Below are positions 1 to 64,000 of a stretch of 64,000 bases of DNA, piece by piece. Numbering within the stretch: the first letter of the stretch is position 1; each line of letters starts with the position of its first letter. Below the pieces are notes generated by a model. The model did no database searches. It saw only the letters and a list, made by a program, of their open reading frames with translations, and had not been told where the DNA came from. Source of the DNA: Geovibrio thiophilus (GTDB lineage: Bacteria > Chrysiogenota > Deferribacteres > Deferribacterales > Geovibrionaceae). Where the stretch lies: the NCBI RefSeq assembly GCF_004087915.1, contig NZ_CP035108.1:62001-126000 (forward strand). The letters run 5' to 3'. Position numbers and translations under genes: made by a program.

Positions 1-85
1 CAGGCCCGTCGAAACCACAGCAACCGCCCTTTGAGGAAAGGTGCTAATTCCTGCCCTGCGTGCCGTGAAGACAGGGGAGATAAGA
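1..85 (+). promoter_or_regulatory. SAM-I (S-box) riboswitch, 5' end cut by window edge
   Basis: The S-box core is present in order: GGCCCG, GAAACC, GCAACC, then GGTGCTAATTCCTGC and a closing AGATAAG. These match the conserved SAM-I aptamer; the 5' strand of helix P1 lies before base 1. It precedes a terminator hairpin and the methionine genes metY and metX. Expected behaviour of the family is that bound S-adenosylmethionine favours termination, so the operon is read when SAM is low. Confidence 0.93.
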
Positions 86-105
86 ACCGTTAAGACGACT
101 CTAAC

Positions 106-137
106 GCCTCTTTCCCCTTGGGACAGAGGCTTTTTTT
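106..137 (+). terminator. Intrinsic terminator of the SAM riboswitch expression platform
   Basis: GCCTCT at 106-111 pairs with AGAGGC at 125-130, with an inner TCCC/GGGA pairing, and is followed by seven T. It lies between the aptamer and the metY ribosome site (AGGAGG at 144-149), the position expected for a transcription-termination riboswitch. Confidence 0.85.
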
Positions 138-155
138 GTATTCAGGAGGCAAACT

Positions 156-1442
156 ATGAGCAAGCACCGCATTGAAACCATCGCAGTACACGGCGGACAG
201 ACACCAGACCCCGTAACAGGCGCCAGAGCCGTACCCATATACCAGACAACGGCTTACAAATTCCGTGACGCCGACCACGCGGTGAAGCTGTTTGATCTGG
301 AAGAGGCAGGCTACATTTACACTCGCCTGAACAACCCAACGGTTGAGGTACTGGAAAACCGCATAGCGATGCTTGAAGGGGGAACAGGTGCTGTCGCCGC
401 TTCCTCCGGTCAGTTTGCAGAGTTCATGGTTTTCTCCACCATAGCCGAAGCCGGAGACGAAATAATCACCACAAACAGGCTCTACGGCGGGACGAACAAC
501 CTGTTTTTCCACACCTTCAAAAAGCTGGGAATAACCTTCCGCCCTTTTGACCAGAATAACCCTGACGAAATTAAGTCTCTGATAAATGAAAAAACCAAGG
601 CAGTCTATCTTGAGACAGTAGCAAACCCCGGCAACGATATAGCTGACTTTGAGACAATAGCAAAAATCACCCATGAAAATGGTCTGCCACTTGTGATAGA
701 CAATACATACCCCACTCCTTTTCTCTGCCGTCCGAAGGACTTCGGCGCGGATGTGGTTGTCCACTCCGTAACCAAATTTTTAGGCGGACACGGGAACTCC
801 ATGGGCGGCGTCGCCGTTGACCTCGGCACATTCGACTGGGCGAAGAGCGGACGCTTCCCTTCCTTCACCACTCCCGATCCCAGCTACCACGGCATAGTGT
901 ATGCGGAAAGGTTCGGCAATATGGCGCTTGCGGTTAAGATGCGCGTGCAGACCATGCGTGACATAGGCGGCTGCATGAGTCCCATGAATGCCTTCCTCCT
1001 TCTTCAGGGGCTTGAGACACTTCATGTCCGCATGGAAAGGCATGTGGAAAACGCCCGCAAGCTTGCCGATTATCTTCAGAAAAGCGACATGGTGGACTGG
1101 GTGAATTTTCCCGAGCTTGAGGGTAACCCCAACTGTGAAAGAGCGAAAAAATACATGCCCAAGGGAACAGGCGCAATGCTGAGCTTCGGCATCAAAGGCG
1201 GGCAGCAGGCGGGCAAAGCCTTCATAGAGGGGGTAGAGCTTGCCACTCACCTCACCAACCTAGGCGACACAAGAACCCTTGTCACCCATCCCGCAAGCAC
1301 AACTCACCGCCAGCTCAACGCAGAGCAGAAAGCAAAAGCGGGCATAACGGACGGGCTTATCCGCCTCTCTGTGGGCATAGAGCACATCGACGATATAATA
1401 GCCGACATAGAACAGGCATTTGCGAAGGCAAAGAAGGCTTAA
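156..1442 (+). CDS. metY: O-acetylhomoserine aminocarboxypropyltransferase (sulfhydrylase)
   Basis: PLP enzyme of the Cys/Met metabolism family, 428 aa, the usual length for MetY. It makes homocysteine (or methionine) from O-acetylhomoserine and sulfide (or methanethiol). The PLP lysine lies in HSVTKFLGGHG (K207), and the substrate-binding YTRLNNPT motif is near residue 55. The ATG has a strong AGGAGG seven bases upstream. It is first in an operon with metX three bases behind, and both are under the SAM-I riboswitch. The riboswitch and neighbour make a biosynthetic role in methionine much likelier than a catabolic lyase. Confidence 0.95.
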   Translation: MSKHRIETIAVHGGQTPDPVTGARAVPIYQTTAYKFRDADHAVKLFDLEEAGYIYTRLNNPTVEVLENRIAMLEGGTGAVAASSGQFAEFMVFSTIAEAGDEIITTNRLYGGTNNLFFHTFKKLGITFRPFDQNNPDEIKSLINEKTKAVYLETVANPGNDIADFETIAKITHENGLPLVIDNTYPTPFLCRPKDFGADVVVHSVTKFLGGHGNSMGGVAVDLGTFDWAKSGRFPSFTTPDPSYHGIVYAERFGNMALAVKMRVQTMRDIGGCMSPMNAFLLLQGLETLHVRMERHVENARKLADYLQKSDMVDWVNFPELEGNPNCERAKKYMPKGTGAMLSFGIKGGQQAGKAFIEGVELATHLTNLGDTRTLVTHPASTTHRQLNAEQKAKAGITDGLIRLSVGIEHIDDIIADIEQAFAKAKKA

Positions 1443-1445
1443 TAT

Positions 1446-2561
1446 ATGGAAAACTCCGCAGGCATAGTAAAACCGCAGTACGTCACCTTCAGGGATGATT
1501 TCTCATTTGAGAGCGGCAGGGTTATATCCTCCGTCACCTGCTGTTACGAGACATACGGTAAGCTCAGCGAAGACAAATCAAACGCAGTCCTCGTCTGCCA
1601 CGCCCTCACCGGAAGCGCCCACGCAGCGGGCTTTCACAGGGCGGATGAGCAGAAGCCCGGCTGGTGGGACTCCATGATAGGTCCGGGCAAGACCTTTGAC
1701 ACGAATAAATACTTCGTTATCTGCTCCAACTTCCTCGGAAGCTGCTTCGGAACCACCGGACCTTCCTCTGTGGATCCGTCAACAGGCAAGAGATACGGTA
1801 TCCGTTTCCCCGTGGCGTCTGTTAAGGACATGGTGAAGCTTCAGAAAAGGCTCATAGACCATTTAGGAATTGAAAAGCTTCTCGCTGTGGCGGGTGGCTC
1901 CATGGGCGGCATGCAGGTTCTGGAATGGGGAGCGACATATCCGGACATGATGAAGACTCTGATCCCCATTGCCACCACTCACGCCATAACACCCATGGCG
2001 ATCGCCTTCAACAGCATAGCCCGCTTCTCCATCACCAAAGATCCCAGATGGAACAAGGGCGACTACTACGAAGGTGAATTCCCCGTGGACGGACTGGCGA
2101 TCGCGCGCATGGCGGGGCACATCACCTATCTTTCCGATCCGGCTTTTAACGACAAGTTCGGGCGGAGATATTCGGCTTTTGAAGGCTTTTACGATTTTAA
2201 CGGCTTTTTTGAAGTTGAGAACTATCTCCGTTATAACGGCTATAAATTCACAGAGGTCTTCGACGCCAACACATACCTTTATGTGCTGAAGGCAATGGAT
2301 ATTTTTGATCTTTCCTACGGCAGGGGCTCTTTGTCGGACGCTGTGGAGCTCATAAAGGCGGACACGCTGCTCATATCTGTTTCGTCAGATTTCCTTTTCC
2401 CCCCGTACCTTACAGAGGAAATATATGATATAATGAAGTATCAGGGCAAAAAAGCCTTCTGGTACAACATACAATCAAACTACGGACACGACGCCTTCCT
2501 CCTTGAGTTTGAAGAGCTGGACAGGCTGATAAGGGAATTTTTCGCTGACAGAGGGCTGTAA
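1446..2561 (+). CDS. metX: Homoserine O-acetyltransferase
   Basis: Alpha/beta hydrolase-fold acyltransferase, 371 aa. It acetylates homoserine from acetyl-CoA, supplying the substrate of MetY. The nucleophile elbow is GGSMGGMQ (S152), the acid lies in the SSDFLFPP region, and the catalytic His is in YGHDAFLLE near the C-terminus. The gene starts three bases after metY. Acyl preference (acetyl versus succinyl) cannot be fixed from sequence alone, but pairing with MetY favours acetyl. Confidence 0.95.
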   Translation: MENSAGIVKPQYVTFRDDFSFESGRVISSVTCCYETYGKLSEDKSNAVLVCHALTGSAHAAGFHRADEQKPGWWDSMIGPGKTFDTNKYFVICSNFLGSCFGTTGPSSVDPSTGKRYGIRFPVASVKDMVKLQKRLIDHLGIEKLLAVAGGSMGGMQVLEWGATYPDMMKTLIPIATTHAITPMAIAFNSIARFSITKDPRWNKGDYYEGEFPVDGLAIARMAGHITYLSDPAFNDKFGRRYSAFEGFYDFNGFFEVENYLRYNGYKFTEVFDANTYLYVLKAMDIFDLSYGRGSLSDAVELIKADTLLISVSSDFLFPPYLTEEIYDIMKYQGKKAFWYNIQSNYGHDAFLLEFEELDRLIREFFADRGL

Positions 2562-2564
2562 ATA

Positions 2565-3278
2565 ATGGGATTCAATGAAGCGGCGTTCAACTACTACATA
2601 AGCTCGGATCACATCAAGGGTGACGACCTTGATTTGATAAGAAAAAACTTTAAGAACAAAGAGTTTGAATGCCTGCTGGACATTGCCGCTGGCGCAGGGC
2701 ACTGTGCGGCGGCTGTTCCGGCGAAGAGACGTTATACACTTGACCCCAGCATGCCCATGCTGAAAACCGCCAAGGAAAAATTCGGTCTTAATCTCCCCGT
2801 ATGCGCCGTGGCGGAGTCGATCCCGTTTTCGGACAACACTTTCGACATTCTCACCTGCCGCATAGCCATGCACCATTTCAAAAACCCCGACCTCTTCTTC
2901 CGTGAGGTGAAAAGGGTTCTGCGCCCTCTCGGCTGGATGGTTCTCATAGACAACATAGTGGATGTTGAGGACTCATACCTCAATGTGATAGAATACATAA
3001 GAGACAACACGCACATACGCAGCTACAGGCTGGATGAGATACTCAGGTTCGCCCGTGACGACTTCCGCCTGATAGATTACGCCTGCATATTCAAAAAGCA
3101 TGACTTCCCCGAATGGGCAGGCAGGCTCGCCGAAGGACCTGAGGCTGTGGAGCGGATTGAGCAGGCATTCAAGGATCTGCCGGACAGCATACAGAAGGAG
3201 CTGGAGGTGGAAAAGACCTACGGCAGAATTTCCGCATATACGGATAAGAAAGGATTCTTCATTTTCCGCTCCGTGTGA
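2565..3278 (+). CDS. Class I SAM-dependent methyltransferase, substrate unknown
   Basis: A 237-aa UbiE/type-11-like methyltransferase. Motif I is LLDIAAGAGHCAAAV near residue 38, followed by an acidic residue at the end of strand 2 (TLDPS), and a CRIAMHHFKNP post-motif. It is not MetW: it lacks the short MetW length and does not precede metX. It sits three bases after metX, so it may be co-regulated with methionine supply. The methyl acceptor is not evident. Confidence 0.8.
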   Translation: MGFNEAAFNYYISSDHIKGDDLDLIRKNFKNKEFECLLDIAAGAGHCAAAVPAKRRYTLDPSMPMLKTAKEKFGLNLPVCAVAESIPFSDNTFDILTCRIAMHHFKNPDLFFREVKRVLRPLGWMVLIDNIVDVEDSYLNVIEYIRDNTHIRSYRLDEILRFARDDFRLIDYACIFKKHDFPEWAGRLAEGPEAVERIEQAFKDLPDSIQKELEVEKTYGRISAYTDKKGFFIFRSV

Positions 3279-3290
3279 TAAGGATGGTAA

Positions 3291-5084
3291 GTGTTTAAAT
3301 TCAGATTAAAGGAATTTAATCTGCCGGTAATCGGCAGATGGTTCATACTCGGCTCGCTTGTGGGAATCGTGGCGGGCTTAGGCGCGATTATTTTCTTCCT
3401 GATGCTTCAGGGATGCTCGTATATCTTCCTCGACTACATCGGCGGCATGAGGGTGGAGGAGACGGCGGGAGAACCTGCTTTCTTCGGTCATGCGGCAACT
3501 CAGTTCAACAGATGGATAGTCCTCTTCCTCCCCGCTCTCGGGGGGCTTATCAGCGGTTTTCTCGTGTATAAGTTCGCACCGGAAGCGGAAGGGCACGGCA
3601 CTGACGCCGCCATAAAAGCGATTCACCATAAAAACGGCTATATAAAATGGAACGTCCCGCTGATCAAAACCTTAGCAAGCTCCATAACCATCGGAACAGG
3701 CGGTTCCGGCGGGCGTGAGGGTCCTATAGCGCAGATAGGCGCAGGCTTCGGTTCCTTTCTCGGAAGAGTGCTGAACCTCACCGACAGGGAGAAACGCATA
3801 CTGACAGCCGCTGGCATGGGAGCGGGCGTGGGCGCCATATTCCGCTCACCTCTGGCGGGCGCGATCTTCGCTGCGGAAGTGCTTTACAGCAGTTCGGACA
3901 TGGAGTTTGAAGTCCTTCTGCCATCAACCATAACATCAATCATAGCCTACTCAATATTCTGCTCTTTCTTCGGTTGGGATCCGCTGTTCGCCACTCCGGG
4001 CTTCCGGTTTGACAGCCCGCTGGAGCTCGCCGGATATACAATACTCGGTTTTGCCTGCGCCTTCTTCGGCTGGCTTTACGTCAACACCTTTTACCGCATC
4101 CGTGATTTTTTCAAGGTAATGAAGCTTTCTCCTTATCTCAAGCCCGCCCTCGGCGGTCTGCTCACGGGGATAATCGGTTTCTGGCTTCCTGAGGCTATAG
4201 GCGGCGGCTACGCCAATATAGAGCTGGCGATGAACGTTCACCTGAGCATCCTGCTCTTGTTCGTGCTGATATTCGCCAAGATACTCACCACCTCCTTCAG
4301 CATAGGCAGCGGCGGCAGCGCCGGCATTTTCGGGCCCTCCATGGTGATAGGCGCCTCCGTCGGCGGTTTTATAGGTCTGGCGCTGAACATGACACTCCCT
4401 GTCATTGCGCCTGAGCCCGGGGCATATGTAGTAGTGGGGATGGCGGGCTTCTTCGCCGGAATCGCGAGCGCACCCCTCTCAACCATAATTATGGTCAGCG
4501 AAATGACAGGAAACTATCACCTTCTGGTTCCCTCAATGTGGGTAAGCACTCTGACGTTTCTCCTGCTCCGCAAAACAACCATGTACCGCAGTCAGGTGGA
4601 GTTCCGCAGCGATTCACCGATTCACAAGGGCGAGTTCTTTCTTCAGGTGCTTCAGGACATCAGAGTGAAGGACATTATGCGCCCTGATCCCATTGTCATA
4701 AGAGAAGATATGAGATTCAGCGATATTGTTCACTTCATATCAGCCACCAAGCACAACAACTTTCCCGTGGTGAAGGAGAACGGCGAGCTTGTGGGCGTTT
4801 TGCTGTTTGAGGAGATAAGGGAGTTCGTATTTGAGGAAGGGCTTGAGAGTATTGTTGTGGCGGGAGAGGTCTGCGAGAAAGACATCCCGGTGATCAAACC
4901 CGCAAATAATCTCGCCGACGCCATAGAGATGATAGGCTTCAAAAACATAGAGCTCCTGCCCGTGGTCGACACTGATAAGGATAATATCCTGATCGGCATC
5001 ATCACCCGCAGGGACATCATATCCACATACAACAAGGTGCTCCGCAAGCGCAAATTTGAAAACGAGCAGGAAGCGGACTTCTAG
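3291..5084 (+). CDS. CLC-family chloride channel/antiporter with C-terminal CBS pair
   Basis: Membrane protein of 597 aa starting at GTG. The CLC domain (about 1-440) has GSGGREGP near residue 140, carrying the gating glutamate typical of CLC proteins, and GIFGPSMVIGA near residue 345. The first selectivity motif is GHGTDAA rather than GSGIPE. Two CBS domains (about 455-580) may bind adenosine nucleotides. The stop codon overlaps the stop of the convergent exporter gene in a shared CTAG at 5081-5084. Whether it is a channel or H+/anion antiporter is unresolved; fluoride specificity is not indicated. Confidence 0.88.
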   Translation: MFKFRLKEFNLPVIGRWFILGSLVGIVAGLGAIIFFLMLQGCSYIFLDYIGGMRVEETAGEPAFFGHAATQFNRWIVLFLPALGGLISGFLVYKFAPEAEGHGTDAAIKAIHHKNGYIKWNVPLIKTLASSITIGTGGSGGREGPIAQIGAGFGSFLGRVLNLTDREKRILTAAGMGAGVGAIFRSPLAGAIFAAEVLYSSSDMEFEVLLPSTITSIIAYSIFCSFFGWDPLFATPGFRFDSPLELAGYTILGFACAFFGWLYVNTFYRIRDFFKVMKLSPYLKPALGGLLTGIIGFWLPEAIGGGYANIELAMNVHLSILLLFVLIFAKILTTSFSIGSGGSAGIFGPSMVIGASVGGFIGLALNMTLPVIAPEPGAYVVVGMAGFFAGIASAPLSTIIMVSEMTGNYHLLVPSMWVSTLTFLLLRKTTMYRSQVEFRSDSPIHKGEFFLQVLQDIRVKDIMRPDPIVIREDMRFSDIVHFISATKHNNFPVVKENGELVGVLLFEEIREFVFEEGLESIVVAGEVCEKDIPVIKPANNLADAIEMIGFKNIELLPVVDTDKDNILIGIITRRDIISTYNKVLRKRKFENEQEADF

Positions 5085-5395
5085 CCAGCTATCTTCAGTC
5101 CGGTTATCCCCGCCGCAATGAGCAGAACGGACAAGCCTCTGATAAAACTCAGCGGTTCATTGAGAAAAATCACCCCGCAGATGAAAATACCCGTCGCTCC
5201 TATTCCCGTCCAAACGGCATAGGCTGTGCCCATGGAAAGAGTTTTCATGGAGTACGAAAGCAGATAAAAGCTTACGGACATTGCTGCGATTGTGATAACT
5301 GACGGAAGGGGTTTTGAGAAGCCCTGACTGTATTTAAGCCCCATAGCCCAGATGATTTCAAAAAGTCCGGCGATGAAAAGAGACGTCCAAGCCAT
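5081..5395 (-). CDS. gdx: Small multidrug resistance protein, guanidinium exporter (Gdx/SugE type)
   Basis: Four-helix SMR protein of 104 aa. The essential glutamate is in AGLFEIIWAMGLKYSQGF near residue 9, the Gdx/SugE signature rather than the EmrE one. The start is set at the ATG at 5395, which has GAGG six bases upstream and gives the normal SugE length; an in-frame ATG at 5407 lies inside that ribosome-site region. A guanidine-II riboswitch lies just upstream. Gdx proteins export guanidinium in exchange for protons, usually as dual-topology dimers. Confidence 0.92.
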   Translation of the reverse strand: MAWTSLFIAGLFEIIWAMGLKYSQGFSKPLPSVITIAAMSVSFYLLSYSMKTLSMGTAYAVWTGIGATGIFICGVIFLNEPLSFIRGLSVLLIAAGITGLKIAG

Positions 5396-5415
5396 TTTAG
5401 ACCTCATTTAAAAAA

Positions 5416-5462
5416 GCGGAGCCGTCCCCTGATGTAACCGAGAGGTGAGGTCGTCCTCACAT
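5416..5462 (-). promoter_or_regulatory. Guanidine-II (mini-ykkC) riboswitch
   Basis: On the minus strand two short hairpins carry the ACGR loops that define this class: GTGAGG-ACGA-CCTCAC (5445-5460) and GGGG-ACGG-CTCC (5418-5429, one G-U pair). They are separated by about 15 bases and lie 20-65 bases before the gdx start. In the family guanidinium bridges the two loops and frees the ribosome site. The match of aptamer to a guanidinium exporter supports the call. Confidence 0.88.
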
Positions 5463-5497
5463 CGACAGTTTTTTAAATTAGGCTTTCCCCCGGAAAA

Positions 5498-6409
5498 TCA
5501 ATCTATCCTTTTCGCTATTTCCCTGAAAAAGCCTTCCCCGTCATTGAGGGCTATGTCTATCTCGGCGTAGGCGTATTTATGTCTGCGGTCTTCGGGGATT
5601 TTCACAAAATCCTTCTGCGTGGTTATGATCATGTCGAGTTTATAGTGCTCCGAAATGTCCTCCAGCTTATCCAGAGTCTTGCGGCAGTAGTGCATATGAT
5701 CGGGAAACTGCCTGTTTTTTACTATGTTTATCCCGTTTTCATAGAGAAATGCGAGAAACCTGCCGCCGCCCGCAATCCCTGCGAAGCCGAGACATCGTTT
5801 GCCCTGCATATCCTCTGCCGAGAGCAGCCTTCCGTCCGCAGTCCTTATTCCCTTAAACTCTATATTGCTGAAAAACACAGGTCTGTCCTTCACCAGCGGA
5901 ACAACATTGCTCGGAACCTCCGTATTGTCCGCCCTTGTGAAAACGATTATATCAGCCCTGCGTATTCCTTTCGGAAACTCCCGCAGATACCCGAACGGAA
6001 AAGGGAGTCCTGTTGAAATCGGCTTTCTGTGATCCAACAGGAGAATGTCCAGATCCCTGTGCATTCTTTTATGCTGAAAACCGTCGTCCAGAATGAACAG
6101 ATCCGGTCTGAAGTGCTCCATCGCGTATGCGGCGCTGTCCGCTCTTTCCTTTCCGGTGATTACGATCGCCCCTTTGCAGTTCTCTGCTATCATATACGGC
6201 TCGTCCGCTGCCAGCGGCGGCTTCATCAGTATATTCTCCCCGTCGGAGATTACATTGGTTTCAAGCCCTATCTTCCCCTTGTACCCTCTGGAGAGCACGC
6301 AGACCTTTTTCCCCTGACTGAGAAAATAGTTTGTGAGTCTGATAGTGAAGGGTGTTTTGCCTGTGCCGCCGAGGGATATATTGCCGACGGAGATAACTTT
6401 AGGAGTCAC
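5498..6409 (-). CDS. lpxK: Tetraacyldisaccharide 4'-kinase
   Basis: Lipid A pathway kinase that phosphorylates the 4' position of the disaccharide at the inner membrane. The P-loop VISVGNISLGGTGKTPF begins only six residues from the start, and the Asp-rich LILDDGFQHKRMHRD motif is present. It is 303 aa, whereas the family normally has about 35-50 residues with a membrane helix before the P-loop. Extension is blocked by an in-frame TGA three codons upstream of the GTG start. It overlaps the glycosyltransferase gene by 11 bases. Function is well supported; the missing membrane anchor is odd. Confidence 0.9.
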   Translation of the reverse strand: MTPKVISVGNISLGGTGKTPFTIRLTNYFLSQGKKVCVLSRGYKGKIGLETNVISDGENILMKPPLAADEPYMIAENCKGAIVITGKERADSAAYAMEHFRPDLFILDDGFQHKRMHRDLDILLLDHRKPISTGLPFPFGYLREFPKGIRRADIIVFTRADNTEVPSNVVPLVKDRPVFFSNIEFKGIRTADGRLLSAEDMQGKRCLGFAGIAGGGRFLAFLYENGINIVKNRQFPDHMHYCRKTLDKLEDISEHYKLDMIITTQKDFVKIPEDRRHKYAYAEIDIALNDGEGFFREIAKRID

Positions 6410-7163
6410 GGTTCTTCATCTCCAGTTCCCAAAGGAAAACATATTTGAGAAATACATAAAGAAGGCTGCTGAACGCTGCCAAGAAGCCTCTGAACCCGTC
6501 CAGAAAACCAAGGCGGAGTATGTATTTTTTCAGGAAAGCCGCAGGCGGGTTAAAAATAAGCCTGCCGAAGGACATTTTACGTCCGTTTTTCCTGTACATT
6601 TCAGCGGATAAACGGGCGTATTTCACCAGTCTGTGCATGTGGTCTTCTATGTCCTTATACGAATAATGCTGCAATTCACCCTCAAGTCTGCCAGTTTCGC
6701 CTTCGATGTGAAGGTATTCGTGCACATCCCCTCCGCGCCATTCGGGCTTGGCGGAAGCCTTTACAAGCCGGAGCCTGCGGTCGGGCTGCCACGAAAAGCG
6801 GAGGAATTTTCCGGCGTAAAATGTGCGTCTGCTGAGAACATACCCGCCGCAAGCGCCGCTCAGAACAGCGCCGACTATGGAATGCCTGAGCGCGTCGTCC
6901 GGCACCTCATCACAATCAAGTGAGAGTATCCACGGCTGGGAGCATTTTTCCAGAGCGGAGTTCTTCTGTTTCTCAAAGCCCTTCCAGTCCTCGGAATATA
7001 CCTTTGCGCCGAACTTTTCCGCGATCTGCACAGTTTTGTCCGTGGAGCGAGAATCCACCACTATTATCTCAGATGCTATATCTGCAACGCTTTTCAGCGT
7101 TTTTTCCATGTTCGCTTCTTCGTTGAAAGAAATAAAGCAGACGGAAAGAGGAAGCTTAGCCAT
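6399..7163 (-). CDS. Family 2 glycosyltransferase, WaaE/KdtX-like LPS core transferase
   Basis: GT-A transferase of 254 aa. The N-terminal [27 protein letters not shown] and LDCDE (DxD-type) motifs are those of the WaaE/KdtX group that adds glucose or heptose to LPS core. The C-terminus is rich in aromatic hydrophobic residues ([14 protein letters not shown]), probably membrane associating. AAAGGAG precedes the ATG, which overlaps the preceding gene by eight bases. Position before lpxK and after ugd supports LPS or capsule work. The exact sugar is unknown. Confidence 0.82.
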
Positions 7164-8145
7164 TCTCCTTTGTTCCCCCGTTTTTCTTTATCGTGTGTCT
7201 GAAAAAATCTATTGTCTGTCTGAGACCTTCGTAGATACTGACAACCGGTCGCCAGCCGAGAACAGTCTCAGCCTTTGTTATGTCCGGGCACCTTCTCTTG
7301 GGATCGTCCTCAGGGAGCTCTTTATGCACAAGCTCGGACTTTGAGCCGAGAAAACCTATTATGAGCCGCGCAAAATCCTCCACAGCGTACTCGTCGGTAT
7401 TGCCGAGGTTGAAGATCTCGCCGTTCAGCCCGTCCTGCATGGCTGTTCTGTATATCCCCTCCACAAGGTCGGAGATGTAGCAGAAGCTGCGGGTCTGGCT
7501 GCCGTCGCCGTAGACCGTGACCGGCTCGCCCTGCAAAGCCTGATAAGCGAAGTTCGGTATTATTCTGCCGTCATTCAGCCTCATGCGGGGACCGTAGGTG
7601 TTGAATATACGGACTATACGTACGTCCACGCCGTGAGTGCGGTGATATGCCATTGTCATGGCTTCGGAAAACCTTTTCGCCTCATCATAAACGGAACGCA
7701 CGCCCACCGAGTTCACGTTTCCCCAGTAGGTCTCCGGCTGCGGATGCACCTCAGGATCTCCGTAGACTTCGGATGTTGAGGCGAAAACATATCTCGCCCC
7801 CTTCTCCTTCGCCATTCCGAGGGTGTGCATTGTACCCACGGAATCCACCTTGAGTGTCTGGATCGGGAAATTGAGATAATCCACAGGGCTCGCCGGACAT
7901 GCGAAATGCAGAATCAGATCCACTCTGCCCTCAACATGTATATAGTTGGTGACGTTGTATTTAATGAACCGGAAGCAGTCATTGCCCATGTGGTGGGCTA
8001 TGTTGTCCATGGAGCCTGTTATAAGGTTGTCCATGCCTATGACCTTCCATCCCTCCGCCAGAAAGCGGTCGCAGAGATGGCTGCCGATGAATCCCGCGGC
8101 GCCTGTTATCAGAACGGTTTTCCGTCTACCTGCCGATGCTGTAAT
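7156..8145 (-). CDS. UDP-glucuronate decarboxylase (UDP-xylose synthase)-like SDR; start uncertain
   Basis: Extended short-chain dehydrogenase that would convert the UDP-glucuronate made by the upstream Ugd into UDP-xylose. Full Rossmann coding is present: [16 protein letters not shown] begins at base 8121, and the YxxxK region is YDEAKRF. The first in-frame ATG (8034) would delete the NAD-binding motif. Between the in-frame TGA and KTVLITG there is no ATG, GTG or TTG. The best-placed candidate is ATT at 8145, six bases after AAGGGG; that start is inference. The gene overlaps ugd by 20 bases in this model and runs 329 aa. A sequencing indel or CTG start are alternatives. Confidence 0.8.
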
Positions 8146-9433
8146 ATTCCACCCCTTGCTCCTTCATCTTTTTAGGATCAAAAGCGTTTCTGCCGTCTAT
8201 AACAAGAGGCAGTCTCATAATTTTTTTAAGTTTCGCAGCATCGACCTCAAGAAACTCCTTCCACTCTGTAACGAGAAGAACAGCGTCTGCGCCTTCCGCT
8301 GCTGCGTACATATCTTCAAAATATTTTATCTGCCCGCTCTCGGGGAAAAGCCTTGAGAAGTTTTCCGCAGCCTTGGGATCACAGAGCCGGAGCTTGGCTC
8401 CCTGCGCGGCGAGTTCCCGCACTATATCGATCGCGGGCGCTTCCCTTATATCGTCCGTATTGGGCTTGAAGGCAAGTCCCCAAACGCAGATCTCTTTCTC
8501 TTTGGTTATCCAGAGAAGCTCCTCCACCATGGCAAGATATTTGGTTCTTCTGGCGGCGTTGATATAATCAGCCTCCTCAAGGAGGGAGAAGTCCACGCCG
8601 TTTTCGTTCGCCATGTTGATGAACGCCTTTATATCCTTCGGAAAACAGCTTCCGCCGTAACCGAGACCGGCGTTGAGAAATGCCCTGCCTATGCGCTTGT
8701 CATAGCCCATGCCTTCCGCCACAAGCTCAATATCGGCGCCTACCTTTTCGCAGAGATCCGCAACCATATTTATATATGATATTTTAAGGGCAAGGAATGA
8801 GTTTGAAGCATGCTTTATGAGCTCTGCCGCCGCAGGTGTTGTTATAAGCAGCGGAAATCCTCTCTCTGCGAAGGGTTTGTATATCTCTCTGAATATAGCC
8901 TCCGCCCTTTCGCTCTCAACTCCGGCAACTATCCTGTCCGGATTGGTAAAATCGTAAAGCGCCGAGCCCTCACGGAGGAACTCGGGGTTTGAAGCCACAT
9001 CAAAAGTCACGTTCGGATTGGCGTATCTTTTCAGCGTCATCTTCACCCTTCTGTGAGTGTTGACGGGAACTGTGGATTTTTCGATGATCAGCTTGTATCC
9101 GTCCGCAACTTCGGCTATCTGCCTCGCAGCTTCCTCAACCTGAGAGAGATCCGCCTTGCCTGTTTCGCTCTGGGGGGTTCCCACGCAGAGGAAAACCGCT
9201 TCGGCAAACTTCGCCCCCTCTTCTATGCTGTCAGTGAAGCGTATATTGCCGGAGGCTATGTTCTTTTTGAGAACTTCCGTAAGCCCCGGCTCATAAATGG
9301 GCGATTCGCCTTTTTTAAGGGTCGCAAGCTTTGAGGAAATCTTCTCAACACACATTACTTCGTTGCCGGTGTCGGCAAGACAAGCGGCTGTCACGAGACC
9401 TACATAGCCCGCACCGATTACAGTAAGCTTCAT
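8126..9433 (-). CDS. ugd: UDP-glucose 6-dehydrogenase
   Basis: NAD-dependent oxidation of UDP-glucose to UDP-glucuronate, 435 aa, normal length. The N-terminal Rossmann motif is [16 protein letters not shown], the catalytic cysteine lies in [13 protein letters not shown], and the C-terminal UDP-binding domain ends in EYYSIGR. It is the first gene of a minus-strand unit: ugd, decarboxylase, glycosyltransferase, lpxK. A sigma70-like promoter lies 50-80 bases upstream. The product probably feeds LPS or exopolysaccharide sugars. Confidence 0.95.
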
Positions 9434-9481
9434 ACTTTATCACCTTCGTTATAAAAATGTATTTTCGCACTGAATAACCGG

Positions 9482-9510
9482 ACTTTAACCGCAGGCGGGG
9501 TAAGTGTCAA
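9482..9510 (-). promoter_or_regulatory. Sigma70-type promoter of the ugd operon
   Basis: On the minus strand TTGACA (9510-9505) is followed after exactly 17 bases by TAAAGT (9487-9482), about 50 bases before the ugd ATG. No competing gene lies between. Predicted from consensus only. Confidence 0.6.
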
Positions 9511-9527
9511 TTTATAAAAAAGTGAGA

Positions 9528-9549
9528 ATTACCTGCTACAATAGGTAAT
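9528..9549. promoter_or_regulatory. Inverted repeat between divergent ugd and pirin genes, possible operator
   Basis: ATTACCT at 9528-9534 and AGGTAAT at 9543-9549 form a perfect 7-bp inverted repeat with an 8-base centre. It sits between the ugd promoter and the pirin gene. It could be a dimeric regulator site or a small hairpin; no regulator is identified. Confidence 0.35.
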
Positions 9550-9617
9550 GCGGCGGCGGCATAAGCTCCCTTGAAATGTTTCACCATGTATTTATATTAT
9601 ATGCGAAGGAGATAGCT

Positions 9618-10454
9618 ATGAAATTACGCACAGTGAGAGAGACGGTAACAGGCAGAGCCTCCGTAGACGGAGCCGGAGTGCACCTAAACAGAGTGCTGAG
9701 CAGAAGAAACACTGAAAAATTCGATCCCTTCCTGCTTCTGGACGCTTTTGATTCCGTAAATCCCGAGGATTATATAAAGGGCTTTCCCATGCACCCCCAC
9801 AGAGGGATTGAGACTGTAACCTACCTGATTGAGGGCGAGATTGAGCATCAGGACAGTCTGGGGAACAAAGGAGTCATCACCTCCGGTGCGTGTCAGTGGA
9901 TGACCGCCGGAAGCGGCATCCTCCATCAGGAAATGCCGCAGCCTTCTCCCCGTATGCTCGGGCTACAGCTCTGGGTGAATCTCGCCGCGAAAAATAAAAT
10001 GACCGAACCGGCTTACAGGGACATAACCCCGGATCTGGTGACAAAGGTTGAGGATGAAACAGCTGCGGTTGCGATTGTTGCAGGTGAATATAAAGGAAAA
10101 AGAGGCGGAATGAGGGGCGAGCACCTGCCCGTGACCTTCCTTGACGTGACTGTAAAGCCCGGGCAGACATGGACACTGTCCACTCCTGCGGATGAAAACC
10201 TCTTCGTATATATTATGCAGGGAGAATGCAGCTTGGGAGACAGCACACCTTCGGCGGCAAAACAGGCTGTTCTCTTTAATTACGGAGACACAGTCAAGGC
10301 GTATTCGGAAAAAGGCGCAAGGTTCATCCTTGTTCACGGCGCACCTCTTAACGAGCCCATCGCATGGGGCGGACCCATCGTGATGAACACCGAAGAGGAA
10401 CTTAAACTTGCCTTCGATGAGTTGGACAGGGGCACATTTATAAAGAACCGCTAG
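9618..10454 (+). CDS. Pirin family protein
   Basis: Bicupin of 278 aa. The N-terminal cupin carries the metal-binding HPHRGIETVTYLIEGEIEHQD segment (near 57-77), and the C-terminal pirin domain ends with NEPIAWGGPIVMN. Some bacterial pirins are quercetin dioxygenases; others act in redox sensing, so no reaction is assigned. The start at 9618 is chosen because AAGGAG lies seven bases before it; an upstream in-frame ATG at 9576 has no ribosome site and adds a non-family N-terminus. It stands alone. Confidence 0.88.
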   Translation: MKLRTVRETVTGRASVDGAGVHLNRVLSRRNTEKFDPFLLLDAFDSVNPEDYIKGFPMHPHRGIETVTYLIEGEIEHQDSLGNKGVITSGACQWMTAGSGILHQEMPQPSPRMLGLQLWVNLAAKNKMTEPAYRDITPDLVTKVEDETAAVAIVAGEYKGKRGGMRGEHLPVTFLDVTVKPGQTWTLSTPADENLFVYIMQGECSLGDSTPSAAKQAVLFNYGDTVKAYSEKGARFILVHGAPLNEPIAWGGPIVMNTEEELKLAFDELDRGTFIKNR

Positions 10455-10507
10455 ACATTAATTCTCAAAGCAGTGTAATGAAGGATCTCAGAATGACGCT
10501 CTGCTGT

Positions 10508-10539
10508 GTCACTGCAAGGGGCGGAGCGACGTGGCAGTC
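10508..10539. repeat. REP-like imperfect palindrome (GCGGAGCGAC type)
   Basis: An imperfect palindrome running from GTCACTGC to GTGGCAGTC with a central GGGGCGGAGCGAC. Relatives occur at 53155-53224 and 61461-61492 in this window. A half-palindrome (GCGGAGTTCGCAATGAC) follows at 10547-10563. It resembles the widespread class ATTGCGAGGAGCGAAGCGACG. No transposase is next to it. The gap 10455-10820 contains only this and the next repeat. Confidence 0.65.
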
Positions 10540-10569
10540 TTTCTCTGCGGAGTTCGCAATGACTCAAAC

Positions 10570-10659
10570 AGTTCCATGAACGGAACTGCGCCGTACGAAG
10601 CGAAGCCGTGTTTACCAAGGCGTGAGCGTGTGCGTAAAAGGAGCAGGATGTACCCTTTT
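10570..10659 (+). repeat. Three-hairpin repeat element, copy 1 (degenerate)
   Basis: Hairpin A pairs AGTTCC (10570-10575) with GGAACT (10582-10587). The core is GCGCCGTACGAAGCGAAG (10588-10605). The B stem is eroded (GCC/GGC left). A GTGAGCGTGTGCG link leads to hairpin C, AAAAGG (10636-10641) and CCTTTT (10654-10659), with a loop containing CAGGATGTA. It lies between pirin and the yceD-fab cluster. Confidence 0.7.
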
Positions 10660-10820
10660 CTGCGGCAAGACGGATTGATCTTGACTTTCCATTTTAATCT
10701 ATATAAGATTTTCCCTCATTTTGACCGCTTGAAGTGCGCCCTGCCGAAGGGTGCTTGGAAACGGCTGAAAAACACGGTCAAAAGCCCTGACACACAGGGT
10801 TTGCGCAAAGGTTTAGGACA

Positions 10821-11309
10821 TTGAAAGTTATACTGGAAGACATTGAAAACACAGGAATCGAAATAAAAGCGGAAAGCTGCTTCGCCTTTGACGGCGGAAA
10901 GTTTGAATCCGTTATTTTCACCGGACGTCTCCTCCCTGTGGGGGACAAAAAAAGTGAGTTTTACCTTGACGGCAAAATAACGGCAAAGGTTGTTATGCCC
11001 TGCGACAGATGCCTTGAGGCAGTTTCCCTCGAACTGGGGGGAGATGTGAATGTCAGAATAGTCAGAACATCCGCTGAAGAGCTCCCCGAAGAGCTTGAGC
11101 TTGAGGATGACGATGTTTCCGCATACACTGTTGAGGGCGATGAACTCGAAACCGACGAAATAACCGAACAGGAAGCTCTGCTTCTGCTTCCCATGAAAGT
11201 GACCTGCGCAAAACCCTGCGGCAGTGAGCTTATAAAAGACGAAAACGACGAAATAGTGAAAGAAGGCGATCCCCGCTGGGACGCTCTCAATAAACTCAAA
11301 AACAACTGA
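10821..11309 (+). CDS. yceD: DUF177 / YceD family 23S rRNA accumulation protein
   Basis: A 162-aa YceD/DUF177 protein. The family motif PCDRCLE lies near residue 60, and the C-terminus has CAKPCG and DPRWDALNKLK, all typical. It starts at TTG with AAAGG upstream. It precedes rpmF, the conserved order yceD-rpmF-plsX-fabH in many bacteria. In E. coli and plants the family affects 23S rRNA accumulation; the mechanism is unresolved. A very acidic stretch (ELEDDDVS) lies mid-protein. Confidence 0.88.
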   Translation: MKVILEDIENTGIEIKAESCFAFDGGKFESVIFTGRLLPVGDKKSEFYLDGKITAKVVMPCDRCLEAVSLELGGDVNVRIVRTSAEELPEELELEDDDVSAYTVEGDELETDEITEQEALLLLPMKVTCAKPCGSELIKDENDEIVKEGDPRWDALNKLKNN

Positions 11310-11362
11310 CGCTCTTTTCCGCATAGCCTGCGGATACGGCGAAAATATTAAGGAGTACTGTA

Positions 11363-11545
11363 ATGGGTGTACCCAAGAAGAAGACCACACGTCGCAAAAA
11401 AGGTAACAGAAGAAGCCACCACCACGCAACCGCGCATTCTTTCGGAAAATGCGAGAACTGCGGAGAGCTTAAGCTTCCTCACAGAGTTTGCCCTTCCTGC
11501 GGATATTACAAAAAAGTGCAGGTAATCAAGACGGCTGAAATCTGA
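11363..11545 (+). CDS. rpmF: 50S ribosomal protein L32
   Basis: 60-aa basic protein starting MGVPKKKTTRRKKGNRR, the L32 signature, followed by a four-cysteine zinc ribbon (CENCG and CPSCG). AAGGAG precedes the ATG. It couples ribosome and lipid synthesis genes by position, lying one base before plsX. Confidence 0.97.
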   Translation: MGVPKKKTTRRKKGNRRSHHHATAHSFGKCENCGELKLPHRVCPSCGYYKKVQVIKTAEI

Positions 11546-11546
11546 C

Positions 11547-12629
11547 ATGAGGATTGTGGTTGATGCCATGGGCGGCGACCACGCCCCGGAGGAGATAGTA
11601 AAAGGAGCCGTTGCCGCCTGCAACGAATACGGAGCAGACATACTCCTTGTGGGCAGAGAAGAGCAGATAAAGAAAGAGCTCGACTCATGCGGCAGGTTCC
11701 CCTCCTCTAAAATCGAAATCGACCATGCGGAAGATGTGGTTACTATGGATGATTCTCCCTCCATGATAGTGAGAGGGAAGAGAAACTCTTCCATACACAC
11801 AGGTCTGAAGCATGTTAAAAACGGAAACGCGGACGCGTTCTTCAGCGCGGGCAATACAGGTGCGGTCATGGCTGTGGCAATCATGGTTCTGCGCACCCTG
11901 CCCGGTATAGACAGACCTGCGATAGGCGCTGTCCTCCCCAACATAAAGGGGCATACCGTAATGCTTGATGTCGGCGCCAACGTCGACTGCAAGCCGCTGA
12001 ACTACTTCCAGTTCGCTATAATGGGCAGCGTATACGCCCAGATAGTTCTCGGACTTCCCCGACCCTCCATAGGTCTTCTCAGCATAGGCGAGGAAGACAT
12101 GAAGGGGAACGAAACCACAAAATCAGTTCATACTCTCCTGCGTTCTGTGGGAAGCGCAATCAACTTCTACGGAAATGTCGAAGGCAAAGACCTCTTCAGA
12201 GGGACAACGGATGTTGTCGTCTGTGACGGTTTTTCCGGAAATGTCGCGCTCAAGGTTGCGGAATCCGCCGGATGGTACATATCCAAAATGCTCAAGGAAG
12301 AGATAACAAGCTCCTTCTGGGCAAAAGCCGGCGCCCTCATGGCGAGAAAAGCGCTGATGAGAGTGAAGGAAAGAGCTGACTACACCGAATACGGCGGAGC
12401 GCCCCTGCTCGGCGTTGAAGGTGTCTGCATTATCGGTCACGGAAGCTCAAACGCGAACGCCGTGAAAAACGGCATAAGAGTGGCAAAAGAGCTCGCCGAG
12501 CATGATCTCAACAAGGTTATTCAGGAAAAGCTTGCCGATTCCATAGGGGTTTTAGAAGTTGACAAAGATGTGTCTTTTTTGGATAATATCATCGGCAAAT
12601 TCAAGAAAAAAAACCCGCAGGCTGAGTAA
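11547..12629 (+). CDS. plsX: Phosphate acyltransferase PlsX
   Basis: Makes acyl-phosphate from acyl-ACP for phospholipid synthesis. 360 aa, somewhat longer than the usual 330-350 because of a C-terminal tail after the conserved core. The N-terminal VDAMGGDHAPEEIVKG and SAGNTGA motifs are diagnostic. It lies directly behind rpmF and ahead of fabH. A hairpin overlaps its stop codon. Confidence 0.95.
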   Translation: MRIVVDAMGGDHAPEEIVKGAVAACNEYGADILLVGREEQIKKELDSCGRFPSSKIEIDHAEDVVTMDDSPSMIVRGKRNSSIHTGLKHVKNGNADAFFSAGNTGAVMAVAIMVLRTLPGIDRPAIGAVLPNIKGHTVMLDVGANVDCKPLNYFQFAIMGSVYAQIVLGLPRPSIGLLSIGEEDMKGNETTKSVHTLLRSVGSAINFYGNVEGKDLFRGTTDVVVCDGFSGNVALKVAESAGWYISKMLKEEITSSFWAKAGALMARKALMRVKERADYTEYGGAPLLGVEGVCIIGHGSSNANAVKNGIRVAKELAEHDLNKVIQEKLADSIGVLEVDKDVSFLDNIIGKFKKKNPQAE

Positions 12630-12640
12630 AATCAGCCTGC
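12617..12640 (+). other. Perfect hairpin over the plsX stop codon
   Basis: GCAGGCTGA (12617-12625) pairs with TCAGCCTGC (12632-12640) around a GTAAAA loop that contains most of the stop codon. No T run follows, so it is more likely an mRNA processing or stability hairpin than a terminator. Confidence 0.5.
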
Positions 12641-12654
12641 CTGCGGCGGTATAA

Positions 12655-13632
12655 ATGAACATATATTCAAGATTCCTAGGGACCGGCTCCTGCTTTCCGC
12701 CGGATGTTATGACCAACCATGATTTTGAAAAATTTCTCGACACTTCGGACGAGTGGATCGTCTCCAGAACAGGCATAAAGGAACGCAGAGTAGCCAAAAC
12801 CATGACCTGCGGCGAAATGGCTTACGGAGCCGCGCTCAATGCTCTGGATATGGCAGGCGTTAAGCCTGAGGAGCTGGACGGAATAATCGTCGCCTCGCTC
12901 ACCCCCGACACAACCATGCCCTCAACGGCGTGCAACGTGCAGAAGATGCTCGGCATCAGGGGCTGCTTCGCGTTCGACCTCACTGCCGCCTGCTCAGGGT
13001 TCATATACGCAGTAAACATAGCCAACGGACTGATACGCTCAGGCTCAGCCAAAAAGCTCCTTGTTATCGGCGCTGAAAGGCTCACCGCCGGACTCGACTG
13101 GACAGACAGGAGCACATGTATCCTCTTCGGTGACGGAGCGGGCGCGGCTGTCATAGGTGCGGATACAGCACCCGGGATACGCAGCGTACACGCATACGCA
13201 GACGGCAGCTTCGGCAACCTCCTAACTCTGGATTCCCTCGGCTCCACATTTTTAGCTGAAAGAAAAGAACGCAACATAGAAGACCACCTGCTCCATATGA
13301 GCGGGAACGAGATATTCAAAATAGCCGTGCGCGCCATGTCGGACGCCGCGGACGCCGCAGTTCTCTCAAGCGGGCTCACATATGAGGACATAGACTTCCT
13401 CATACCCCATCAGGCGAACCTGCGTATTATTGACGCCACAGCAAAAAGGCTGAAGCTTCCGCCCGAAAAAGTTGTGATAAATCTTGACAAATACGGCAAC
13501 ACCTCTGCCGCGACCATCCCCACCGCATTTGACGGAGTCGTGAGAAACGGCACGCTCAAAAGAGGCATGAACATTGCCTGCGCAGCTTTCGGCGGCGGTC
13601 TCACTTGGGGAAGCATGGTTTTCACTTTCTAA
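12655..13632 (+). CDS. fabH: 3-oxoacyl-ACP synthase III (KAS III)
   Basis: Starts fatty acid elongation by condensing acetyl-CoA with malonyl-ACP. 325 aa. The catalytic Cys is in AACSGFIYA, the His in IPHQANLRI and the Asn in YGNTSAATIP, completing the Cys-His-Asn triad. Fifth gene of the lipid cluster. Confidence 0.97.
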   Translation: MNIYSRFLGTGSCFPPDVMTNHDFEKFLDTSDEWIVSRTGIKERRVAKTMTCGEMAYGAALNALDMAGVKPEELDGIIVASLTPDTTMPSTACNVQKMLGIRGCFAFDLTAACSGFIYAVNIANGLIRSGSAKKLLVIGAERLTAGLDWTDRSTCILFGDGAGAAVIGADTAPGIRSVHAYADGSFGNLLTLDSLGSTFLAERKERNIEDHLLHMSGNEIFKIAVRAMSDAADAAVLSSGLTYEDIDFLIPHQANLRIIDATAKRLKLPPEKVVINLDKYGNTSAATIPTAFDGVVRNGTLKRGMNIACAAFGGGLTWGSMVFTF

Positions 13633-13657
13633 AAGCAATAATACGGACGGTAAAAAG

Positions 13658-14575
13658 ATGACAAAAACCGCAGTGGTTTTTCCCGGTCAGGGCTCACAGT
13701 TCGCCGGAATGGGGAAAGATTTTTACGACAAATACGCAGAAGTACGCAAAGTTTTTGATAAAGCCGATGAAGTGCTTGGCTACAGCCTCACTTCAATTAT
13801 GTTCAACGGACCCGAAGAGGATCTCAAGCTGACCTCCAACACCCAGCCCGCTCTGCTCACCATGAGTATTGGCATTTGGGAGGCGGTGAAAAATAAAATA
13901 AAGGCTGATTATTTCGCCGGACACTCCTTAGGCGAATACTCAGCCCTCGTTGCCGCTGGCGGCATAAGCTTTGAGGACGCCGTTCTTGCGGTGCATAACA
14001 GAGGGAAATTCATGCAGGAAGCCGTGCCCGTCGGAACAGGAGCAATGGCAGCCGTCATGGGTGCTGATGACGCAATCATAGCAGATGTCTGCAAGGCGTG
14101 CAGCAAACCCGGCTCCGTTGTGGAACCCGCGAACTTCAACTGTCCCGGGCAGACTGTCGTCGCCGGAAACGCCGAAGCGGTAAACCTCTTCTGTGAAAAA
14201 ATCAAGGAAGCCGGCGCAAAAAGAGCGATCCTCCTCCCCGTGAGCGCTCCATTCCATTGCAGCCTGATGAAACCCGCTGCGGAAAAAATGGCAGCTTACC
14301 TCAAAAACATAAAAATAAACGATCTCCAAGCGCCCGTTTTCAACAATGTTAACGCAGAGATTGAAACGGACGCCGAAACAGTGTACAACTCGCTGGTTAA
14401 ACAGGTGGCAAGTCCCGTTCTCTGGACAAAATCAGTTGAAAACATGGCGGCATCAGGCGTAAACACCATAATAGAAGTCGGCGCAGGCAAAGTCCTCACC
14501 GGACTTGTGAAGAAGATCAATAAAGAAATCGAAGTCAGAAACATCGGAACCCTCGGTGACGAAGACGGAATATAG
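13658..14575 (+). CDS. fabD: Malonyl-CoA:ACP transacylase
   Basis: Loads malonate onto ACP. 305 aa from the ATG at 13658, the usual length; the longer in-frame reading from 13574 would overlap fabH and is rejected. GQGSQ near the N-terminus and the nucleophile motif GHSLGEYSAL are present. The last 21 bp around its stop codon are repeated 127 bp downstream, on the far side of a three-hairpin element. Confidence 0.96.
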   Translation: MTKTAVVFPGQGSQFAGMGKDFYDKYAEVRKVFDKADEVLGYSLTSIMFNGPEEDLKLTSNTQPALLTMSIGIWEAVKNKIKADYFAGHSLGEYSALVAAGGISFEDAVLAVHNRGKFMQEAVPVGTGAMAAVMGADDAIIADVCKACSKPGSVVEPANFNCPGQTVVAGNAEAVNLFCEKIKEAGAKRAILLPVSAPFHCSLMKPAAEKMAAYLKNIKINDLQAPVFNNVNAEIETDAETVYNSLVKQVASPVLWTKSVENMAASGVNTIIEVGAGKVLTGLVKKINKEIEVRNIGTLGDEDGI

Positions 14576-14706
14576 ACCACACAACCCCAAGGAAGGGGTT
14601 GCGCCGTGCGAAGCGAAGGATTGCTTTGCAATCCGCGAGCGGTTAAGGAAACGGACAGGATGTGCCGTTTCCGAATATAGTCAATACGAAGACGGAATAT
14701 AGACCA
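14559..14706 (+). repeat. 21-bp direct repeat of the fabD 3' end flanking a repeat element
   Basis: The 21 bases at 14559-14579 (last fabD codons, stop codon and four more bases) recur exactly at 14686-14706. The three-hairpin element lies between the two copies. The downstream copy has no reading frame. It looks like a target-site or slippage duplication created with the element. Confidence 0.85.
14583..14672 (+). repeat. Three-hairpin repeat element, copy 2 (archetype)
   Basis: Hairpin A: AACCCC/GGGGTT (14583-14600). Core: GCGCCGTGCGAAGCGAAG (14601-14618). Hairpin B: GATTGC/GCAATC with a TTT loop (14619-14633). Link CGCGAGCGG. Hairpin C: GGAAACGG/CCGTTTCC with loop ACAGGATGTG (14647-14672). 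All three stems are perfect. The gap 14576-14946 holds this element, a hairpin pair and a fragment. Confidence 0.88.
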
Positions 14707-14740
14707 GATAACCCGTTTACACTTTGCGGAGCAGGTAAAA

Positions 14741-14875
14741 GTTTTTGAAAGGGTCGGGGAAAAGCTTTTTTCAAAAAGTTTTCCCAGAAAAAACTAAACA
14801 AAGAACAGACTATAAACTTTTGTACTAGGGTATTGTTATGAGAAACCCTTTTTTAACAAAAAAAAAGTGTTTCTC
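14741..14875. repeat. Paired-hairpin repeat (E plus D type), terminator-like
   Basis: GGGAAAAGCTTTTT and AAAAAGTTTTCCC form an AT-rich hairpin (about 14757-14785) behind GTTTTTGAAAGGGTCG. A second hairpin follows: GAGAAAC (14840-14846) with GTTTCTC (14869-14875) around T and A runs, then CAAACTCTTCCCAAAAAAC. The same pair recurs at 31223-31334 and 55642-55748. Either strand could terminate transcription between fabD and fabG, where the operon otherwise continues. Confidence 0.65.
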
Positions 14876-14902
14876 AAACTCTTCCCAAAAAACTGTATCT
14901 TA

Positions 14903-14931
14903 GGACAGGATGTACCGTTTCCGAATAGAGT
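14903..14931 (+). repeat. Fragment of the three-hairpin element (C hairpin half)
   Basis: GGACAGGATGT followed by ACCGTTTCCGAATA closely repeats 14653-14681, with two or so changes, but its left stem arm is missing. It lies 16 bases before fabG and looks like a decayed second copy. Confidence 0.6.
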
Positions 14932-14946
14932 CAGGGAGTCAACAGT

Positions 14947-15690
14947 ATGCTTAAAGATAAAATCGCGCTTATAACCGGAGCATCCAGAGGCATAGGCAGA
15001 GACATAGCTATTGCATTTGCCGCACAGGGTGCATATGTTGCTGTCAACTATTCATCCAGCCCCGTTAAAGCGGAAGAGGTCGTGAAGGCGATACTTGACG
15101 CGGGCGGACGGGCATTTGCCGTGAAGGCGAATGTTTCGGACGAGGAAGAGGTTAAGGCGATGTTTGACAAAGTGGAGGAAGTAACAGGCTCCACTGTCGA
15201 CGTGCTTGTGAATAACGCAGGCATAACGAAAGACGGTCTGCTCATGAGAATGAAAACCGAAGACTGGCAGACAGTTATGGACGTTAACCTTAAAAGTGCT
15301 TTCCTCTGCACACGTTTTGCAGTAAAAGGCATGATGAAAAAGCGCTACGGCAAGATAATAAATGTGTCAAGCATAGTAGGCTTCATGGGCAACGCCGGAC
15401 AGGCAAACTATGTGGCAAGCAAGGCGGGGCTCATAGGTCTCACCAAAACAGCCGCCCTTGAGTTTGCCTCAAGGGGTATAAGGGTGAACGCAATAGCGCC
15501 CGGATTTATAACAACTGATATGACCGACGGACTCAGTGAGGAGATTCAGCAGAAGATGATCTCCATGATCCCCCTTGCGGCTTTCGGCTCAGGGAAGGAC
15601 GTGGCGGATACAGCATTGTTTCTCGCGGACTCCGGTTCGGATTACATAACGGGACAGACCATTCATGTTAACGGCGGAATGTACTTATAG
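14947..15690 (+). CDS. fabG: 3-oxoacyl-ACP reductase
   Basis: NADPH-dependent reduction of 3-oxoacyl-ACP in elongation. 247 aa SDR. The cofactor motif is TGASRGIGRDIA, the catalytic Ser is in NVSSIVG, and YVASKAG gives the Tyr-Lys pair. Placement before acpP and fabF supports FabG over other SDRs. The ribosome site (AGGGAG) is moderate. Confidence 0.95.
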   Translation: MLKDKIALITGASRGIGRDIAIAFAAQGAYVAVNYSSSPVKAEEVVKAILDAGGRAFAVKANVSDEEEVKAMFDKVEEVTGSTVDVLVNNAGITKDGLLMRMKTEDWQTVMDVNLKSAFLCTRFAVKGMMKKRYGKIINVSSIVGFMGNAGQANYVASKAGLIGLTKTAALEFASRGIRVNAIAPGFITTDMTDGLSEEIQQKMISMIPLAAFGSGKDVADTALFLADSGSDYITGQTIHVNGGMYL

Positions 15691-15730
15691 GCACTGCCGA
15701 AAAAAAGAAAGAAACTCCAGGAGGATTTGA

Positions 15731-15961
15731 ATGGATATCGCAGGAAAAGTAAAAGACATTATTGTTAAACAGCTTAACGTTGACGAAGCTGATGTGAAAC
15801 CCGAGGCTTCCTTCATCGATGACCTTGACGCTGACTCTCTTGACACAGTGGAACTCATCATGGCTTTTGAAGAAGAGTTCGACCTTGAGATTCCCGATGA
15901 GGAAGCAGAAAAAATCAAAACCGTCGGCGACGCGATCAGCTACATCGAATCAGCGCAGTAA
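15731..15961 (+). CDS. acpP: Acyl carrier protein
   Basis: 76-aa acidic carrier. The serine that receives 4'-phosphopantetheine is in [13 protein letters not shown], a perfect family motif. AGGAGG precedes the ATG. It lies between fabG and fabF. CoaD, encoded further on, makes the CoA precursor of its cofactor. Confidence 0.98.
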
Positions 15962-15982
15962 TTAAACGCAGAATACGCACTT

Positions 15983-16005
15983 CCCGCAGAGCATAAAACT
16001 GCGGG
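15983..16005 (+). other. Hairpin in the acpP-fabF gap
   Basis: CCCGCA (15983-15988) pairs with TGCGGG (16000-16005) around an A-rich loop. No T tract follows. Such a hairpin behind acpP could stabilise its abundant transcript or partly reduce read-through into fabF. Confidence 0.4.
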
Positions 16006-16057
16006 CAGTGTTTCCACAATCGTCAAAGCACGAGTAACTAACAAACAGGAGGAACCT

Positions 16058-17296
16058 GTGAGCAGAAGGGTTGTTATCACCGGAATCGGTCTTGTGACAC
16101 CGGTAGGAGTCGGAAACGATGAAAACTGGACAAACCTCATAGCCGGTAAAAGCGGTATCGGACAGATCACCAAATTTGATACTTCCGAATTTCCCGTCAC
16201 TATTGCCGGTGAAGTTAAAAACTTCAATCCCGAAGAACTTGTCGATAAAAAGGACATCAAAAGATACGATGAGTTCATAGTTTTCGCACTTGCCGCTGCG
16301 GAAATAGCGTTCAGGGATTCAGGCATGAACCTTGAAACCATCGACAGAGAACGCTTCGGCGTTATCATAGGTTCCGGCATAGGCGGCTTCAAATCTACAG
16401 AAGACACTAAAGCGGCGTACCTTGCGGGCGGAATCAAAAAGATTTCTCCTTTCTTCATTCCCGCTTCCATCATAAACATGGGCAGCGGAGCCGTTTCCAT
16501 ACGCTACGGACTTAAGGGTCCCAACCTCAGCATAGTCACAGCATGCGCCACGGGAACACACGCCATAGGCGATGCCTTCAGAATCATTGCGCGCGGCGAC
16601 GCGGACTATATGGTAGCGGGCGGAGCCGAAGCCTCGATCACAGAGCTTGCCGTGGGCGGCTTCTCCAATATGAAAGCCCTCGCCAAAAGGAACGATGAAC
16701 CTGAAAAGGCCAGCAGACCCTTTGACAAAGACAGAAACGGATTTGTTATGGGCGAAGGTTCGGGCATACTGATCCTTGAGGAACTGGAGCTGGCAAAGGC
16801 GCGCGGAGCGAAAATCTACGCCGAAGTCGTGGGCTACGGTCTCACAGGAGACGCTTACCACATGACCGCTCCCGATGAATCCGGCGACGGCGCCATGAGA
16901 ACAATGAGAATGGCTATAAAGGATGCAGGCATAACACCTGAAGACGTGGACTACATCAACGCCCACGGCACATCCACACCATATAACGACGCCATCGAAA
17001 CAAGAGCGATCAAGGGCGTTTTCGGCGAACATGCGAAAAAGCTTAAAATCAGCTCCACAAAATCGATGACAGGTCACCTGCTCGGCGCGGCGGGAAGCGT
17101 TGAGGGAGCAATCCTCGCCCTTTCCATCAGGGACAGCATTGTGCCGCCCACAATCAACCTTGACACGCCCGACCCTGACTGCGACCTTGACTACGTACCC
17201 AACAAGGCCGAAAAAATTAATATACGCTACGGCCTCAGCAACTCTTTCGGCTTCGGAGGCACAAACGCAACCATTCTGCTGAAAAAATATGAGTAG
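16058..17296 (+). CDS. fabF: 3-oxoacyl-ACP synthase II
   Basis: Elongating condensing enzyme, 412 aa, GTG start behind AGGAGGAAC. The Cys-His-His triad lies in TACATGTHAIGD, NAHGTSTPYND and KSMTGHLLGAAG. Last fatty-acid gene of the cluster; it overlaps rnc by eight bases. Confidence 0.97.
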   Translation: MSRRVVITGIGLVTPVGVGNDENWTNLIAGKSGIGQITKFDTSEFPVTIAGEVKNFNPEELVDKKDIKRYDEFIVFALAAAEIAFRDSGMNLETIDRERFGVIIGSGIGGFKSTEDTKAAYLAGGIKKISPFFIPASIINMGSGAVSIRYGLKGPNLSIVTACATGTHAIGDAFRIIARGDADYMVAGGAEASITELAVGGFSNMKALAKRNDEPEKASRPFDKDRNGFVMGEGSGILILEELELAKARGAKIYAEVVGYGLTGDAYHMTAPDESGDGAMRTMRMAIKDAGITPEDVDYINAHGTSTPYNDAIETRAIKGVFGEHAKKLKISSTKSMTGHLLGAAGSVEGAILALSIRDSIVPPTINLDTPDPDCDLDYVPNKAEKINIRYGLSNSFGFGGTNATILLKKYE

Positions 17297-17996
17297 CTAC
17301 GACGAACAGATCAAATACGAAAATCTTGAGAGACTCCTGTCGTATCAATTTACGAGCAGGAGTCTCCTCCTTGAAGCTCTCACTCACCGCTCTTATTCCC
17401 ATGAAAAAAGAACGAAAACCAATTACGAACGTCTGGAATTTCTCGGTGATGCGGTTTTACAGCTTGTTATCACCGAATATCTCCTCGAAAAATACAGGGA
17501 TTACGATGAGGGAACCCTCTCAAAACTCCGGGGCTACTTCGTCAGCGAAGGCTTCCTGAGCATCATAGCCCATGAGATAGGTCTCGGCAGGTTCGTCCTC
17601 CTCGGCAAAGGAGAGAAGGCATCGGGCGGGATGTTCAAGGATTCCCTCCTCTGTGATATTTTTGAATCACTGGTTGCGGCGATCTACCGTGACGGCGGCT
17701 ACGAAGAGGCAAGAAGAACAATAATTCACCTTTTCGGGCAGCGCATCGATGAAGACATATCCACCAACAGCTTCATAGACTCCAAAAGCGAGCTCCAGAA
17801 GCTCACCCAGAAGATTTACGGTGTTCTGCCCGAATACACCGTGCTTAAAGAGGTGGGACCGGAACATAATAAGACCTTCGTTGTGGAGCTTCATATTGAA
17901 GGCATCCTCCACGAAACAGGCGAAGGCAAAAGCAAAAAAAGCGCTGAAAAAGTCGCCGCCACCAAGGCATTGAACCGCCTTGCGCACGTCTCATAA
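17289..17996 (+). CDS. rnc: Ribonuclease III
   Basis: Double-strand RNA endonuclease of 235 aa. The signature ERLEFLGDAVLQL (near 45-57) carries the catalytic acidic residues, and a double-stranded RNA-binding domain (SKSELQKLTQK to the C-terminus) follows. The acpP-fabF-rnc order is common in bacteria. Its end overlaps the radical SAM gene by 17 bases. Confidence 0.96.
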   Translation: MSSYDEQIKYENLERLLSYQFTSRSLLLEALTHRSYSHEKRTKTNYERLEFLGDAVLQLVITEYLLEKYRDYDEGTLSKLRGYFVSEGFLSIIAHEIGLGRFVLLGKGEKASGGMFKDSLLCDIFESLVAAIYRDGGYEEARRTIIHLFGQRIDEDISTNSFIDSKSELQKLTQKIYGVLPEYTVLKEVGPEHNKTFVVELHIEGILHETGEGKSKKSAEKVAATKALNRLAHVS

Positions 17997-19017
17997 AAAA
18001 ATACTCCCTGTTTTTATCCCCTTTGCGGGATGCAGAAACAGGTGTATCTACTGCAATCAGCATAAAATCACCGGAACGGGCGGCTGCGGTCTTACGGAAA
18101 GCGCCGAACGGCAGATCGATAAATATCTCACATACTCAAGTACATGGGACGAGCTAGCCTTTTACGGCGGAAGCTTCACCTGCCTTCCTCAAAAGGACAG
18201 AACAGCTCTCTACTCACTTGCGCACGCAAGAGGATTCAATGCCCTGCGCTTCTCCACAAGTCCCGACTGCGTGGGGGAGGATGTTCTGGATGAGGCGGAA
18301 GCCTGCGGCGTGAGAACCGTTGAGCTCGGTGTGCAGTCGCTGTCCGAAACTGTTCTGCGCATGAATAAGCGTCCCTATGACGCAGCAGCCTGTCTTGAGG
18401 CGGTGAAAGCCGTTCAGAAGCGATTCATAACAGGCATTCAAATGATGACGGGCATGCACGGTGAATCAGCGGCGGATGTGATACATACCGCAGATACTCT
18501 CGCTGCCGTGAAGCCCGATTACGCCCGCATTTACCCCACTGTGGTTCTTGCCGATACTGAGCTTGCGGAGCTGTTTGAGTCCGGCGCGTATGTCCCCCCT
18601 TCTCCTGCTGAGATACTTCTCCGCACAGCGTACGCATATGCAGCCCTGACCTCGGCGGGCACAAACGTAATCCGTACCGGACTGCAATACACGGATAATC
18701 TTGAAAATTCCATAAAAGGCGGTTTTTACCACCCAGCTTTCGGCGACATGGTAAAGACGCTTATCACACTGATATATCTTCATAATTACGGCGAAATCCG
18801 TACCATGGAAGCGGATGCTCACAAGCTCCGCGGCTATAAGGCGCTTGCAAGAAAACATTTCCCTGATAAAATCATTACCGATGAAAGCTTTCAAACAGAT
18901 TTCACTGAAATCTGCATGAAGACGAAGGAGCACATTTTTGAGAATAACGGCAGGAACCCTGAAAGGCATGCAGCTTCATACTCCGAAGAACTCATCCGTC
19001 AGACCCACAACGGATAA
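17980..19017 (+). CDS. Radical SAM protein, Elp3/HemN-like fold, substrate unknown
   Basis: 345 aa with the CRNRCIYCNQ cluster motif (CxxxCxxC) near residue 18, followed by FYGGSF and GVQSLSE strands typical of the Elp3/HemN-like radical SAM group. The start is TTG at 17980, inside rnc. Its last 80 bases overlap rsmD in another frame. Genes like this follow rnc in several anaerobic lineages, but I cannot name the substrate; tRNA modification is one possibility. Confidence 0.8.
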   Translation: MRTSHKKILPVFIPFAGCRNRCIYCNQHKITGTGGCGLTESAERQIDKYLTYSSTWDELAFYGGSFTCLPQKDRTALYSLAHARGFNALRFSTSPDCVGEDVLDEAEACGVRTVELGVQSLSETVLRMNKRPYDAAACLEAVKAVQKRFITGIQMMTGMHGESAADVIHTADTLAAVKPDYARIYPTVVLADTELAELFESGAYVPPSPAEILLRTAYAYAALTSAGTNVIRTGLQYTDNLENSIKGGFYHPAFGDMVKTLITLIYLHNYGEIRTMEADAHKLRGYKALARKHFPDKIITDESFQTDFTEICMKTKEHIFENNGRNPERHAASYSEELIRQTHNG

Positions 19018-19474
19018 GGTAAGGCAGGCTGTCTTTTCCTCTCTTTTTGACGAGACCGAAGGGGCGGAAGTGCTTGATCTCTGCGCCGGAACGGGCGCAT
19101 TCGGAATCGAAGCAATGAGCCGCGGGGCAGCGTCAGCCGTTTTCATAGACCTTTCAACAGACATAATCAAAAAAAACGTCCTTGACTCGAAGTTCAGAAA
19201 CACACGCATCATCAAAGGCGACATCAAAAAAGAGATCCCCAGACTGACAGGTGTTTTCAATATCATATTCATCGACCCGCCGTACGGTCTGTTTCTTCCT
19301 CAGGAAATAATGAACCTCATCCACGAAAGCGGTATCTTACATCCTGAGGGAACCCTTATCTACGAAGAGAGCACCCGCACTGCTTTCCCTGCGGAGCCTG
19401 AACATTTCAAGGTGCTGAAGGAAAAGAAGTACGGAGAAACGGCAATATACTATTTAAAACGGATGCAGATATGA
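18938..19474 (+). CDS. rsmD: 16S rRNA (guanine966-N2)-methyltransferase
   Basis: 178 aa, normal for RsmD. It begins MRITAGTLKG (family: RIIAGxxRG), has SAM motif DLCAGTGAFGIEAMSRGA and the catalytic DPPYG. The TTG start is required to keep the conserved N-terminus, and therefore the overlap with the radical SAM gene is real at 80 bases. It precedes coaD, a widely conserved pair. Confidence 0.93.
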   Translation: MRITAGTLKGMQLHTPKNSSVRPTTDKVRQAVFSSLFDETEGAEVLDLCAGTGAFGIEAMSRGAASAVFIDLSTDIIKKNVLDSKFRNTRIIKGDIKKEIPRLTGVFNIIFIDPPYGLFLPQEIMNLIHESGILHPEGTLIYEESTRTAFPAEPEHFKVLKEKKYGETAIYYLKRMQI

Positions 19475-19980
19475 AAAGAGCAGTTTATCCCGGAACCTTT
19501 GACCCCATGACCATGGGGCATCTTGACATTCTCAAACGAAGCTCTATGCTTTTTGACGAGGTCATCCTCGCGGTGGCAAAAAGCGAAAAGAAAACCACCC
19601 TCTTCTCCATAGAGGAAAGAACCGAAATGGCAAAAACCGCCACGAAGAATATTAAAAACATACGTGTAGTTCCATTCTCCTGCCTGCTGGTGAATTTCAT
19701 GAAGCGCATGGACAGCCAGATAGTTATCAGAGGGCTGCGCGCCGTGTCTGACTATGAGTATGAGCTTCAGCTAGCACTGATGAACCGCAAGCTGGATCCG
19801 AAGCTGGATACTGTGTTTCTCATGCCTTCACAGGAGTTTATATTCCTCAGCTCCAGTATGGTGCGCGAGATCGCAAGTCTCGGCGGTGACGTTTCCAAGT
19901 TTGTTCCTTCGGCAGTTTATGAAAAGCTGGTGAACAAACTCGGCTACCCGCCGGAAAATCCATGCGGCGGACAAAGCTAA
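19471..19980 (+). CDS. coaD: Pantetheine-phosphate adenylyltransferase
   Basis: Penultimate enzyme of CoA synthesis. 169 aa; YPGTFDPMTMGHLDI holds the nucleotidyltransferase TxGH motif, and SSSMVREIA is the C-terminal ISSTxVR equivalent. ATGA overlap with rsmD indicates translational coupling. Confidence 0.97.
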   Translation: MKRAVYPGTFDPMTMGHLDILKRSSMLFDEVILAVAKSEKKTTLFSIEERTEMAKTATKNIKNIRVVPFSCLLVNFMKRMDSQIVIRGLRAVSDYEYELQLALMNRKLDPKLDTVFLMPSQEFIFLSSSMVREIASLGGDVSKFVPSAVYEKLVNKLGYPPENPCGGQS

Positions 19981-20122
19981 GGTTTTGCGCCTCTTGTACG
20001 ATTCTTAAACGGTGCGGAAGCTCAAAAAAGACTAATTATTTGATTTTGCCGTTATTTGGTGTTAGTTTAGCGTATAAGGGCGAAAAATACGCACAGTACA
20101 GTACCGTTCGGTGAGGAGTTCC

Positions 20123-22054
20123 ATGAAAAAAGTCTTACTGATTGACGACAGCGTTACCATTCACAGGGTAATAGACATCTGCCTTGACAAGGACAGGTTC
20201 ATCACGGAAAAAACCTTCTCCGCAGACGATGCAGTAATGAAGCTGAAAAACTCTCCCGCCGACATAGTTCTGCTGGATAACAAGCTCGAAGGGATTCTTC
20301 TGGGTGATTTCATCGCAAAGATCCGTTCGCTGGCTCCTGTTTCATGGATAATTCTCCTGACCGGAGCATTCGACCAGTTTGACGACAGCGACCTAGCCAG
20401 ATCCGGCGCGGACGACTACCTTTTCAAACCCTTCGATTCACAGGCAATAGATCTTAAAATAAACTACGGGCTGAATACAGCGCACCGACCTGCGGCAGCG
20501 CCAGCAATGCCGGAGCAGATTATATCCGAGGAACAGACGGAGATTCTCCCCGCTGAGGAAGAATCCCCGGCGGAGGAAGCTGCCTTCATCGACCTTCGGC
20601 AGGAGGAACCGCCCGCTGAAGAGGCTGTCCCCTCATTTGAAGAAGAATCGGCAGAGCCGGAAACCGCTGAAGAGGAAATCCCCTCCGCGGAGGATATATT
20701 CTCCGAAGACGAGCCGGAAACCGAAGAAGCCGCAGGGAAATACGGAGAAGAGGACAGCGAGGACAGCTTCCCCTTTGACGATACGGAGCCCTCAGCAGCA
20801 GTATCCGAAGAAGAGAAGGCTGAGTTGGGGAATCTTTTCGGAGATATTGAAGGTCTTGCTGACATAGCGGATATTGCTGAGCCAGAAACAGCTGAGCCCT
20901 TGGAAGAAAGAGAGGAAGAGTCCTCTAAGGCTGAAGAACCGGAAGAGGATCTCGATTCCTTCCTGAAAGATCTCGACACCGCAGAAGCTCCCGAGCTTGA
21001 AATCATAGAGGAAGAGGAGACGGTTCCCGAACCTGCGGCTGAGGATTTCAGCGGACTGCTGGAAGAGCTGGGAGAAACAGAAGAACCGGCGCCGGAAGAC
21101 ATCCCCGAATACATCATTGAGGAAGAGGAAGCTTCCGACCCCTTCTCGGGGCTTACCCTGACGGATGAAGAGGACATGTTCGCCTCACCCGAGCCGGAAG
21201 CGGAACCCGCAGCTGAGTATGTCATAGAAGAAGAAAAAAGCGATGACGGCGACATCTTCGCGAATCTCATGCAGATAAGCGTTGAAGACGTGATAGACGA
21301 TAAACCGGCACTCACGGAGGAAGAGATTCGGCAGGAAGCCGCTGAACCCGCAGAGACTGATGAGACTGATGAGACTGATGAGACTGCCCTCGATATTATC
21401 ACTGAAGGCTTTCCTGAAACAGGAATACCTGTGGACGGAGAAATAGTTGACGAACAGCAGGAAGCGGATCTTTCCGCCGATGCGATAGAGAGCATGCCCA
21501 TTGAGACGGATTTCTCCGAACTCACACCGGCTGATGAATCAACGTTTGAAGAAACCTCCGAAGAAACAGTGGAGGAGCCCGTTATAATCAGGGATGAGGA
21601 AACGGCTAATGTGATTGAGGAAGAGGTCACCTTCACTGAAGAAACACTGCCCGAACCGGAAACAGCCCCTTCTCCCGATGCAGATGCGCCTGAGGAGATC
21701 ACTCCTGAGAAAGAGGAGCTCCCCGAAGCAGAGACAGAACCCGCCGAACCGGAATTCATCACAGTAGAAGAGCCCGAAGCGGAGCCGGCGGCATTTGAGG
21801 AATTTCCGGCTGAGCAGTTCGCCCCGCTGAAAGAGATGGAAGAGGATCACGAACCTGTTAAAGCACCCGCGGTCGGACTGGCGCAGGACGAAATAAAAGA
21901 GATTGTCTACCGCTCCTTTGACAGCGGAATGTTTAAAAGCGCCATTCAGGAAGTGCTTGCGGAAAAAATGGAGGAAGTGCTGAGAGAAGTGCTTCCCGAA
22001 ATTGCCGAAATGGTTATAAGAGAAGAAATAGAGCGCCTTAAGAGAGGAGAATAA
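20123..22054 (+). CDS. Response regulator with very long acidic linker and conserved C-terminal helix
   Basis: A CheY-like receiver (1-120: LLIDDS, phosphoacceptor in VLLDNK, KPF) is followed by about 440 residues dominated by Glu, Pro and Ala with DETDET repeats, probably disordered. A C-terminal 60-residue amphipathic segment (EVLREVLPEIAEMVI, EEIERLKRGE) ends the protein. That tail resembles ones on response regulators of delta-proteobacteria, including gliding or pilus regulators, but no output domain is recognised. The start at 20123 follows GAGGAG; a GTG at 20111 is less likely. 643 aa. purM begins on the next base after its stop. Confidence 0.8.
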   Translation: MKKVLLIDDSVTIHRVIDICLDKDRFITEKTFSADDAVMKLKNSPADIVLLDNKLEGILLGDFIAKIRSLAPVSWIILLTGAFDQFDDSDLARSGADDYLFKPFDSQAIDLKINYGLNTAHRPAAAPAMPEQIISEEQTEILPAEEESPAEEAAFIDLRQEEPPAEEAVPSFEEESAEPETAEEEIPSAEDIFSEDEPETEEAAGKYGEEDSEDSFPFDDTEPSAAVSEEEKAELGNLFGDIEGLADIADIAEPETAEPLEEREEESSKAEEPEEDLDSFLKDLDTAEAPELEIIEEEETVPEPAAEDFSGLLEELGETEEPAPEDIPEYIIEEEEASDPFSGLTLTDEEDMFASPEPEAEPAAEYVIEEEKSDDGDIFANLMQISVEDVIDDKPALTEEEIRQEAAEPAETDETDETDETALDIITEGFPETGIPVDGEIVDEQQEADLSADAIESMPIETDFSELTPADESTFEETSEETVEEPVIIRDEETANVIEEEVTFTEETLPEPETAPSPDADAPEEITPEKEELPEAETEPAEPEFITVEEPEAEPAAFEEFPAEQFAPLKEMEEDHEPVKAPAVGLAQDEIKEIVYRSFDSGMFKSAIQEVLAEKMEEVLREVLPEIAEMVIREEIERLKRGE

Positions 22055-23098
22055 GTGGCAAAGATCGACTACAGAAGCAGCGGAGTTAATATAGACGAGG
22101 GGAACAGGTTCATAACACTCATAAAATCCATGGCAGAATCCACCTACACCGAAGGGGTTCTAGGCAGTCTCGGCGGCTTTGCCGGATTTTTCAGCCTGAA
22201 AGACGCGGCAGGGATGACCGATCCGGTTCTTGTAGCGGCGACAGACGGCGTGGGAACCAAGCTGAAAATCGCCTTTGATTCCGGCAAGCTGGACACAGTC
22301 GGTGTTGACCTTGTCGCAATGAGCGTGAACGATCTTGTGGTAACCGGAGCTAAGCCGCTCTTCTTCCTTGATTATCTGGCAACAGGCAAGCTGGCGCCGG
22401 AGGACATGGCGGAAGTGGTTAAGGGCATAGCAGACGGATGCAGGCAGTCCGGAACCGCACTGATAGGCGGTGAAACAGCCGAAATGCCCGGGTTCTACAA
22501 AGAGGGCGAGTTTGACCTCGCCGGCTTCTGCGTCGGTATACTTGACAAGGCGAAAATGGTGGACGGCAGCAAAGTCTCCGCCGGAGACGCCATAGTGGGC
22601 TTCGGCTCAACAGGTCTGCACAGCAACGGGTATTCTCTCGCCCGCAAAATCTTTTTTGACGAGCTGAAAATGGACGTGAAGGATGAAATAAACGGCAAGC
22701 CGCTTTATGAACTGCTCCTTGCGCCCACTAAAATATATGTTAAAACAGTCCTCACCCTTCTTTCCGAAGGTTTCGGCATAAAAGCCATGGCGCATATCAC
22801 AGGCGGCGGCTTCTACGAAAACATACCCAGAGTGCTTCCCGAAGGGCTGAAAGCCGTTGTGGACAAAGACAGCTTTGCCATGCCGGAAATTTTCGGTATT
22901 ATCACCTCCAAGGTAAGCATAGACAGCCGCGAGCTTTACAGAGTTTTCAACATGGGTATAGGCTTCATCGCTGTAGTACCGGCTGACGAAGCCGGAAAGC
23001 TCAGAGTCCGTGCTGAGGAGCTCGGCGAAAAAGCCTTTATAATAGGCAGGATAGCCGAAGGCGTGAAATCAGTTGAGATAAAAGGAATAGACTTCTGA
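22055..23098 (+). CDS. purM: Phosphoribosylformylglycinamidine cyclo-ligase
   Basis: AIR synthetase of purine synthesis, 347 aa, GTG start immediately after the preceding TAA with GGAG upstream. Family motifs DGVGTKLKIAF and GLHSNGYSLAR are clear. It shares one base with purN (TGATG), the classical purMN pair. Confidence 0.97.
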   Translation: MAKIDYRSSGVNIDEGNRFITLIKSMAESTYTEGVLGSLGGFAGFFSLKDAAGMTDPVLVAATDGVGTKLKIAFDSGKLDTVGVDLVAMSVNDLVVTGAKPLFFLDYLATGKLAPEDMAEVVKGIADGCRQSGTALIGGETAEMPGFYKEGEFDLAGFCVGILDKAKMVDGSKVSAGDAIVGFGSTGLHSNGYSLARKIFFDELKMDVKDEINGKPLYELLLAPTKIYVKTVLTLLSEGFGIKAMAHITGGGFYENIPRVLPEGLKAVVDKDSFAMPEIFGIITSKVSIDSRELYRVFNMGIGFIAVVPADEAGKLRVRAEELGEKAFIIGRIAEGVKSVEIKGIDF

Positions 23099-23700
23099 TG
23101 AGAATAGGGATACTGCTCTCCGGCAGGGGAAGCAACTTCAAGGCTATAAAAGCGGCAATAGACAACGGCGAAATCAAAAACGCGGAGATCGCCGCGGTAA
23201 TCAGCAATAAATCCGACGCGGCGGGTCTCGCCTACGCGAAGGAATGCGGTCTGAAAACCGTTTACCTCAATCACAAGGACTTTGACGGACGGGAAGCGTA
23301 CGACAGGGAGATAGTTAAGCATCTCAGCGAATCGGGCGTTGATCTCGTCTGCCTCGCAGGGTTCATGCGCATAATCTCCCCATATTTTGTGGAACAGTAC
23401 CGAAACAGGATCATCAACATACACCCTTCACTTCTTCCCGCCTTTCCCGGGCTGGACGCACAGAAGCAGGCTCTGGACTACGGAGTCAAATTCGCCGGAT
23501 GCACGGTGCATTTTGTGGATGAGAAGATGGACAGTGGCGCCATCATCCTCCAGAAATGCGTTCCCGTTAAGGATGACGACACGGAGGAAACACTCTCCGC
23601 GCGGATACTTGAGGAGGAACACAGGGCATACCCCGAAGCTGTGCGTCTGATCGCTGAAGGCAGGCTGAAGACAGAGGGCAGACACGTAAAAATATTATGA
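23098..23700 (+). CDS. purN: Phosphoribosylglycinamide formyltransferase
   Basis: Transfers formyl from 10-formyl-THF to GAR. 200 aa. LLSGRGSNFKAI at the N-terminus and the catalytic segment IINIHPSLLPAFPG, with Asn-His, then VDEKMDSGAI with Asp. It overlaps the next gene by four bases. Confidence 0.97.
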   Translation: MRIGILLSGRGSNFKAIKAAIDNGEIKNAEIAAVISNKSDAAGLAYAKECGLKTVYLNHKDFDGREAYDREIVKHLSESGVDLVCLAGFMRIISPYFVEQYRNRIINIHPSLLPAFPGLDAQKQALDYGVKFAGCTVHFVDEKMDSGAIILQKCVPVKDDDTEETLSARILEEEHRAYPEAVRLIAEGRLKTEGRHVKIL

Positions 23701-24944
23701 AAAAACTGCTGGCAGCATCGGCTCTCTTTCTGATAAGCCTCACAGCCTCCGCAGGAGACACAATGACACTTGAAAACGGAGTCAGATTTACAGTAATCGA
23801 ACGCCCCTACACCGAGACGGTTTCCGTTTCGGTTTTCATAAAAGGCGGATTATTCAGGGAAAGCAAAACAAACAACGGCGTGGGCGCGCTCATGTCCTCC
23901 GTATGGGTCAAAGGGAGCAACATGCTCCGTGAGATGGAATTTTACGGAGGCAGCGTCGGGGCGGGTCAGGGAACTGATTCCTTTGAAATAGGCTTCTCCT
24001 CCACAGCCGAATACATGGACAAGGCTATTGAGCTTTTTTCCCCCTTCCTCTTTTCACCCGAATTCAGCGGGGATGTATTTGAAAGGGAGAAGGCTATACA
24101 GCTTGAAGAGATCAAAGCCATTCAGGATGATCCGTCATCTTTATCTTTCCGCAATTTCATGAAGCTCAGCTACGAAGGCACACCCTACGCCCTCACTATA
24201 GAGGGAGAAAAGGACAGCGTGGAGAAGCTCACACTTGATGATGTGAAAGACTTCTACCCTGTTATACTCCAAGGGAAGAGCACATTTGTAACCGTCGCAG
24301 GCAGGATAACGCCCGAACAGGTGCAAAAGCTTAAGACGATATTCGCAGCCGTTCCCGCAGGTACGGAATTTACGGCAGATTGTGCCTATCCGGCTCAGAA
24401 GGAAGAGATTTACAAGGAAGACCGTGATCCCAGAACTCAGCAGGCGAAGCTCTACGTGGGTTATGAAGCCCCCGAAGCGTCATCTCCTGAATACGCCGCG
24501 GTTAAGGTAATGACGGATATAATGGGCGGCGGCATGAGCTCACGCTATTTCTCGGAAATGCGTAAAAACAGAGGCTACGCATACTCGGTCGGCGCATTTT
24601 ACCCGTCCAGACTCTGCAAATCAAGATTCGTTGGACACATAGGGCTGGAATACGCAAATGTTCCGGAGGCGGTCAAAGCCATGGAAGAAATAAACAAAAC
24701 CTTCCTGAACACGCTGACGGATGAAGAGCTCACCAAGGTTAAAAACTACATGCTGGGCAGACTGCTAATAGAAACCGAAACCAACAGCAAGCAGGCATGG
24801 TACGCTAACTTCTTCCTGAACGCAGGACTCGGCAGCGGCTACCTGACAAAATATATCGAAGACATCAAGGCAGTGGATAAGGACGCGCTCAAAAAAGCGG
24901 CGGAGATATTCAACAAACCAAAAACTGTTTACGTGCTGAGGTAG
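23697..24944 (+). CDS. Secreted M16-family protein lacking the zinc motif
   Basis: 415 aa with a signal peptide (cleavage after about SLTASAG). It has both halves of the M16 fold, including the C-terminal GGGMSSRYFSEMRKNRGYAYS motif. Where active M16 peptidases have HxxEH, it reads GVGALMSSVWVKGS, with no His or Glu pair. It is therefore predicted inactive, like the non-catalytic partner of two-gene M16 systems. No catalytic partner is adjacent. Start overlaps purN. Confidence 0.85.
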   Translation: MKKLLAASALFLISLTASAGDTMTLENGVRFTVIERPYTETVSVSVFIKGGLFRESKTNNGVGALMSSVWVKGSNMLREMEFYGGSVGAGQGTDSFEIGFSSTAEYMDKAIELFSPFLFSPEFSGDVFEREKAIQLEEIKAIQDDPSSLSFRNFMKLSYEGTPYALTIEGEKDSVEKLTLDDVKDFYPVILQGKSTFVTVAGRITPEQVQKLKTIFAAVPAGTEFTADCAYPAQKEEIYKEDRDPRTQQAKLYVGYEAPEASSPEYAAVKVMTDIMGGGMSSRYFSEMRKNRGYAYSVGAFYPSRLCKSRFVGHIGLEYANVPEAVKAMEEINKTFLNTLTDEELTKVKNYMLGRLLIETETNSKQAWYANFFLNAGLGSGYLTKYIEDIKAVDKDALKKAAEIFNKPKTVYVLR

Positions 24945-25002
24945 AAGTTCAGATACCTGAAAAAACAGAAATCACAAAAGAATTGAGTCTTTGAAGGATT
25001 CG

Positions 25003-25026
25003 GGAAACTTTGTTCCAAAAAGTTTC
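25003..25026. repeat. E-type AT-rich hairpin, likely bidirectional terminator
   Basis: GGAAACTTT and AAAGTTTCC flank a short centre, preceded by TTTGAAGGATTCG. It is a single copy of the hairpin family seen at 14757, 31307 and 55642. It lies between convergent genes and is well placed to end both. Confidence 0.6.
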
Positions 25027-25050
25027 CTGAAAATAGCCGGATTATAAAAC

Positions 25051-25353
25051 TTATAACTCTTCATCATCTTCAAAGTCGGCAAAGTCGTCTGCGGTTTTGG
25101 CGCTGTATTCGAGGGTTTCGATGTAGAGAGGAAGATCTTTCTTAGGGATGCTTTTCTTTTCGGGAACCTGAAGCACTTTTATCTTTTTGCGGAAATTCCA
25201 CATATCAAGCTCTATAACATCGCCCGCCTTAAGATTACAGGCGGGCTTGGCTGTGCGTCCGTTGACTGTGATGAAGCCTTCACCAGCCGCCTCATTGGCA
25301 ACGGTTCTGCGCTTCATCAGGTTCATTGTCTTCAGAAACTTGTCCAGCCTCAT
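25051..25353 (-). CDS. S4-domain RNA-binding protein (RqcP/Hsp15-like)
   Basis: 100 aa consisting of an S4 domain: MRLDKFLKTMNLMKRRT, GFITVNGR and LKAGDVIEL. The group includes RqcP/YabO, which acts with RqcH on stalled 50S subunits, and Hsp15. The acidic tail (DFEDDEEL) is unremarkable. It is last in the gmhA-mfd-parvulin unit, seven bases after the SurA-like gene. Which of the two roles it serves is not decidable here. Confidence 0.85.
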   Translation of the reverse strand: MRLDKFLKTMNLMKRRTVANEAAGEGFITVNGRTAKPACNLKAGDVIELDMWNFRKKIKVLQVPEKKSIPKKDLPLYIETLEYSAKTADDFADFEDDEEL

Positions 25354-25359
25354 AAGCGA

Positions 25360-26286
25360 TTAGTACATATACTGCACAAGGATGCGCTGTTTGCTGTCCT
25401 TAAGCCATTTATCGTAAACGATTTTCGTTTTCTCATCGGCTATGGCGCCTGCGGCGGTCTGCCTCACTTCCGCAGTGCCTTCGTATTTATCCTTGAAATT
25501 TTCAACATAGAGAACCCTGTACTCCCCGCCGAAAGACTGAACCGCAGTAATGTCTCCTTTGTGCTTGCCCTTAAGGAGATCTTTCAGGGATGAATCCAGA
25601 GCATCATACTCAAACCAGCCAAGGTAGCCGCCCTCTTCATCTCCGGCGAATTTCGCAGTGGTTTCCACAAAGGAACCGTTCTTTTTGAAGAACTCCAGAG
25701 CCCTTTCAAGGGCAAGGCGGTTTTCAAGCTTAAGCATCCTCAGCTCAAGCTGATCGCTGATGTCGAGCTTATTCCCGTTTTCTTTTATATACTTATTGAT
25801 TTCATCATCAGTAACAACCACTTTCGGCGCAAGAACCCTGCTGCGCACCCTCGTGGAAAGAATATCCATCTTTATCTGCCACTTGTAATGTGCCATTGTA
25901 CGGTTTTCCTTCGCGAGAAGCTCAAGAAGCTGCTGCTCGGTGATGCCGTTTTTTTCCATAACGTCCTTCACCGCATTGTCCACTTCCTGATCGCTTACAC
26001 GAACACCCTCACGGCGGGCGGAGTTCAGCACCACGTACTGATCCACAAGGAAATCCAGCGTTTTCTTCGTGTAGTCGGCAAGAACACGCTTTTGCTCTTC
26101 CTGATCCTTAATGGCGTATATAGCCTTTGTTCTCTCGGGGTTGAGGGATTCAATGTCGAATTTGGTTATAACGTCATCCCCTACGCGGGCGTAGACCCTG
26201 TCAATTACCTGCGCCTGAGCCTGCTGTGAGAGGCTCAAAAGCAGCAGGAGCAACATTAATAATCTCAGCTTTACCGTAAATTTCAT
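25360..26286 (-). CDS. Periplasmic SurA-like chaperone with parvulin domain
   Basis: 308 aa with a long leucine-rich signal peptide (to about QAQA). A SurA-type N-terminal chaperone domain (VYARVGDDVITKFDI to residue about 160) is followed by one degenerate parvulin segment (GGYLGWFEYDAL). SurA proteins escort outer-membrane proteins. Its first 86 bases lie inside the upstream PpiC gene, with AAGGA before its ATG. Confidence 0.82.
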   Translation of the reverse strand: MKFTVKLRLLMLLLLLLSLSQQAQAQVIDRVYARVGDDVITKFDIESLNPERTKAIYAIKDQEEQKRVLADYTKKTLDFLVDQYVVLNSARREGVRVSDQEVDNAVKDVMEKNGITEQQLLELLAKENRTMAHYKWQIKMDILSTRVRSRVLAPKVVVTDDEINKYIKENGNKLDISDQLELRMLKLENRLALERALEFFKKNGSFVETTAKFAGDEEGGYLGWFEYDALDSSLKDLLKGKHKGDITAVQSFGGEYRVLYVENFKDKYEGTAEVRQTAAGAIADEKTKIVYDKWLKDSKQRILVQYMY

Positions 26287-27181
26287 CTATAAAATTCCTT
26301 ACGCTTTCTTCTTGTTTCTGTGAATAAAGTCTTGCGTATATATCCGATTTAACCTGTTCAAACTTTCTGTTTTCACCGTTTCTGTATGCTACTGTGCGGA
26401 AAATATGAAAGCCGTATTCCGATTTGATTATACCGCTGGTTTCTCCCGCTCTCAGCCTGAAGGCTTCGGCGAATACTTCGGGGTAGTCATCCATTGAAAT
26501 CCAGCCAAGGTTCCCGCCGTTTTTCTTTTCATCGGAAATGGAGTACTGCTCCGCCACTTCCGCGAAGGGCACGCCTTTTTTGAGCTCGCCCATGGCTTGT
26601 TTGGCGCTCTCCTCTTCTATGGTGAGGATCATGAATACGTTCGCAGTTCTCTTCCCTGTGAAGCGATCCTTATTACTGCCGTAATACGCTTTCAGTTCTT
26701 CATCCGTGACAATGACGTTGGTATCCGCCACCTGAGTAAGCAGATTCTGCACCAGAACATTCTCAATCATCTGTTTTTTCAGACGGTTTTTCAGTATCTC
26801 ATCCGTTGCGTTGTCATCATTTTCCGCGGCTCTGCCCTCTTCCATCTTATCGATGTATCCGGCTATTTTAGCGCTTCTTTCATCACCTATATCAAGTCCG
26901 CGTTTTTTCGCCTCGTCCAGAAGGAGCCTGTGGATTATGAAGTTGCGCACTATGCGGTCTTTCACTTCCTGATTCTCAACGGTGAGGGGATCCATCTCCA
27001 GCACAGTAAAATAGGCGTAGTCAAGAAGCTCGGAGTTATCTATCTCCACGCCGTTGATTTTCAGAATTGTGCGTTTTTCAACCTTCGGACGCGCGTCTCC
27101 GGACTTTTTGCCGTTGTCGCCGCAGCCGAAAAAGAATGCCGTTAAAAGAAGTAAAATCGCTGTCTTTTTCATCATCCGCAT
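26201..27181 (-). CDS. PpiC-type peptidyl-prolyl isomerase lipoprotein
   Basis: 326 aa lipoprotein: lipobox FFFGCGDN at residues 17-24. An N-terminal SurA-like region is followed by a complete parvulin domain (FMILTIEEESAKQAMGEL, GGNLGWISMDDYPEVFAEA, GIIKSEYGFHIFR). It probably folds or protects secreted proteins at a membrane. It is followed by a paralogue it overlaps by 86 bases, and preceded by mfd. Confidence 0.87.
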   Translation of the reverse strand: MRMMKKTAILLLLTAFFFGCGDNGKKSGDARPKVEKRTILKINGVEIDNSELLDYAYFTVLEMDPLTVENQEVKDRIVRNFIIHRLLLDEAKKRGLDIGDERSAKIAGYIDKMEEGRAAENDDNATDEILKNRLKKQMIENVLVQNLLTQVADTNVIVTDEELKAYYGSNKDRFTGKRTANVFMILTIEEESAKQAMGELKKGVPFAEVAEQYSISDEKKNGGNLGWISMDDYPEVFAEAFRLRAGETSGIIKSEYGFHIFRTVAYRNGENRKFEQVKSDIYARLYSQKQEESVRNFIDEIYGKAEIINVAPAAFEPLTAGSGAGN

Positions 27182-27240
27182 AAATTACAACATTAACTCC
27201 CGCAGGGCAACACAAAAGGGCTGCAATGATTCTGACAGTT

Positions 27241-30200
27241 TCAGCCCTCAGCCAGTTCAGAAAGAATTTCGCATGTTTTCTCTAGGAAATTGTCCTTTTT
27301 CTCAAAATAAAGCACTAAGCTGTTCTCGTTTTCAAACTTATAAACCGCTTTAACTTCGGCAAGAACCTGAACCAGCCTTGACGGGGAAACGGGTGTGTCC
27401 TTGTCGAAAATGATTCGCACACGCCCCGTATGTATGGCGAGTTTCTCGGCATAAACCTTCCCTGCGAGATTCTTCATCAGCATTATCCAGCCGAGATTTT
27501 CAGTCTCCTCACGCATTTCGCCGTAAACCTGAGCAAGGTCGTCCAGAAGTCCGCGCATCTCCTTCTCTGACTGAATTTTGGAAAAGCGCCTGTAATAATC
27601 GAACCTCAGCGAAACATCCTCCACATACTCGGCGGAGATAAAATACGGCAGAGCGGAGGCAACCTCAGTCTCTCTGGAGCTGTTCAGTTCACCCTTAAGC
27701 TCCTTGACAGCGTCCTCTATCATCCGGAGGAAGAGCTCATAGCCGATCTTCACCATGAAGCCCGATTGATCAGCACCGAGGAGATCCCCCGCACCTCTGA
27801 GCTGGAGATCGTAGAAGGCGATCTTTACCCCGCTTCCGAGATCGGAAAGCTGCTGGATAATCTTCAGTCTCTTGCGGGCTATCTCATTAAGGCTTGTCAT
27901 GCTGGGTACAAGCATATAACAGTAGCCCCGCCTGCGGGAGCGCCCGACACGCCCCTTAAGCTGGTAAACCTGTGCCAGTCCGAAATGAGCGGCGTTGTTT
28001 ATGATAATCGTATTTGCGTTCGCAATGTCTATTCCGTTCTCGACAATCGTGGTGCAGACAAGAACATCCAGCTCACCCTGATAAAAACTGTAGAGCACGC
28101 TCTCCATAGCGTCCGCAGTCATCTGCCCGTGGGCGATTCCAAGCCTTGCGTGGGGCACAAGCTTCCGCACGGATTCCGCCACGGATTCTATGTCCTCAAC
28201 CTTGTTATGGAGAAAATAAACCTGCCCGCCCCTCTCAAGCTCTTTCAAAAGGGCGTTTTTGATCTCCTCATCCGTTTTGATTACACGGGTGATAACCGGA
28301 AGCCTCTCCTCCGGCGGTGTTTCTATGACGCTTATGTCACGGATGCCGGACATGGAAAGCTGCAATGTTCGGGGAATAGGCGTGGCTGACAGGTAGATTA
28401 TATCTATATTGCTCTTGAGCGCTGTTATTTTCTCTTTGTGGGCAACGCCGAAACGCTGCTCCTCGTCTATTATCAGAAGCCCCAGATCTCTGAACTCCAC
28501 ATCCTTGGAAAGAAGCCTGTGCGTTCCGATGATTATATCCACCTCACCCGCAGCCAGCCTGCGGAGGGTCTTTTTTATTTCGGCGGATGTCTTATATCTG
28601 CTGATATAGTCGACATTCACGGGCATATCGGCGAAGCGTTTCTTGAAGTTTACGTAATGCTGACGGGCAAGAACCGTGGTCGGCACCAGAACCCCTACCT
28701 GCTTTCCGCAGGCGGCAGCCTTGCAGGCGGCACGCATGGCGACTTCTGTCTTGCCGAAGCCCACATCGCCGCAGACGAGACGCTCCATCGGCTTCTCATC
28801 CTCCATGCCCTGATAAACATCGTGTATGGCGGAAAGCTGATCATCCGTTTCGTCATACTCGAACCCCTGCTCAAACTGCTCAAGAAGCACGCCGTCGTCC
28901 ATGAAAGCGAAGCCGTTTCTCACTTTTCTGTCTGCGTACAGCTTCAGAAGGTCGATAGCCAGCTTCTTCGCCCTTGTGCTTGCCTGAACCTTCAGCTTTT
29001 TCCAAGTAGCGGTCTGGAGGCTGTGAACCCTCGGCGCTCTGCCTTCTGCGCCTATGTATTTCTGGATCTGTCCTATTTTATCAAGCGGAACGTAGAGTAT
29101 CTCCCCGTTTTCGTACTCAAGAACGAGAAAGTCCCCCGCAACACCGCCTATCTCTTTGTGAACAAGTCCTCTGTATATTCCGATTCCGTAATCCACGTGA
29201 ACAACGTAATCATTCGGCTCAAGGTCGCTGAGACTTGTGGTGTAGACTTCCTTTTTTGCCTTCTTGACCTTTCTTTTAACGGTTCCGAAGATGTCCTCAT
29301 CGGTCACGACAGCAACCTTCCCTCTCGGGTCTATGAAGCCGCCGCTGACCTTCTCGCCGTAGAGCCCTATGCCGTGGGCGGGAAGTTTATAGTATGAGGA
29401 TATTTCCGTGACCGCTATTTCATGGTCCCGCATGAAGTCCAGAAACAGGCTTTTAAGCTTGCGGCTTTCGATACAGACCAGAACACCGTATCTGTCGTCC
29501 AGCAGATCCTTTATCTTCGCCGCCGCGTCTGTCACCGACTGGTAAAGGTTCTTCTTCTCATGAGTGAATCTCGCGGCGGAACCGGCAAGCCCGCCGTCCT
29601 CGCTGTCTGCGTCCGCCGACTCCTCAAAAAGGTGCACCTCGCGCGCAGCCAGAAGCTTTTCCACTGTCTCCGCGTTTATGAAGTTTTTCTCAGCGCCCGC
29701 AGGAAGACCGTAATGATCCTGTTTGTCCTTAACCGTGTTGTCCAGCTCTATGAACGCATCGGTTAGATCCCGCTCCAGAGTGACAACCTGCACGCCTGCG
29801 CCAAGGTAATCAAACAGGTTAGCCATGCTCCTGTATATAAAAGGGCTGAACCAGTGGCATCCGGCAAACTTGCCGAAGTTCTTCGCCTTTTCACTCACTG
29901 ACGGAATATTCACCGCCGCCAGATCATCCTCATCAAAAAGAGCTTCCCCCGCCGGAAGAATCGTGAGCTCCTCAAGCTTCTTCTCCGTTCTGCGGCTGAA
30001 TGACTCAAAAACGTCCATACGGTCGATCTCGTCATCAAAAAACTCTATCCTCACAGGGTTTTCCATCTGCGGAGTAAAGACTTCCGCTATGTCGCCCCTG
30101 AAGGTGTATTCCCCCTGACCGGAAACAAGCTCAACGTTTACATAGCCGGAATACTCAAGAGCGTATCTCAGCTCCTCCCTGTCCGCAGTGCCGCCTTTTT

Positions 30201-30552
30201 TCAGGCTGATCACCGACGCGCCGAAAACATCAGCCGGCGGAAGAGTCTTCGCGAGTGAGCCGGGAGTTACAAGCACAACCCCTTCAAAGCCGTTCGTAAG
30301 TCTGTGTAAAGTGCTGATACGCATGGAAAGGACATCGGTAAGAACCCTTGCTTCCTCGAAAGGTTCCTGTGTGTATTCGGGAAAAGGCGCAACCCTATCC
30401 GCCCCGAAGAAGAAAACCAGCTCGGATAAAAGAAGGTCAAAACGGTTTCTGTCGGAGGCAATGACAAGCACCCTGCCCCCGCTGAAATTTTTTCTGAGGC
30501 GGTACGCGGCGCCTGCGCCCCATAAACCGCCTGTTATTGAAGTGAAGTCCAT
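27241..30552 (-). CDS. mfd: Transcription-repair coupling factor Mfd
   Basis: 1103 aa. Removes stalled RNA polymerase and recruits UvrA. An N-terminal UvrB-like region, an RNA-polymerase-interacting region (NDYVVHVDYGIGIYRG), the RecG-like helicase with GDVGFGKTEVAMRAA and IIDEEQRFG, LSATPIPRTL, and a C-terminal TRCF domain are all present. mfd next to SurA/PpiC genes is a frequent order in Gram-negatives. Confidence 0.97.
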   Translation of the reverse strand: MDFTSITGGLWGAGAAYRLRKNFSGGRVLVIASDRNRFDLLLSELVFFFGADRVAPFPEYTQEPFEEARVLTDVLSMRISTLHRLTNGFEGVVLVTPGSLAKTLPPADVFGASVISLKKGGTADREELRYALEYSGYVNVELVSGQGEYTFRGDIAEVFTPQMENPVRIEFFDDEIDRMDVFESFSRRTEKKLEELTILPAGEALFDEDDLAAVNIPSVSEKAKNFGKFAGCHWFSPFIYRSMANLFDYLGAGVQVVTLERDLTDAFIELDNTVKDKQDHYGLPAGAEKNFINAETVEKLLAAREVHLFEESADADSEDGGLAGSAARFTHEKKNLYQSVTDAAAKIKDLLDDRYGVLVCIESRKLKSLFLDFMRDHEIAVTEISSYYKLPAHGIGLYGEKVSGGFIDPRGKVAVVTDEDIFGTVKRKVKKAKKEVYTTSLSDLEPNDYVVHVDYGIGIYRGLVHKEIGGVAGDFLVLEYENGEILYVPLDKIGQIQKYIGAEGRAPRVHSLQTATWKKLKVQASTRAKKLAIDLLKLYADRKVRNGFAFMDDGVLLEQFEQGFEYDETDDQLSAIHDVYQGMEDEKPMERLVCGDVGFGKTEVAMRAACKAAACGKQVGVLVPTTVLARQHYVNFKKRFADMPVNVDYISRYKTSAEIKKTLRRLAAGEVDIIIGTHRLLSKDVEFRDLGLLIIDEEQRFGVAHKEKITALKSNIDIIYLSATPIPRTLQLSMSGIRDISVIETPPEERLPVITRVIKTDEEIKNALLKELERGGQVYFLHNKVEDIESVAESVRKLVPHARLGIAHGQMTADAMESVLYSFYQGELDVLVCTTIVENGIDIANANTIIINNAAHFGLAQVYQLKGRVGRSRRRGYCYMLVPSMTSLNEIARKRLKIIQQLSDLGSGVKIAFYDLQLRGAGDLLGADQSGFMVKIGYELFLRMIEDAVKELKGELNSSRETEVASALPYFISAEYVEDVSLRFDYYRRFSKIQSEKEMRGLLDDLAQVYGEMREETENLGWIMLMKNLAGKVYAEKLAIHTGRVRIIFDKDTPVSPSRLVQVLAEVKAVYKFENENSLVLYFEKKDNFLEKTCEILSELAEG

Positions 30553-30609
30553 TATTTTTTACAGTTTTTTTCGATTTCTCTTTTAATAATATTTCGGTTA
30601 ATGAACAGC

Positions 30610-31188
30610 CTAACTAAATTTGCCGAACATTATCTCATCCACCAGCTCGCATATAATGTGAGCGGCGGCGATGTGTATCTCCTGAATCCTCGGAGTGCAC
30701 TCCGAAGGGGAAATCAGCAGATGGTCGCAAAGCCCGCGCATCAGCCCGCCGTCCTTGCCGGTGAAGCCTATGGTGGTCATGCCCTGCCTGCCCGCGGTAC
30801 GCAGAGCAGCCAGAACGTTAGGCGAATTGCCGCTGGTGGAAATGCCCCACGCTATATCGTTAGCGTTGCCCAATGCCTTGAGCTGCTTATCAAAAACCTG
30901 TTCAAAACTGTAGTCGTTCCCGATAGCCGTCAGCGCGGAAGTGTCAGTCGTCAGGGCAAGCGCAGGCAGAGGAGGACGCTCCATCTTAAAGCGGTTGGTA
31001 AACTCCGCCGCTATATGCTGGGAATCCGCGGCAGAACCGCCGTTACCGAAAATCAGCACCTTGCCGCCGTTTTCAAAACATCTCACTATCTCAGTGGATA
31101 TGCCTATCAGCACAGGCATAGACTCGGCGGAAAACCTCGCCTGAGCCTCCCGCATCTCATCAAAAATATCACTTATGAAATCTTCCAT
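30610..31188 (-). CDS. gmhA: Phosphoheptose isomerase
   Basis: SIS-domain isomerase, 192 aa, making D-glycero-manno-heptose 7-phosphate for LPS core. FGNGGSAADSQHIAAEFTNRF and STSGNSPN are the family motifs, and H/E metal residues lie near the C-terminus (EIHIAAAHIICELVD). It leads a unit with mfd 57 bases behind. Confidence 0.93.
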   Translation of the reverse strand: MEDFISDIFDEMREAQARFSAESMPVLIGISTEIVRCFENGGKVLIFGNGGSAADSQHIAAEFTNRFKMERPPLPALALTTDTSALTAIGNDYSFEQVFDKQLKALGNANDIAWGISTSGNSPNVLAALRTAGRQGMTTIGFTGKDGGLMRGLCDHLLISPSECTPRIQEIHIAAAHIICELVDEIMFGKFS

Positions 31189-31222
31189 TACGCTACCTTT
31201 TAGATTTTAAACTCTATCTGCT

Positions 31223-31334
31223 ATGAGAGAACCCTTTTTCCACAGGAAAAAAGGGTTCTCTCATACTCACTCCCAAAAACCTGAAATTCGGGTTTTGAGG
31301 GGGAACGGGGGAACTTTTGCCTAAAAGTTTCCCC
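31223..31334. repeat. Paired-hairpin repeat (D plus E type), terminator-like
   Basis: ATGAGAGAACCC with a T run pairs with an A run and GGGTTCTCTCAT (31223-31264). It is followed by CTCCCAAAAAC, GTTTTGAGGGGGAACG and the second hairpin GGGGAACTTTT/AAAAGTTTCCCC (about 31307-31334). Family copies occur at 14741 and 55642. It sits between yraN and gmhA and may block read-through. Confidence 0.65.
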
Positions 31335-31348
31335 GAAAACAAATCTAT

Positions 31349-31826
31349 GCACCGAATGCGTTTATTATGTGCGTTATTTCAGCTGTCTTAACAACAAAAA
31401 TCCGCACATCCTGTCGGATTTTTGTACACGCTCGCGCCGAATTCTCATTCGGCTTCGCTTCGCACGGCGGGTTTCCGATCCTCGGAACCGGAGTCAAGCA
31501 CCGAATGCGTTTATTATGTGCGTTATTTCAGTTGTCTTAACAACAAAAATCCGCACATCCTGTCGGATTTTTGTACACGCTCGCGCCGAATTCTCATTCG
31601 GCTTCGCTTCGCACGGCGGGTTTCCGATCCTCGGAACCGGAGTCAAGCACCGAATGCGTTTATTATGTGCGTTATTTCAGTTGTCTTAACAACAAAAATC
31701 CGCACATCCTGTCGGATTTTTGTACACGCTCGCGCCGAATTCTCATTCGGCTTCGCTTCGCACGGCGGGTTTCCGATCCTCGGAACCGGAGTCAAGCACC
31801 GAATGCGTTTATTATGTGCGTTATTT
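31349..31826 (-). repeat. Three 149-bp tandem units: three-hairpin element plus duplicated yraN 3' end
   Basis: Exact period of 149 bp (units at 31349, 31498, 31647), with a partial fourth at 31796 that is the true yraN end. On the minus strand each unit has hairpin A (31470-31488, slightly imperfect), the core GCCGTGCGAAGCGAAG, hairpin B GCCGAAT/ATTCGGC (31436-31453), and hairpin C AAAAATCCG/CGGATTTTT with loop ACAGGATGTG (31396-31423). A 31-bp copy of the yraN 3' coding end follows each. Units are nearly identical, so the expansion is recent. The gap 31189-31791 has no gene. Confidence 0.9.
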
Positions 31827-32130
31827 TATCATTGTCTATGGAAATCACATCGAAGCGGCAGAGTTTTTCCGGATTATTTTCCATGAGATAGAACTCGGCT
31901 GTGCGTATAATTTTTTCCTGTTTGGCGTGTGTTACTGACTGGTAGCCTTCGCCGAAGGCGTCTGAGGAGCGTGTCTTGACTTCGACAAACACCAGTGTGC
32001 CGTTCTTTTCGGCTATTATATCGATTTCGCCTGTTTTGGCTCTGTAGTTGCGTTTTACGACGGAGTACCCGTTTTTTTTCAGGAACACTGCCGCCTTGTC
32101 CTCGCCGGACTTACCTTTTAATATCCGCAT
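31792..32130 (-). CDS. yraN: UPF0102 / YraN family endonuclease-like protein
   Basis: 112 aa. The nuclease-fold motif GEIDIIAEKNGTLVFVEVKTR is the family signature (restriction endonuclease-like core). No defined role; often next to rnhB as here, overlapping it by 20 bases. The last ten codons (ITHIINAFGA and stop) are duplicated three more times downstream in the tandem repeat. Confidence 0.9.
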   Translation of the reverse strand: MRILKGKSGEDKAAVFLKKNGYSVVKRNYRAKTGEIDIIAEKNGTLVFVEVKTRSSDAFGEGYQSVTHAKQEKIIRTAEFYLMENNPEKLCRFDVISIDNDKITHIINAFGA

Positions 32131-32653
32131 TTTTCAGAAAGCTCATCCGGTGCAGTTCGGTTGCGCCGTATTTTTTCAGTGCTTCAAGGTGAACCTTTGC
32201 CCCGTAGCCCTTATTGGAATACCAGCCGTATTCGGGGTATGTCATATGGAGTTTCTTCATCATGGCGTCCCTGTGCACTTTCGCCAAAATTGACGCGGCG
32301 GCAACGCAAAGGAAGCTGTCCTCCGCCTTGAACGGGTTTTCTATGGGAACGGAGACATTCAGCTTAACGGCGTCTACTATTATGTTGTCGTAAGAGGTTT
32401 TCAGGCGGGAGAGGGCAATGTGCATAGCCTGCCTTGTGGCACGGAGTATATTGATCCGGTCGATAACCCTGTTGCAGACGACACCGAAAGCGTAGTCCAC
32501 TGCATTGCGCCTTATGCTTTCGGCAATGACCTCACGCCTTTTCTCTGTGATTTTTTTGGAGTCGATGATGCGGGAATCCTCATATCCTTCGGGCATGATA
32601 ACTGCACAGGCGACAACGGGTCCCGCGAAGCATCCTCTGCCCACCTCATCCAT
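32111..32653 (-). CDS. rnhB: Ribonuclease HII
   Basis: Removes RNA from RNA:DNA hybrids. From the ATG at 32653 it is 180 aa starting MDEVGRGCFAGPVVACAV, which includes the catalytic DEVGRG. The family has a beta strand before this motif; the in-frame upstream codons encode IVTVG and run back to the hypB stop. Within them only an ATA at 32668, six bases after AAGGGGG, is suitably placed; ATG 32653 has no good ribosome site. The true start may therefore be near-cognate. Confidence 0.92.
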   Translation of the reverse strand: MDEVGRGCFAGPVVACAVIMPEGYEDSRIIDSKKITEKRREVIAESIRRNAVDYAFGVVCNRVIDRINILRATRQAMHIALSRLKTSYDNIIVDAVKLNVSVPIENPFKAEDSFLCVAAASILAKVHRDAMMKKLHMTYPEYGWYSNKGYGAKVHLEALKKYGATELHRMSFLKNADIKR

Positions 32654-32668
32654 GCCGACGGTGACTAT

Positions 32669-33325
32669 CTATTCCCCCTTTTTCCTGCGGATTTTAGCCT
32701 TGATCCAGCCGATGAACTCGTCAAGTCCCTGACCTGTTTTGCAGGAGGTCTCAAAGATGTCCAGAGTGGGGTTAACGCCCAGAGCGAAGTCACGGCATTT
32801 CTGCATATCAAAATCCACATAGGGGAGAAGATCCGTCTTATTGATGATGAACGCTGATGAAACATGGAACATAGAGGGATATTTGGCGGGTTTGTCCTCT
32901 CCCTCGGTAACGCTGAGCATGCAGACTTTGGCATCCTCACCCAGTTCGTAAGAGGAGGGGCAGACAAGATTGCCCACATTTTCTATTATGAGAAGGTCAA
33001 GTCTGCCGAAGGCAACCAGAGACTTTTCTATGTCAAGGGCTTCAAGATGGCATGAACCGTTGGTGTTCACCTGAATGGCGGGGATTCCGGCGGCTCTGAT
33101 GCGTTCCGCGTCAAAGTCCGTCTGGAGGTCGCCTTCGATAACGCCGACTGAATACTCTTTCTGAATCTCCACAAGGATATTGGAAAGGAGAGTGGTCTTT
33201 CCGCTGCCGGGAGAGGAGACAAAGTTCAGCACAAGCGTTCTGTCCCTGTCAAAACCTTCCTTCAGGGCTTCCGCCAGTTCTTCGTTTTTGGAGAGAATCC
33301 TTTTATTCACATCAAGCTTTGTCAT
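32669..33325 (-). CDS. hypB: Hydrogenase nickel-incorporation GTPase HypB
   Basis: 218-aa SIMIBI GTPase delivering nickel to [NiFe]-hydrogenase. Walker A is SSPGSGKTTLLSNIL, with ESDxQTD-type GDLQTDFDAERI and NKTDLLPY. It lacks the His-rich N-terminal nickel store found in some HypB. It follows hypA by 36 bases. No hydrogenase structural gene or hypCDEF lies in the window. HypA/HypB may also serve urease in some organisms. Confidence 0.95.
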   Translation of the reverse strand: MTKLDVNKRILSKNEELAEALKEGFDRDRTLVLNFVSSPGSGKTTLLSNILVEIQKEYSVGVIEGDLQTDFDAERIRAAGIPAIQVNTNGSCHLEALDIEKSLVAFGRLDLLIIENVGNLVCPSSYELGEDAKVCMLSVTEGEDKPAKYPSMFHVSSAFIINKTDLLPYVDFDMQKCRDFALGVNPTLDIFETSCKTGQGLDEFIGWIKAKIRRKKGE

Positions 33326-33361
33326 TAACCACCTTCTTTTATTCTTTTAAAGACTGAAAGG

Positions 33362-33703
33362 TCAATCCACTTCAATTTCTGTAATCTGCAACTCTTCCCC
33401 TGTGAGGATTTTAACAGCGTGGGAGCCGCATTTCGGGCACTGCATAAAAATCTGCTCAAAGGTATTTTCGTGTCCGCAGTCAATACACTTGCCGGTGAGA
33501 GGAACATTATCGATGATAAGCTCGCCCTCTTCGGCTATTGTACCATCCTTGAGGGCGTCAAAGGCAAACATCAGCGGAGAGCTTTCCACCGCCTGTAATC
33601 TGCCTATTTTCACGAACACTTTATTAACTTTCTTCGCGCCGTTGTTCTTTGCCGTCTCAAAAACGACATCCATTAAGCTCTGAGCTATACTGACTTCATG
33701 CAT
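33362..33703 (-). CDS. hypA: Hydrogenase nickel metallochaperone HypA
   Basis: 113 aa. MHEVSIAQSL carries the nickel-binding MHE start, and GKCIDCGHEN with QCPKCGS gives the four-Cys zinc site. It works with HypB encoded next. It follows a formyltransferase-like gene by 28 bases. Confidence 0.96.
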   Translation of the reverse strand: MHEVSIAQSLMDVVFETAKNNGAKKVNKVFVKIGRLQAVESSPLMFAFDALKDGTIAEEGELIIDNVPLTGKCIDCGHENTFEQIFMQCPKCGSHAVKILTGEELQITEIEVD

Positions 33704-33731
33704 GGAAATATGTATAATATCCTATAGTGTC

Positions 33732-34613
33732 TTAGTCAACCGCATAATAGAGTTCGTGAACCTCGCCCCTGCGGAAGAGCCTTCCCCCGCACTCCGCTTC
33801 CTCTATTATTATTGTCCCCGAGCCGCAGGCAATCTCCGCCCCGTACGGGGTGAGTTCAACCAGTTCTCCGGGTCTGCCGTATTCCCCCTGCCATTTCTCC
33901 GCCGATGCCCGCCAGACTGTTATCTGCCTGCCGTCCTTCATGAAATACGCGCCGAAATACGGGCGGGAAAAACCCCTGATGTGGTTGTATATGTTGTATG
34001 CGTCACGGTTGAAGTCTATCACCCCTTCTCTCTTTCGTTTGCGTGGAAGATAAAACGCCTCCCGCTCATCCTGCGGTGCTGCCTTGAAGCCGGCTAATCC
34101 TTTTTCCATGAACTCCTTTATGAAGCGTGCGCAGACAGCGGAGTATTTTTTCAAGAAATCTTCCGGATATTCGGTGAAGCCGATCTTAATTTCTTCGGAA
34201 AATAGGACATCCCCGCCGTCTACCCTGTCGGACGCTGTATAGAAACTCGCTCCGGAAACCGCAACGCCCCTGAGAAACTGTTCAGTAACGGCGCTGTAGC
34301 CTCTGTACAGCGGCAGGAGTGACGGATGGGCGAATACCGCTTTAGCATCTGTCTCCATGAAGAAATCCTTTGTCCAGTCCACACAGACGGCGATCGTCTC
34401 AGTGTCAAGCACCGCTTCCGCCGCTTCGCCGTATTTATTTGATGATATAAAGGTTATGGGAAAAAGACCCCTGTATTTGGTGAAGTCTCTTGAGAGGGCA
34501 GTCTTCTGAAAGCCTGCGGGATAAGTGTACACCTGCGGATATACCCCCAGAGCATCCAGTGCGTCCAGCAGGTATTCCCCTGTGAGATTCGATGTAAAAA
34601 GCGCTGTTTTCAC
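33732..34613 (-). CDS. Formyltransferase-like protein (Fmt/ArnA fold) with altered active site
   Basis: 293 aa. The central VFAHPSLLPLYRGYSAV matches the N10-formyl-THF transferase motif, and DRVDGGDVLF supplies the catalytic Asp. At the position of the catalytic Asn (NxHxSLLP) it has Phe (FAHPSLLP). A C-terminal Fmt-like domain includes IRGFSRPYFGAYF. The first half is diverged. It is not the housekeeping Fmt. It overlaps the DUF2207 gene by four bases and precedes hypA, so a role in hydrogenase maturation or in sugar N-formylation are both open. Confidence 0.75.
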   Translation of the reverse strand: MKTALFTSNLTGEYLLDALDALGVYPQVYTYPAGFQKTALSRDFTKYRGLFPITFISSNKYGEAAEAVLDTETIAVCVDWTKDFFMETDAKAVFAHPSLLPLYRGYSAVTEQFLRGVAVSGASFYTASDRVDGGDVLFSEEIKIGFTEYPEDFLKKYSAVCARFIKEFMEKGLAGFKAAPQDEREAFYLPRKRKREGVIDFNRDAYNIYNHIRGFSRPYFGAYFMKDGRQITVWRASAEKWQGEYGRPGELVELTPYGAEIACGSGTIIIEEAECGGRLFRRGEVHELYYAVD

Positions 34614-36331
34614 CAGCTTCGTCCTCCGCCTCCGCCGAAGCCGCCTCCCGAAAAGCCGCCACCGCCGGAGAAGCCGCTTCCGCCTCCGCCCGCACCGCCC
34701 TGAGGCGCCGGCTGTGAGGTCATAGCCCTGCTCATGGAGGATATGCCGGAATTAAGGGAATCGGCAAAAGCATACATTGTGAACCCTCTGCCGTTATGGG
34801 AGACATACCAGTCCGGCGGCTCCCGGAGAAGCCCCTCAAACTTGCCCGCCCAGTCTTTAAGCATTCCGAACGCCACGGCATAGGGTACGGTCAGATTAAA
34901 GTATTCGGGATTTTTTGCAAGCATCCTTTCAAGCCTGCCCTTCTCCGCACGCTCCACAAACTCCTTAAAGCCCGCAAGCTTGTTGTACAGCCCCTGCCCC
35001 TTGGCGGTTCGTTTGGGAATAAACCGCCCGAAGAAAAATGTGGAAATTCCCATGAGAAGGCAGGCGACAAACCAGCCTATATCGCCGGAGAAGGCTGTGA
35101 GGAACACGCCGAGGAATATGAATATAATGCTTGCGCCCTTCATAAGTCCGCCTGCTTTTCTTGTGCCGCCCTCATAGAGCCCCATGGCGGTCACGTCTCT
35201 GTCAAGCTGCTCACGGGCAATGAGCATGGTTTTATAATACACGTTCTTCAGGTCGGACAGCCTGCGGTTCTTGAGCCCCGCGGGGAACATCCCCGTGAAG
35301 AGCGTCTGCTCATAGGAGGGCGCGCTTTCGGGCAGCTCGCCGAGTTTTACAAAAATATAGTCGCTCCTGCCGAGGAAGGAGCTGTAGTCCTCCGCCTCTT
35401 CTATCCTGATAACCTTGTCCACAGCCCACTTAAGAAAGACAGAGACAAGATCCCTGTTGTCTATTTTATCATCCGCCAGAACACCCGCCACGGCAGAGCT
35501 GACCCCCGCTGGCGGTTCATAGAGGGTGACCAGCGGTGACGATGTGTCCCTGCCTTTTTTGTACCAGATAAAAAACAGCAGAGGGATATAGATCAGAACA
35601 GCGATAAGATAAGCGTTGTTCACTGAAAAAAGCCTTAAACGCAGCCACGGGGTTCCGTAATCCAGATAGCCCTCAGGCAGGAGAATGCCTATGCTTAATC
35701 CTTCTTTTGGATTGAGCCTGCGCAGGGTTCCGCCGCTCAGCGTCTGTCCGTCATATGAATACGAAGCATCGGCTCCCTGTTCGCCGTAGTGACCAGTGTA
35801 AGCGAAAATTTCCTCATCCGGCAGATCAAGCCTCTCCGGCAGGCGAACGCTGAAAGTGACGCTTTCCGCAGGAACATCCCACAGGGTTCCGTGTATATTC
35901 CAGTAGATTTCGCTTCTTGAGTCAAAAAAGTTCACCGCTCCGAAAACTCTGTAAGTGACGATATACTCCTTCTCACCCGTTATATACTGATCGGGCGAGC
36001 CGAGGCGCACCTCACGGAAGGCGCCGCTGTCAGAGACTTTTATCTCGGCACTTTCTGTCTGTATGTCATCAATGAGGATCCGGTAGCCGCCGCCGAAGAT
36101 ATTGGGACGCTTCGCCGTGCCCTTGACGCTTCCTTCACGGTAAATTCTCGGCAGTTCAAGGATTATCCCTCTTCTGGGCTGACGGAAGTTTATGAGGTAG
36201 GTCTCCGTCACCTCAAGCACGGAGGTTTCCAGCACATCAATACGCACATCGTGCTTCTTTATAACGAAATCCTCCCCGAAGACGGGCAGAACCGTGAGGA
36301 TAAAAATCAGTAGAACAAAAATGAAGCGCAT
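34610..36331 (-). CDS. DUF2207 membrane protein with Gly-rich tail
   Basis: 573 aa from the ATG at 36331, which begins a clear signal peptide (FVLLIFILTVLPVFGED); a longer in-frame reading to 36427 would overlap lemA. An extracytoplasmic N-terminal domain (about 20-245) is followed by one helix near 255, a cytoplasmic stretch, paired helices near 430, and a tail of Gly/Ser repeats ending GGGGGRSW, like YciQ-type proteins. Function unknown. It follows lemA by 13 bases, a recurrent pairing. Confidence 0.85.
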   Translation of the reverse strand: MRFIFVLLIFILTVLPVFGEDFVIKKHDVRIDVLETSVLEVTETYLINFRQPRRGIILELPRIYREGSVKGTAKRPNIFGGGYRILIDDIQTESAEIKVSDSGAFREVRLGSPDQYITGEKEYIVTYRVFGAVNFFDSRSEIYWNIHGTLWDVPAESVTFSVRLPERLDLPDEEIFAYTGHYGEQGADASYSYDGQTLSGGTLRRLNPKEGLSIGILLPEGYLDYGTPWLRLRLFSVNNAYLIAVLIYIPLLFFIWYKKGRDTSSPLVTLYEPPAGVSSAVAGVLADDKIDNRDLVSVFLKWAVDKVIRIEEAEDYSSFLGRSDYIFVKLGELPESAPSYEQTLFTGMFPAGLKNRRLSDLKNVYYKTMLIAREQLDRDVTAMGLYEGGTRKAGGLMKGASIIFIFLGVFLTAFSGDIGWFVACLLMGISTFFFGRFIPKRTAKGQGLYNKLAGFKEFVERAEKGRLERMLAKNPEYFNLTVPYAVAFGMLKDWAGKFEGLLREPPDWYVSHNGRGFTMYAFADSLNSGISSMSRAMTSQPAPQGGAGGGGSGFSGGGGFSGGGFGGGGGRSW

Positions 36332-36344
36332 AAGCGTATCCGGT

Positions 36345-36893
36345 TTAGAATTTGACCTGAACGTTTTCCCTCTGGGCGGAATCCATCTCGAAATATTCTT
36401 TTTTGGTAAAACGGAACATGCCCGCAACTATAAGAGAAGGAAAACTTTCGCACATGGTGTTCAGATCACGAACTACTGCATTATAATACCTTCTGGCGAG
36501 CTGTATATCGTTTTCTATGCTGTTTATGCTGTTCTGAAGCTCAAGGAAGTTCACATTCGCCTTAAGCTCCGGATAGCTCTCGGACAGGGCGAACAGGCTT
36601 TTCAGCGCTCCGGTGAGCATGTTTTCCGCCTTGGCGTGCGCCTCCACACTGCCTGCCCCCATAGCCATATTGCGGGCTTTTGTCACATTCTCCAGAGTGT
36701 CCTTCTCGTGGCTTGCGTATCCCTTCACCGTCTCCACCAGATTGGGAATGAGATCCCACCTTTTCTTGAGCTGGACGTCAATATCACTCCATGAAGCCTC
36801 GCTGAGGTTTCTGAGGGAAACAAGCTTATTATAATAGTAGATGAAAAGAGCTATAATGAGCGCCACAACGCCTACGAACACCAGTCCTGCCAT
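36345..36893 (-). CDS. lemA: LemA family protein
   Basis: 182 aa: one N-terminal membrane helix (VFVGVVALIIALFIYYY) then the coiled LemA domain with NLSEASWSDIDVQLKKRWDL and a buried DLIPNLVETVKGYA motif. The ATG at 36893 has GGAGG five bases before it and is preferred over GTG at 36905. Role unknown; usually next to DUF2207 or TPM-domain genes. Confidence 0.9.
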   Translation of the reverse strand: MAGLVFVGVVALIIALFIYYYNKLVSLRNLSEASWSDIDVQLKKRWDLIPNLVETVKGYASHEKDTLENVTKARNMAMGAGSVEAHAKAENMLTGALKSLFALSESYPELKANVNFLELQNSINSIENDIQLARRYYNAVVRDLNTMCESFPSLIVAGMFRFTKKEYFEMDSAQRENVQVKF

Positions 36894-37050
36894 ACGATCC
36901 TCCACGGCTAAAACACCTATATAATTTCACGCAAAATAATTATAATCCTAAATTGAAGGCACTTCAACATCATTGATAATATTCTGAAATCATCACAGGT
37001 TCAGGTCAGCACAAAATTCTAGACATAGTATTATAATTGTGTTATACGAA

Positions 37051-37069
37051 ATTGTATACAGTATACGAT
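37051..37069. promoter_or_regulatory. Inverted repeat operator candidate upstream of sfrB (GntR-like)
   Basis: GTATAC-A-GTATAC (37054-37066) inside ATT...GAT is a symmetric site of the type bound by FadR-subfamily GntR repressors (GTATAC half-sites). It lies 14-32 bases after a TATAAT box (37032-37037) and 33 bases before the sfrB ATG, a classic repressor position. No GntR gene lies in the window. The -35 is not clear. Confidence 0.45.
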
Positions 37070-37101
37070 TGCCCATTTATAATTTCGCCGTGGAGAGTGT
37101 A

Positions 37102-39072
37102 ATGCCACAAGTTTGCTACGGATTCTGGAAAAACGCCAAATTCGATAACAGAGGCAAACCCGCATCAGAGTGGAGCGAATCACCGTTCAAAACCTCTGAA
37201 GCATATGAAGGAAAGCCTCTGAAAGCCCTTGTTAACTGGGACGGGTTCCTTGTTTTTGATGAAACAGCAGATATTCTTGCCATTCTTGCTAACTATATGA
37301 ACGAGATAAGCTCGCAGGGCTGTTGCGGACGATGTTTCCCCGGCAGGGTGGGCACAAGACTGCTTGCCGAACAGCTGATGAAGATCCGCTCCGGCTGCAC
37401 AGACAAGTTCGAGCTGGACAAGGCTTACGAAATTGCGCAGTCTATCCACCTTTCCGCAAAATGCACTGTAGCACCAACGGCTTCTATCCCCGTTATGCGT
37501 TTCATAGAAAACTTCGCAGATCAGGTTAAGGCAAGTGTTGTCCCCGCCGAAACAGCGTATTATAAACACATAACCGCACCCTGCACCGCAGGCTGCCCCG
37601 CTAATGTTCAGATTCCCGAATTTATCGAGCAGATAAAAGATCACCGTTTCCTTGACGCGCTCTCCATAATACGTGAGACAATGCCCCTCGCCGGAGTATG
37701 CGGAAGGGTCTGCCCTCATCCCTGTGAGCTTAACTGCCGCAGAGGGCTTGTGGATAAAGACCCCGTGAGCATAATGGTGCTTAAACGCGCTCCGTGGGAT
37801 TACGAATATTATCAGGAAAAAGCGCCTATTCTTCCCCCTAAGGCTCCCGCCAAGGACAAGAAGATCGGCATAGTCGGCGCGGGTCCCGCGGGGCTCACGG
37901 CGGCTTATTACCTCGCCCTAATGGGGTACGAGTGCAAAATATACGAATGGATGCAGGAACCGGGCGGAATGGTTGCCCTCGGAATCCCCGATTACAGAGA
38001 GCCCAGACACCTTCTCCGCAGAGAGGTTGACATTATAAAATCCCTAGGTGTTGAGATAGAATACGGGCGAAAGCTCGGTGATGACCTCAGCCTTCAGTAT
38101 CTTAAGAAGAATTACGACGCGGTTCTGCTCACCATCGGCGCATGGAAAAGCAGAGACATGGGAATAGAGGGCGAAAAGGAAGGCTTCACAGGCATCCACG
38201 AATCGGGCATACTTTTCCTTCGTGAACAGGCAACAGGCAAGGATACGGGCGTTAAGGGCAAGAAGATTGTGGTTGTCGGCGGCGGAAACACCGCTATAGA
38301 CTGCGTGCGTGTTGCCCTGCGTGAAGGCGCCGCGGATGTAAACCTTGTTTACCGACGCTCCAGAGACGAAATGCCCGCTGAAGACTACGAAATAGTTGAC
38401 GCCATGGAGGAGGGAATTAACTTCCACTTCCTCTGCAACCCCACAAAAATAATCGCTGAAGACAATGTGGTCACAGGCGTTGAGTGTGTGCGCATGGAGC
38501 TCGGAGAACCCGATGAATCCGGCAGACGCAGACCCCAGCCAGTCAAGGACTCCGAATTTATAATAGACTGCGATGTGATAATCCCCGCCATAGGTCAGTT
38601 CACAGACCTCACCTTCCTCAAAGAGGAGGACGGACTTGAGGTGACAAAGTGGAGCACCTTCAAAGTTGCGGACGACCTTTACGTAACCAGCGATCCGCAG
38701 ATTTTCTCCGCAGGGGACTGCGAGTGGGGACCCATGACCGTGGTCAAGGCAATAGGCGCGGCACGCTGGTCAAGCATCATGATCGACCGCTACCTCACCG
38801 AAGGCAAGCCCTATCTTAAGCCGGAGGAGATACTCCAGCTTGATCTCCAGAAGAACAAAGTCTTCGACAAAAAGGAAGACGTGAAGGAACAGGAATGCCC
38901 CACTATCAAGCGTGTGCATCAGCATAAGCTCACAGGTGAGGAAAGAAAAAGCAACTACGAAGAGGTTGAAAAACCCTATACCGATAAACAGGCATACGAC
39001 GAGGCGACCCGCTGTCTGAGATGCGTGCGCATGGCTATGGTAGCCCTTGAAAATAAAGGGGAAGGGGAGTAA
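37102..39072 (+). CDS. sfrB: NADPH oxidoreductase beta-type subunit, GltD-like with NuoF-type N-terminus
   Basis: 656 aa. Residues about 50-150 resemble the C-terminal Fe-S domain of NuoF (GCCGRCFPGRVGTRLLAEQL, with C121 later), although the third cluster Cys appears as Gly81 and an extra Cys74 precedes Cys75. Then a GltD-type Fe-S region (CTAGCPANVQIP, CGRVCPHPCELNC) and two nucleotide-binding motifs (IVGAGPAGLTAAYY near 256; VVVGGGNTAIDC). This layout matches SfrB of Geobacter, a soluble NADPH:acceptor oxidoreductase. ATG at 37102 has GGAG six bases upstream. A NuoG-like partner follows. Confidence 0.8.
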   Translation: MPQVCYGFWKNAKFDNRGKPASEWSESPFKTSEAYEGKPLKALVNWDGFLVFDETADILAILANYMNEISSQGCCGRCFPGRVGTRLLAEQLMKIRSGCTDKFELDKAYEIAQSIHLSAKCTVAPTASIPVMRFIENFADQVKASVVPAETAYYKHITAPCTAGCPANVQIPEFIEQIKDHRFLDALSIIRETMPLAGVCGRVCPHPCELNCRRGLVDKDPVSIMVLKRAPWDYEYYQEKAPILPPKAPAKDKKIGIVGAGPAGLTAAYYLALMGYECKIYEWMQEPGGMVALGIPDYREPRHLLRREVDIIKSLGVEIEYGRKLGDDLSLQYLKKNYDAVLLTIGAWKSRDMGIEGEKEGFTGIHESGILFLREQATGKDTGVKGKKIVVVGGGNTAIDCVRVALREGAADVNLVYRRSRDEMPAEDYEIVDAMEEGINFHFLCNPTKIIAEDNVVTGVECVRMELGEPDESGRRRPQPVKDSEFIIDCDVIIPAIGQFTDLTFLKEEDGLEVTKWSTFKVADDLYVTSDPQIFSAGDCEWGPMTVVKAIGAARWSSIMIDRYLTEGKPYLKPEEILQLDLQKNKVFDKKEDVKEQECPTIKRVHQHKLTGEERKSNYEEVEKPYTDKQAYDEATRCLRCVRMAMVALENKGEGE

Positions 39073-39075
39073 CCG

Positions 39076-41262
39076 ATGGCAGAAATAATCATAAACGGAA
39101 ATACATACAGCTTTGAAAAAGGCGAATCAGTTCTTGACGTCGCTAACAGGAACGGTGTGCACATACCCACCCTCTGCTACCTCAAGGAAATTACCCCGAT
39201 CGGAGCGTGCAGGCTCTGCCTTGTTCAGGTGGACGGAGCGAAAAGGCTTCAGGCGGCATGCGTAACCTACGCCATGGACGGAATGAAAGTTGAGACCGAC
39301 AATGAATACATCTGGACTCACAGAAAGCAGATGCTCGACTTCATCCTGATCAAGCACCCCCTTGACTGCCCCGTGTGCGACAAGGCGGGCGAGTGCATGC
39401 TTCAGGATACGGCATACGAATTCGGAATGATGACCGAGAAGGTCTCATCCGAAAAGCCGAAGGATCCTAAAGCGCACTGGAATAAGATTGTTTATAACTC
39501 GAACCTCTGCGTTCTCTGCGAGAGATGTATAAAATCCTGCCACGAAATGACAGGATGCAGTGCATTGAAAATGGAGGACAGAGGCTTCTATAACCATGTG
39601 GTTCCCGCTAAAGGCGATACTCTCAACTGTGATTTCTGCGGAACCTGTATTGACCGCTGTCCGGTGGGCGCACTGCTCGATACTCAGTTCCACAATCAGG
39701 CACGGGTGTGGGATCTCAGTGAAACCGTAACCGCCTCCCCTTTCTCCGCAAGCGAAAGCGATGTTGTGTACGGAGTGCTGGACGGCAAAATCGAAAGAGG
39801 CAAATCCGTTGAGGGAGCCCAGATCTCAAGCCAGAGCCGCTTCGGCTTCAACTACATAGAAAATCCCTCAAGGGTGAAAACCCCCCTTGTGAAGTCAAAC
39901 GGCGAAGCCGCTCCCAAGTCATGGGAAGAGGTTATGACAGTTCTCAGGGACAGGCTAGCCGGCTGCAAGCCGGAAAACACAGCCATGCTCATGGGGTCCC
40001 GCCTCACCAACGAAGCAATAGCCGCCTACAAAGCGCTCATGGGCGCCATAGGCTCCAAAAAAATCGTCACCGAGGCGGACTTCACGAAGCCCGTTTTTAT
40101 GAAAAAATATAAAGAAAAGTTCGGCACCTTCGCCAATATCCGCAGAGCGGACGACCTCAAAAAGGCCGACGTGATCTTCGTGATCGGCGCGGATCTCCGC
40201 CGTGAGGCGGTTGGTCTCAAGTGGAGAATGATGAACGCAGTCATCCACAACGACTGCAAGCTCATAACTGTCGGCTTGAAGAAGTATGAATACGATGTTT
40301 TCACAAACAAATCGCTCCTTGCCGACGGCGGCGACTTCGGCGGCGTTTTTGAGAAGATCAAGACCGACACAGGGGAAAGCTTCAGTGACATCAGAGAATA
40401 TATAAAGGACGCAAAAAAAGTCGCCTTCATAGTGGGGAATGAATACGCCGCAGCCTGCCCGCAGCCGGAAGCGGTTCTCGCCTTTGCCGATTTTATAGGA
40501 CAGGAGAAGCTCAGCGCCTTTCTTGTGGCGAATGACAAAACAAACATCTACGGGCTTTACGCTCAGGATCTTTTCGCTGGCGGATACTCAGCGGATGAGC
40601 TGATAAAGGATCTGGAAGCGAAAAATATAAAAAACCTGTTCCTCATAGGCTTCAACAACACCTACACAGGCGAAACGGCGGAGAAGCTGAACAATGCTCT
40701 GCGCTCCCCTGAAACGGTTGTTGCGGTTGACCTTTTCAATGACGGTACTTCGGCGCGGGCAAATGTCTTCCTCCCTGCTAAAGCCGCTCTTGAGGTCGAC
40801 GGCTCATTCGTAAAAATCGGCGGAAGGCTGGCAAAAGTCCGCAAAGTCGTGGACACGGCGGGCGAACAGAAGTCAGACACAGAAATAGCCTCCATGCTGG
40901 CGGGGCTCTTCAAGGCATCCGTACCCGCATGCCCGGAGGAGATCTACAACACCATGCTTGCCGGCAAATACGGCTATCCGGAAGTAAAATTCAGCATACT
41001 TGACAGCTGCCTCGTAATCAAAACCGCTCCGGCGTTCAATGAAACTCCATTTAAATATGAGCAGCCGAAAAATGCGGAGAAGACTGTCTTCGTCAACCCC
41101 AGACATCACAGCGGCACCATAACCGCCAAAGCGAATTTTACGGTAAGAGACGAATTCGCTGTGCAGAACTTCCATTTTCAGCAGGCGGAAGAAACAATCA
41201 CCTCCGAAAGCTGCGAATGTGCGGCAAAAGGTGTTAAGCTGATCACAAAGAAATTTCAGTAA
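39076..41262 (+). CDS. sfrA: NADPH oxidoreductase alpha-type subunit, NuoG-like
   Basis: 728 aa. N-terminal [2Fe-2S] domain (CYLKEITPIGACRLC), a His-Cys cluster segment (HPLDCPVCDKAGEC), two 4Fe-4S motifs (CVLCERCIKSC and CDFCGTCIDRCPVG), and a molybdopterin-oxidoreductase-like region that probably lacks cofactor, as in NuoG. With the GltD-like partner it matches SfrA of the Geobacter Fe(III)-reducing NADPH dehydrogenase. No membrane Nuo subunits are adjacent, so complex I is unlikely. Three bases follow sfrB. Confidence 0.8.
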   Translation: MAEIIINGNTYSFEKGESVLDVANRNGVHIPTLCYLKEITPIGACRLCLVQVDGAKRLQAACVTYAMDGMKVETDNEYIWTHRKQMLDFILIKHPLDCPVCDKAGECMLQDTAYEFGMMTEKVSSEKPKDPKAHWNKIVYNSNLCVLCERCIKSCHEMTGCSALKMEDRGFYNHVVPAKGDTLNCDFCGTCIDRCPVGALLDTQFHNQARVWDLSETVTASPFSASESDVVYGVLDGKIERGKSVEGAQISSQSRFGFNYIENPSRVKTPLVKSNGEAAPKSWEEVMTVLRDRLAGCKPENTAMLMGSRLTNEAIAAYKALMGAIGSKKIVTEADFTKPVFMKKYKEKFGTFANIRRADDLKKADVIFVIGADLRREAVGLKWRMMNAVIHNDCKLITVGLKKYEYDVFTNKSLLADGGDFGGVFEKIKTDTGESFSDIREYIKDAKKVAFIVGNEYAAACPQPEAVLAFADFIGQEKLSAFLVANDKTNIYGLYAQDLFAGGYSADELIKDLEAKNIKNLFLIGFNNTYTGETAEKLNNALRSPETVVAVDLFNDGTSARANVFLPAKAALEVDGSFVKIGGRLAKVRKVVDTAGEQKSDTEIASMLAGLFKASVPACPEEIYNTMLAGKYGYPEVKFSILDSCLVIKTAPAFNETPFKYEQPKNAEKTVFVNPRHHSGTITAKANFTVRDEFAVQNFHFQQAEETITSESCECAAKGVKLITKKFQ

Positions 41263-41285
41263 TCCAAGCAAAAGCAAATCGATAG

Positions 41286-41325
41286 AAACACAAAGGCCGC
41301 TGCTGACCCAGCGGTCTTTGTGTTT
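41286..41325 (+). terminator. Strong hairpin after sfrA, likely terminator
   Basis: AAACACAAAG at 41286-41295 pairs with CTTTGTGTTT at 41316-41325, with an inner CCGCTG/CAGCGG pairing. Only a short T-rich run (TTTGTT) follows. It is 24 bases after the sfrA stop. The rest of the 240-base gap before nikR shows a small CCTTTTATAAAAGG palindrome and no gene. Confidence 0.65.
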
Positions 41326-41502
41326 GTTGACAAAGTCATTTCCTGAACAAAAAACGCTGGTGCCTGCGAAAAATCCGCCGCCCTCTTTTTGCAAAAGTAG
41401 AGCGCTCGGCTTAAATAACAATCACCTGCCCTTTTATAAAAGGCGGGATAGAGAGGATTTAATAAGCGTGCCGGAGAAAGCCTCAGAGACTGAATATTCT
41501 CA

Positions 41503-41907
41503 CTATTTAGTTCCGGTAATATTAATACTGGTGTGCTTTACACCCTTCATCGTCTTGAGCGAGCTGTAAAGCTTCTTGATGCTGTTGCCGTTGCCTCTCA
41601 CTGCGAGGATCTCAAGGCAGTTGTCATGATCAAGATGTATATGCTGGATGGAGATCACGGAATCGTGATAATCGTGCTGAATATCCATGAGAGAAGAAAG
41701 AAGATCCCTGTTATGATGGTCGTACAGAATAGTCACTGCGCCTGCGACATTGCCGCCTGAGGCAAATTCCTTTTCTATCACGTATTCCTTAAGCAGATCA
41801 CCCACAGCCTTCGATCTTGTCTCGTACCCTTCTTCGGCTATTTTGCGGTCGAACTCAGAGAGAAGATCTTTATCAAGGGAAACACCGAACCTAGCTATCT
41901 CAGCCAT
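41503..41907 (-). CDS. nikR: Nickel-responsive transcriptional regulator NikR
   Basis: 134 aa. Ribbon-helix-helix N-terminus (ARFGVSLDKDLLSEFDRKI) and ACT-like nickel domain; metal ligands are in DYHDS, QHIHLDHDNCLE. The start at 41907 has AAGGA upstream and gives the usual length; a longer reading to 41958 crosses the promoter. It likely controls nickel uptake or hydrogenase genes. No nik operon is in the window. Confidence 0.95.
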   Translation of the reverse strand: MAEIARFGVSLDKDLLSEFDRKIAEEGYETRSKAVGDLLKEYVIEKEFASGGNVAGAVTILYDHHNRDLLSSLMDIQHDYHDSVISIQHIHLDHDNCLEILAVRGNGNSIKKLYSSLKTMKGVKHTSINITGTK

Positions 41908-41929
41908 ATGAATATCCTTTTTTTGCTTT

Positions 41930-41958
41930 ATTTTATAGTTTTGCGCGCCTGACCGCAA
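41930..41958 (-). promoter_or_regulatory. Candidate sigma70 promoter of nikR
   Basis: On the minus strand TTGCGG (41958-41953), 17 bases, then TAAAAT (41935-41930), 23 bases before the ATG. Consensus is moderate. Confidence 0.4.
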
Positions 41959-42005
41959 GGCTTTTGCTCTTGGAAATCACTGTGAAAAAGTGTAATCTCT
42001 CATCT

Positions 42006-43517
42006 ATGGAATCACATAAAAAACCTTACATCAAACTGCAGTTTAAAATAACCCTGCTGTTCTTCGCCCTGCTCTCCCTCGTGAGCTTCACAGTGAGCAG
42101 CATGCTTGCCGCCAATATCGAAAAAAAGGCGAAGACAATAGCCAGCGACTATATAACCAGCATCCCTTTCCTCATAGACAGCTCGCTGGACAACTACATG
42201 ATGATGGAGAACAAGGGCGCCATAAAAGAGCTTATCCTCAACCTTCAGAAAGACGCCAATATCCTCGGAATCCACATCCTTAACAGGAACGGACAGATCT
42301 CGTGCATTTTGCAGGATCTCAGCAAATATTACAGCAAGGACTACCTTGATCTGATAAGGCACAACTTCAACAGCACAGAAGGCTTCACAGAACTGACGTA
42401 CGCAGGCAAAAAATACCTCTCTTTCAATAAACCACTGCTGAATGAGGAGAAATGCCAGTCCTGCCACAACCCCTCCGAAGGAGCCGTAATAGACACGCTG
42501 AACATAAACATAGACCTCTCCCGTCTTAAGGAGCTTCTGAGCCGTGAGGTGTTTGAGGTGCGTCTGTTCCTGTACACTGCGGATATTCTGCTGTTCATAG
42601 TGCTTTTCTTCCTGATCTACATTCTGGTGATCCGCCCTGTGCGCATACTTGAGAACGGCATGCAGGCTGTTGCGGGCAACAATCTGGACATAAGAACGCA
42701 GATCACCTCCAACGATGAGTTCGGACGTATGTCGATCCTCTTCAACTACATGGTGTACTCGCTGCGCAAGGCGTTCAGCACCATAAGCTCCATGCACAAA
42801 AACATGCTCCACAACGACAGACTGATGACTATGGGAACACTCACCGCCTCCATAAGCCATGAGATAAAAAACCCCCTGAACTCCATAATGATCAACGCCG
42901 ACATAATGACGATGAAACACCCCGAAACCAAGGCTTACACCGAGAAAATTCTCAAGGATGCCGAACGCATAAGAGACATAATAGACCAGACCCTGAAATT
43001 CTCCCGGGTGGGGAACGACAAGCTGGAGTGCATAGACGTTGCCGAATTCATAGGGCGTATAGCGCTGTATGTTGAGCGCACGCTGCTGAAATGGGCCGAT
43101 GTTCCGTTTGAGACCGTCACGGATAAAAATCTCGGCTGCATAAAGGCCACCCCAGTGCATATAGAGCAGATATTCATCAACATACTCCGCAACGCAGTGG
43201 AAGCTGTGGAACACAAGCCCGGGGGCAAGGTCACCCTCACAGCCAAGCTTGACGGTGAGTTTGTAGAGTTCGACTTCATAGACAACGGTGAGGGTATACC
43301 CCCGGAAGCCAAGCAGCATCTATTCACCGAGTATTTCACCACCAAGCACAACGGAACAGGCTTGGGGCTCACCATCGTGAAGCAGCTCATTGAAAACTAC
43401 GGCGGAACCATATCCTTTGAATCGGTGCAGGGGCAGGGAACAATATTCCGTGTCCGCTTCCCCGTTGTGTCGGAATGCGAATGCGCCGCCGATCTGGAAA
43501 ATGAAAAGAAAGCCTGA
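42006..43517 (+). CDS. Membrane sensor histidine kinase with periplasmic CxxCH heme motif
   Basis: 503 aa from the ATG at 42006 (weak ribosome site; GTG at 41982 is an alternative). TM1 at about 12-35, a periplasmic domain of about 150 residues with CQSCH at 150-154, TM2 about 182-202, HAMP, HisKA with phosphoacceptor SISHEIKNPLN (H285), and a complete ATPase domain (NILRNAVEAV, DNGEGIP, GTGLGLTIV). The CxxCH suggests covalent c-heme and thus redox or gas sensing. No partner response regulator is adjacent. Confidence 0.87.
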   Translation: MESHKKPYIKLQFKITLLFFALLSLVSFTVSSMLAANIEKKAKTIASDYITSIPFLIDSSLDNYMMMENKGAIKELILNLQKDANILGIHILNRNGQISCILQDLSKYYSKDYLDLIRHNFNSTEGFTELTYAGKKYLSFNKPLLNEEKCQSCHNPSEGAVIDTLNINIDLSRLKELLSREVFEVRLFLYTADILLFIVLFFLIYILVIRPVRILENGMQAVAGNNLDIRTQITSNDEFGRMSILFNYMVYSLRKAFSTISSMHKNMLHNDRLMTMGTLTASISHEIKNPLNSIMINADIMTMKHPETKAYTEKILKDAERIRDIIDQTLKFSRVGNDKLECIDVAEFIGRIALYVERTLLKWADVPFETVTDKNLGCIKATPVHIEQIFINILRNAVEAVEHKPGGKVTLTAKLDGEFVEFDFIDNGEGIPPEAKQHLFTEYFTTKHNGTGLGLTIVKQLIENYGGTISFESVQGQGTIFRVRFPVVSECECAADLENEKKA

Positions 43518-43559
43518 TCAAAACATATAATTTGCCTGCACTACCGATATTTGCTATAA

Positions 43560-44306
43560 ATGCAGATGGACTGCGCACTTGAACTCAAAACCCTTTTAAG
43601 CCGGTCAGAGAGAACGGTTTTCTTTTCCGGAGCAGGTATAAGCACGGAAAGCGGAATACCTGATTACCGCACGCCGGGAAAAGGGCTCTGGGCTAATCTC
43701 GCGTCCGAAGACTATCTCAACATAGACTCCTTCACCGCTAATCCCGAAAAATTTTACACACTCTTTGCGCCGCTGTTTGATGTATTTAAAAACGCGCTCC
43801 CCAACAATGCCCATGCCTTCATCGCTAAGCGGGAGGCAGAGGGAAAAACTATAAGCGTTATCACCCAGAACATAGACGGACTCCACCAAAAAGCGGGCTC
43901 AAACAAGGTGCATGAGCTGCACGGCTCCCTCATGACCTCCCGCTGCATGCACTGCGAGGAGGAGATGGCGACAACGAGAGTCTTCCGCATTCTCTCCAAG
44001 GGCGGGAACCCGCCGAAATGCCCCGTGTGCGGCGGCGTTATGCGCCCGAACGTGATCTTCTTCGGGGAGATGCTGCCCCCCGCCGTGATGGACAGCGCCG
44101 TGAAGGATTCCATGAGCTGCGACCTGTTTATCGTGACCGGCTCGTCTCTTTCTGTTATGCCTGCTGCAATGCTGCCCGGATATGCGAAGTCATCCGGCGC
44201 GAAAGTTGTTATAATAAACAGAATGCCCACGCCCTATGACTCCATGGCGGATCTGGTGATAAACGGTTCTCTGGGCGAAGTTTTTAAATCTTCGGAGGTT
44301 GGTTAA
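43560..44306 (+). CDS. Sirtuin NAD-dependent protein deacylase
   Basis: 248 aa Sir2 protein. FFSGAGISTESGIPDYR binds NAD, TQNIDGLHQKAG and HELHGS supply Asn-Asp and the catalytic His, and CMHC with CPVCGG form the zinc site. The acyl preference (acetyl or succinyl) is not evident; no Tyr-x-x-Arg succinyl motif is obvious. It leads a tight unit with HIT, LapA and LapB genes. Confidence 0.92.
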   Translation: MQMDCALELKTLLSRSERTVFFSGAGISTESGIPDYRTPGKGLWANLASEDYLNIDSFTANPEKFYTLFAPLFDVFKNALPNNAHAFIAKREAEGKTISVITQNIDGLHQKAGSNKVHELHGSLMTSRCMHCEEEMATTRVFRILSKGGNPPKCPVCGGVMRPNVIFFGEMLPPAVMDSAVKDSMSCDLFIVTGSSLSVMPAAMLPGYAKSSGAKVVIINRMPTPYDSMADLVINGSLGEVFKSSEVG

Positions 44307-44813
44307 GTGGCTGAAGAACAGAAAGAAAGACTATGGGCGCCGTGGCGCATGTCATACATAAGCGGACTTGGCAAAACGGAAAGCTGCATCTTCTGCGATA
44401 AACCGTCCGAAGATGAAGATAAGAAAAACCTTATCCTCCACAGAGGGAAAAAAGCGTTTGTAATCATGAACCTTTTCCCTTACAACAACGGTCACCTCAT
44501 GGTAGCTCCCTATAAGCATACCGGCGATTTTCTGGAGCTGGATGATGATGAGATGCTTGAGATAATGCAGCTCACACAGCTTGCCATAAGAGTGCTCAGA
44601 AAAACCATGAATCCCGCAGGCTTCAACACCGGCTTTAACATTGGCAAGGCGGCGGGAGCGGGCATAGACGCCCACCTGCACTTTCATATAGTTCCCCGCT
44701 GGGTCGGGGACACAAACTTCATGCCCGTTGTAGGGGAGATGAAGGTAATATCCGAACATATAGAGGTCACTTACGCTAATCTGCTTGAGTGCTTCAGAAG
44801 AGAGGCGGAATAA
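44307..44813 (+). CDS. HIT-domain nucleotide hydrolase or Ap4A phosphorylase-type protein
   Basis: 168 aa, GTG start directly after the sirtuin stop. HIT motif is HLHFHIVPRW near the C-terminal third; CIFC near residue 28 may be a zinc site. The WAPWRMSYI start is typical of a HIT branch annotated as Ap4A phosphorylase-like. Substrate is unproven. Overlaps the next gene by one base. Confidence 0.87.
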   Translation: MAEEQKERLWAPWRMSYISGLGKTESCIFCDKPSEDEDKKNLILHRGKKAFVIMNLFPYNNGHLMVAPYKHTGDFLELDDDEMLEIMQLTQLAIRVLRKTMNPAGFNTGFNIGKAAGAGIDAHLHFHIVPRWVGDTNFMPVVGEMKVISEHIEVTYANLLECFRREAE

Positions 44814-45121
44814 TGAAAATAATCAGCAACACGATCAAGCTGCTCATAATAGCGGTGGTAGTTATTTTTGCGGTAATGAATGTTCAGCAGGTGGAAGTCA
44901 CCTACTTTTTCAACTCTCCCGCTGTGAAGATGCCCCTTTTTCTTGTTATCATAGCGGCAATGGTGATAGGGCTTGTGCTCTCCTCCATGCTGTATTTCTT
45001 TGACAGGATGAAGCTTACAAGCGAAATACGAAAGCTTAAGAAAAAGGTGAAAACCGGAGAGGACGAAATAAAAAGGCTCCGCAGTCTGCCGTTTAACGGA
45101 AACTCATCCAAGGAGATCTGA
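44813..45121 (+). CDS. LapA-domain (DUF1049) membrane protein
   Basis: 102 aa from ATG 44813 (TAATG overlap, GAGAGG upstream). Two membrane helices (IIAVVVIFAVMNVQQ and FLVIIAAMVIGLVLSS) are followed by a cytoplasmic coiled segment of Lys/Glu. This is the LapA/YciS architecture. It shares one base with the LapB-like gene. In E. coli LapA and LapB help set LPS levels by controlling LpxC degradation. Confidence 0.82.
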   Translation: MKIISNTIKLLIIAVVVIFAVMNVQQVEVTYFFNSPAVKMPLFLVIIAAMVIGLVLSSMLYFFDRMKLTSEIRKLKKKVKTGEDEIKRLRSLPFNGNSSKEI

Positions 45122-46119
45122 TGAAAAGCGCGGATCTGTACGCTCTCAGGGCAAATGCCCTGCTTAAACTGATCGACGGCGACACCGACGCAGCCCTTGA
45201 GAGCCTTAAGGTTCTCTCCTCCGCCGATGTGGAAGCGGCAGACGCGTATATTGTCAGCGGAAGCCTGCTCAGAGACAAGGGCGAGTTTACCAAGGCTGAG
45301 CGGATCCACAGAAGCATTCTGGAAAAGAAAGACCTCTCCAAGCATGTGCGGGAAACCGCGGTACGGGAGCTTATTAAAGACTGCATAGCGGCGGCGGACT
45401 ACAAGAGCGCCCTCCTCCTCACGGAGAGAGCGGAGCTTGCCCTCCTTCCCTTCCGTGCCTATGCCCTTGAGAAGTCAGGACATCTGAAGGAAGCGGCGGA
45501 GCTGTACAAAAAATGCGCCAAGATGGAGCCCGTGTATCTCAAAAATGCCGCCAGATGCTGGTTCGGCGCCTCGAAAAACGATAACGAGACAAGGTCATAC
45601 TCCATAAAGCTCCTCACATACGCCGAGAAGTGCGATCCGTCATTCTTTGAGGCGAAGGCGGAGCGGGCTAACCTGCTGTTTCTTGAGGGCAAACGGTACA
45701 AGGGACTCTCCCTCTGCGAGGAGATAATAAAATACGAGCTCCCTAAATGCCCTGAGCATATGAACATACTTGAGGAGTTCCACTACGCTTACTCTGACAT
45801 AGGCACACTGTTTAACTCAGTGATGAAAAAGATAAACTCCGGCTCGGCGAACCTGTCGTTCTATGTATACGCCGCCCGTTACCATATGAGAAAAAATGAG
45901 GCGGAAAAGGCTAAAAGCCTGATCTCAATCTGCGCGGCAGGGCACAGCTTTCCCACGGCGCTTGCCGCCGTATACGCCGAAATGAAAGACGACGCTGTAA
46001 TGACGGATTATTTCAAAGCCCGCCCCATGTACAAATGCTCCGCCTGTTCCGCGGAGCAGGTCCACTACGCCGATGTATGCGGCGAATGCGGCTCCTTGGG
46101 GACGCTTACTTACTTATAA
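45121..46119 (+). CDS. LapB-like TPR protein with C-terminal zinc ribbon
   Basis: 332 aa of TPR-like helices (for example AADAYIVSGSLLRDKGEF; FRAYALEKSGHLKEAAELY) ending in a four-cysteine ribbon, YKCSACS and CGECGS, as in LapB/YciM. It lacks the N-terminal membrane helix of E. coli LapB and is shorter (332 versus about 389). Its pairing with a LapA gene supports the call. Its 3' end is close to mutS, which starts 13 bases later. Confidence 0.7.
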   Translation: MKSADLYALRANALLKLIDGDTDAALESLKVLSSADVEAADAYIVSGSLLRDKGEFTKAERIHRSILEKKDLSKHVRETAVRELIKDCIAAADYKSALLLTERAELALLPFRAYALEKSGHLKEAAELYKKCAKMEPVYLKNAARCWFGASKNDNETRSYSIKLLTYAEKCDPSFFEAKAERANLLFLEGKRYKGLSLCEEIIKYELPKCPEHMNILEEFHYAYSDIGTLFNSVMKKINSGSANLSFYVYAARYHMRKNEAEKAKSLISICAAGHSFPTALAAVYAEMKDDAVMTDYFKARPMYKCSACSAEQVHYADVCGECGSLGTLTYL

Positions 46120-46132
46120 AAAGGACAAAGCC

Positions 46133-48682
46133 TTGGAAACACCGCAAAAGACAACCCCCATGATGAGGCAGTACGGCGAGATTAAGGATAATTATCCGGA
46201 GACCATACTCTTTTTCCGCATGGGTGATTTTTATGAAATGTTCTTTGAAGACGCACAGGCAGCCTCTAAGATAATGGGCATAGCCCTCACCAGCAGAGGT
46301 GACGGAGTGCCCATGTGCGGAATCCCCTACCACGCCTATCAGCCGTACCTTATGAAGCTGATCAGGGCGGGGAAGAATGTGGCGATCTGCGAACAGCTTG
46401 AGGATCCCGCAACAGCCAAGGGGATAGTGAAAAGAGGCGTGGTGCGTGTTGTCACCCCGGGCACAATCCTTGAGGACGAAGGGCTTAACTCCGCCTCAAA
46501 CAATTTCGTTGCCGTGCTCTGGACTGAGAAGGAACAGATTTTCGCCGCAGTTGCGGATATATCAACCGGACAGATTTTTCTTGAGAAATGCACTCCCGCA
46601 AATATTAACGATATAACAGGCAGGTGGAAGCCTGCCGAAGTGATAAGCCATAAGGAGATAGAAGGTCTGAACCGCCCCGTCTCCGTCATTGACGCATCGT
46701 TCGGAACAGACACCGCAAGGCGCAGAGTGCTTGAGCATTACAGCGCCGCCAGCGAGAAATCCCTCGGAATAGACGGCGAAGGCTACCTCAAAGCCATTGC
46801 CCTGCTCCTCACATATACCAAAAACCTGATGCTGGATGTTAAGCTGAAATATCCGGTCACGCTTGCGCCGGAGAACAGGCTTCACCTTGACTCCATAGCG
46901 GTGAAAACTCTGGAGCTTGTGGAAAACTCGCAGGACGGAAGCGAGCGGAATACCCTCTTCTCCGTGCTGAACTTCTGCCGCACTTCAATGGGCGCAAGGC
47001 TCCTGAAGAACTGGCTCCGCTATCCCCTGCGCAGTAAGGAGAGCATTCTCCGCCGCCTTGAGATTGTCGAATACCTCTCCACCCAAAGCGAGCTGCGGGG
47101 GGCTCTGTTTGATGCTCTCTCCACAGTGTACGATATGGAGCGCATAACAGCCCGCCTCCTCGCAGGAAGATGCAGCCCCAGAGATCTCGTGTGGCTGAAA
47201 AGCTCAGTGGTATCCTTCCCGAAGATAAAGGAGATGCTTCTCTCCGCCGCTAACCCGCACCTCAGCGAAACAGGGGAGACCTTCAACGCTCTTGAGGGCA
47301 TATACAGCGTAATAGATGCCGCCATAGTCGATGAACCGCCCCTGAACATAAAGGAAGGCGGCATAATCCGTGAAGGATACGACAAGAACGTGGACGAGCT
47401 CAAAGCCCTCCGCAAGGACAGCCGGACACACCTTCTGCGCATAGAGACCGAAGAGAAGAAAAAGACAGGCATAAGCACTCTTAAAGTGAAATACAACAAA
47501 GTGTTCGGCTACTACATCGAGATCTCCAAATCGAACCTTGACCGTGTGCCGGAATACTATGACCGCAAGCAGACGCTGGTAAACGCGGAACGCTTCACCA
47601 TCCCCGAGCTTAAGGAGCTTGAGACAAAGCTGGTGTACGCAGAAGAGCGTCTGGGCGAGCTGGAATACGCTCTCTTTACGCAGGTGCGGGACACTCTGGC
47701 GAATTACAGCGAGATGATAAGAGCCTCAGCGGAAACCGTATCCGAGATAGACTGCCTCTCCTCCCTTGCTGAAGCGGCGGTGAGAAACAGATACACCCGT
47801 CCGCAGATAGGCGCATTTGAGGAGATGGACATAAGAGAGGGGCGCCACCCCGTGGTGGAGAAGAACATCACGGATAACTATGTGCCCAATGATCTCTACC
47901 TCAACTCAGATGATTCACGCATGGCTGTGATCACAGGTCCCAACATGGCGGGCAAGAGCACATATCTCCGCATGACTGCCCTTGTGGCGCTCATGGCTCA
48001 TACCGGTTCCTTCGTTCCCGCCGCCGAGGCGAAGATTCCCCTCCTTGACAGGATATTCACCCGTGTGGGCGCCAGCGACAATCTGGCTGGCGGCGAATCC
48101 ACCTTCATGGTGGAGATGACGGAAACTGCCAACATTCTCCATAATGCTACGGATAAATCACTGATCATTCTTGATGAAATAGGCAGAGGAACATCCACTT
48201 TTGACGGGATCTCCATAGCGTGGTCAGTCGCCGAATACATACTTGAAAGGCTTAAGGCTAAAACCTTATTCGCCACACACTACCACGAACTCACAGACAT
48301 ACCCTCATCCATACGGGGCGCCGTGAACCTCACAACCGAGGTGCGGGAATGGAACGATGAAGTGATATTCATGCGCAGGGTAATCAGAGGCACGGCGGAC
48401 AGAAGCTACGGAATACATGTCGCCAAGCTTGCGGGACTGCCTGATTATGTGATAAACCGTGGTTACGAAGTACTCTCCAAGCTGGAGAAAAACGAGTTCG
48501 GCACTGACGGAACGCCGAAACTGTCCCAGAGTAAGATAAGACAGGAAAAAGTAGTTCAGCAGATGCTTATATTTGAGGACAGCCCCGCGCTGGACGAATT
48601 AAGAAGCATGGATATAAACAATATGACTCCTGTTGAGGCGCTGAACACCCTTGCCAGACTGAAAAAGATCTCGGAGAAATAA
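46133..48682 (+). CDS. mutS: DNA mismatch repair protein MutS
   Basis: 849 aa from TTG 46133, preceded by AAAGGA; a longer in-frame reading lies inside the LapB-like gene. The mismatch-reading Phe-x-Glu is in MGDFYEMF. Walker A is GPNMAGKSTYLRM, Walker B LIILDEIGRGTS, and THYHELT is present. MutL is not adjacent. One base overlaps the next gene. Confidence 0.96.
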   Translation: METPQKTTPMMRQYGEIKDNYPETILFFRMGDFYEMFFEDAQAASKIMGIALTSRGDGVPMCGIPYHAYQPYLMKLIRAGKNVAICEQLEDPATAKGIVKRGVVRVVTPGTILEDEGLNSASNNFVAVLWTEKEQIFAAVADISTGQIFLEKCTPANINDITGRWKPAEVISHKEIEGLNRPVSVIDASFGTDTARRRVLEHYSAASEKSLGIDGEGYLKAIALLLTYTKNLMLDVKLKYPVTLAPENRLHLDSIAVKTLELVENSQDGSERNTLFSVLNFCRTSMGARLLKNWLRYPLRSKESILRRLEIVEYLSTQSELRGALFDALSTVYDMERITARLLAGRCSPRDLVWLKSSVVSFPKIKEMLLSAANPHLSETGETFNALEGIYSVIDAAIVDEPPLNIKEGGIIREGYDKNVDELKALRKDSRTHLLRIETEEKKKTGISTLKVKYNKVFGYYIEISKSNLDRVPEYYDRKQTLVNAERFTIPELKELETKLVYAEERLGELEYALFTQVRDTLANYSEMIRASAETVSEIDCLSSLAEAAVRNRYTRPQIGAFEEMDIREGRHPVVEKNITDNYVPNDLYLNSDDSRMAVITGPNMAGKSTYLRMTALVALMAHTGSFVPAAEAKIPLLDRIFTRVGASDNLAGGESTFMVEMTETANILHNATDKSLIILDEIGRGTSTFDGISIAWSVAEYILERLKAKTLFATHYHELTDIPSSIRGAVNLTTEVREWNDEVIFMRRVIRGTADRSYGIHVAKLAGLPDYVINRGYEVLSKLEKNEFGTDGTPKLSQSKIRQEKVVQQMLIFEDSPALDELRSMDINNMTPVEALNTLARLKKISEK

Positions 48683-49257
48683 TGCGGAGCCTCTTTCTGT
48701 ATTTTGCCCGCAATCCGCTGTTTGCGCTTGCTTTTATATTCTCACGCCTCCCCTTCTGGGCGCTCCTTATCTCTTTCTCCTTCGGCTACATCGATGCTCC
48801 GGGCACTGTTTTCACAGCTGTTCTTGTTTTTTTTTCAAGAGGTTATGTAGAGCAGGAGATCTCCTTCGGGCACCCTGTCTCCCGCTTTTTCTCAACGGCG
48901 CTTATCAAGCCGCTGCTGATAATCACAGGAATCTTCCTCTTCGTTGCTGCATATCCTTTCCTGCTGTATTTTCTCGCCTCGGAGGATATTTATATACAGA
49001 CAGGCTTTATCATTCTGCTGATACTCGCAGCCTACCTGCTCCTTTTCGCGGGGCGGGAAACCTTCGGGCTGAACACCTTCGGCGTGCGGGGACTGAGAAA
49101 ACCCTCGGGGAGCCTGTCTGTCAGACTGCTTATAACCTTTTTCTGGGTGTATATATTAGCAGGGAACGATCACCTCTGGCTCATCATCCCCGCTCTTCTC
49201 ACAGTCTTCATCCTTGAAGTATACCAGTTCACCAAAAAATATGAGGGAATCATCTGA
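48682..49257 (+). CDS. Uncharacterised integral membrane protein
   Basis: 191 aa with about five predicted membrane helices (FALAFIFSRLPFWALLISF; PLLIITGIFLFVAAYPFLL; GFIILLILAAYLLLFAG; and a C-terminal pair). Conserved-looking charged parts are few (REISFGHP-type loop, GRETFGLNTFG). I recognise no family. It is coupled to mutS and to the MBL gene by one-base overlaps. Confidence 0.75.
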   Translation: MRSLFLYFARNPLFALAFIFSRLPFWALLISFSFGYIDAPGTVFTAVLVFFSRGYVEQEISFGHPVSRFFSTALIKPLLIITGIFLFVAAYPFLLYFLASEDIYIQTGFIILLILAAYLLLFAGRETFGLNTFGVRGLRKPSGSLSVRLLITFFWVYILAGNDHLWLIIPALLTVFILEVYQFTKKYEGII

Positions 49258-50021
49258 TGCCTGTTCTCAATGTAGCCGCCTCCGGCAGCTCCGGCAACTG
49301 CTGCTGCATAGAGCACGGGAACAATCTCATATTCATTGACGCAGGAACAGCATATAAAAACGTTGCCGACGCTTTAAGTGAAACAGACATATGCGGGAAG
49401 AGAATAAGCCTGTTTCTCACCCACGAGCACAATGACCATATCAAAGGGCTTAAGCCCTTTCTCAATAAACTTAAACCCACTGTTTACAGCAGTGAGGGCA
49501 CTGCGTGCGAGCTTGAGAGAAAAGGGTTTGACGTGAGCCGCTTCATGATAACTGACCCCGATTTTCTCTATGAGCTTGAGGATTTTTCCGTGACTCCCTT
49601 CGCCATCACCCATGACGGGCATGAGCCGTTCGCCTTCCGTTTCGACTTCGGAGATAAAAAAATCGCCATGGCGACAGACCTCGGAGTAGCGGGAACATAT
49701 ATCCTTGAGCATCTGGGTGAGGCGGAATCCGTAATTCTCGAATCAAACTATGAGGAAAAGCTGCTCACCGAAGGGGCATATCCCGAATACCTCAAACGAC
49801 GGATCCTCTCCCACAGGGGGCACCTATCCAACAAGGATGCGCTGAACACCGTGGGACTTCTCAGCCGTGAGAGACTTAAAAAAGTAATCTTCGCCCATGT
49901 GAGCCATGAAAATAACTCATATGAGCTCCTTGACAGGTACTCCGCATTCTGCCGTGATAATTTCGGCGTTGAGGCAATGTATCTCCACCGTGAAACCGTC
50001 ATAAGGAAAATAGAGCTGTGA
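49257..50021 (+). CDS. MBL-fold metal hydrolase, YycJ/WalJ-like
   Basis: 254 aa. The metal-binding motif is LTHEHNDHIKG (HxHxDH); further ligands lie in THDGH and MATDLG. The compact layout, starting VAASGSSGNCC, is the YycJ group, proposed 5' exonuclease-like enzymes in mismatch repair. Proximity to mutS fits that idea but is not proof. Confidence 0.85.
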   Translation: MPVLNVAASGSSGNCCCIEHGNNLIFIDAGTAYKNVADALSETDICGKRISLFLTHEHNDHIKGLKPFLNKLKPTVYSSEGTACELERKGFDVSRFMITDPDFLYELEDFSVTPFAITHDGHEPFAFRFDFGDKKIAMATDLGVAGTYILEHLGEAESVILESNYEEKLLTEGAYPEYLKRRILSHRGHLSNKDALNTVGLLSRERLKKVIFAHVSHENNSYELLDRYSAFCRDNFGVEAMYLHRETVIRKIEL

Positions 50022-50527
50022 GCCCCGAGCTGGAACTGATAGCCCTTGTCTCCATTGGGTTGCAGACTGTCTTTGTTCTGCTGAATCTTCTCGGTCTGCC
50101 GGGAAACATAGCGGCGCTGTTGATACCTCTTTTCTGGGCGGCGTCCGGACATATGCAATGGAATGTTTTCTACACCGTGCTGGTGCTTATCACTGTCGGT
50201 GAAGCGGTTGAGCTTGCGGCGTCCTACTTCGTGGGGAAAAAATACGGTGTATCCAACATGAGCTTTTTCGCCTCTGTCATAGGCTCGCTCATAGGCGGGC
50301 TGTTCGGAGCGGGTATTCTTCTGGGAATAGGCGCCGTGCCCGGAACATTCTTAGGAGCCTTCCTCGGAACCTATCTGTATGAGTACTTCAAATTCTCCGA
50401 CCACAGAACCGCGCTGAAACGGGGTATAGCCACATTCACCGGAAGGTTTATCGGGACAGCGATGAAGGTAGTCCTTGGGTTTATGGCGGTGTTTGAGACG
50501 TGGAAGGGGCTGACGGCGGGATTTTAG
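50018..50527 (+). CDS. DUF456 membrane protein
   Basis: 169 aa, GTG start overlapping the MBL stop. Several glycine-rich helices (GLFGAGILLGIGAVPGTFLGAFLG) and N-terminal LGLPGNIAALL are typical of DUF456. Function unknown. It ends one base before the convergent ankyrin gene. Confidence 0.85.
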   Translation: MSPELELIALVSIGLQTVFVLLNLLGLPGNIAALLIPLFWAASGHMQWNVFYTVLVLITVGEAVELAASYFVGKKYGVSNMSFFASVIGSLIGGLFGAGILLGIGAVPGTFLGAFLGTYLYEYFKFSDHRTALKRGIATFTGRFIGTAMKVVLGFMAVFETWKGLTAGF

Positions 50528-50528
50528 G

Positions 50529-51356
50529 CTACTGCATGTTTCTCACAAGAAGATTCGCTATGTTTTCGTGCCCGTACTCCTTGGCTAAATCAAAAGCCGT
50601 GCGGCTGTAGGCATCCGCCTTCATCGTATCAACCGCTGAGGCTATCAGGGCGGCAGCTCCGTCCATATTGCCGTACTGAGCCGCGTACATCAGCGGAGTA
50701 AAGCCGTTCATATCCGCCTTGTTCACATCCGCCCCGCTTCTTATAAGATCCACAACTATGTCATGAAAGCCGTATCTGACAGCCAGCATCAATGGGGTCA
50801 CGCCTTCACTGTCTGCGGCGTTAACATCAGCTCCCCGCTCTATCAGCAGCCTTATTATCTGCTCTCTGTTCCTTCTCGCCGCCTTATGCGTAGGAGTTCT
50901 GCCGTCATAGTCCTTTATATCGGGATCCGCACCGTGCATGAGCATAAGCTCCGCCGCACGGATATTCCCGCCCGTGATGGCGTACACAAGCGGCGTGTTG
51001 CCGAGTATGTCGGTTTTGTTTATATCCTCTCCGCTCAGGATCAGGCTGCTCACAGCCTCAAGGTCGCCCCTGCGGAGCGCTTCTGTCAAGGGAGAGGCGG
51101 TGACTTCCGGCGCCGCTTCAGGGTCTTCATAGGGCGATGTATTATTTTCGGATATGGGTGCGGCGGGCATCTCCTCAGAGGGCGTGGTGTTGTCGGTCTG
51201 CGGGGATGTGCCGAACACCGTAAGCCTGTCACGCAGGGGAATTATGTATTCGCTTAAGAAACGCCCCACTAATGGCTGCTCCCTCATGGAGTCCGCAAAC
51301 AGAAGTGCGGTGATTATAATGGCAAGACCGAAAAGGATTCTGAAAAACAGCTTCAT
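50529..51356 (-). CDS. Membrane-anchored ankyrin repeat protein
   Basis: 275 aa. An N-terminal helix (FFRILFGLAIIITALLFA) is followed by a Ser/Pro/Glu linker (about 60-95) and five ankyrin repeats (for example GNTPLVYAITGG, GVTPLMLAVRYG, GFTPLMYAAQYG). Topology suggests repeats in the periplasm. Partner unknown. Downstream of folE2 on the same strand. Confidence 0.85.
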   Translation of the reverse strand: MKLFFRILFGLAIIITALLFADSMREQPLVGRFLSEYIIPLRDRLTVFGTSPQTDNTTPSEEMPAAPISENNTSPYEDPEAAPEVTASPLTEALRRGDLEAVSSLILSGEDINKTDILGNTPLVYAITGGNIRAAELMLMHGADPDIKDYDGRTPTHKAARRNREQIIRLLIERGADVNAADSEGVTPLMLAVRYGFHDIVVDLIRSGADVNKADMNGFTPLMYAAQYGNMDGAAALIASAVDTMKADAYSRTAFDLAKEYGHENIANLLVRNMQ

Positions 51357-51388
51357 GGATTAACTATAGCTGTTTATGAAGAAATTGT

Positions 51389-52168
51389 CTACAGGGTGCG
51401 CTTATCACGCACTATGACTGCGTATGCGCTGTGGTTGTGTATGCTCTCGTAGTTTTCGCTGGAAACCTCAAACCACGTCACCCTGCTTTCCGCCATGAGC
51501 TTCTCTGCGGCGTTGCGCACCACATCTTCAACAAATGCCGGATTCATGTAAGAATGTTCCGTGACGTATTTTTCATCCTCACGCTTAAGCAGCGGGTACA
51601 CAGGGGATGAGGCGGAGGACTCTGCTATGTCTACAAGCTCTTCTATCCAAAGCATCTTTTTGAAGCGCACCTTGATAGTAATTATGCTGCGCTGGTTATG
51701 TGCACCGTATTCGCTTATCTCCTTGGAGCAAGGGCAGAGAGTCATCACAGGCACTCTAACGCAGAGAACAAAATCCCGCTCAGTATCGGTGAGCGTTGCG
51801 TAATATTCGCAGGTGTAGTCCATCATGGAGGTAAGACCGGAAACCGGAGCCTCTTTCTCTATAAAATACTTGAAGAAAAGCTCAATATGCGACTCGCTTG
51901 AGCCGAGACGCTTCTTCATCTCTTCCAGAATGATCCAGACGGTGGAGATCCCCATATTTTCTCTGTGGTCATTGAGAATCTCAACGAAGCGGGACATATG
52001 TGTTCCCTTAAAGTCCTGAGGAAGCTGAACATACATGTTGATAGAGGCGTTGGTGTGCTGACGCCCCTTCTTTTTATCATCAAGAATAACGGGGTAAACT
52101 ATCCCCTTGATGCCCACCTTATCAATACTGATATTGCGGGCATCTTTTTCGTTCTGAATGTCTCTCAA
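51389..52168 (-). CDS. folE2: GTP cyclohydrolase FolE2
   Basis: Makes 7,8-dihydroneopterin triphosphate for folate or queuosine. 259 aa. The metal and catalytic Cys is in TLCPCSKEISEYGAHNQRS, diagnostic of the FolE2/MptA family. TTG start with GAAGG upstream, three bases after the TPR gene. FolE2 works with several metals, not only zinc. Confidence 0.93.
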   Translation of the reverse strand: MRDIQNEKDARNISIDKVGIKGIVYPVILDDKKKGRQHTNASINMYVQLPQDFKGTHMSRFVEILNDHRENMGISTVWIILEEMKKRLGSSESHIELFFKYFIEKEAPVSGLTSMMDYTCEYYATLTDTERDFVLCVRVPVMTLCPCSKEISEYGAHNQRSIITIKVRFKKMLWIEELVDIAESSASSPVYPLLKREDEKYVTEHSYMNPAFVEDVVRNAAEKLMAESRVTWFEVSSENYESIHNHSAYAVIVRDKRTL

Positions 52169-52171
52169 TTA

Positions 52172-52891
52172 CTACCTTCTCTTAATGCGCTGGTTAGCGA
52201 TGAACTGCTGGTAGGGCTTTGCGCCGTCAGGAACTTTGGTAAGCTGGAGCTGAAGCCATACGTTGCCGTATCTCTCCATTTTTATCTTCTTGCCGTTTTT
52301 AAGGGCTTCCATGTTAGCCTCAAGCTTCTCGTCCGCGGGGCATTTCTTAACGCCTTTGTTCAGCACCTCTATCGCCTTGGTATCGTTGCCGCTGCCGCTG
52401 AGCATCCACGCATAAAAGCTGTATACAAAACCCTCCTTCGGAGAGCCTTTCACAGCCGCCTCAAGGGTTTTCAGAGCCTTCTCCGTCTCCTTTGCCTTAT
52501 ATCGGGATGCTGCGAGCATACTCATTGAAAGCCAGTTTTTGTCGAACCCTTTTTCAAGGTATTCAACAGATTCATCAAGCCTTTTGGTGGAATAAAGAAT
52601 GATCCCTATCTGAGCGTTGATCTGCTCTTTTACGAAGAACTGCCAGTTGGAGTACTTATAGCCCTCCTTCAGACGCTCAATTGCCTTTTCATACCTGCCC
52701 GCACGGAGATCCTTTTCCACATTGCCGAAAAGCTCCTTGAGCTTATTGAGAAAATGCCTTCCCATGAAGAAGTTGACAGCGATGATGCCCAGCACTGCTA
52801 CGGTAAGCGACCACCAGATGTTGTAAGTCAGCGCGTAAATCCCTATGGCAAGAAGAGCTGAAGCACTGACTGAAATAATAATAGTAAACAT
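52172..52891 (-). CDS. TPR-like membrane protein
   Basis: 239 aa. Two N-terminal helices (IIISVSASALLAIGIYALTY; SLTVAVLGIIAVNFFMG) precede helical repeats (RAGRYEKAIERLKEGY; STKRLDESVEYLEKGF; DTKAIEVLNKGVKKCP). No specific family. Co-transcribed with folE2; role unknown. Confidence 0.78.
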   Translation of the reverse strand: MFTIIISVSASALLAIGIYALTYNIWWSLTVAVLGIIAVNFFMGRHFLNKLKELFGNVEKDLRAGRYEKAIERLKEGYKYSNWQFFVKEQINAQIGIILYSTKRLDESVEYLEKGFDKNWLSMSMLAASRYKAKETEKALKTLEAAVKGSPKEGFVYSFYAWMLSGSGNDTKAIEVLNKGVKKCPADEKLEANMEALKNGKKIKMERYGNVWLQLQLTKVPDGAKPYQQFIANQRIKRR

Positions 52892-53049
52892 AAAAACACC
52901 GACCTGTATGAAAAATCTTTTTTACTTTTTCTAAAACAACCCGCCCTCCGAAATGAGCAGGGAAAAGTCACAAATTATATATAGCACATGTCCGTTTTTC
53001 AAGCAGGAAAAAACAGGACAGTCAGATACTCTTGCGTCTCAACACAAAC

Positions 53050-53139
53050 GCTCCACGGATGGAGTTCCGCCGTGCGAAGCGAAGGCTTGCTCCGCAAGCC
53101 GCGAGCGCGTATCCTGAATTTCCATGGAAGAAAATTCAG
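53050..53139 (+). repeat. Three-hairpin repeat element, copy near lipoprotein (left)
   Basis: Hairpin A CTCC/GGAG with loop ACGGAT (53051-53064), core CCGCCGTGCGAAGCGAAG, hairpin B GGCTTGC/GCAAGCC (53084-53100), link GCGAGCGCGTAT, hairpin C CTGAATTT/AAATTCAG with loop CCATGGAAGA (53114-53139). Gap 52892-53328 holds this, a REP pair and a second copy. Confidence 0.85.
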
Positions 53140-53154
53140 AATTATACAAGCAGA

Positions 53155-53224
53155 GACTGTCGCGTCGCTTAGGCTCCTCGCAGTGACACTGTTGACTGTC
53201 ATTGCGAACGAAGTGAAGCAATCT
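53155..53224. repeat. REP-like palindromes (two half units)
   Basis: ACTGTCGCGTCGC and CTCCTCGCAGTGACA form one palindrome, and GTCATTGCGAACGAAGTGAAGCAATCTC forms a second. The second is close to repeats found in many unrelated bacterial genomes. They separate two three-hairpin elements. Confidence 0.65.
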
Positions 53225-53227
53225 CAT

Positions 53228-53319
53228 AACTCCACGGAGGGAGTTCCGCCGTGCGGAGCGAAGGCAGGTTTATCCTGCCGCGAGCGTGTATCCTGAATTT
53301 CCATGGAGGGAAATTCAGG
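53228..53319 (+). repeat. Three-hairpin repeat element, copy near lipoprotein (right)
   Basis: Hairpin A AACTCC/GGAGTT with loop ACGGAG (53228-53245), core CCGCCGTGCGGAGCGAAG, hairpin B GGCAGG/CCTGCC (53263-53279), link GCGAGCGTGTAT, hairpin C CCTGAATTT/AAATTCAGG with loop CCATGGAGGG (53292-53319). It lies ten bases beyond the convergent lipoprotein stop, C side first. Confidence 0.87.
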
Positions 53320-53328
53320 ATTATTAAA

Positions 53329-54216
53329 TCAGGGCCAGCATGCTTCGTATTCAGTCCTGTCGGACTCGTTGCCGTCCGTGGCGGAGGAAACAGCAAACTT
53401 AACGCAGTCTATCGTGTTCTCCCCTACAGAATACATAAAGTAAGGCACATCAACCTTTGAAAGGAAAGAGTAGCTGTCGCCCTTCATTATATAAACATTA
53501 TAAAGCCAAGCCCCCTCGGGCTCGTTCCATGATATAGTCAGAGTTCCCCTGCCGTAAACGCTTCTGAAACCGAAGGGCGCTCTGGGAACAACCTGCTTGA
53601 CGGCGAGACGGATAATCTTCTCCTCACCGGCATTGCCGTATTTGTCAAAGGGGTACATGGTTACGGTGCGGTTCTCCTTCCCTTCCATGTTCACCTCGAA
53701 GCTTTCCCTTGAGGTGCGCAGTTCAAGTCCGCCGTCTATGAAAATCTCAAAGCGCTCAAAGGGCTTATCCGCCTTGAGTGTAAAGGCGAACCTGTCTCCT
53801 GTAAGTTCTTTTATCTGCACATCGGTTATCTTGACCGGTCGGGCATATATAACAGCCTTTTTCACAGGCTGGGATTTGTTGCTGTAAACCGGGTGCAGCG
53901 CTACTATGCTGTAAACATAACGCACGTCAGGCGTCACATTATCGTCCACGAAAGCGGCGGAAGGCGGAATTTCCGCTATGTCAGCATAATCGGTGAGGCA
54001 GCCGCAGGACGGATCGAAAACAGCTCTCTGAACATTCACGGCGAAGCGCTTGTCAGCATTGCGGATAACCACACCCTGATCATTATTGAAAATACGCAGG
54101 TTCTCACCCGGGGCGGGAACAGCCTCTGTGAGCACTACGGGGTCGGTCTTTTTGCCGCAGCCTGTAAACAGAGCCAGAACAGCAATAAGTGTCAGGATAT
54201 ACTTATAGAACCTCAT
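53329..54216 (-). CDS. Lipoprotein of unknown function downstream of argH
   Basis: 295 aa with lipobox LFTGCGKK (Cys20). The GCGKKTDPV start recalls LptM-like lipoproteins that commonly follow argH or precede lysA, but this one is much longer. The rest looks like beta-rich fibronectin-type repeats ([31 protein letters not shown]). No family is assigned. It overlaps argH by 14 bases. lysA is not next to it. Confidence 0.78.
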
Positions 54217-55585
54217 CCAGAAACTTCCTCGCGCTTTCTATCTGCGCCTTTACGGATTCCCCTGCCGTGCCGCCCTTCGCCTTTCTGCTGCTTACGGACG
54301 CCTCGGGGGTTATATAGGAATATATATCATCATCTATCTTTTCGGAAAAGGATTTAAGCTCATCGATCGTCAGTTCGCTTATGTCAACTCTCTTATCCAG
54401 CGCAAATGCCACAGCGGAACCGACAATATGGTGCGCCTCCCTGAAAGGCATCCCCTTCCGCACGAGATAATCCGCCAAGTCCGTCGCGGTGGAGAAACCG
54501 AGCTTCGCAGCCTTCGTCATCTTCTCCGCGTTTATACCCATCTTCTCTATCATAGGAATGAATATGCGCAGGGAAGCCTTGATTGTGTCTACTGAGTCGA
54601 AAAGCGGCTCCTTATCTTCCTGCATATCCTTATTATAAGCCAGCGGAAGCCCCTTCATCGTGGTGAGAAGACTCACAAGGTTGCCGTACATGCGTCCGGT
54701 TTTGCCTCTGATCAACTCAGGCATGTCGGGATTCTTCTTCTGGGGCATTATGCTGCTGCCCGTGCAGAAATCGTCGCTTAAATCTATGAAAGCGAACTCC
54801 GATGTGGAGAAAATTATCAGTTCCTCGGAAAATCTCGAAAGGTGCATCTGACATATCGCCGCAGCGGAAAGAAACTCCAGAGCAAAATCACGGTCACTCA
54901 CGGAATCCATGCTGTTTTCCGTCGGTGCCGTAAACCCCAGCTTTTCAGCGGTCATGTCACGGTTAACAGGAAATGTTGTTCCGGCAAGGGCGCCTGAACC
55001 GAGCGGAGAAAAATTCATCCTCTCCGCGCAGTCCGTCATTCTGCCGTAATCACGGCGGAACATCTGCACATACGCCATAAGCCAGTGGGAAACAAGCACA
55101 GGCTGCGCCGTCTGCAAATGCGTATATCCGGGCATCAGCACGCCCAGATGCTTCTCCGCCTTATCGGTCAGAGTCTTCACCAGCTCCGCCATATAACCCG
55201 CTATAACCTCTGTCTCCTCACGGAGATACATGCGCACATCCACAGCAACCTGATCGTTTCTGCTGCGCGCTGTATGGAGCTTGCCGCCCACAGAGCCCAC
55301 TATCTCAGTCATGCGCTTCTCAACCGCCATGTGGATGTCCTCATCCTCCGTGCGGAAAACGAAACCGCCCGACTCAATCTCACCAAGCACGGCAAGAAGA
55401 CCGTCCTTAATCGCCTCCGCCTCTTCAGCAGTAAGTATGCCGCATGAAGCAAGCATCTCAGCATGAGCTATGCTACCTCTTATATCATGACGATACAAAC
55501 GCTTGTCGAAATGAATGGATGCGTTGAACTCGTCAACCAGACTGTCATTCTTTACCTTGAGCCTTGCCGCACTGAGTTTGGACAT
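54203..55585 (-). CDS. argH: Argininosuccinate lyase
   Basis: Last step of arginine synthesis. 460 aa; the flexible catalytic loop [12 protein letters not shown] and the [10 protein letters not shown] motif are perfect. It is the first gene of a minus-strand unit with the lipoprotein gene. Confidence 0.97.
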
Positions 55586-55641
55586 ATAAATACCTCACTG
55601 CTGAATCTTTGCGAAGCAGTTTAAAATTTTTGAAGGGGTAT

Positions 55642-55748
55642 GGGGAAAGCTTTTTATAAAAAGTTTCCCCATAAAGTTACAATACTCTTACTCTATTGAT
55701 AAAAAACTCATGAGGAACCCTTTTTTAATGAAAAAAAACGGTTCCTCA
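55642..55748. repeat. Paired-hairpin repeat (E plus D type)
   Basis: GGGGAAA with T run and A run with TTTCCCC (55642-55670), then TGAGGAACC ... CGGTTCCTCA (55710-55748), again followed by CAAACTCTTCCCAAAAAAC. It lies between argH and dnaJ, in the gap 55586-55934. Confidence 0.65.
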
Positions 55749-55780
55749 AACTCTTCCCAAAAAACCAAACTTTTACCCGA

Positions 55781-55963
55781 GCATCTTCATCCGTGGAGAT
55801 GTTTTATCCGAAAAAATCCTTTATTTTATCAACTTAATACCGGCGAACCTGCGTCCTGCGGTTCGCCTGAACCGCTCGCGCCTTGCGGGGCAAGTCTTCG
55901 CTCCGCACGGCGCATCTTCATCCGTGAAGATGTTTTATCCGAAAAAATCCTTTATTTTATCAA
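55781..55963 (-). repeat. Three-hairpin element flanked by a 52-bp duplication of the dnaJ 3' end
   Basis: 55912-55963 (last nine dnaJ codons, stop and hairpin A) recurs at 55781-55832 with one change. Read on the minus strand: dnaJ end, hairpin A CATCTTC/GAAGATG with loop ACGGAT (55913-55932), core GCCGTGCGGAGCGAAG, hairpin B CTTGC/GCAAG, link GCGCGAGCG, hairpin C GGCGAACC/GGTTCGCC with loop GCAGGACGCA (55842-55867), then the duplicate. The duplicate end has no gene. Confidence 0.88.
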
Positions 55964-57056
55964 ACAGGGATCTGTCGGTTTTGTAGGTGTCTTCGTTGGA
56001 ATCCGCCTCGAATTTTGCCAGCAGGTCTTTCTGTTTTTTGGTGAGCTTGGTGGGTATGATTACTTTGAGCTCTATGTACTGGTTGCCCACGCCGTAGCCC
56101 TGAACATCTGCGATACCTTTGCCTTTGAGGGTTATGACATCGCCGGGCTGTGAGCCGGGTTTGATTTTTATTTCGTCCTTGCCCTCAAGGGTCGGGATCT
56201 CTATGGATTTACCGAGCATGGCGTCCACTGCGGAAAGCGGGAGCTCAAGATATATGTCACGTCCGTCACGGCGAAAGAATTTGTGTCCTTTGACAGAAAC
56301 AGCAATATAGAGGTCGCCGGCGGGACCGCCGTTGCGTCCGTGGTTGCCTTCGCCGCTTATGCGTATTGTCATGCCGTCTTCGATTCCGGCGGGAACCTTA
56401 ACGCTGAGTTTTTTGTGGATGCGTTTTGCGCCTTCACCCTTGCACTCCTTGCAGACATTCTTGATAACCTTGCCTGTACCGCCGCATGATGAACATGTGG
56501 TGGTGATGGCGAAAAGCCCCTGCCTGTTCTGGATAACGCCTGTTCCGCGGCATGTGGCGCAGGTTTCGATACCGCCGTCCTCTGCTCCTGTGCCGCCGCA
56601 CTTGGTGCATTCCACTATACGGGGCACGCTTACTTCTATATCACAGCCGAAAACGGCCTGTTCAAATTCTATTTCATGGCGGAGCTTTATGTCTCCTCCT
56701 CTGGTGGGGCGGCTTTTCTTCCTTGAGCGCCCCGCGGAGCCGAAGAAATCGCCGAAAACATCGCCGAAAAATTCCTCGAATATAGTCTCCGCACCGGCTC
56801 CGCCGTAGCTTCCTGAGCCGCCGGAAAATCCGTTATTGTCGAAAACCCGCCCATACTGGTCGAACTGCGCCCTTTTCTGAGGATCGCTTAATACTTCATA
56901 CGCTTCCGAGAGCTCTCTGAATTTGTCTTCGGCTTCTTTGTTGCCGGGGTTGCGGTCGGGATGGTACTCCATCGCCAGCTTGCGGTAAGCTTTTTTGATT
57001 TCTGCTTCCGAGGCGTTCTTATTTATGCCAAGGATTTCATAATAATCTCTGTTCAA
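55935..57056 (-). CDS. dnaJ: Chaperone protein DnaJ
   Basis: 373 aa: J domain with HPD (EYHPDRN), Gly-rich region with [10 protein letters not shown], four CxxCxGxG zinc repeats ([32 protein letters not shown]), C-terminal substrate domains. Delivers substrates to DnaK. Last gene of the hrcA unit. Its final codons are duplicated downstream. Confidence 0.97.
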
Positions 57057-57100
57057 TGACTTATCCCCGTAAAAAGGTGTTATTTGGGAAGGAATTTAAA

Positions 57101-57120
57101 GGGAGCCTGTTACGGCTCCC
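57101..57120 (-). terminator. Hairpin between dnaK and dnaJ, possible partial terminator
   Basis: GGGAGCC (57101-57107) pairs with GGCTCCC (57114-57120); on the minus strand it is followed by CTTTAAATT. Short T run, so leaky termination or processing between dnaK and dnaJ is more likely than full stop. Confidence 0.45.
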
Positions 57121-57135
57121 TTCTTATAAGCAATG

Positions 57136-59055
57136 TTATTTCTTATCGTCTTTTACTTCTTCAAAGTCCGCGTCCACTACGTTTTCGTCCTTAGCGGACG
57201 CTGAGGGTTCCTCAGCCTGCTGCGCACCTTCGTCTGCCTGTGCGTTCTGCTGCTGGGCAGAGTTGTATATAACTTCCGCAAGCTTGTGAGAAGCTTCGGT
57301 GAGTTTTTCCACAGCGGCTTTAATCGCTTCAACGTCTTCTCCGCCCTGAACGGCTTTAAGTTCTTCCTTGGCGGATTCTATGTTCTTTTTGGTTGCTTCG
57401 TCAAGCTTATCCCCATAATCGGCGAGGGATTTTTCAGTGCTGTAGATCAGTGTGTCAGCCTGATTGCGGATTTCCACAAGCTCTTTTTTCTTTTTATCGG
57501 AATCAGCGTTAAGCTCGGCGTCTTTTACCATACGGTCTACTTCGTCATCGGAAAGACCGCTGCTGGGCGTTATCCTGATGGACTGTTCCTTGCCTGTGCC
57601 CTGATCCTTTGCGGCAACATTAAGAATGCCGTTTGCGTCAAGGTCGAATGTTACCTCGATCTGAGGCAGCCCTCTGGGAGCGGAGGGAAGACCCACAAGG
57701 TCGAAACGCCCGATGGACTTATTGTCCGCTGCCATTTCACGTTCACCCTGAAACACGCTGATGGTAACAGAAGTCTGGTTATCCGCCGCCGTTGTGAACA
57801 CCTGACTTTTCCTTGTGGGGATTGTGGTATTTCTGGGGATGATTTTTGTCATCACGCCGCCAAGAGTTTCAATGCCGAGTGAAAGAGGTGTTACATCAAG
57901 GAGAAGAACATCCTTTACATCGCCTTTGAGAACCGCACCCTGAATTGCCGCACCGACAGCAACCACCTCATCGGGGTTTATCCCTTTGTGGGGCTCTTTT
58001 CCGAAGAAGGCTTTAACCTTCTGCTGTACAAGGGGCATTCTCGTCATACCGCCCACAAGGATAACCTCGTCTATGTCGGAGGCTTTGAGCCCTGCATCCG
58101 CAAGAGCTTTGCGGCAGGGCTCCAGAGAGTTGTCAACCAGATCCATAACAAGGGACTCCAGCTTGCTTCTGTTTATTTTAACCACAAGGTGCTTGGGTCC
58201 TGTCTGATCTGCGGTGATAAACGGAAGATTGATCTCCGTTTCGGTGGAGCTTGAAAGCTCGTGCTTGGCTTTTTCAGCGGCTTCCTTAAGCCTCTGAAGC
58301 GCCATTTTATCGTTTCTGAGGTCTATGCCGTTGTCTTTTTTGAACTGGTCAATGAGGAATTCCACTATACGCATGTCGAAGTCATCACCGCCGAGAAACG
58401 TATCGCCGTTGGTTGATTTTACTTCAAAAACGCCGTCGCCGAGTTCAAGGATCGATACATCAAATGTACCGCCGCCAAGGTCGTATACTGCGATTTTTTC
58501 ATCGTGCTTCTTGTCCAGACCGTAAGCAAGAGCCGCTGCCGTGGGCTCGTTTATAATACGGAGAACGTTGAGACCGGCGATCTTGCCGGCATCCTTTGTT
58601 GCCTGACGCTGAGCGTCGTTAAAGTATGCGGGAACGGTTATCACCGCATCCGTTACAGTTTCGCCGAGGTAATCCTCCGCTGTTTTCTTAAGCTTCTGAA
58701 GTATCATCGCCGAAATTTCAGGCGGAGCGAATTTTTTATCCCTGACCTGCACCCATGCGTCACCGTTGTCAGAGGGTACTATGGAGTAAGGAAGAACTGT
58801 TTTCGCTTTTGCCACCTGAGGTGCGTCAACCTTGCGTCCGATCAGCCTTTTGATGCTGAAAACAGTGTTTTCCGGGTTTGTGATCGACTGTCTTTTCGCA
58901 AGAAGACCCACAAGCCTGTCCGAATCCGTAAACGCCACTACTGAGGGGGTTGTGTTCATGCCTTCCGCATTGGCGATAACTTTCGGCTGGCCGCCTTCCA
59001 TTATGGCTACAACTGAGTTCGTCGTACCAAGGTCTATACCGATTACTTTACTCAT
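57136..59055 (-). CDS. dnaK: Chaperone protein DnaK (Hsp70)
   Basis: 639 aa. [24 protein letters not shown] and [11 protein letters not shown] give the ATPase signatures; the substrate domain begins near [18 protein letters not shown]; acidic tail [15 protein letters not shown] precedes the ATG. A 596-bp repeat-filled gap separates it from grpE upstream. Confidence 0.98.
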
Positions 59056-59103
59056 AAAATGCCTCCTGAATATATCTTTTTCTTTTTAAATCCGTTCTTA
59101 TCA

Positions 59104-59133
59104 CCGTAATCTGAATGTCCTGTCAGATTACGG
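59104..59133 (-). repeat. Isolated C-type hairpin upstream of dnaK
   Basis: CCGTAATCTG and CAGATTACGG form a 10-bp perfect stem; on the minus strand the loop is ACAGGACATT, the C-loop pattern. GTGTAC precedes it on that strand, as in other elements. It lies 50-80 bases before dnaK. Confidence 0.7.
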
Positions 59134-59149
59134 TACACGCGTCTGTCTT

Positions 59150-59512
59150 ATTTATTGGTTCAAAAAAGACGCGTCCTGCGCTTTTTTTCACTCGCAGCCT
59201 GCGGAGTAAAACTCCTTGCTGCTCTCGTTACGTTTGCGCTGCTCGCATTCGCTGTGCTGCGCACTCCACGCACCCATCCATGGGTGTGCTCTCGTTATAT
59301 TGCACGCATCTGTCTTATTTTGGTTCAAAAAAGACGCGTCCTGCGCTTTTTTTCACTCGCAGCCTGCGGAGTAAAACTCCTTGCCGCTCTCGTTACGTTT
59401 GCGCTGCTCGCATTCGCTGTGCTGCGCACTCCACGCACCCATCCATGGGTGTGCTCTCGTTATATTGCACGCATCTGTCTTATTTTGGTTCAAAAAAGAC
59501 GCGTCCTGCGCT
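59150..59512 (-). repeat. 165-bp tandem repeat (about 2.2 copies) of a variant three-hairpin element
   Basis: Period 165 bp (59158, 59323, 59488). On the minus strand each unit has an A-type hairpin CACCC/GGGTG with loop ATGGAT, a longer GC-rich core with GCGAATGCGAGCAGCG, a B-type hairpin GGAGTTTTACTCC, and an AAAAAAG...CTTTTTT hairpin with loop CGCAGGACGCGT. The first two units differ by a few bases only. It splits grpE from dnaK. Confidence 0.85.
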
Positions 59513-59548
59513 TCATACCATAACAAATTTGGTTTCTTTGGAAAGAGT

Positions 59549-59590
59549 CTGAGAAAACCTTTCTTTACCATAAAAGAAAGGTTTTTTCAG
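59549..59590. repeat. D-type hairpin between grpE and repeat block
   Basis: CTGAGAAAACCTTTCTTT and AAAGAAAGGTTTTTTCAG form a long AT-rich stem with a short ACCATA centre. T tract suits termination on either strand; on the minus strand it would follow grpE. Confidence 0.6.
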
Positions 59591-59651
59591 TTTATTTAAA
59601 AATATACCCCTCTTTAAAAAAACCGAATTTGCACCGAACTCTGATTTGTTA

Positions 59652-60194
59652 TTACTTCTTATTTACCTTTACTTTAGCCGGACGTATCACTCTGCCGTTG
59701 AGAGTGTAGCCGTTTTGCAGAATCATGGTTACGCAGTTGTTGCCGTATTCATCCGTATTATCCAGCATAAGCGCTTCATGAAAAGCGGGATCAAATTCTG
59801 CCCCTACTTCCAGCATGATTTTCTCAAGCCCGTTTTTGCCGAGAGTCTCAAGCATCTGTTTCAAAGTGAGATCAACTCCCTGCTTCAGAGGGCTATCTTC
59901 TTCGGCATGAGCAAGAGCCATCTCAAGGTTGTCCAGCACGGGGAGCAGCCCTTCAAGAATCCGTGTGCCGGCGAATTTTATTCTGTCCTCTGCCTCTTTC
60001 GACATACGCTTGCGGAAGTTGTCTGCGTCTGCCACAGCCCTGAGGGCGTCATTCTTAGCCTCTTCCGCCTGCCTTATCAGCGCTTCGTTCTCTTCCTTCA
60101 GAAGCTCAAGCTCGCTTTTTTCCGCTGCGGGTATCTCTTCCGCGCAGATTTCGGCTTCCTGTTCATCCAAAGTCTTTTTCTCGTCCGAATTCAT
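59652..60194 (-). CDS. grpE: Nucleotide exchange factor GrpE
   Basis: 180 aa. Acidic N-terminus, long coiled region (SELELLKEENEALIRQAEEA), DNFRKRM, and a C-terminal beta domain ending TLNGRVIRPAKVKV. Exchanges ADP on DnaK. 25 bases after hrcA. Confidence 0.96.
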   Translation of the reverse strand: MNSDEKKTLDEQEAEICAEEIPAAEKSELELLKEENEALIRQAEEAKNDALRAVADADNFRKRMSKEAEDRIKFAGTRILEGLLPVLDNLEMALAHAEEDSPLKQGVDLTLKQMLETLGKNGLEKIMLEVGAEFDPAFHEALMLDNTDEYGNNCVTMILQNGYTLNGRVIRPAKVKVNKK

Positions 60195-60219
60195 CTATAT
60201 CCTCATTGTCGTTTATTAC

Positions 60220-61248
60220 TTATTCGGAAAGCCTGTTGAGCATCTTGGTTATTATGTCCGACGTACAGTCAACTATAGACACAACCTTCGGGTAGCTCAT
60301 CCTCTTGGGACCGATGATGCCGAGGCTGCCCACTATTTTGCCGCCTCTGGAATAGGTTTTGGAGACAAGACCGAGTTCGTTTATCTCCTCCTTGCCTATC
60401 TCTGAGCCGACAAAGATCTGAACTCCGCTTTCTGTCATGCACTTGTCCAGTATCTCGCTGATGAAATGTTTTTCCTCAAATATTCTGTATATCTCTTTTA
60501 TCTTCTGCACGTCTTTGAACTCCGGCATATCCAGAACATTTGAGGTTCCCTCCAGATATATTTCATGACCGAAATTTTCCACGGCAAAAACCCTCTCGCC
60601 GAGGGTATACGCTCTTTCAAAAAGCCTGTCGAGATGCTCCTTTCTGTCCTCCATCTCGCTGAGGATGTGTGCTTTTATCTCTCCCAGAGATTTATCGCCG
60701 AAATGCTCGTTAAGATAGTTGCTGACCCTTGTGAGGTCGCTTTTATCCACCGGCTTTTCGGTTTCCAGCATGAGGTTGTGCACAATGCCGGACTTGGTGA
60801 CAATCACCGCCAGCACCGTATATGCGTTAAACTGTAAGAATTCTATATGCTTCAGGTGCATTGTGTTCAGCTTGGGCGCAACAACAAAGCCCACGGCATT
60901 TGTGAGGGAGCCCATTTTACGGCTGAAATGCTGTAAGAAACTGTTAACGCTGGTGGTTTGGCAGCCTTCCTGAAGTGAGGAGATTATGTCATTGTCCGGT
61001 GAGCCGAAAACCACCAGCCTGTCTATATAATAGCGGTACCCGTTATCAGAGGGGATGCGCCCTGCGGAGGTGTGCGGCTGGGTGAGGTATCCCTTCTCTT
61101 CGAGATCGCTCATTATGTTGCGTATGGAGGCGGCACTCAGTTGGAGGGGTCCGCTTTTTGAGATATAGCGGGAGCCCACAGGCTCGCTGGTTTTTATGTA
61201 TTCCTCAACTATAATTCTGAGAACCGACTCTTCCCTTTCGTTCAGCAT
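60220..61248 (-). CDS. hrcA: Heat-inducible transcription repressor HrcA
   Basis: 342 aa: N-terminal winged helix (NEREESVLRIIVEEYI, SGPLQLSAASIRNIMSDLEEKGYL) and the HrcA domain. Binds CIRCE, here located 43-69 bases upstream of its own start. Leads hrcA-grpE-dnaK-dnaJ. Confidence 0.97.
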   Translation of the reverse strand: MLNEREESVLRIIVEEYIKTSEPVGSRYISKSGPLQLSAASIRNIMSDLEEKGYLTQPHTSAGRIPSDNGYRYYIDRLVVFGSPDNDIISSLQEGCQTTSVNSFLQHFSRKMGSLTNAVGFVVAPKLNTMHLKHIEFLQFNAYTVLAVIVTKSGIVHNLMLETEKPVDKSDLTRVSNYLNEHFGDKSLGEIKAHILSEMEDRKEHLDRLFERAYTLGERVFAVENFGHEIYLEGTSNVLDMPEFKDVQKIKEIYRIFEEKHFISEILDKCMTESGVQIFVGSEIGKEEINELGLVSKTYSRGGKIVGSLGIIGPKRMSYPKVVSIVDCTSDIITKMLNRLSE

Positions 61249-61290
61249 TTTTGTTTTTTTACCTGCTTTATCAATGTCCGGCGCTTGCTG

Positions 61291-61317
61291 TTAGCACTCA
61301 ATGCTAAAGAGTGCTAA
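61291..61317 (-). promoter_or_regulatory. CIRCE operator of HrcA
   Basis: TTAGCACTC (61291-61299), nine bases, GAGTGCTAA (61309-61317): a perfect CIRCE inverted repeat, between the -10 box and hrcA. It makes the chaperone operon autoregulated by HrcA. Confidence 0.98.
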
Positions 61318-61321
61318 ATAA

Positions 61322-61350
61322 AGAATAAGAGTTGAGCTTCTCACTGTCAA
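61322..61350 (-). promoter_or_regulatory. Sigma70 promoter of the hrcA operon
   Basis: On the minus strand TTGACA (61350-61345), exactly 17 bases, TATTCT (61327-61322), then CIRCE starts four bases later. This placing is the standard repressible arrangement. Confidence 0.85.
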
Positions 61351-61460
61351 GCAGTTTTTTAAGCTATACGCATAAGGAGTTTAAGCTGCGGAGAAAATGG
61401 CGTTTCGTGATTACGCGGGAAGGTAATATCAGCCAGATGCGGTTAAATGCAGGAAACGGG

Positions 61461-61492
61461 ACTGCCGCGTCGCCTTGCTCCTCGCAGTGACG
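61461..61492. repeat. REP-like palindrome
   Basis: ACTGCCGCGTCGCC ... CTCCTCGCAGTGACG, an imperfect palindrome closely related to 53157-53187 and to the inverse of 10508-10539. Directly followed by two three-hairpin copies. Confidence 0.65.
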
Positions 61493-61684
61493 CTGAAAAC
61501 AAAAACGCTCCCAAGGATGGGAGCGCACCGTGCGTAGTGAAGCCGCATTTCATGCGGCGCGAACGTGTATACGCCCCTGAAAACAAAAACGCTCCCAAGG
61601 ATGGGAGCCCGCCGTGCGTAGTGAAGCCGCATTTCATGCGGCGCGAACGTGTATGCCAAATTCCCATGGATGGAGAATTTGGCA
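61493..61684 (+). repeat. Tandem pair (84-bp period) of three-hairpin elements between lpxC and hrcA
   Basis: Unit 1 has A GCTCCC/GGGAGC with loop AAGGAT (61507-61524), variant core CCGTGCGTAGTGAAG, and B GCCGCAT/ATGCGGC (61542-61558). Unit 2 repeats these from 61577 and ends with hairpin C TGCCAAATTC/GAATTTGGCA, loop CCATGGATGGA (61655-61685 region). The gap 61351-61740 has no gene. Confidence 0.85.
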
Positions 61685-61703
61685 TTGTTAAGTCGAGATT
61701 CCC

Positions 61704-61733
61704 CCCGAAAGCAGCCGACCGACTGCTTTCGGG
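61704..61733 (-). terminator. Long hairpin after lpxC
   Basis: CCCGAAAGCAG (61704-61714) pairs perfectly with CTGCTTTCGGG (61723-61733), seven bases past the lpxC stop. No T run follows on the minus strand, so it may be a 3' end stabiliser or a weak terminator. Confidence 0.5.
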
Positions 61734-61740
61734 TGATCTC

Positions 61741-62643
61741 TTAAATCCCCTGTGGTTTCAGTTCAAGCAGCGAACCGAATGCCGGAGTCTCCGGCTGTTC
61801 TATTATGGAATAGCAGTTAGTAGATTCAAGCAGTGTTCTTGCGAAAATATTATTGAGCATATGTCCTGATTTGTATGCCCTTACGTGACCGTAGAACCTG
61901 TAGCCTATAAGGGATATATCTCCGAGGAGATCGAGAATTTTGTGGCGCACGAACTCATCATCATACCTGAGACCTTCAGCGTTGAGAACTCCGCTTCCGT
62001 CAACAACGACAGCGTTTTCAAGGCTGCCGCCTTTGGCAAGCCCCATGGCGTGGAGAGCGTCAACATCCTTTTTGAAGCCGAAGGTTCTCGCCCTTGAAAC
62101 ATCCTCAATGAAGCCGCCGTCGGAGAAGTTAAAGTATGCCTTCTGCTCCTGCACGAAGTTATCGTCAAATGAGATGCCGAAAGTTACCTTAAAAAAGCGT
62201 GAGGGGATAAGCTCTATCCATTTGTCGCCTTTTTCGATGATGATTCTCTTTTTAAACTTGAGGTATTTCCTCTTTATATTGAGTTCTTTAATTCCTGCTT
62301 CTTTTATCATGCCGACGAAAGGATATGCGCTGCCGTCGAGTATGGGCACTTCCGTGCCGTAAACGTCAACGAGTGCGTTGTCCACACCGAGACCGTAAAG
62401 AGCGCTCATGAGATGCTCAATGGTGGAGATGCTTCCTTTCCCGCAGTTTATGCTTGTGGCGAGTTGTGTGGAGGTCACAGTATAGGGGCTGGCTTTTGTG
62501 TAAGAGGAACCCTGAATATCCGCACGGCGGAACATTACGCCTGTTTCGGAATATGAGGGGTTTACAACAACCTGAATTACTTCTCCGGAGTGGAGCCCTA
62601 TGCCTTCAAATGAAATTTTATTATTGAGTGTAGTCTGAAACAT
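61741..62643 (-). CDS. lpxC: UDP-3-O-acyl-N-acetylglucosamine deacetylase
   Basis: Committed step of lipid A synthesis. 300 aa. Zinc ligands are in STIEHLMSAL and VRHKILDLLGD; GIGLHSGE starts the fold. GGAGG precedes the ATG. Elsewhere its level is set by FtsH with LapB, a homologue of which lies at 45121. Confidence 0.97.
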   Translation of the reverse strand: MFQTTLNNKISFEGIGLHSGEVIQVVVNPSYSETGVMFRRADIQGSSYTKASPYTVTSTQLATSINCGKGSISTIEHLMSALYGLGVDNALVDVYGTEVPILDGSAYPFVGMIKEAGIKELNIKRKYLKFKKRIIIEKGDKWIELIPSRFFKVTFGISFDDNFVQEQKAYFNFSDGGFIEDVSRARTFGFKKDVDALHAMGLAKGGSLENAVVVDGSGVLNAEGLRYDDEFVRHKILDLLGDISLIGYRFYGHVRAYKSGHMLNNIFARTLLESTNCYSIIEQPETPAFGSLLELKPQGI

Positions 62644-62666
62644 TTATTCTGTCCTCCAACAACACA

Positions 62667-62719
62667 GGTTATTGAGCAATAACTGTGCCAATGGCTGGAT
62701 CCCTTAATTTAAGGGATCC
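62667..62719. other. Two perfect palindromes between dnaB and lpxC
   Basis: GTTATTG-AG-CAATAAC (62668-62683) and GGATCCCTTAA with TTAAGGGATCC (62697-62719). The second is a near-perfect 23-base palindrome. They may be a terminator for dnaB or operators; no T tract is clear. Confidence 0.4.
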
Positions 62720-62773
62720 TCAGATCAGATCCTGTACACAATGTACAACAGATCAGAAAAAATGTATGATTTT

Positions 62774-64000
62774 TTATACATATCCCTGAACAACATCTCT
62801 GAACTTCATGTATTCGCCCACGAACTCAAGGTTCACCGTGCCGGTGGAGCCGTTCCTGTGCTTGGCGATGATAACTTCCGTTATACCGGTCTTCTTCTCT
62901 TTATTGTAAAAATCGTCTCTGTAAAGGAATACAATAATATCCGCATCCTGCTCTATGGCGCCCGATTCACGAAGATCGGAGATAAGCGGGCGTTTATCTA
63001 TCCTGCTTTCCACACCCCTGTTAAGCTGTGAGAGGGCGATTATGGGAATATCCATCTCTTTTGCCAGCGCTTTAAGCGATCTGGAAATATCGGCGATCTG
63101 CTGCTCTCTGCTTTCGGTCTTGTGAGAACCCATGAGCTGGAGGTAGTCGATTATGACAAGGTCGATCCCGTGCTCCCTTTTCAGCCTGCGGCATTTGGCG
63201 CGCAGCTCCATGGCTGTGATAGCCGGAGTGTCATCCAGAAAAAGCCCCAGCTCGCTGAGTTCGCCCGCGGCCGCGGTGAGTCTTGTCCATTCGTCATAGG
63301 AGAACTTGCCGGAACGGAGCTTGTTTGAGTTTACACCGGCCTCGCCGGAAAGAAGACGCTGGATAAGCTGCTGAGAAGACATTTCAAGGGAGAAGAACGC
63401 CACGTTGAACTTATCCTTCCCCTCCCTGACGGATTTTGAGCTGTTGAGTGCTACATTCAGCGTGAAAGCCGTCTTACCCATACCGGGACGTCCGGCTATG
63501 ACGATAAGGTCGGAGCGCTGAAAACCGTTTGTCATCTGATCCAAATCCATGAAGCCGGAGGGGATCCCTGTTGTATCCTCCTTCCGATGGTAGAGCTTTT
63601 CCAGCACCTCAAAGGTGCGGTGCATATGCTCGCCTATCGGGAGAATATCCGCCTTGAGTTTCTGCTCCGCAAGGGAGAATATCTTCTTTTCCGCCGCTTC
63701 CACAACCTCGGCTACATCGTCTGTCCGGGTGTAGCAGTCCTCCGTCATTTCAACGGCGACTCCGATAAGCTGGCGGAGGGTGGATTTATCCTTAACAATG
63801 TTGGCGTAGTACTCGGCATTGGCTGAATTGGGTATTATCTCCATCAGAGACGAGATATACTCCACGCCGCCCGCTCGGGGAAGTTCGTTTCTGTCATTTG
63901 CGTAATTAGCCAGAGATATTATATCCACGGGCTTTCCGCCTTCGTGCAGCTTGTAGATTATCGAATATATGTATTGATGGATCGGGGAATAAAAATCCCC
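62774..64000 (-). CDS. dnaB: Replicative DNA helicase DnaB, 5' part beyond the window
   Basis: Open to the window edge: codons before the GTG at 63928 encode the typical DFYSPIHQYIYSIIY segment of the N-terminal domain. Walker A is IAGRPGMGKTAFTLN, Walker B LVIIDYLQLM, DnaB motif AKHRNGSTGTVNLEF. About 409 codons are visible of roughly 450-470 expected; the start is missing. No intein insertion is seen in the visible part. Confidence 0.96.
   Translation of the reverse strand, partial: GDFYSPIHQYIYSIIYKLHEGGKPVDIISLANYANDRNELPRAGGVEYISSLMEIIPNSANAEYYANIVKDKSTLRQLIGVAVEMTEDCYTRTDDVAEVVEAAEKKIFSLAEQKLKADILPIGEHMHRTFEVLEKLYHRKEDTTGIPSGFMDLDQMTNGFQRSDLIVIAGRPGMGKTAFTLNVALNSSKSVREGKDKFNVAFFSLEMSSQQLIQRLLSGEAGVNSNKLRSGKFSYDEWTRLTAAAGELSELGLFLDDTPAITAMELRAKCRRLKREHGIDLVIIDYLQLMGSHKTESREQQIADISRSLKALAKEMDIPIIALSQLNRGVESRIDKRPLISDLRESGAIEQDADIIVFLYRDDFYNKEKKTGITEVIIAKHRNGSTGTVNLEFVGEYMKFRDVVQGYV

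Follow-up and report, generated by a model that had tools for sequence, protein, structure and literature searches.

Dispersed repeats carrying two GGA-tipped, CsrA-type hairpins in Geovibrio thiophilus and their possible role as CsrA docking sites

The Csr sponges known so far are either single dedicated sRNAs or one mRNA leader. Among interspersed repeats, REP/BIME elements can act as 3'-end mRNA stabilizers or processing elements, and BOX of Streptococcus pneumoniae is, like the element described here, a modular intergenic repeat, with modules that appear to differ. For CsrA of E. coli, the SELEX motif is RUACARGGAUGU, and a structure-based CsrA motif reads (A/U)CANGGANG(U/A) (both quoted in PMC6692469). 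The E. coli CsrA motif obtained by CLIP-seq, AuGGAug, lies in short stem-loops, and some of the peaks were located in 3'-UTRs (PMC5694010). CsrA sites mostly act near start codons, and the 3'-UTR peaks in E. coli were without detected regulatory effect (PMC5694010).

The window, which is the whole stretch of 64,000 nucleotides analyzed here, contained copies of a dispersed structured repeat family in which each copy has two GGA-tipped (CsrA-type) hairpins, referred to as A and C. In the 164 copies parsed from the genome, the modules were arranged in the 5' to 3' order hairpin A, CGCCGTGCGNAGCGAAG, hairpin B, GCGAGCG, and hairpin C, and the stems, loops, and order were as described in the original prediction. 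In hairpin C, one base bulges out of the 3' arm, and the GGA tips of hairpins A and C are spaced about 65-70 nt apart. The 17-base core was matched 10 times in the window (≤3 mismatches) against 0.37 expected matches (Table 1). All previously listed copies were present at their places, except that the one at 61507 was incomplete, lacking hairpin C and lying in an 84-bp tandem repeat. The sequence at 59150, which had been regarded as a variant, belonged instead to a different, less abundant 165-bp tandem element having an unrelated core and the same GGA-tipped outer hairpins; such a combination of a different core with the same tips was identified at window 59136-59513 and two more loci. A palindromic repeat distinct from the element (ATTGCGAACGAAGTGAAGCAATC; window 53201-53223, plus strand) adjoined an element copy, and its loop resembled the element core in circular permutation. 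The window also contained a Guanidine-II riboswitch aptamer (RF01068; 5417-5460, minus strand) above the Rfam gathering score, and a perfect 9-bp tandem repeat (GAGACTGAT x3.8; 21353-21386) within a predicted gene.

Table 1. Element copies in the window and parts of the focal copy.
Feature	Position	Strand	Remarks
Focal element	14574-14689	+	Model R1 match; single copy; acyltransferase (FabD-like) gene on one side, SDR (FabG-like) gene on the other
Left flanking direct repeat of focal copy, ACGAAGACGGAATATAGACCA	14559-14579	+	Includes stop codon of upstream gene
Right flanking direct repeat of focal copy	14686-14706	+	
Focal hairpin A, CAACCCC-AAGGAA-GGGGTTG	14582-14601	+	GGA tip 14591-14593
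Focal 5' core, CGCCGTGCGAAGCGAAG	14602-14618	+	
Focal hairpin B, GGATTGC-TTT-GCAATCC	14618-14634	+	Without GGA; differs (swapped) between orthologues
Focal 3' core, GCGAGCG	14635-14641	+	
Focal hairpin C, GGAAACGG-ACAGGATGT-(bulge G)-CCGTTTCC	14647-14672	+	GGA tip 14658-14660
Element copy	10561-10677	+	Model R1 match; hairpin A tip ATGAAC, GGA lost
Three-element tandem array	31349-31826	-	Period 149; 31-bp flank x4
Array units	31380-31497, 31529-31646, 31678-31795	-	Model R1 matches
Element copy	53040-53156	+	Model R1 match
Element copy	53219-53335	+	Model R1 match
Element copy	55825-55940	-	Model R1 match; 3' of dnaJ-family gene; 29-bp flanking direct repeat
Incomplete copy	61502-61555	+	Hairpin C missing; part of 84-bp tandem repeat
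Element copy	61582-61699	+	Model R1 match
Second element type	59136-59513	-	Different core; 165-bp tandem unit; same GGA-tipped outer hairpins

Whole-genome copy numbers were taken from the core pattern, not from model R1. The genome (2,997,552 bases), in which the window spans C1:62001-126000, contained 315 core matches, 164 forward and 151 reverse, and a reversed-pattern control gave 2. The parsed sample covered 732 kb (about 24% of the genome), partly picked around known copies, and its 164 copies were distributed over 71 sites. Sites carried one to eight tandem copies, with more than one copy at 44 of the 71; the tandem unit consisted of the element and its flank, and the period was array-specific. 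In Rfam, no match to the element was obtained in the window at the gathering score, and nothing relevant was obtained at a lax threshold for the focal copy and an eight-copy array. Literature searches returned no report of the element. It is unnamed in the sources searched, in agreement with the original prediction, which knew of no named family of this layout.

The fixed and constrained part of the element is its GGA tips, which are the best conserved part of the hairpins. Hairpins A and C have a common tip consensus, C-A(N)GGAN-G, occurring as ANGGAN hexaloops or as ACA-GGA-TGT. When one copy per site was picked by the core alone, GGA was located in the tip of hairpin A at 54 of 71 sites, of hairpin C at 60, and of hairpin B at 2; it was missing from 17 A tips and 11 C tips. 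The strict form C(A[N]GGAN)G was found in 47 A tips and 57 C tips (summed counts, 71 sites). The conserved loops of A and C reported in the original prediction were recovered, and both proved to be the same GGA motif. In an element-blind census of intergenic hexaloop hairpins, GGA was the top triplet (87/380), while in hexaloop hairpins of coding DNA it was outside the ten commonest triplets. The intergenic excess was also present in the congener G001 (45/158) and in G003, from another genus (21/76), and was not found in G005, G012, and G020. The A and C tips agree with the CsrA/RsmE consensus CANGGANG, the CsrB-type sequence CAGGAUG, and the E. coli CLIP motif, and have the ANGGA or GGA at a hairpin tip closed by C-G that characterizes CsrA-binding elements. 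The GGA tip provides a specific functional lead, namely CsrA.

The family was also found in relatives, where the original prediction had proposed to search for it. The two congeners contained 121 and 153 core copies, and the remaining family members had 0 to 8 copies of the exact core. Relatives of the element with a diverged core were detected in further Deferribacterales genera, and G003 had dispersed repeat families of its own. In two genera of another family (g13 and g9 of f6), the copies consisted of GGCACAGGATGTGCC, a GCG-rich core, hairpin B, a GAGCG link, and hairpin C with GGA, and they often sat immediately 5' of the ribosome-binding site. At five loci from other genera (L186, L189, L190, L195, and L201), the element end abutted a ribosome-binding site and start codon. 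The elements in other genera may belong to 5' leaders. In a 15-copy multi-genus alignment, the A-tip GGA and the short core motifs AGC and GCG were invariant, and most C loops held GGA, aligned in a shifted register. The common denominator across genera is the GGA tips; model R1 includes these tips, so that its matches favor them, and the hairpin census is free of that bias. No element copies were matched in viral contigs or plasmids, and a phage or plasmid origin was dropped for this reason.

None of the 71 sampled sites lay inside a predicted gene. The typical position was after a stop codon, between genes or 5' of a terminator and mostly in sense orientation, with the core often starting 20-31 bases 3' of the stop codon. 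In the 732-kb sample, co-directional gaps held 39 sense versus 10 antisense elements (p=4e-5), and 16 of 40 convergent gaps were occupied versus 4 of 60 divergent ones (p=7e-5). A strict scan for terminators after the elements gave 9/71 sense versus 3/71 antisense, which is suggestive, and GGA hairpins taken irrespective of the core showed a weak bias (19 sense versus 11 antisense). An eight-copy array (C1:571934), initially classed as antisense, was co-oriented with a 58-codon ORF upstream on the same strand, and an intrinsic terminator was located at its end. The window sites 53040-53335 and 61502-61699 were antisense to their neighbor genes.

The genome harbored a single csrA, which adjoins fliW, and its product retains the conserved RNA-binding arginine R44 of the VHR motif (read by eye, minus strand). 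Ignoring phylogeny, each of the 16 tested genomes with the element carried csrA, and model R1 had matches in none of the four csrA-negative genomes (G013, G015, G018, and G020). No element was found in the csrA-bearing relatives G012, G017, and G033. The co-occurrence of csrA and the element is a lead, uncorrected for phylogeny.

The covariation of the stems claimed previously was significant against both controls. With 30 sequences from as many sites, 93.2% of cells were paired versus 66.5% in shuffled data, with two-sided changes in 24 of 28 pairs. In 125 model matches (alignment A3), the corresponding values were 94.2% and 64.5%, and two-sided changed cells numbered 971 versus 300. By a hand sum of the pair table, G-U pairs in A3 made up about 69 of about 254 non-Watson-Crick cells (0.27), and mismatches about 185. 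This 27% share roughly equals the expectation from one-sided mutation alone; we infer that RNA under pairing selection should be enriched in G-U, and the scarcity of G-U gives no sign of selection on the stems at the RNA level. G001 had 18-19 sites in common with the present genome (among the 19 pairs, L095 was mis-mapped through the repeat); there, flanks were about 80% identical and hairpin B was identical at one site; GGA was mostly retained in the A and C tips, and entire stems were replaced. Across sites, stem types were statistically independent between A and C and between B and C, and weakly linked between A and B. Because G-U is scarce and orthologous sites have wholly swapped stems, the covariation looks to have arisen by exchange or templating of whole stems as blocks of DNA, not from slow compensatory drift. 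We conclude that copies trade stems with one another and that stems are perhaps re-templated as well. In rRNA hairpins, template switching is described as renewing the stem and keeping the loop (PMC8794818). In neighboring tandem copies, mutation rates were compared by category, with too few changes within the element and with a flank category contaminated by array ends. The original prediction took free stems and fixed loops as implying selection on structure; this is only in part borne out: the tips are constrained, and the stems look exchanged or templated at the level of DNA.

Judged from sequence, the chances are about even that CsrA docks on the elements at mRNA 3' ends and between cistrons, with the elements forming a distributed sponge. 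The elements would be transcribed within these regions, and each copy would present its A and C tips held by the conserved middle domain (core and hairpin B). CsrA dimers would most likely act by docking on both tips, and the roughly 300 copies, many in arrays, would titrate or buffer the single CsrA alongside FliW. The stems would be renewed at the DNA level, as copies exchange them and probably also by replication templated on the hairpin, and arrays would expand from the flanking direct repeats. CsrA docking gives no explanation for the conserved middle domain, and also counting against it are the scarce G-U pairs, the sampled tips without GGA, the csrA-bearing relatives that lack elements, and the usual action of CsrA near start codons, with no regulatory effect detected for the 3'-UTR peaks in E. 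coli. We propose more tentatively that the elements may constitute a Deferribacterales-wide repeat class carrying pairs of CsrA hairpins into hundreds of mRNA ends, with the transcriptome acting as the sponge, the stems renewed, and the tips fixed.

The main rival explanation, which we regard as rather unlikely, is a selfish or neutral palindromic repeat (REP/MITE-like) forming single-stranded DNA hairpins during transposition or amplification; the GGA tips would be part of mobility recognition, and their likeness to CsrA sites coincidental. Scarce G-U and block-swapped stems favor it by indicating maintenance at the DNA level, as do the tandem arrays with array-specific periods and the upstream genes, which appear to be ordinary housekeeping genes. 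The neighbors of the window copies likewise look ordinary (Pirin, acyltransferase/FabD, UPF0102, and DnaJ). Flanking direct repeats of 12-61 bp also speak for it; they were detected at 18 of the 71 sites (10 of 27 single copies) versus 0-3 at mismatched control sites, and some were single where a sister species is without the element. The focal direct repeat was single copy in G001, where the intact element is missing, and in the reverse case, a 28-bp repeat in G001 was single in the present genome. Arrays contained n elements with n+1 flanks, which fits an insertion that duplicated its target, with unequal exchange afterwards, or possibly tandem duplication of flank and element. The lengths of the direct repeats, however, are too variable for a typical transposase. 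The Y1/RAYT-type transposase gene (PF01797) raised in the original prediction was absent from all three genomes of the genus, with positive controls, and membership in REP/RAYT was ruled out on that basis. Alignment A2 showed no conserved GTAG/GGAG tetranucleotide preceding a single hairpin, and the tips and core were conserved instead. Retro-mobility was rejected since reverse transcriptase (PF00078) was absent from the present genome and the second congener G002, and integron attC sites were rejected since the integron integrase (TIGR02249) was below the cut-off in the three genus genomes, as in all control genomes. The strong sense bias with avoidance of divergent gaps and the identical tips on differing cores in several genera also argue against a selfish repeat. 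The docking-site reading and this rival can be compatible, if a mobile repeat carries paired CsrA sites as its cargo.

Among the three congeners, a reverse transcriptase domain gene was present only in G001, as one gene (G001:C3:114810-115451). At about C1:1332400-1333100 of the present genome, two small ORFs resembling a toxin-antitoxin pair were found, which were absent at the syntenic G001 site (L110:6040-6160). The genome-wide count of 315, the sense and 3'-UTR placement, the flanking direct repeats, and the CsrA lead are additions to the original prediction.

It is improbable that the elements are 3'-end mRNA stabilizers or processing elements, blocking exonucleases or positioning RNases, with tips that bind no specific protein or a protein other than CsrA. 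Their sense orientation just 3' of stop codons or 5' of terminators and their strong hairpins would suit this role, but a fixed GGA tip is not needed for it, and the tips are most conserved while the stems turn over. We give very little credence to the larger arrays being independent CsrB-like small RNAs driven by promoters of their own and the single copies their decayed remnants, because, even though up to eight units would give about 16 GGA hairpins, the same order as the number in CsrB, most arrays lie closely 3' of a co-oriented gene, a promoter scan of the largest array was barely above shuffles, and most single copies retain both tips.

If the docking-site reading is true, a repeat family that places CsrA-type sites by the hundreds at the ends of genes would represent a new route to the target pool of a global regulator, and interspersed bacterial repeats, usually without a testable function, would gain one. 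The element is also a warning for RNA discovery, in that very strong covariation seemingly came from palindrome block exchange or templating, not from compensatory drift.

Like REP/BIME repeats mobilized by RAYT, the element comprises hundreds of intergenic palindromes in mosaic combinations 3' of genes; it differs from them in the lack of Y1 in the genus, in fixed tips rather than a stem-side tetranucleotide, and in its strong orientation bias and three distinct hairpins. The CsrA-FliW system of Campylobacter jejuni similarly combines csrA with FliW and an mRNA possibly titrating CsrA (PMC4894983), although that mRNA, flaA, offers one abundant 5' leader, compared with hundreds of 3' or intercistronic copies here (PMC4894983). 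CsrB/CsrC and RsmX/Y/Z share with the element several GGA-tipped hairpins per transcript, the CAGGAUG/ANGGAN motif, and the presence of csrA. The element has no match to their Rfam models and possesses a conserved non-GGA middle domain, and whereas these RNAs are encoded by one or a few dedicated sRNA genes, the element occurs as about 300 dispersed copies, apparently within mRNAs.

Follow-up and report, generated by a model that had tools for sequence, protein, structure and literature searches.

A tandem array at the 3' end of yraN in Geovibrio thiophilus belongs to a genome-wide family of structured repeats with GGA-loop hairpins, which are candidate CsrA-binding elements

We analysed a 64,000-nucleotide stretch of the Geovibrio thiophilus genome (the window), in which the 3' end of yraN adjoins a tandem array. 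The element that is repeated here belongs to a structured repeat found throughout the genome, with GGA in its loops; the initial annotation had not recognised this. The part that derives from the yraN tail is incidental. The explanation that we rate as the likeliest, giving it about an even chance on the basis of the sequence comparisons, is that the elements are transcribed, CsrA-binding parts of 3'-untranslated regions, whose arrays multiply the binding sites.

TRF analysis of the 64-kb window returned the array with a period of 149 bp, 3.2 copies and a 99% match, a pattern far beyond chance expectation. It consists of three 149-bp units and a 31-bp fourth piece, which reproduces the start of the unit without mismatch and is itself the 3' end of yraN. 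We named this 31-bp segment R and the other 118 bp of the unit E (Table 1). Indeed, TRF and the unit comparison both agreed with the earlier description of three near-identical 149-bp units plus a partial fourth contributed by yraN. One point of it needs amending: the outermost R is located on the far side, and the order on the plus strand is flank-R-E-R-E-R-E-R-yraN, with yraN-tail sequence at both borders. Like yraN, the element reads in sense on the minus strand, and the first bases of E supply the yraN stop codon TGA (GGT GCT TGA). The only base that differs among the three units is position 31383, which is C there and T in the other two. The near identity of the units would fit a misassembled single copy, but we consider such an artefact highly improbable, since multi-unit arrays occur at many sites of this genome, assembled as one 2,997,552-bp contig, and in another same-genus assembly, and since one substitution marks a unit. 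Short-read assembly also tends to collapse such repeats rather than to expand them. Beyond the array lies a perfect 18-bp inverted repeat (TATGAGAGAACCCTTTTT/AAAAAGGGTTCTCTCATA; window 31222-31265), and similar AACCCTTTTTT palindromes recur in other gaps, near 59540-59580 and in L113; these may represent a second repeat or terminator family.

Table 1. Positions in the window of the yraN array, its parts and further members of the repeat family
Feature	Position	Strand
Whole array, R-E-R-E-R-E-R	31349..31826	-
Unit 1, 149 bp	31349-31497	
Unit 2, 149 bp	31498-31646	
Unit 3, 149 bp	31647-31795	
R, copy of yraN 3' end, far side of array	31349..31379	-
R, copy of yraN 3' end	31498..31528	-
R, copy of yraN 3' end	31647..31677	-
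R in place, last codons of yraN proper	31796..31826	-
Element E, unit 1	31380..31497	-
Element E, unit 2	31529..31646	-
Element E, unit 3, adjoins yraN and provides its stop codon (31792-31794)	31678..31795	-
Hairpin 1, unit 3; loop AGGAT 31776-31780, repeated at -149 and -298	31768..31787	-
Core, unit 3: CGCCGTGCGAAGCGAAG [CCGAAT...ATTCGG] CGCGAGCGTGT	31724..31767	-
Hairpin 2, unit 3: ATCCG-ACAGGATGT(G)-CGGAT, GGA 31707-31709	31692..31723	-
yraN (UPF0102, PF02021), 112 aa, intact	31792..32130	-
Same family, single unit	10566..10668	+
Same family, single unit, missing at the orthologous place in G022	14579..14680	+
Same family, two units	53045..53326	+
Same family, single unit	55834..55935	-
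Diverged weak matches within 165-bp tandem array	59098..59456	-
Same family, two units, 84-bp period	61503..61690	+

Comparison with the same-genus genome G022 clarified the history of the site. The yraN-gmhA gap of G022 contains one element right after the yraN stop codon and no repeat of the yraN tail, which indicates a local amplification specific to the window's lineage, the yraN tail having been carried along. Together with the single substitution among the three units, this bears out the recent expansion proposed in the initial annotation. The simplest history would thus be that one element was present before the split of G022 from the window's genome (G000), and was later amplified with 31 bp of yraN in the window's lineage. 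Since no R would be expected past the last E after plain tandem duplication of R plus E, the arrangement of n full units and a partial one would rather fit repeated template switching. Insertion with a target-site duplication, for which the R on both sides was considered, is weakened by the single orthologous element of G022, whose flank is not duplicated; at the empty sites the alignment is too weak to locate the element ends. In itself, the array represents an ordinary event of the VNTR type. In G021, which belongs to the same genus, no element was found in the stretch read after yraN and the downstream gene is different, an AAA-type-ATPase-like gene taking the place of gmhA (L112), and no element was seen after yraN in Denitrovibrio-like genomes. 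A different tandem array, with a 416-bp period and GGA hairpins, lies downstream of yraN in G023 (L115 282-1379), and the same gene end has thus been amplified in two genera.

The element is by no means confined to yraN. E gave 118 BLAST matches in its own genome, mostly in tandem arrays with site-specific spacers and periods of 84-203 bp, most of the other arrays having non-integer copy numbers. As each spacer is the local flank of its own array, the yraN tail is local baggage outside the element, and the earlier statement that gene end and element travel together does not hold as a general rule, the family occupying dozens of sampled sites, each array with its own flank. The covariance model R1 was run on 400 kb of sequence sampled at even intervals and without selection, and detected 35 units there (46 matches in all, 11 of those in the window), which extrapolates to about 260 units in the 3.0-Mb genome, a rough figure because the units are clustered. 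The number of tandem units differs between relatives, being three in G000 and one in G022 at yraN, and it differs at other sites too. At 13 orthologous sites the element is common to both species, often with different copy numbers; the units are 48-87% alike between the species at 12 of these sites and 94% alike at one, while within arrays they are mostly 92-100% alike, some arrays containing clearly diverged units. Differences in presence and absence between the two genomes run both ways.

Several arrays showed features of their own. In those of L020, L021, L026, L031 and L040, an AGACAGA-like sequence that follows hairpin 2 is linked at the repeat junction to the 3' half of hairpin 1, and the inner units lack a complete hairpin 1, pointing to a possible breakpoint preference near the hairpin tip. 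In another array, the start of a fliM-like gene (MADILSQEEIDALL) is repeated (L042 2204-2629 in G000, L070 3155-3539 in G022); both species have two units there, and the element is antisense to the gene. The diverged, weakly matching elements near the end of the window lie in the gap that precedes a dnaK-like gene, within a 165-bp tandem array of 2.3 copies (59098-59513).

Each unit consists of hairpin 1, a conserved core and hairpin 2, both hairpins carrying GGA loops. Compensatory stem changes were abundant, with 139 cells against 44 in shuffled controls and 22 of 34 pairs changed on both sides in the 25-unit seed alignment, which was not fitted to the structure. In the alignment of 130 distinct units, which was fitted to it, 1094 cells were changed on both sides, against 275 in shuffled and 106-214 in slid controls. 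While the stems vary, the loops do so far less; a GGA apex is present in 105 of 128 hairpin-1 and 150 of 169 hairpin-2 sequences, the hexaloops of hairpin 1 read A-N-G-G-A-N with positions 2 and 6 free, and hairpin 2 carries CAGGAUG. A raw count of GGA loops over all perfect hairpins did not settle the matter, as it includes both strands. The outer core helix (CGUGC/GCGUG) is almost invariant, and its pairing is therefore only predicted.

These hairpins might alternatively act in DNA. In a REP/MITE-like repeat, the hairpins would form in single-stranded DNA and serve in mobilisation or slippage, a recombinase would recognise the element by its GGA loops, the arrays would result from slippage, and any RNA effect would be incidental. 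We regard this explanation, the main rival, as possible, although somewhat doubtful. The high copy number, the presence/absence differences between species and the tandem arrays with partial end units are in its favour, as are the compensations, which are mostly Watson-Crick with few wobbles. The wobble tests for RNA-level versus DNA-level selection disagreed, as the fitted alignment gave 35 GU against 11 AC, whereas the alignment-free version with 6- and 7-bp arms gave 38:30 and 53:59, without the asymmetry that strand-specific selection would leave; the alignment-free run with 8-bp arms was distorted by a conserved flanking A/C pair, and the asymmetry was not counted in favour of RNA-level selection. 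On the other hand, the genome encodes no Y1/RAYT transposase (PF01797 absent), BLAST found no plasmid or phage match, the core pattern had no match in IMG/VR, and the loop variation is limited to two positions that are free in CsrA sites. The positional bias described below also argues against a REP/MITE-like repeat. The searches gave no support for a RAYT, phage or plasmid origin, and an integron attC array was rejected, as no integron integrase exceeded the cut-off in the genome.

The position of the elements, as analysed with simple codon-usage gene calls, points to mRNA 3' ends. Just over half of the sense elements (44 of 84) begin between -20 and +30 bp from the upstream stop codon. In gaps between codirectional genes, 55 elements are sense and 19 antisense in G000 and G022 combined (p=1.7e-5, the true p being larger because some sites are orthologous pairs), and the bias appears in each genome separately (30:14, p=0.011 in G000; 25:5, p=0.0002 in G022). 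Furthermore, 26 sites lie in convergent and 4 in divergent gaps, although among the gaps of 60-1000 bp in the sampled sequence 19 are convergent and 26 divergent, and terminator-like hairpins are found downstream of 25 of 66 arrays, where 9.4 were expected. Taken together, these observations make the elements look like parts of 3'-untranslated regions read in the GGA sense. Their location, with a stop codon just before them and terminator-like hairpins further downstream, would also suit a 3'-end element of mRNA stability or processing, whose hairpins stop exonucleases or form RNase processing sites without CsrA. The stable fold of the array RNA (z=-6.1) would agree with such a function, but the complementary strand folds nearly as well (z=-5.0), and neither the conserved ANGGAN loops nor the core would be needed, making this role rather unlikely.

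The loops also bear on CsrA binding. The genome has one CsrA gene, adjoined by a FliW gene. The CAGGAUG of hairpin 2 is of the CsrB repeat type. As in CsrB/Rsm-type RNAs, several GGA-loop hairpins share an ANGGA consensus, and the loop pattern of hairpin 1 matches the CsrA/RsmA/RsmE site CANGGANG as quoted in PMC4894983. This resemblance to CsrA docking sites suggests that the repeats may soak up CsrA. We propose that many mRNAs carry the transcribed element in their 3'-untranslated region, where the unit RNA would fold into a structured core flanked by two GGA-loop hairpins, whose loops would bind CsrA. The element transcripts would then titrate CsrA, or CsrA binding would influence what becomes of the host mRNA, with FliW acting alongside. 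Local tandem amplification, by repeated template switching or unequal exchange, would pull in any flank that the copied segment contains, such as the 31 bp of yraN, and raise the number of CsrA sites per transcript. Some findings count against CsrA binding: antisense elements make up a quarter of those in codirectional gaps, some hairpin-1 loops lack GGA (four have TGA instead), the conserved core of about 30 nt is unaccounted for by CsrA, the two GGA motifs within a unit are separated by about 70 nt, more than the 18 nt quoted as optimal for a single dimer, and in G023 the GGA hairpins occur on both strands.

The distribution in other genomes was also compared with that of CsrA. Within the phylum, R1 had at least 78 matches in each of three same-genus genomes, 6 and 2 in two neighbouring genera, and barely reached detection in two genomes from a further family. 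All genomes with R1 matches have CsrA, and R1 is absent from all nine genomes without a CsrA match, a co-occurrence that lends weak support, since most genomes have CsrA. Among 84,980 species genomes, the exact core pattern was numerous only in the MAG Deferribacterales bacterium Deferri_01; isolated matches in Variovorax, Kuenenia, Rhodobacteraceae, Planctomycetota and other single genomes had near-background model scores and were taken as chance. The plan of GGA hairpin, core and GGA hairpin is retained in diverged elements of other genera, with the loops ACAGGGATGT and ATGGAC in G045, CAGGAAG and ATGGAC in G040 (a two-unit tandem between codirectional genes), ATGGAT or ACGGAG in G019, and ATGGAY-type hairpins in a 93-match repeat of G023. 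These would represent other CsrA-compatible loops.

REP/BIME are clustered intergenic palindromic repeats, and the element is likewise an interspersed intergenic palindromic repeat in clusters, differing in its GGA loops, its sense bias and the lack of a RAYT. The sponge RNAs CsrB/CsrC and RsmX/Y/Z similarly carry multiple GGA-loop hairpins (ANGGA, CAGGAUG), which there bind CsrA/RsmA. In contrast to their one or few dedicated sRNA genes, the present family comprises hundreds of dispersed, putative 3'-UTR units with a conserved core between the hairpins, and its CsrA binding is putative. No Rfam family matched the element, including the CsrB, RsmX/Y/Z and TwoAYGGAY (RF01731) models. TwoAYGGAY resembles it in its paired hairpins with AYGGAY loops, proposed as CsrA sites outside Gammaproteobacteria (PMC4333381), while the present element is high-copy and has a different core. 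Titration by mRNA-borne sites has precedents in the flaA mRNA (PMC4894983), which titrates CsrA, and in the 3'-UTR-derived RsmU (PMC7694677), which titrates RsmA, both being single loci rather than a repeat family. The MIRU of Mycobacterium, intergenic repeats of 40-100 bp at 41 locations, some with variable tandem copy number (PMC2734929), are similar by description; the present family has a three-part hairpin structure and about six times more copies. As no paper on the repeat was found in the open-licence literature, the family appears, as far as tested, to be undescribed, and would be a variant of CsrA-binding RNAs if binding holds.

If the loops do bind CsrA, a repeat family would distribute the binding capacity of the regulator across the transcriptome, and repeat expansion would be tied to post-transcriptional control in a phylum from which we found no Csr sponge RNA described. 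More tentatively, the hundreds of dispersed, locally amplifying 3'-UTR repeats might supplement or replace a CsrB-type sRNA in titrating CsrA, so that copy number tunes a global regulator, with related genera owning their own versions. Such a role would give a high-copy intergenic repeat a concrete function, and it could be tested through the differing copy numbers at orthologous sites. Without CsrA binding, the elements would still form a well-defined new family of structured repeats with VNTR-like arrays.

Finally, two further features were recorded elsewhere in the window, namely a perfect 9-bp tandem repeat (GAGACTGAT, 3.8 copies, 21353-21386; TRF) and, at 5417-5460 on the minus strand, a Guanidine-II riboswitch match above the gathering score.

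Follow-up and report, generated by a model that had tools for sequence, protein, structure and literature searches.

Long duplications of gene ends around a family of three-hairpin repeat elements in Geovibrio thiophilus

The 3' end of dnaJ occurs twice in the window analysed here (one stretch of 64,000 nucleotides of Geovibrio thiophilus DNA), on either side of a small structured element. How did this arrangement arise, and how general is it?

The dnaJ locus

A repeat search of the window returned a direct repeat of 52 nt (55781-55832 and 55912-55963) at 98% identity and a spacing of 131, which leaves 79 bp between the two copies. The copies differ at a single position, and a match of this length is not a product of chance. 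The ORF at this locus encodes DnaJ on the minus strand (Pfam DnaJ, DnaJ_C and CXXCXGXG). Two sister genomes, G001 and G002, were compared with the own genome (G000). The dnaJ end of G002 is TTCGGGTAAAAATTTGG; the gene end is present once there and the element is missing (...GGATTTTTTCGGGTAAAAATTTGG...), and the same holds for G001 (...GGACTTCTTCGCGTAGATGTTGCAGTTTGG...). Since both relatives carry a single dnaJ end without an element, the element and the duplication are derived at dnaJ.

Set against the empty site of G002, the repeat resolved into two parts. The sequence-only reading had the last nine dnaJ codons, the stop and hairpin A recurring beyond the element; the 52-bp repeat is there, but the dnaJ end contributes 25 bp to it (TTGATAAAATAAAGGATTTTTTCGG) and the remaining 27 bp are hairpin A of the element. 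The old dnaJ stop context is kept directly past the distal copy. The base differences from G002 (GGA TAA vs GGG TAA) suggest that the present TAA of dnaJ was supplied by the left end of the element. The parts of the locus are listed in Table 1, together with five other members of the family in the window.

Table 1. Parts of the dnaJ locus and further family members in the window
Feature	Position	Strand	Evidence
dnaJ end duplicate, gene-attached, copy 1, 25 bp TTGATAAAATAAAGGATTTTTTCGG, read as target-site duplicate	55939..55963	-	Direct repeat; present once in each sister genome (G002, G001)
dnaJ stop codon TAA, present form (GGA TAA)	55935..55937	-	Comparison with G002 (GGG TAA)
Left end of element with hairpin A CATCTTCACGGATGAAGATG; stem variable, loop of AYGGAY type	55912..55938	-	Alignment and covariation of 58 copies
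Near-invariant core GCCGTGCGGAGCGAAG	55896..55911	-	307 matches in own genome with at most one mismatch, none for reversed pattern
Hairpin B, covarying stem	55881..55895	-	Alignment and covariation
Hairpin C CAGGCGAACCGCAGGACGCAGGTTCGCCGG, variable stem; junction CGCGAGCGGTT before hairpin C	55840..55869	-	Folding
Element tail TATTAAG, element right end	55833..55839	-	Right-junction position across clean duplications
dnaJ end duplicate, distal, copy 2, 25 bp	55808..55832	-	Direct repeat
Second hairpin A, remnant of truncated second unit	55781..55807	-	Direct repeat and G002 comparison; no core after second hairpin A
Native downstream sequence TCGGGTAAAAG with old dnaJ stop context	55770..55780	-	Matches G002 empty site
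Element between fabD-like gene end and its copy	14559..14714	+	Repeat and family searches; 29-nt duplicate 14559-14587 / 14686-14714, element 14577-14678
Three-unit array behind yraN (UPF0102), 31-nt gene-end duplicate	31391..31792	-	Repeat, family and Pfam searches
Two-unit array, no flank duplication found	53043..53324	+	Family search of window
Two-unit array, no flank duplication found	61506..61687	+	Family search of window
Single element, no flank duplication found	10564..10666	+	Family search of window

Two of these members had been put forward as further cases of the dnaJ arrangement, and their duplicates and Pfam identities agree with this. The product of the 333-aa ORF that ends at 14575 has an acyl-transferase domain (FabD-like). 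The 112-aa ORF with its end at 31792 encodes a UPF0102 protein (YraN), and there the duplication surrounds the whole three-unit array.

A family of covarying hairpins

Alignment of 58 first units defined the element as a unit of ~100 nt, consisting of hairpin A, the core, hairpin B, a GCGAGCG junction and hairpin C. The stems are nearly free in sequence and strongly covarying; the junctions are near-invariant. In stems A and B, 95.4% of the cells were paired, as against at most 49% in slid controls, and there were 183 double-changed cells vs 49 in shuffles. Hairpin C folded with a mean z of -3.7. At no more than one mismatch, the core GCCGTGCGNAGCGAAG occurs 307 times in the own genome (2,997,552 bp) and 114 and 142 times in two other genomes of the genus, with 0-1 matches to the reversed-pattern controls across the three. 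A covariance model reached diverged relatives in other Deferribacterales genera. Such relatives in genomes of the same order keep the A-B-C layout and have apparent flank or tandem copies.

Tandem arrays were found at 64 of the 93 own-genome loci tested, the other 29 being single elements; array periods ranged from 84 to 234 bp in the first catalogue. The genome stretches sampled amount to about a third of the own genome.

A known RNA family was ruled out as the identity of the element: Rfam gave no match at the gathering threshold, and three loci searched permissively, with E values up to 10 allowed, gave none either. The TwoAYGGAY RNA motif has hairpins with AYGGAY terminal loops; the element shares this type of loop but does not match the Rfam covariance model. 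A phage or plasmid origin was likewise rejected, there being no exact match in viral contigs and none in plasmids.

Two further repeats accompany the family. Many arrays (G000:C1:1397, 393413 and 2414239 among them) contain or adjoin a second repeat, about GAGAGATTGCTTCACCCTTTCAGGGTTCGCAATGACG, which is an unrelated interspersed family. Some insertions (G000:C1:1951961 and 2535695) carry an extra 5' hairpin module (GGCACA..TGTGCC TGCGGAGTGYGTAC) that belongs to a longer related element present in both G000 and G002.

Flank duplications, empty sites and gene ends

To see how general the duplication is, we aligned the flanks of 140 loci from four genomes. A flank duplication was present at 41 loci and in none of 140 shuffled controls. 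The 24 clean duplications are 24-56 bp long, and their right copy begins 77-94 nt after the core start, at the end of the element. The distal copy is often followed directly by native sequence, in many cases with no element remnant. Seven of the 24 duplicates start with GA (p = 0.0007), and the common tail ...AAGWCAGA also ends in GA. The left boundary varied from 0 to 52 nt from the A loop, and the left end of the element is not sharply defined. Outside the genus, a relative in G007 is surrounded by a 26-bp duplicate.

The sequence-only reading took three duplicated gene ends to suggest a shared mechanism, and named copies without the duplication, or away from stop codons, as what would speak against it if they were in the majority. 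In part this is what we found: a left-flank duplication was absent at 57 of the 93 own-genome loci (21 singles and 36 arrays), and some of the duplicates are gene starts. The pattern is therefore not universal. The loci that lack a left-flank duplication may be old, or may have been made in another way. Flank DNA is included in the repeat unit of 28 of the 64 own-genome arrays, many of them with no extra right-hand copy; by their layout, arrays with flank DNA in the unit and no right-hand partial copy look like plain tandem duplications. Transduction of donor sequence was rejected: the 5' extensions had matches at their own locus with its tandem copies, at its orthologue and in a related hairpin module at another site, and the only other matches were very short.

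Empty sites were not confined to dnaJ. At locus #58 (G000:C1:1951961), a 43-bp sequence present once in G002 is found twice around the element in G000. Conversely, G002 carries two elements and gene-end copies at C1:124086, where the duplicate ends at the stop codon and G000 is naive. One gene end (G000:C1 ~2.85 Mb, G002:C1:23874) has a different insertion in each species, each with a long duplicate; these are apparently two independent events. In the G002C1/G002C2 orthologues of G000:C1:215787, 123527 and 1836047, we found remnants in which hairpin A is kept as its left half and joined to hairpin C, of which the right half is left; it looks as if similar loops had recombined and deleted the core. 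Loci #13, #54 and #9 were discarded as naive sites in G002 because they look like such A-loop x C-loop deletion remnants instead. Templating of the stems by the target was also rejected; hairpin arms match the flank at G002 C1:65895, #13 and #5, but not in the clean cases #25, #64, #65 and #6.

Where do the clean duplications lie? They were labelled as gene 3' ends in 18 cases, gene starts in five and neither in one. The last is yraN, which is truly a 3' end, the gap being too short for the rule of the ORF caller. A same-strand stop codon lay within -16..+4 of the duplicate end in at least 17 of the 24 clean cases, which come from four genomes and are not all independent (two are one orthologous insertion), whereas 5.1% was expected from simulated uniform insertion with random orientation and rejection of gene-breaking events, a null that rests on a crude ORF caller and one genome. 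The gap to this crude null is large, and gene 3' ends are a preferred target of insertion, as the idea of a shared insertion process aimed at them had it. The further claim that hairpin A always adjoins the stop codon holds only for a subset: in the first 75 arrays, the distance between hairpin A and the upstream stop on the same strand clusters at -4..+7 and reaches about 300 bp. At six loci (dnaJ, #6, #18, #25, #65 and #72) the duplicate ends inside the stop codon or the sense codon before it. There the left end of the element restores the reading length by means of a different synonym or stop, as in GTG TAA to GTC TGA. A replication-strand bias was ruled out; 65% of the arrays are co-oriented with replication vs 63% of the genes, and orientation tracks genes rather than replication.

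How the duplications may arise

We hold, with moderate confidence, that the family is a REP-like, non-autonomous structured element that makes long target-site duplications of variable length and is then subject to tandem amplification and loop-to-loop deletion. Insertion would take place mostly directly after or inside the stop codon, in the orientation of the target gene, and would depend on a trans-acting enzyme. The target would be opened as if by nicks in opposite strands 24-56 bp apart. The gap would reach from the final codons of the gene to its stop codon, and gap filling would yield gene end, element and gene end copy. The right end would be fairly fixed, sometimes with GA microhomology, and the left end variable. 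Because the left end often brings a new stop codon, the gene would be unharmed. The resulting repeats may recombine or slip to give tandem arrays, and recombination between the similar loops of A and C may delete the core. At dnaJ, the 25-bp duplicate would have come first and a second unit later, hairpin A alone being left of the latter. What the data show directly is the structure, the copy number, the empty sites, the long duplicates and the bias towards stop codons; the staggered opening, the succession of steps and the enzyme belong to the interpretation.

Which enzyme might act? With positive controls, no match in the own genome was obtained for the Y1 transposase (Y1_Tnp, PF01797; REP-associated tyrosine, RAYT) or for DDE_Tnp_1 (PF01609, IS4/IS1634), and TnpB zinc-ribbon and Transposase_20 (IS110) domains were not found there either. 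On these own-genome searches, RAYT, IS4/IS1634, TnpB and IS110 enzymes were rejected as mobilisers. The own genome has three near-identical IS3-like (rve) copies; those examined do not carry the core, and IS3-like rve was rejected as well. It is possible, though doubtful, that the gene-less three-hairpin element stands for a new class of bacterial mobile element, recognised by its fold rather than its sequence and inserted in sense at stop codons. The new machinery involved would open 24-56 bp of the target and might be linked to transcription termination.

Local tandem duplication is an unlikely alternative source of the arrangement. In that case the element would already have lain behind the gene, replication slippage or unequal exchange at the hairpins would have copied element and gene end together, and later deletions would have left the present arrangement. 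At individual loci such a two-step history, with loss of the last element, may have taken place. Arrays are the rule in the own genome (64/93 loci), and 28 of these include flank DNA in their unit; A-loop/C-loop deletion remnants are present, and dnaJ too has a truncated second unit at the end of its locus. Against this, relatives lack both the element and the duplicate, and the distal copy followed directly by native sequence in many clean cases means that the last unit must have been deleted precisely every time. Slippage at the hairpins, which the sequence-only reading had proposed, may account for the tandem arrays and the A-loop x C-loop deletion remnants but not for insertion at naive sites.

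Microhomology-mediated template switching, in which a replication strand stalled at the gene end copies an element at another site and returns 24-56 nt upstream, so that the gene end is copied a second time, requires no dedicated enzyme and would fit the failure to find a common transposase domain in the own genome, as well as the variable duplicate length, the variable left end and the GA microhomology at the right junction. We consider it quite improbable. A single element with a similar right end recurs at many loci, whereas this process would copy other sequences too, and the massive structural covariation suggests that a folded form is recognised.

Target-primed reverse transcription of element RNA at a nicked target, as for SINE-like retroposons and as also suggested from the sequence alone, would match a 3' end that is fairly fixed and a 5' end that is not, duplicates of variable length, the preference for gene ends on the sense strand and the strong RNA-like covariation. 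It is very improbable, given that no RVT_1 domain was found in G000, which has the most copies, or in element-rich G002, and that the presence of an RT elsewhere in the bacterial family (G001, G004, G007 and G008) does not track element abundance.

We return to the REP-like insertion favoured above. REP / BIME repeats (GTAG and CGTC superfamilies) number hundreds and lie between genes, mostly downstream of coding regions; many lie no more than 20 bp from the stop codon, which they sometimes supply, and CGTC REPs have no known dedicated transposase (PMC3733652). The element resembles them in its small covarying hairpins, its location downstream of genes and its supply of stop codons, all typical of REPs. 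Not typical are the three linked hairpins with near-invariant junctions (~100 nt, vs a single hairpin of 20-40 bp), the head-to-tail arrays and the 24-56 bp flank duplications; moreover, the consensus has no GTAG or CGTC tag, and no Y1/RAYT domain was found in the own genome.

Direct repeats of variable length (8-514 bp), of unexplained mechanism, accompany IS1634 and IS1549 of the IS1634 family (PMC2266710). The long variable target duplications of our 24 clean cases are similar, but those elements are autonomous, 1.5-2 kb long and encode a DDE transposase, whereas ours is about 100 nt and gene-less, in a genome where no DDE_Tnp_1 domain was found. Like MITEs, the element is short, non-coding, of high copy number and accompanied by target duplications. 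MITE duplications are usually 2-10 bp, far shorter than those found here, and no terminal inverted repeats join the ends of the element; the inverted repeats near the dnaJ element are two hairpins outside it. MIRU / VNTR minisatellites form tandem intergenic arrays near gene ends, but the unit here combines a folded core common to all loci with locus-specific gene-end DNA. Recombination of the attC type, which acts on a single-hairpin site, would fit the element poorly.

If the favoured reading is right, over 100 loci and the empty sites in sister genomes provide a well-replicated natural data set on how target duplications of great and variable length form, which has no explanation so far. 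The family would also exemplify insertion directed to stop codons. Intergenic repeats could then build up in a compact genome and leave its genes intact, since the gene end is preserved by the duplicate and the element brings its own stop codon.

Three other features of the window were recorded. Under model R1 (E 1.8e-5), a 165-bp tandem repeat directly upstream of dnaK (59155-59484, minus strand) proved to contain two relatives of the element, both diverged. A terminator-like hairpin, GAGGAACCCTTTTTT...AAAAAACGGTTCCTC, is common to three gene ends (14838-14893, 31225-31280 and 55710-55765). Finally, positions 5417-5460 (minus strand) matched the Guanidine-II (mini-ykkC) riboswitch at 33.8 bits, vs an Rfam gathering score of 32.
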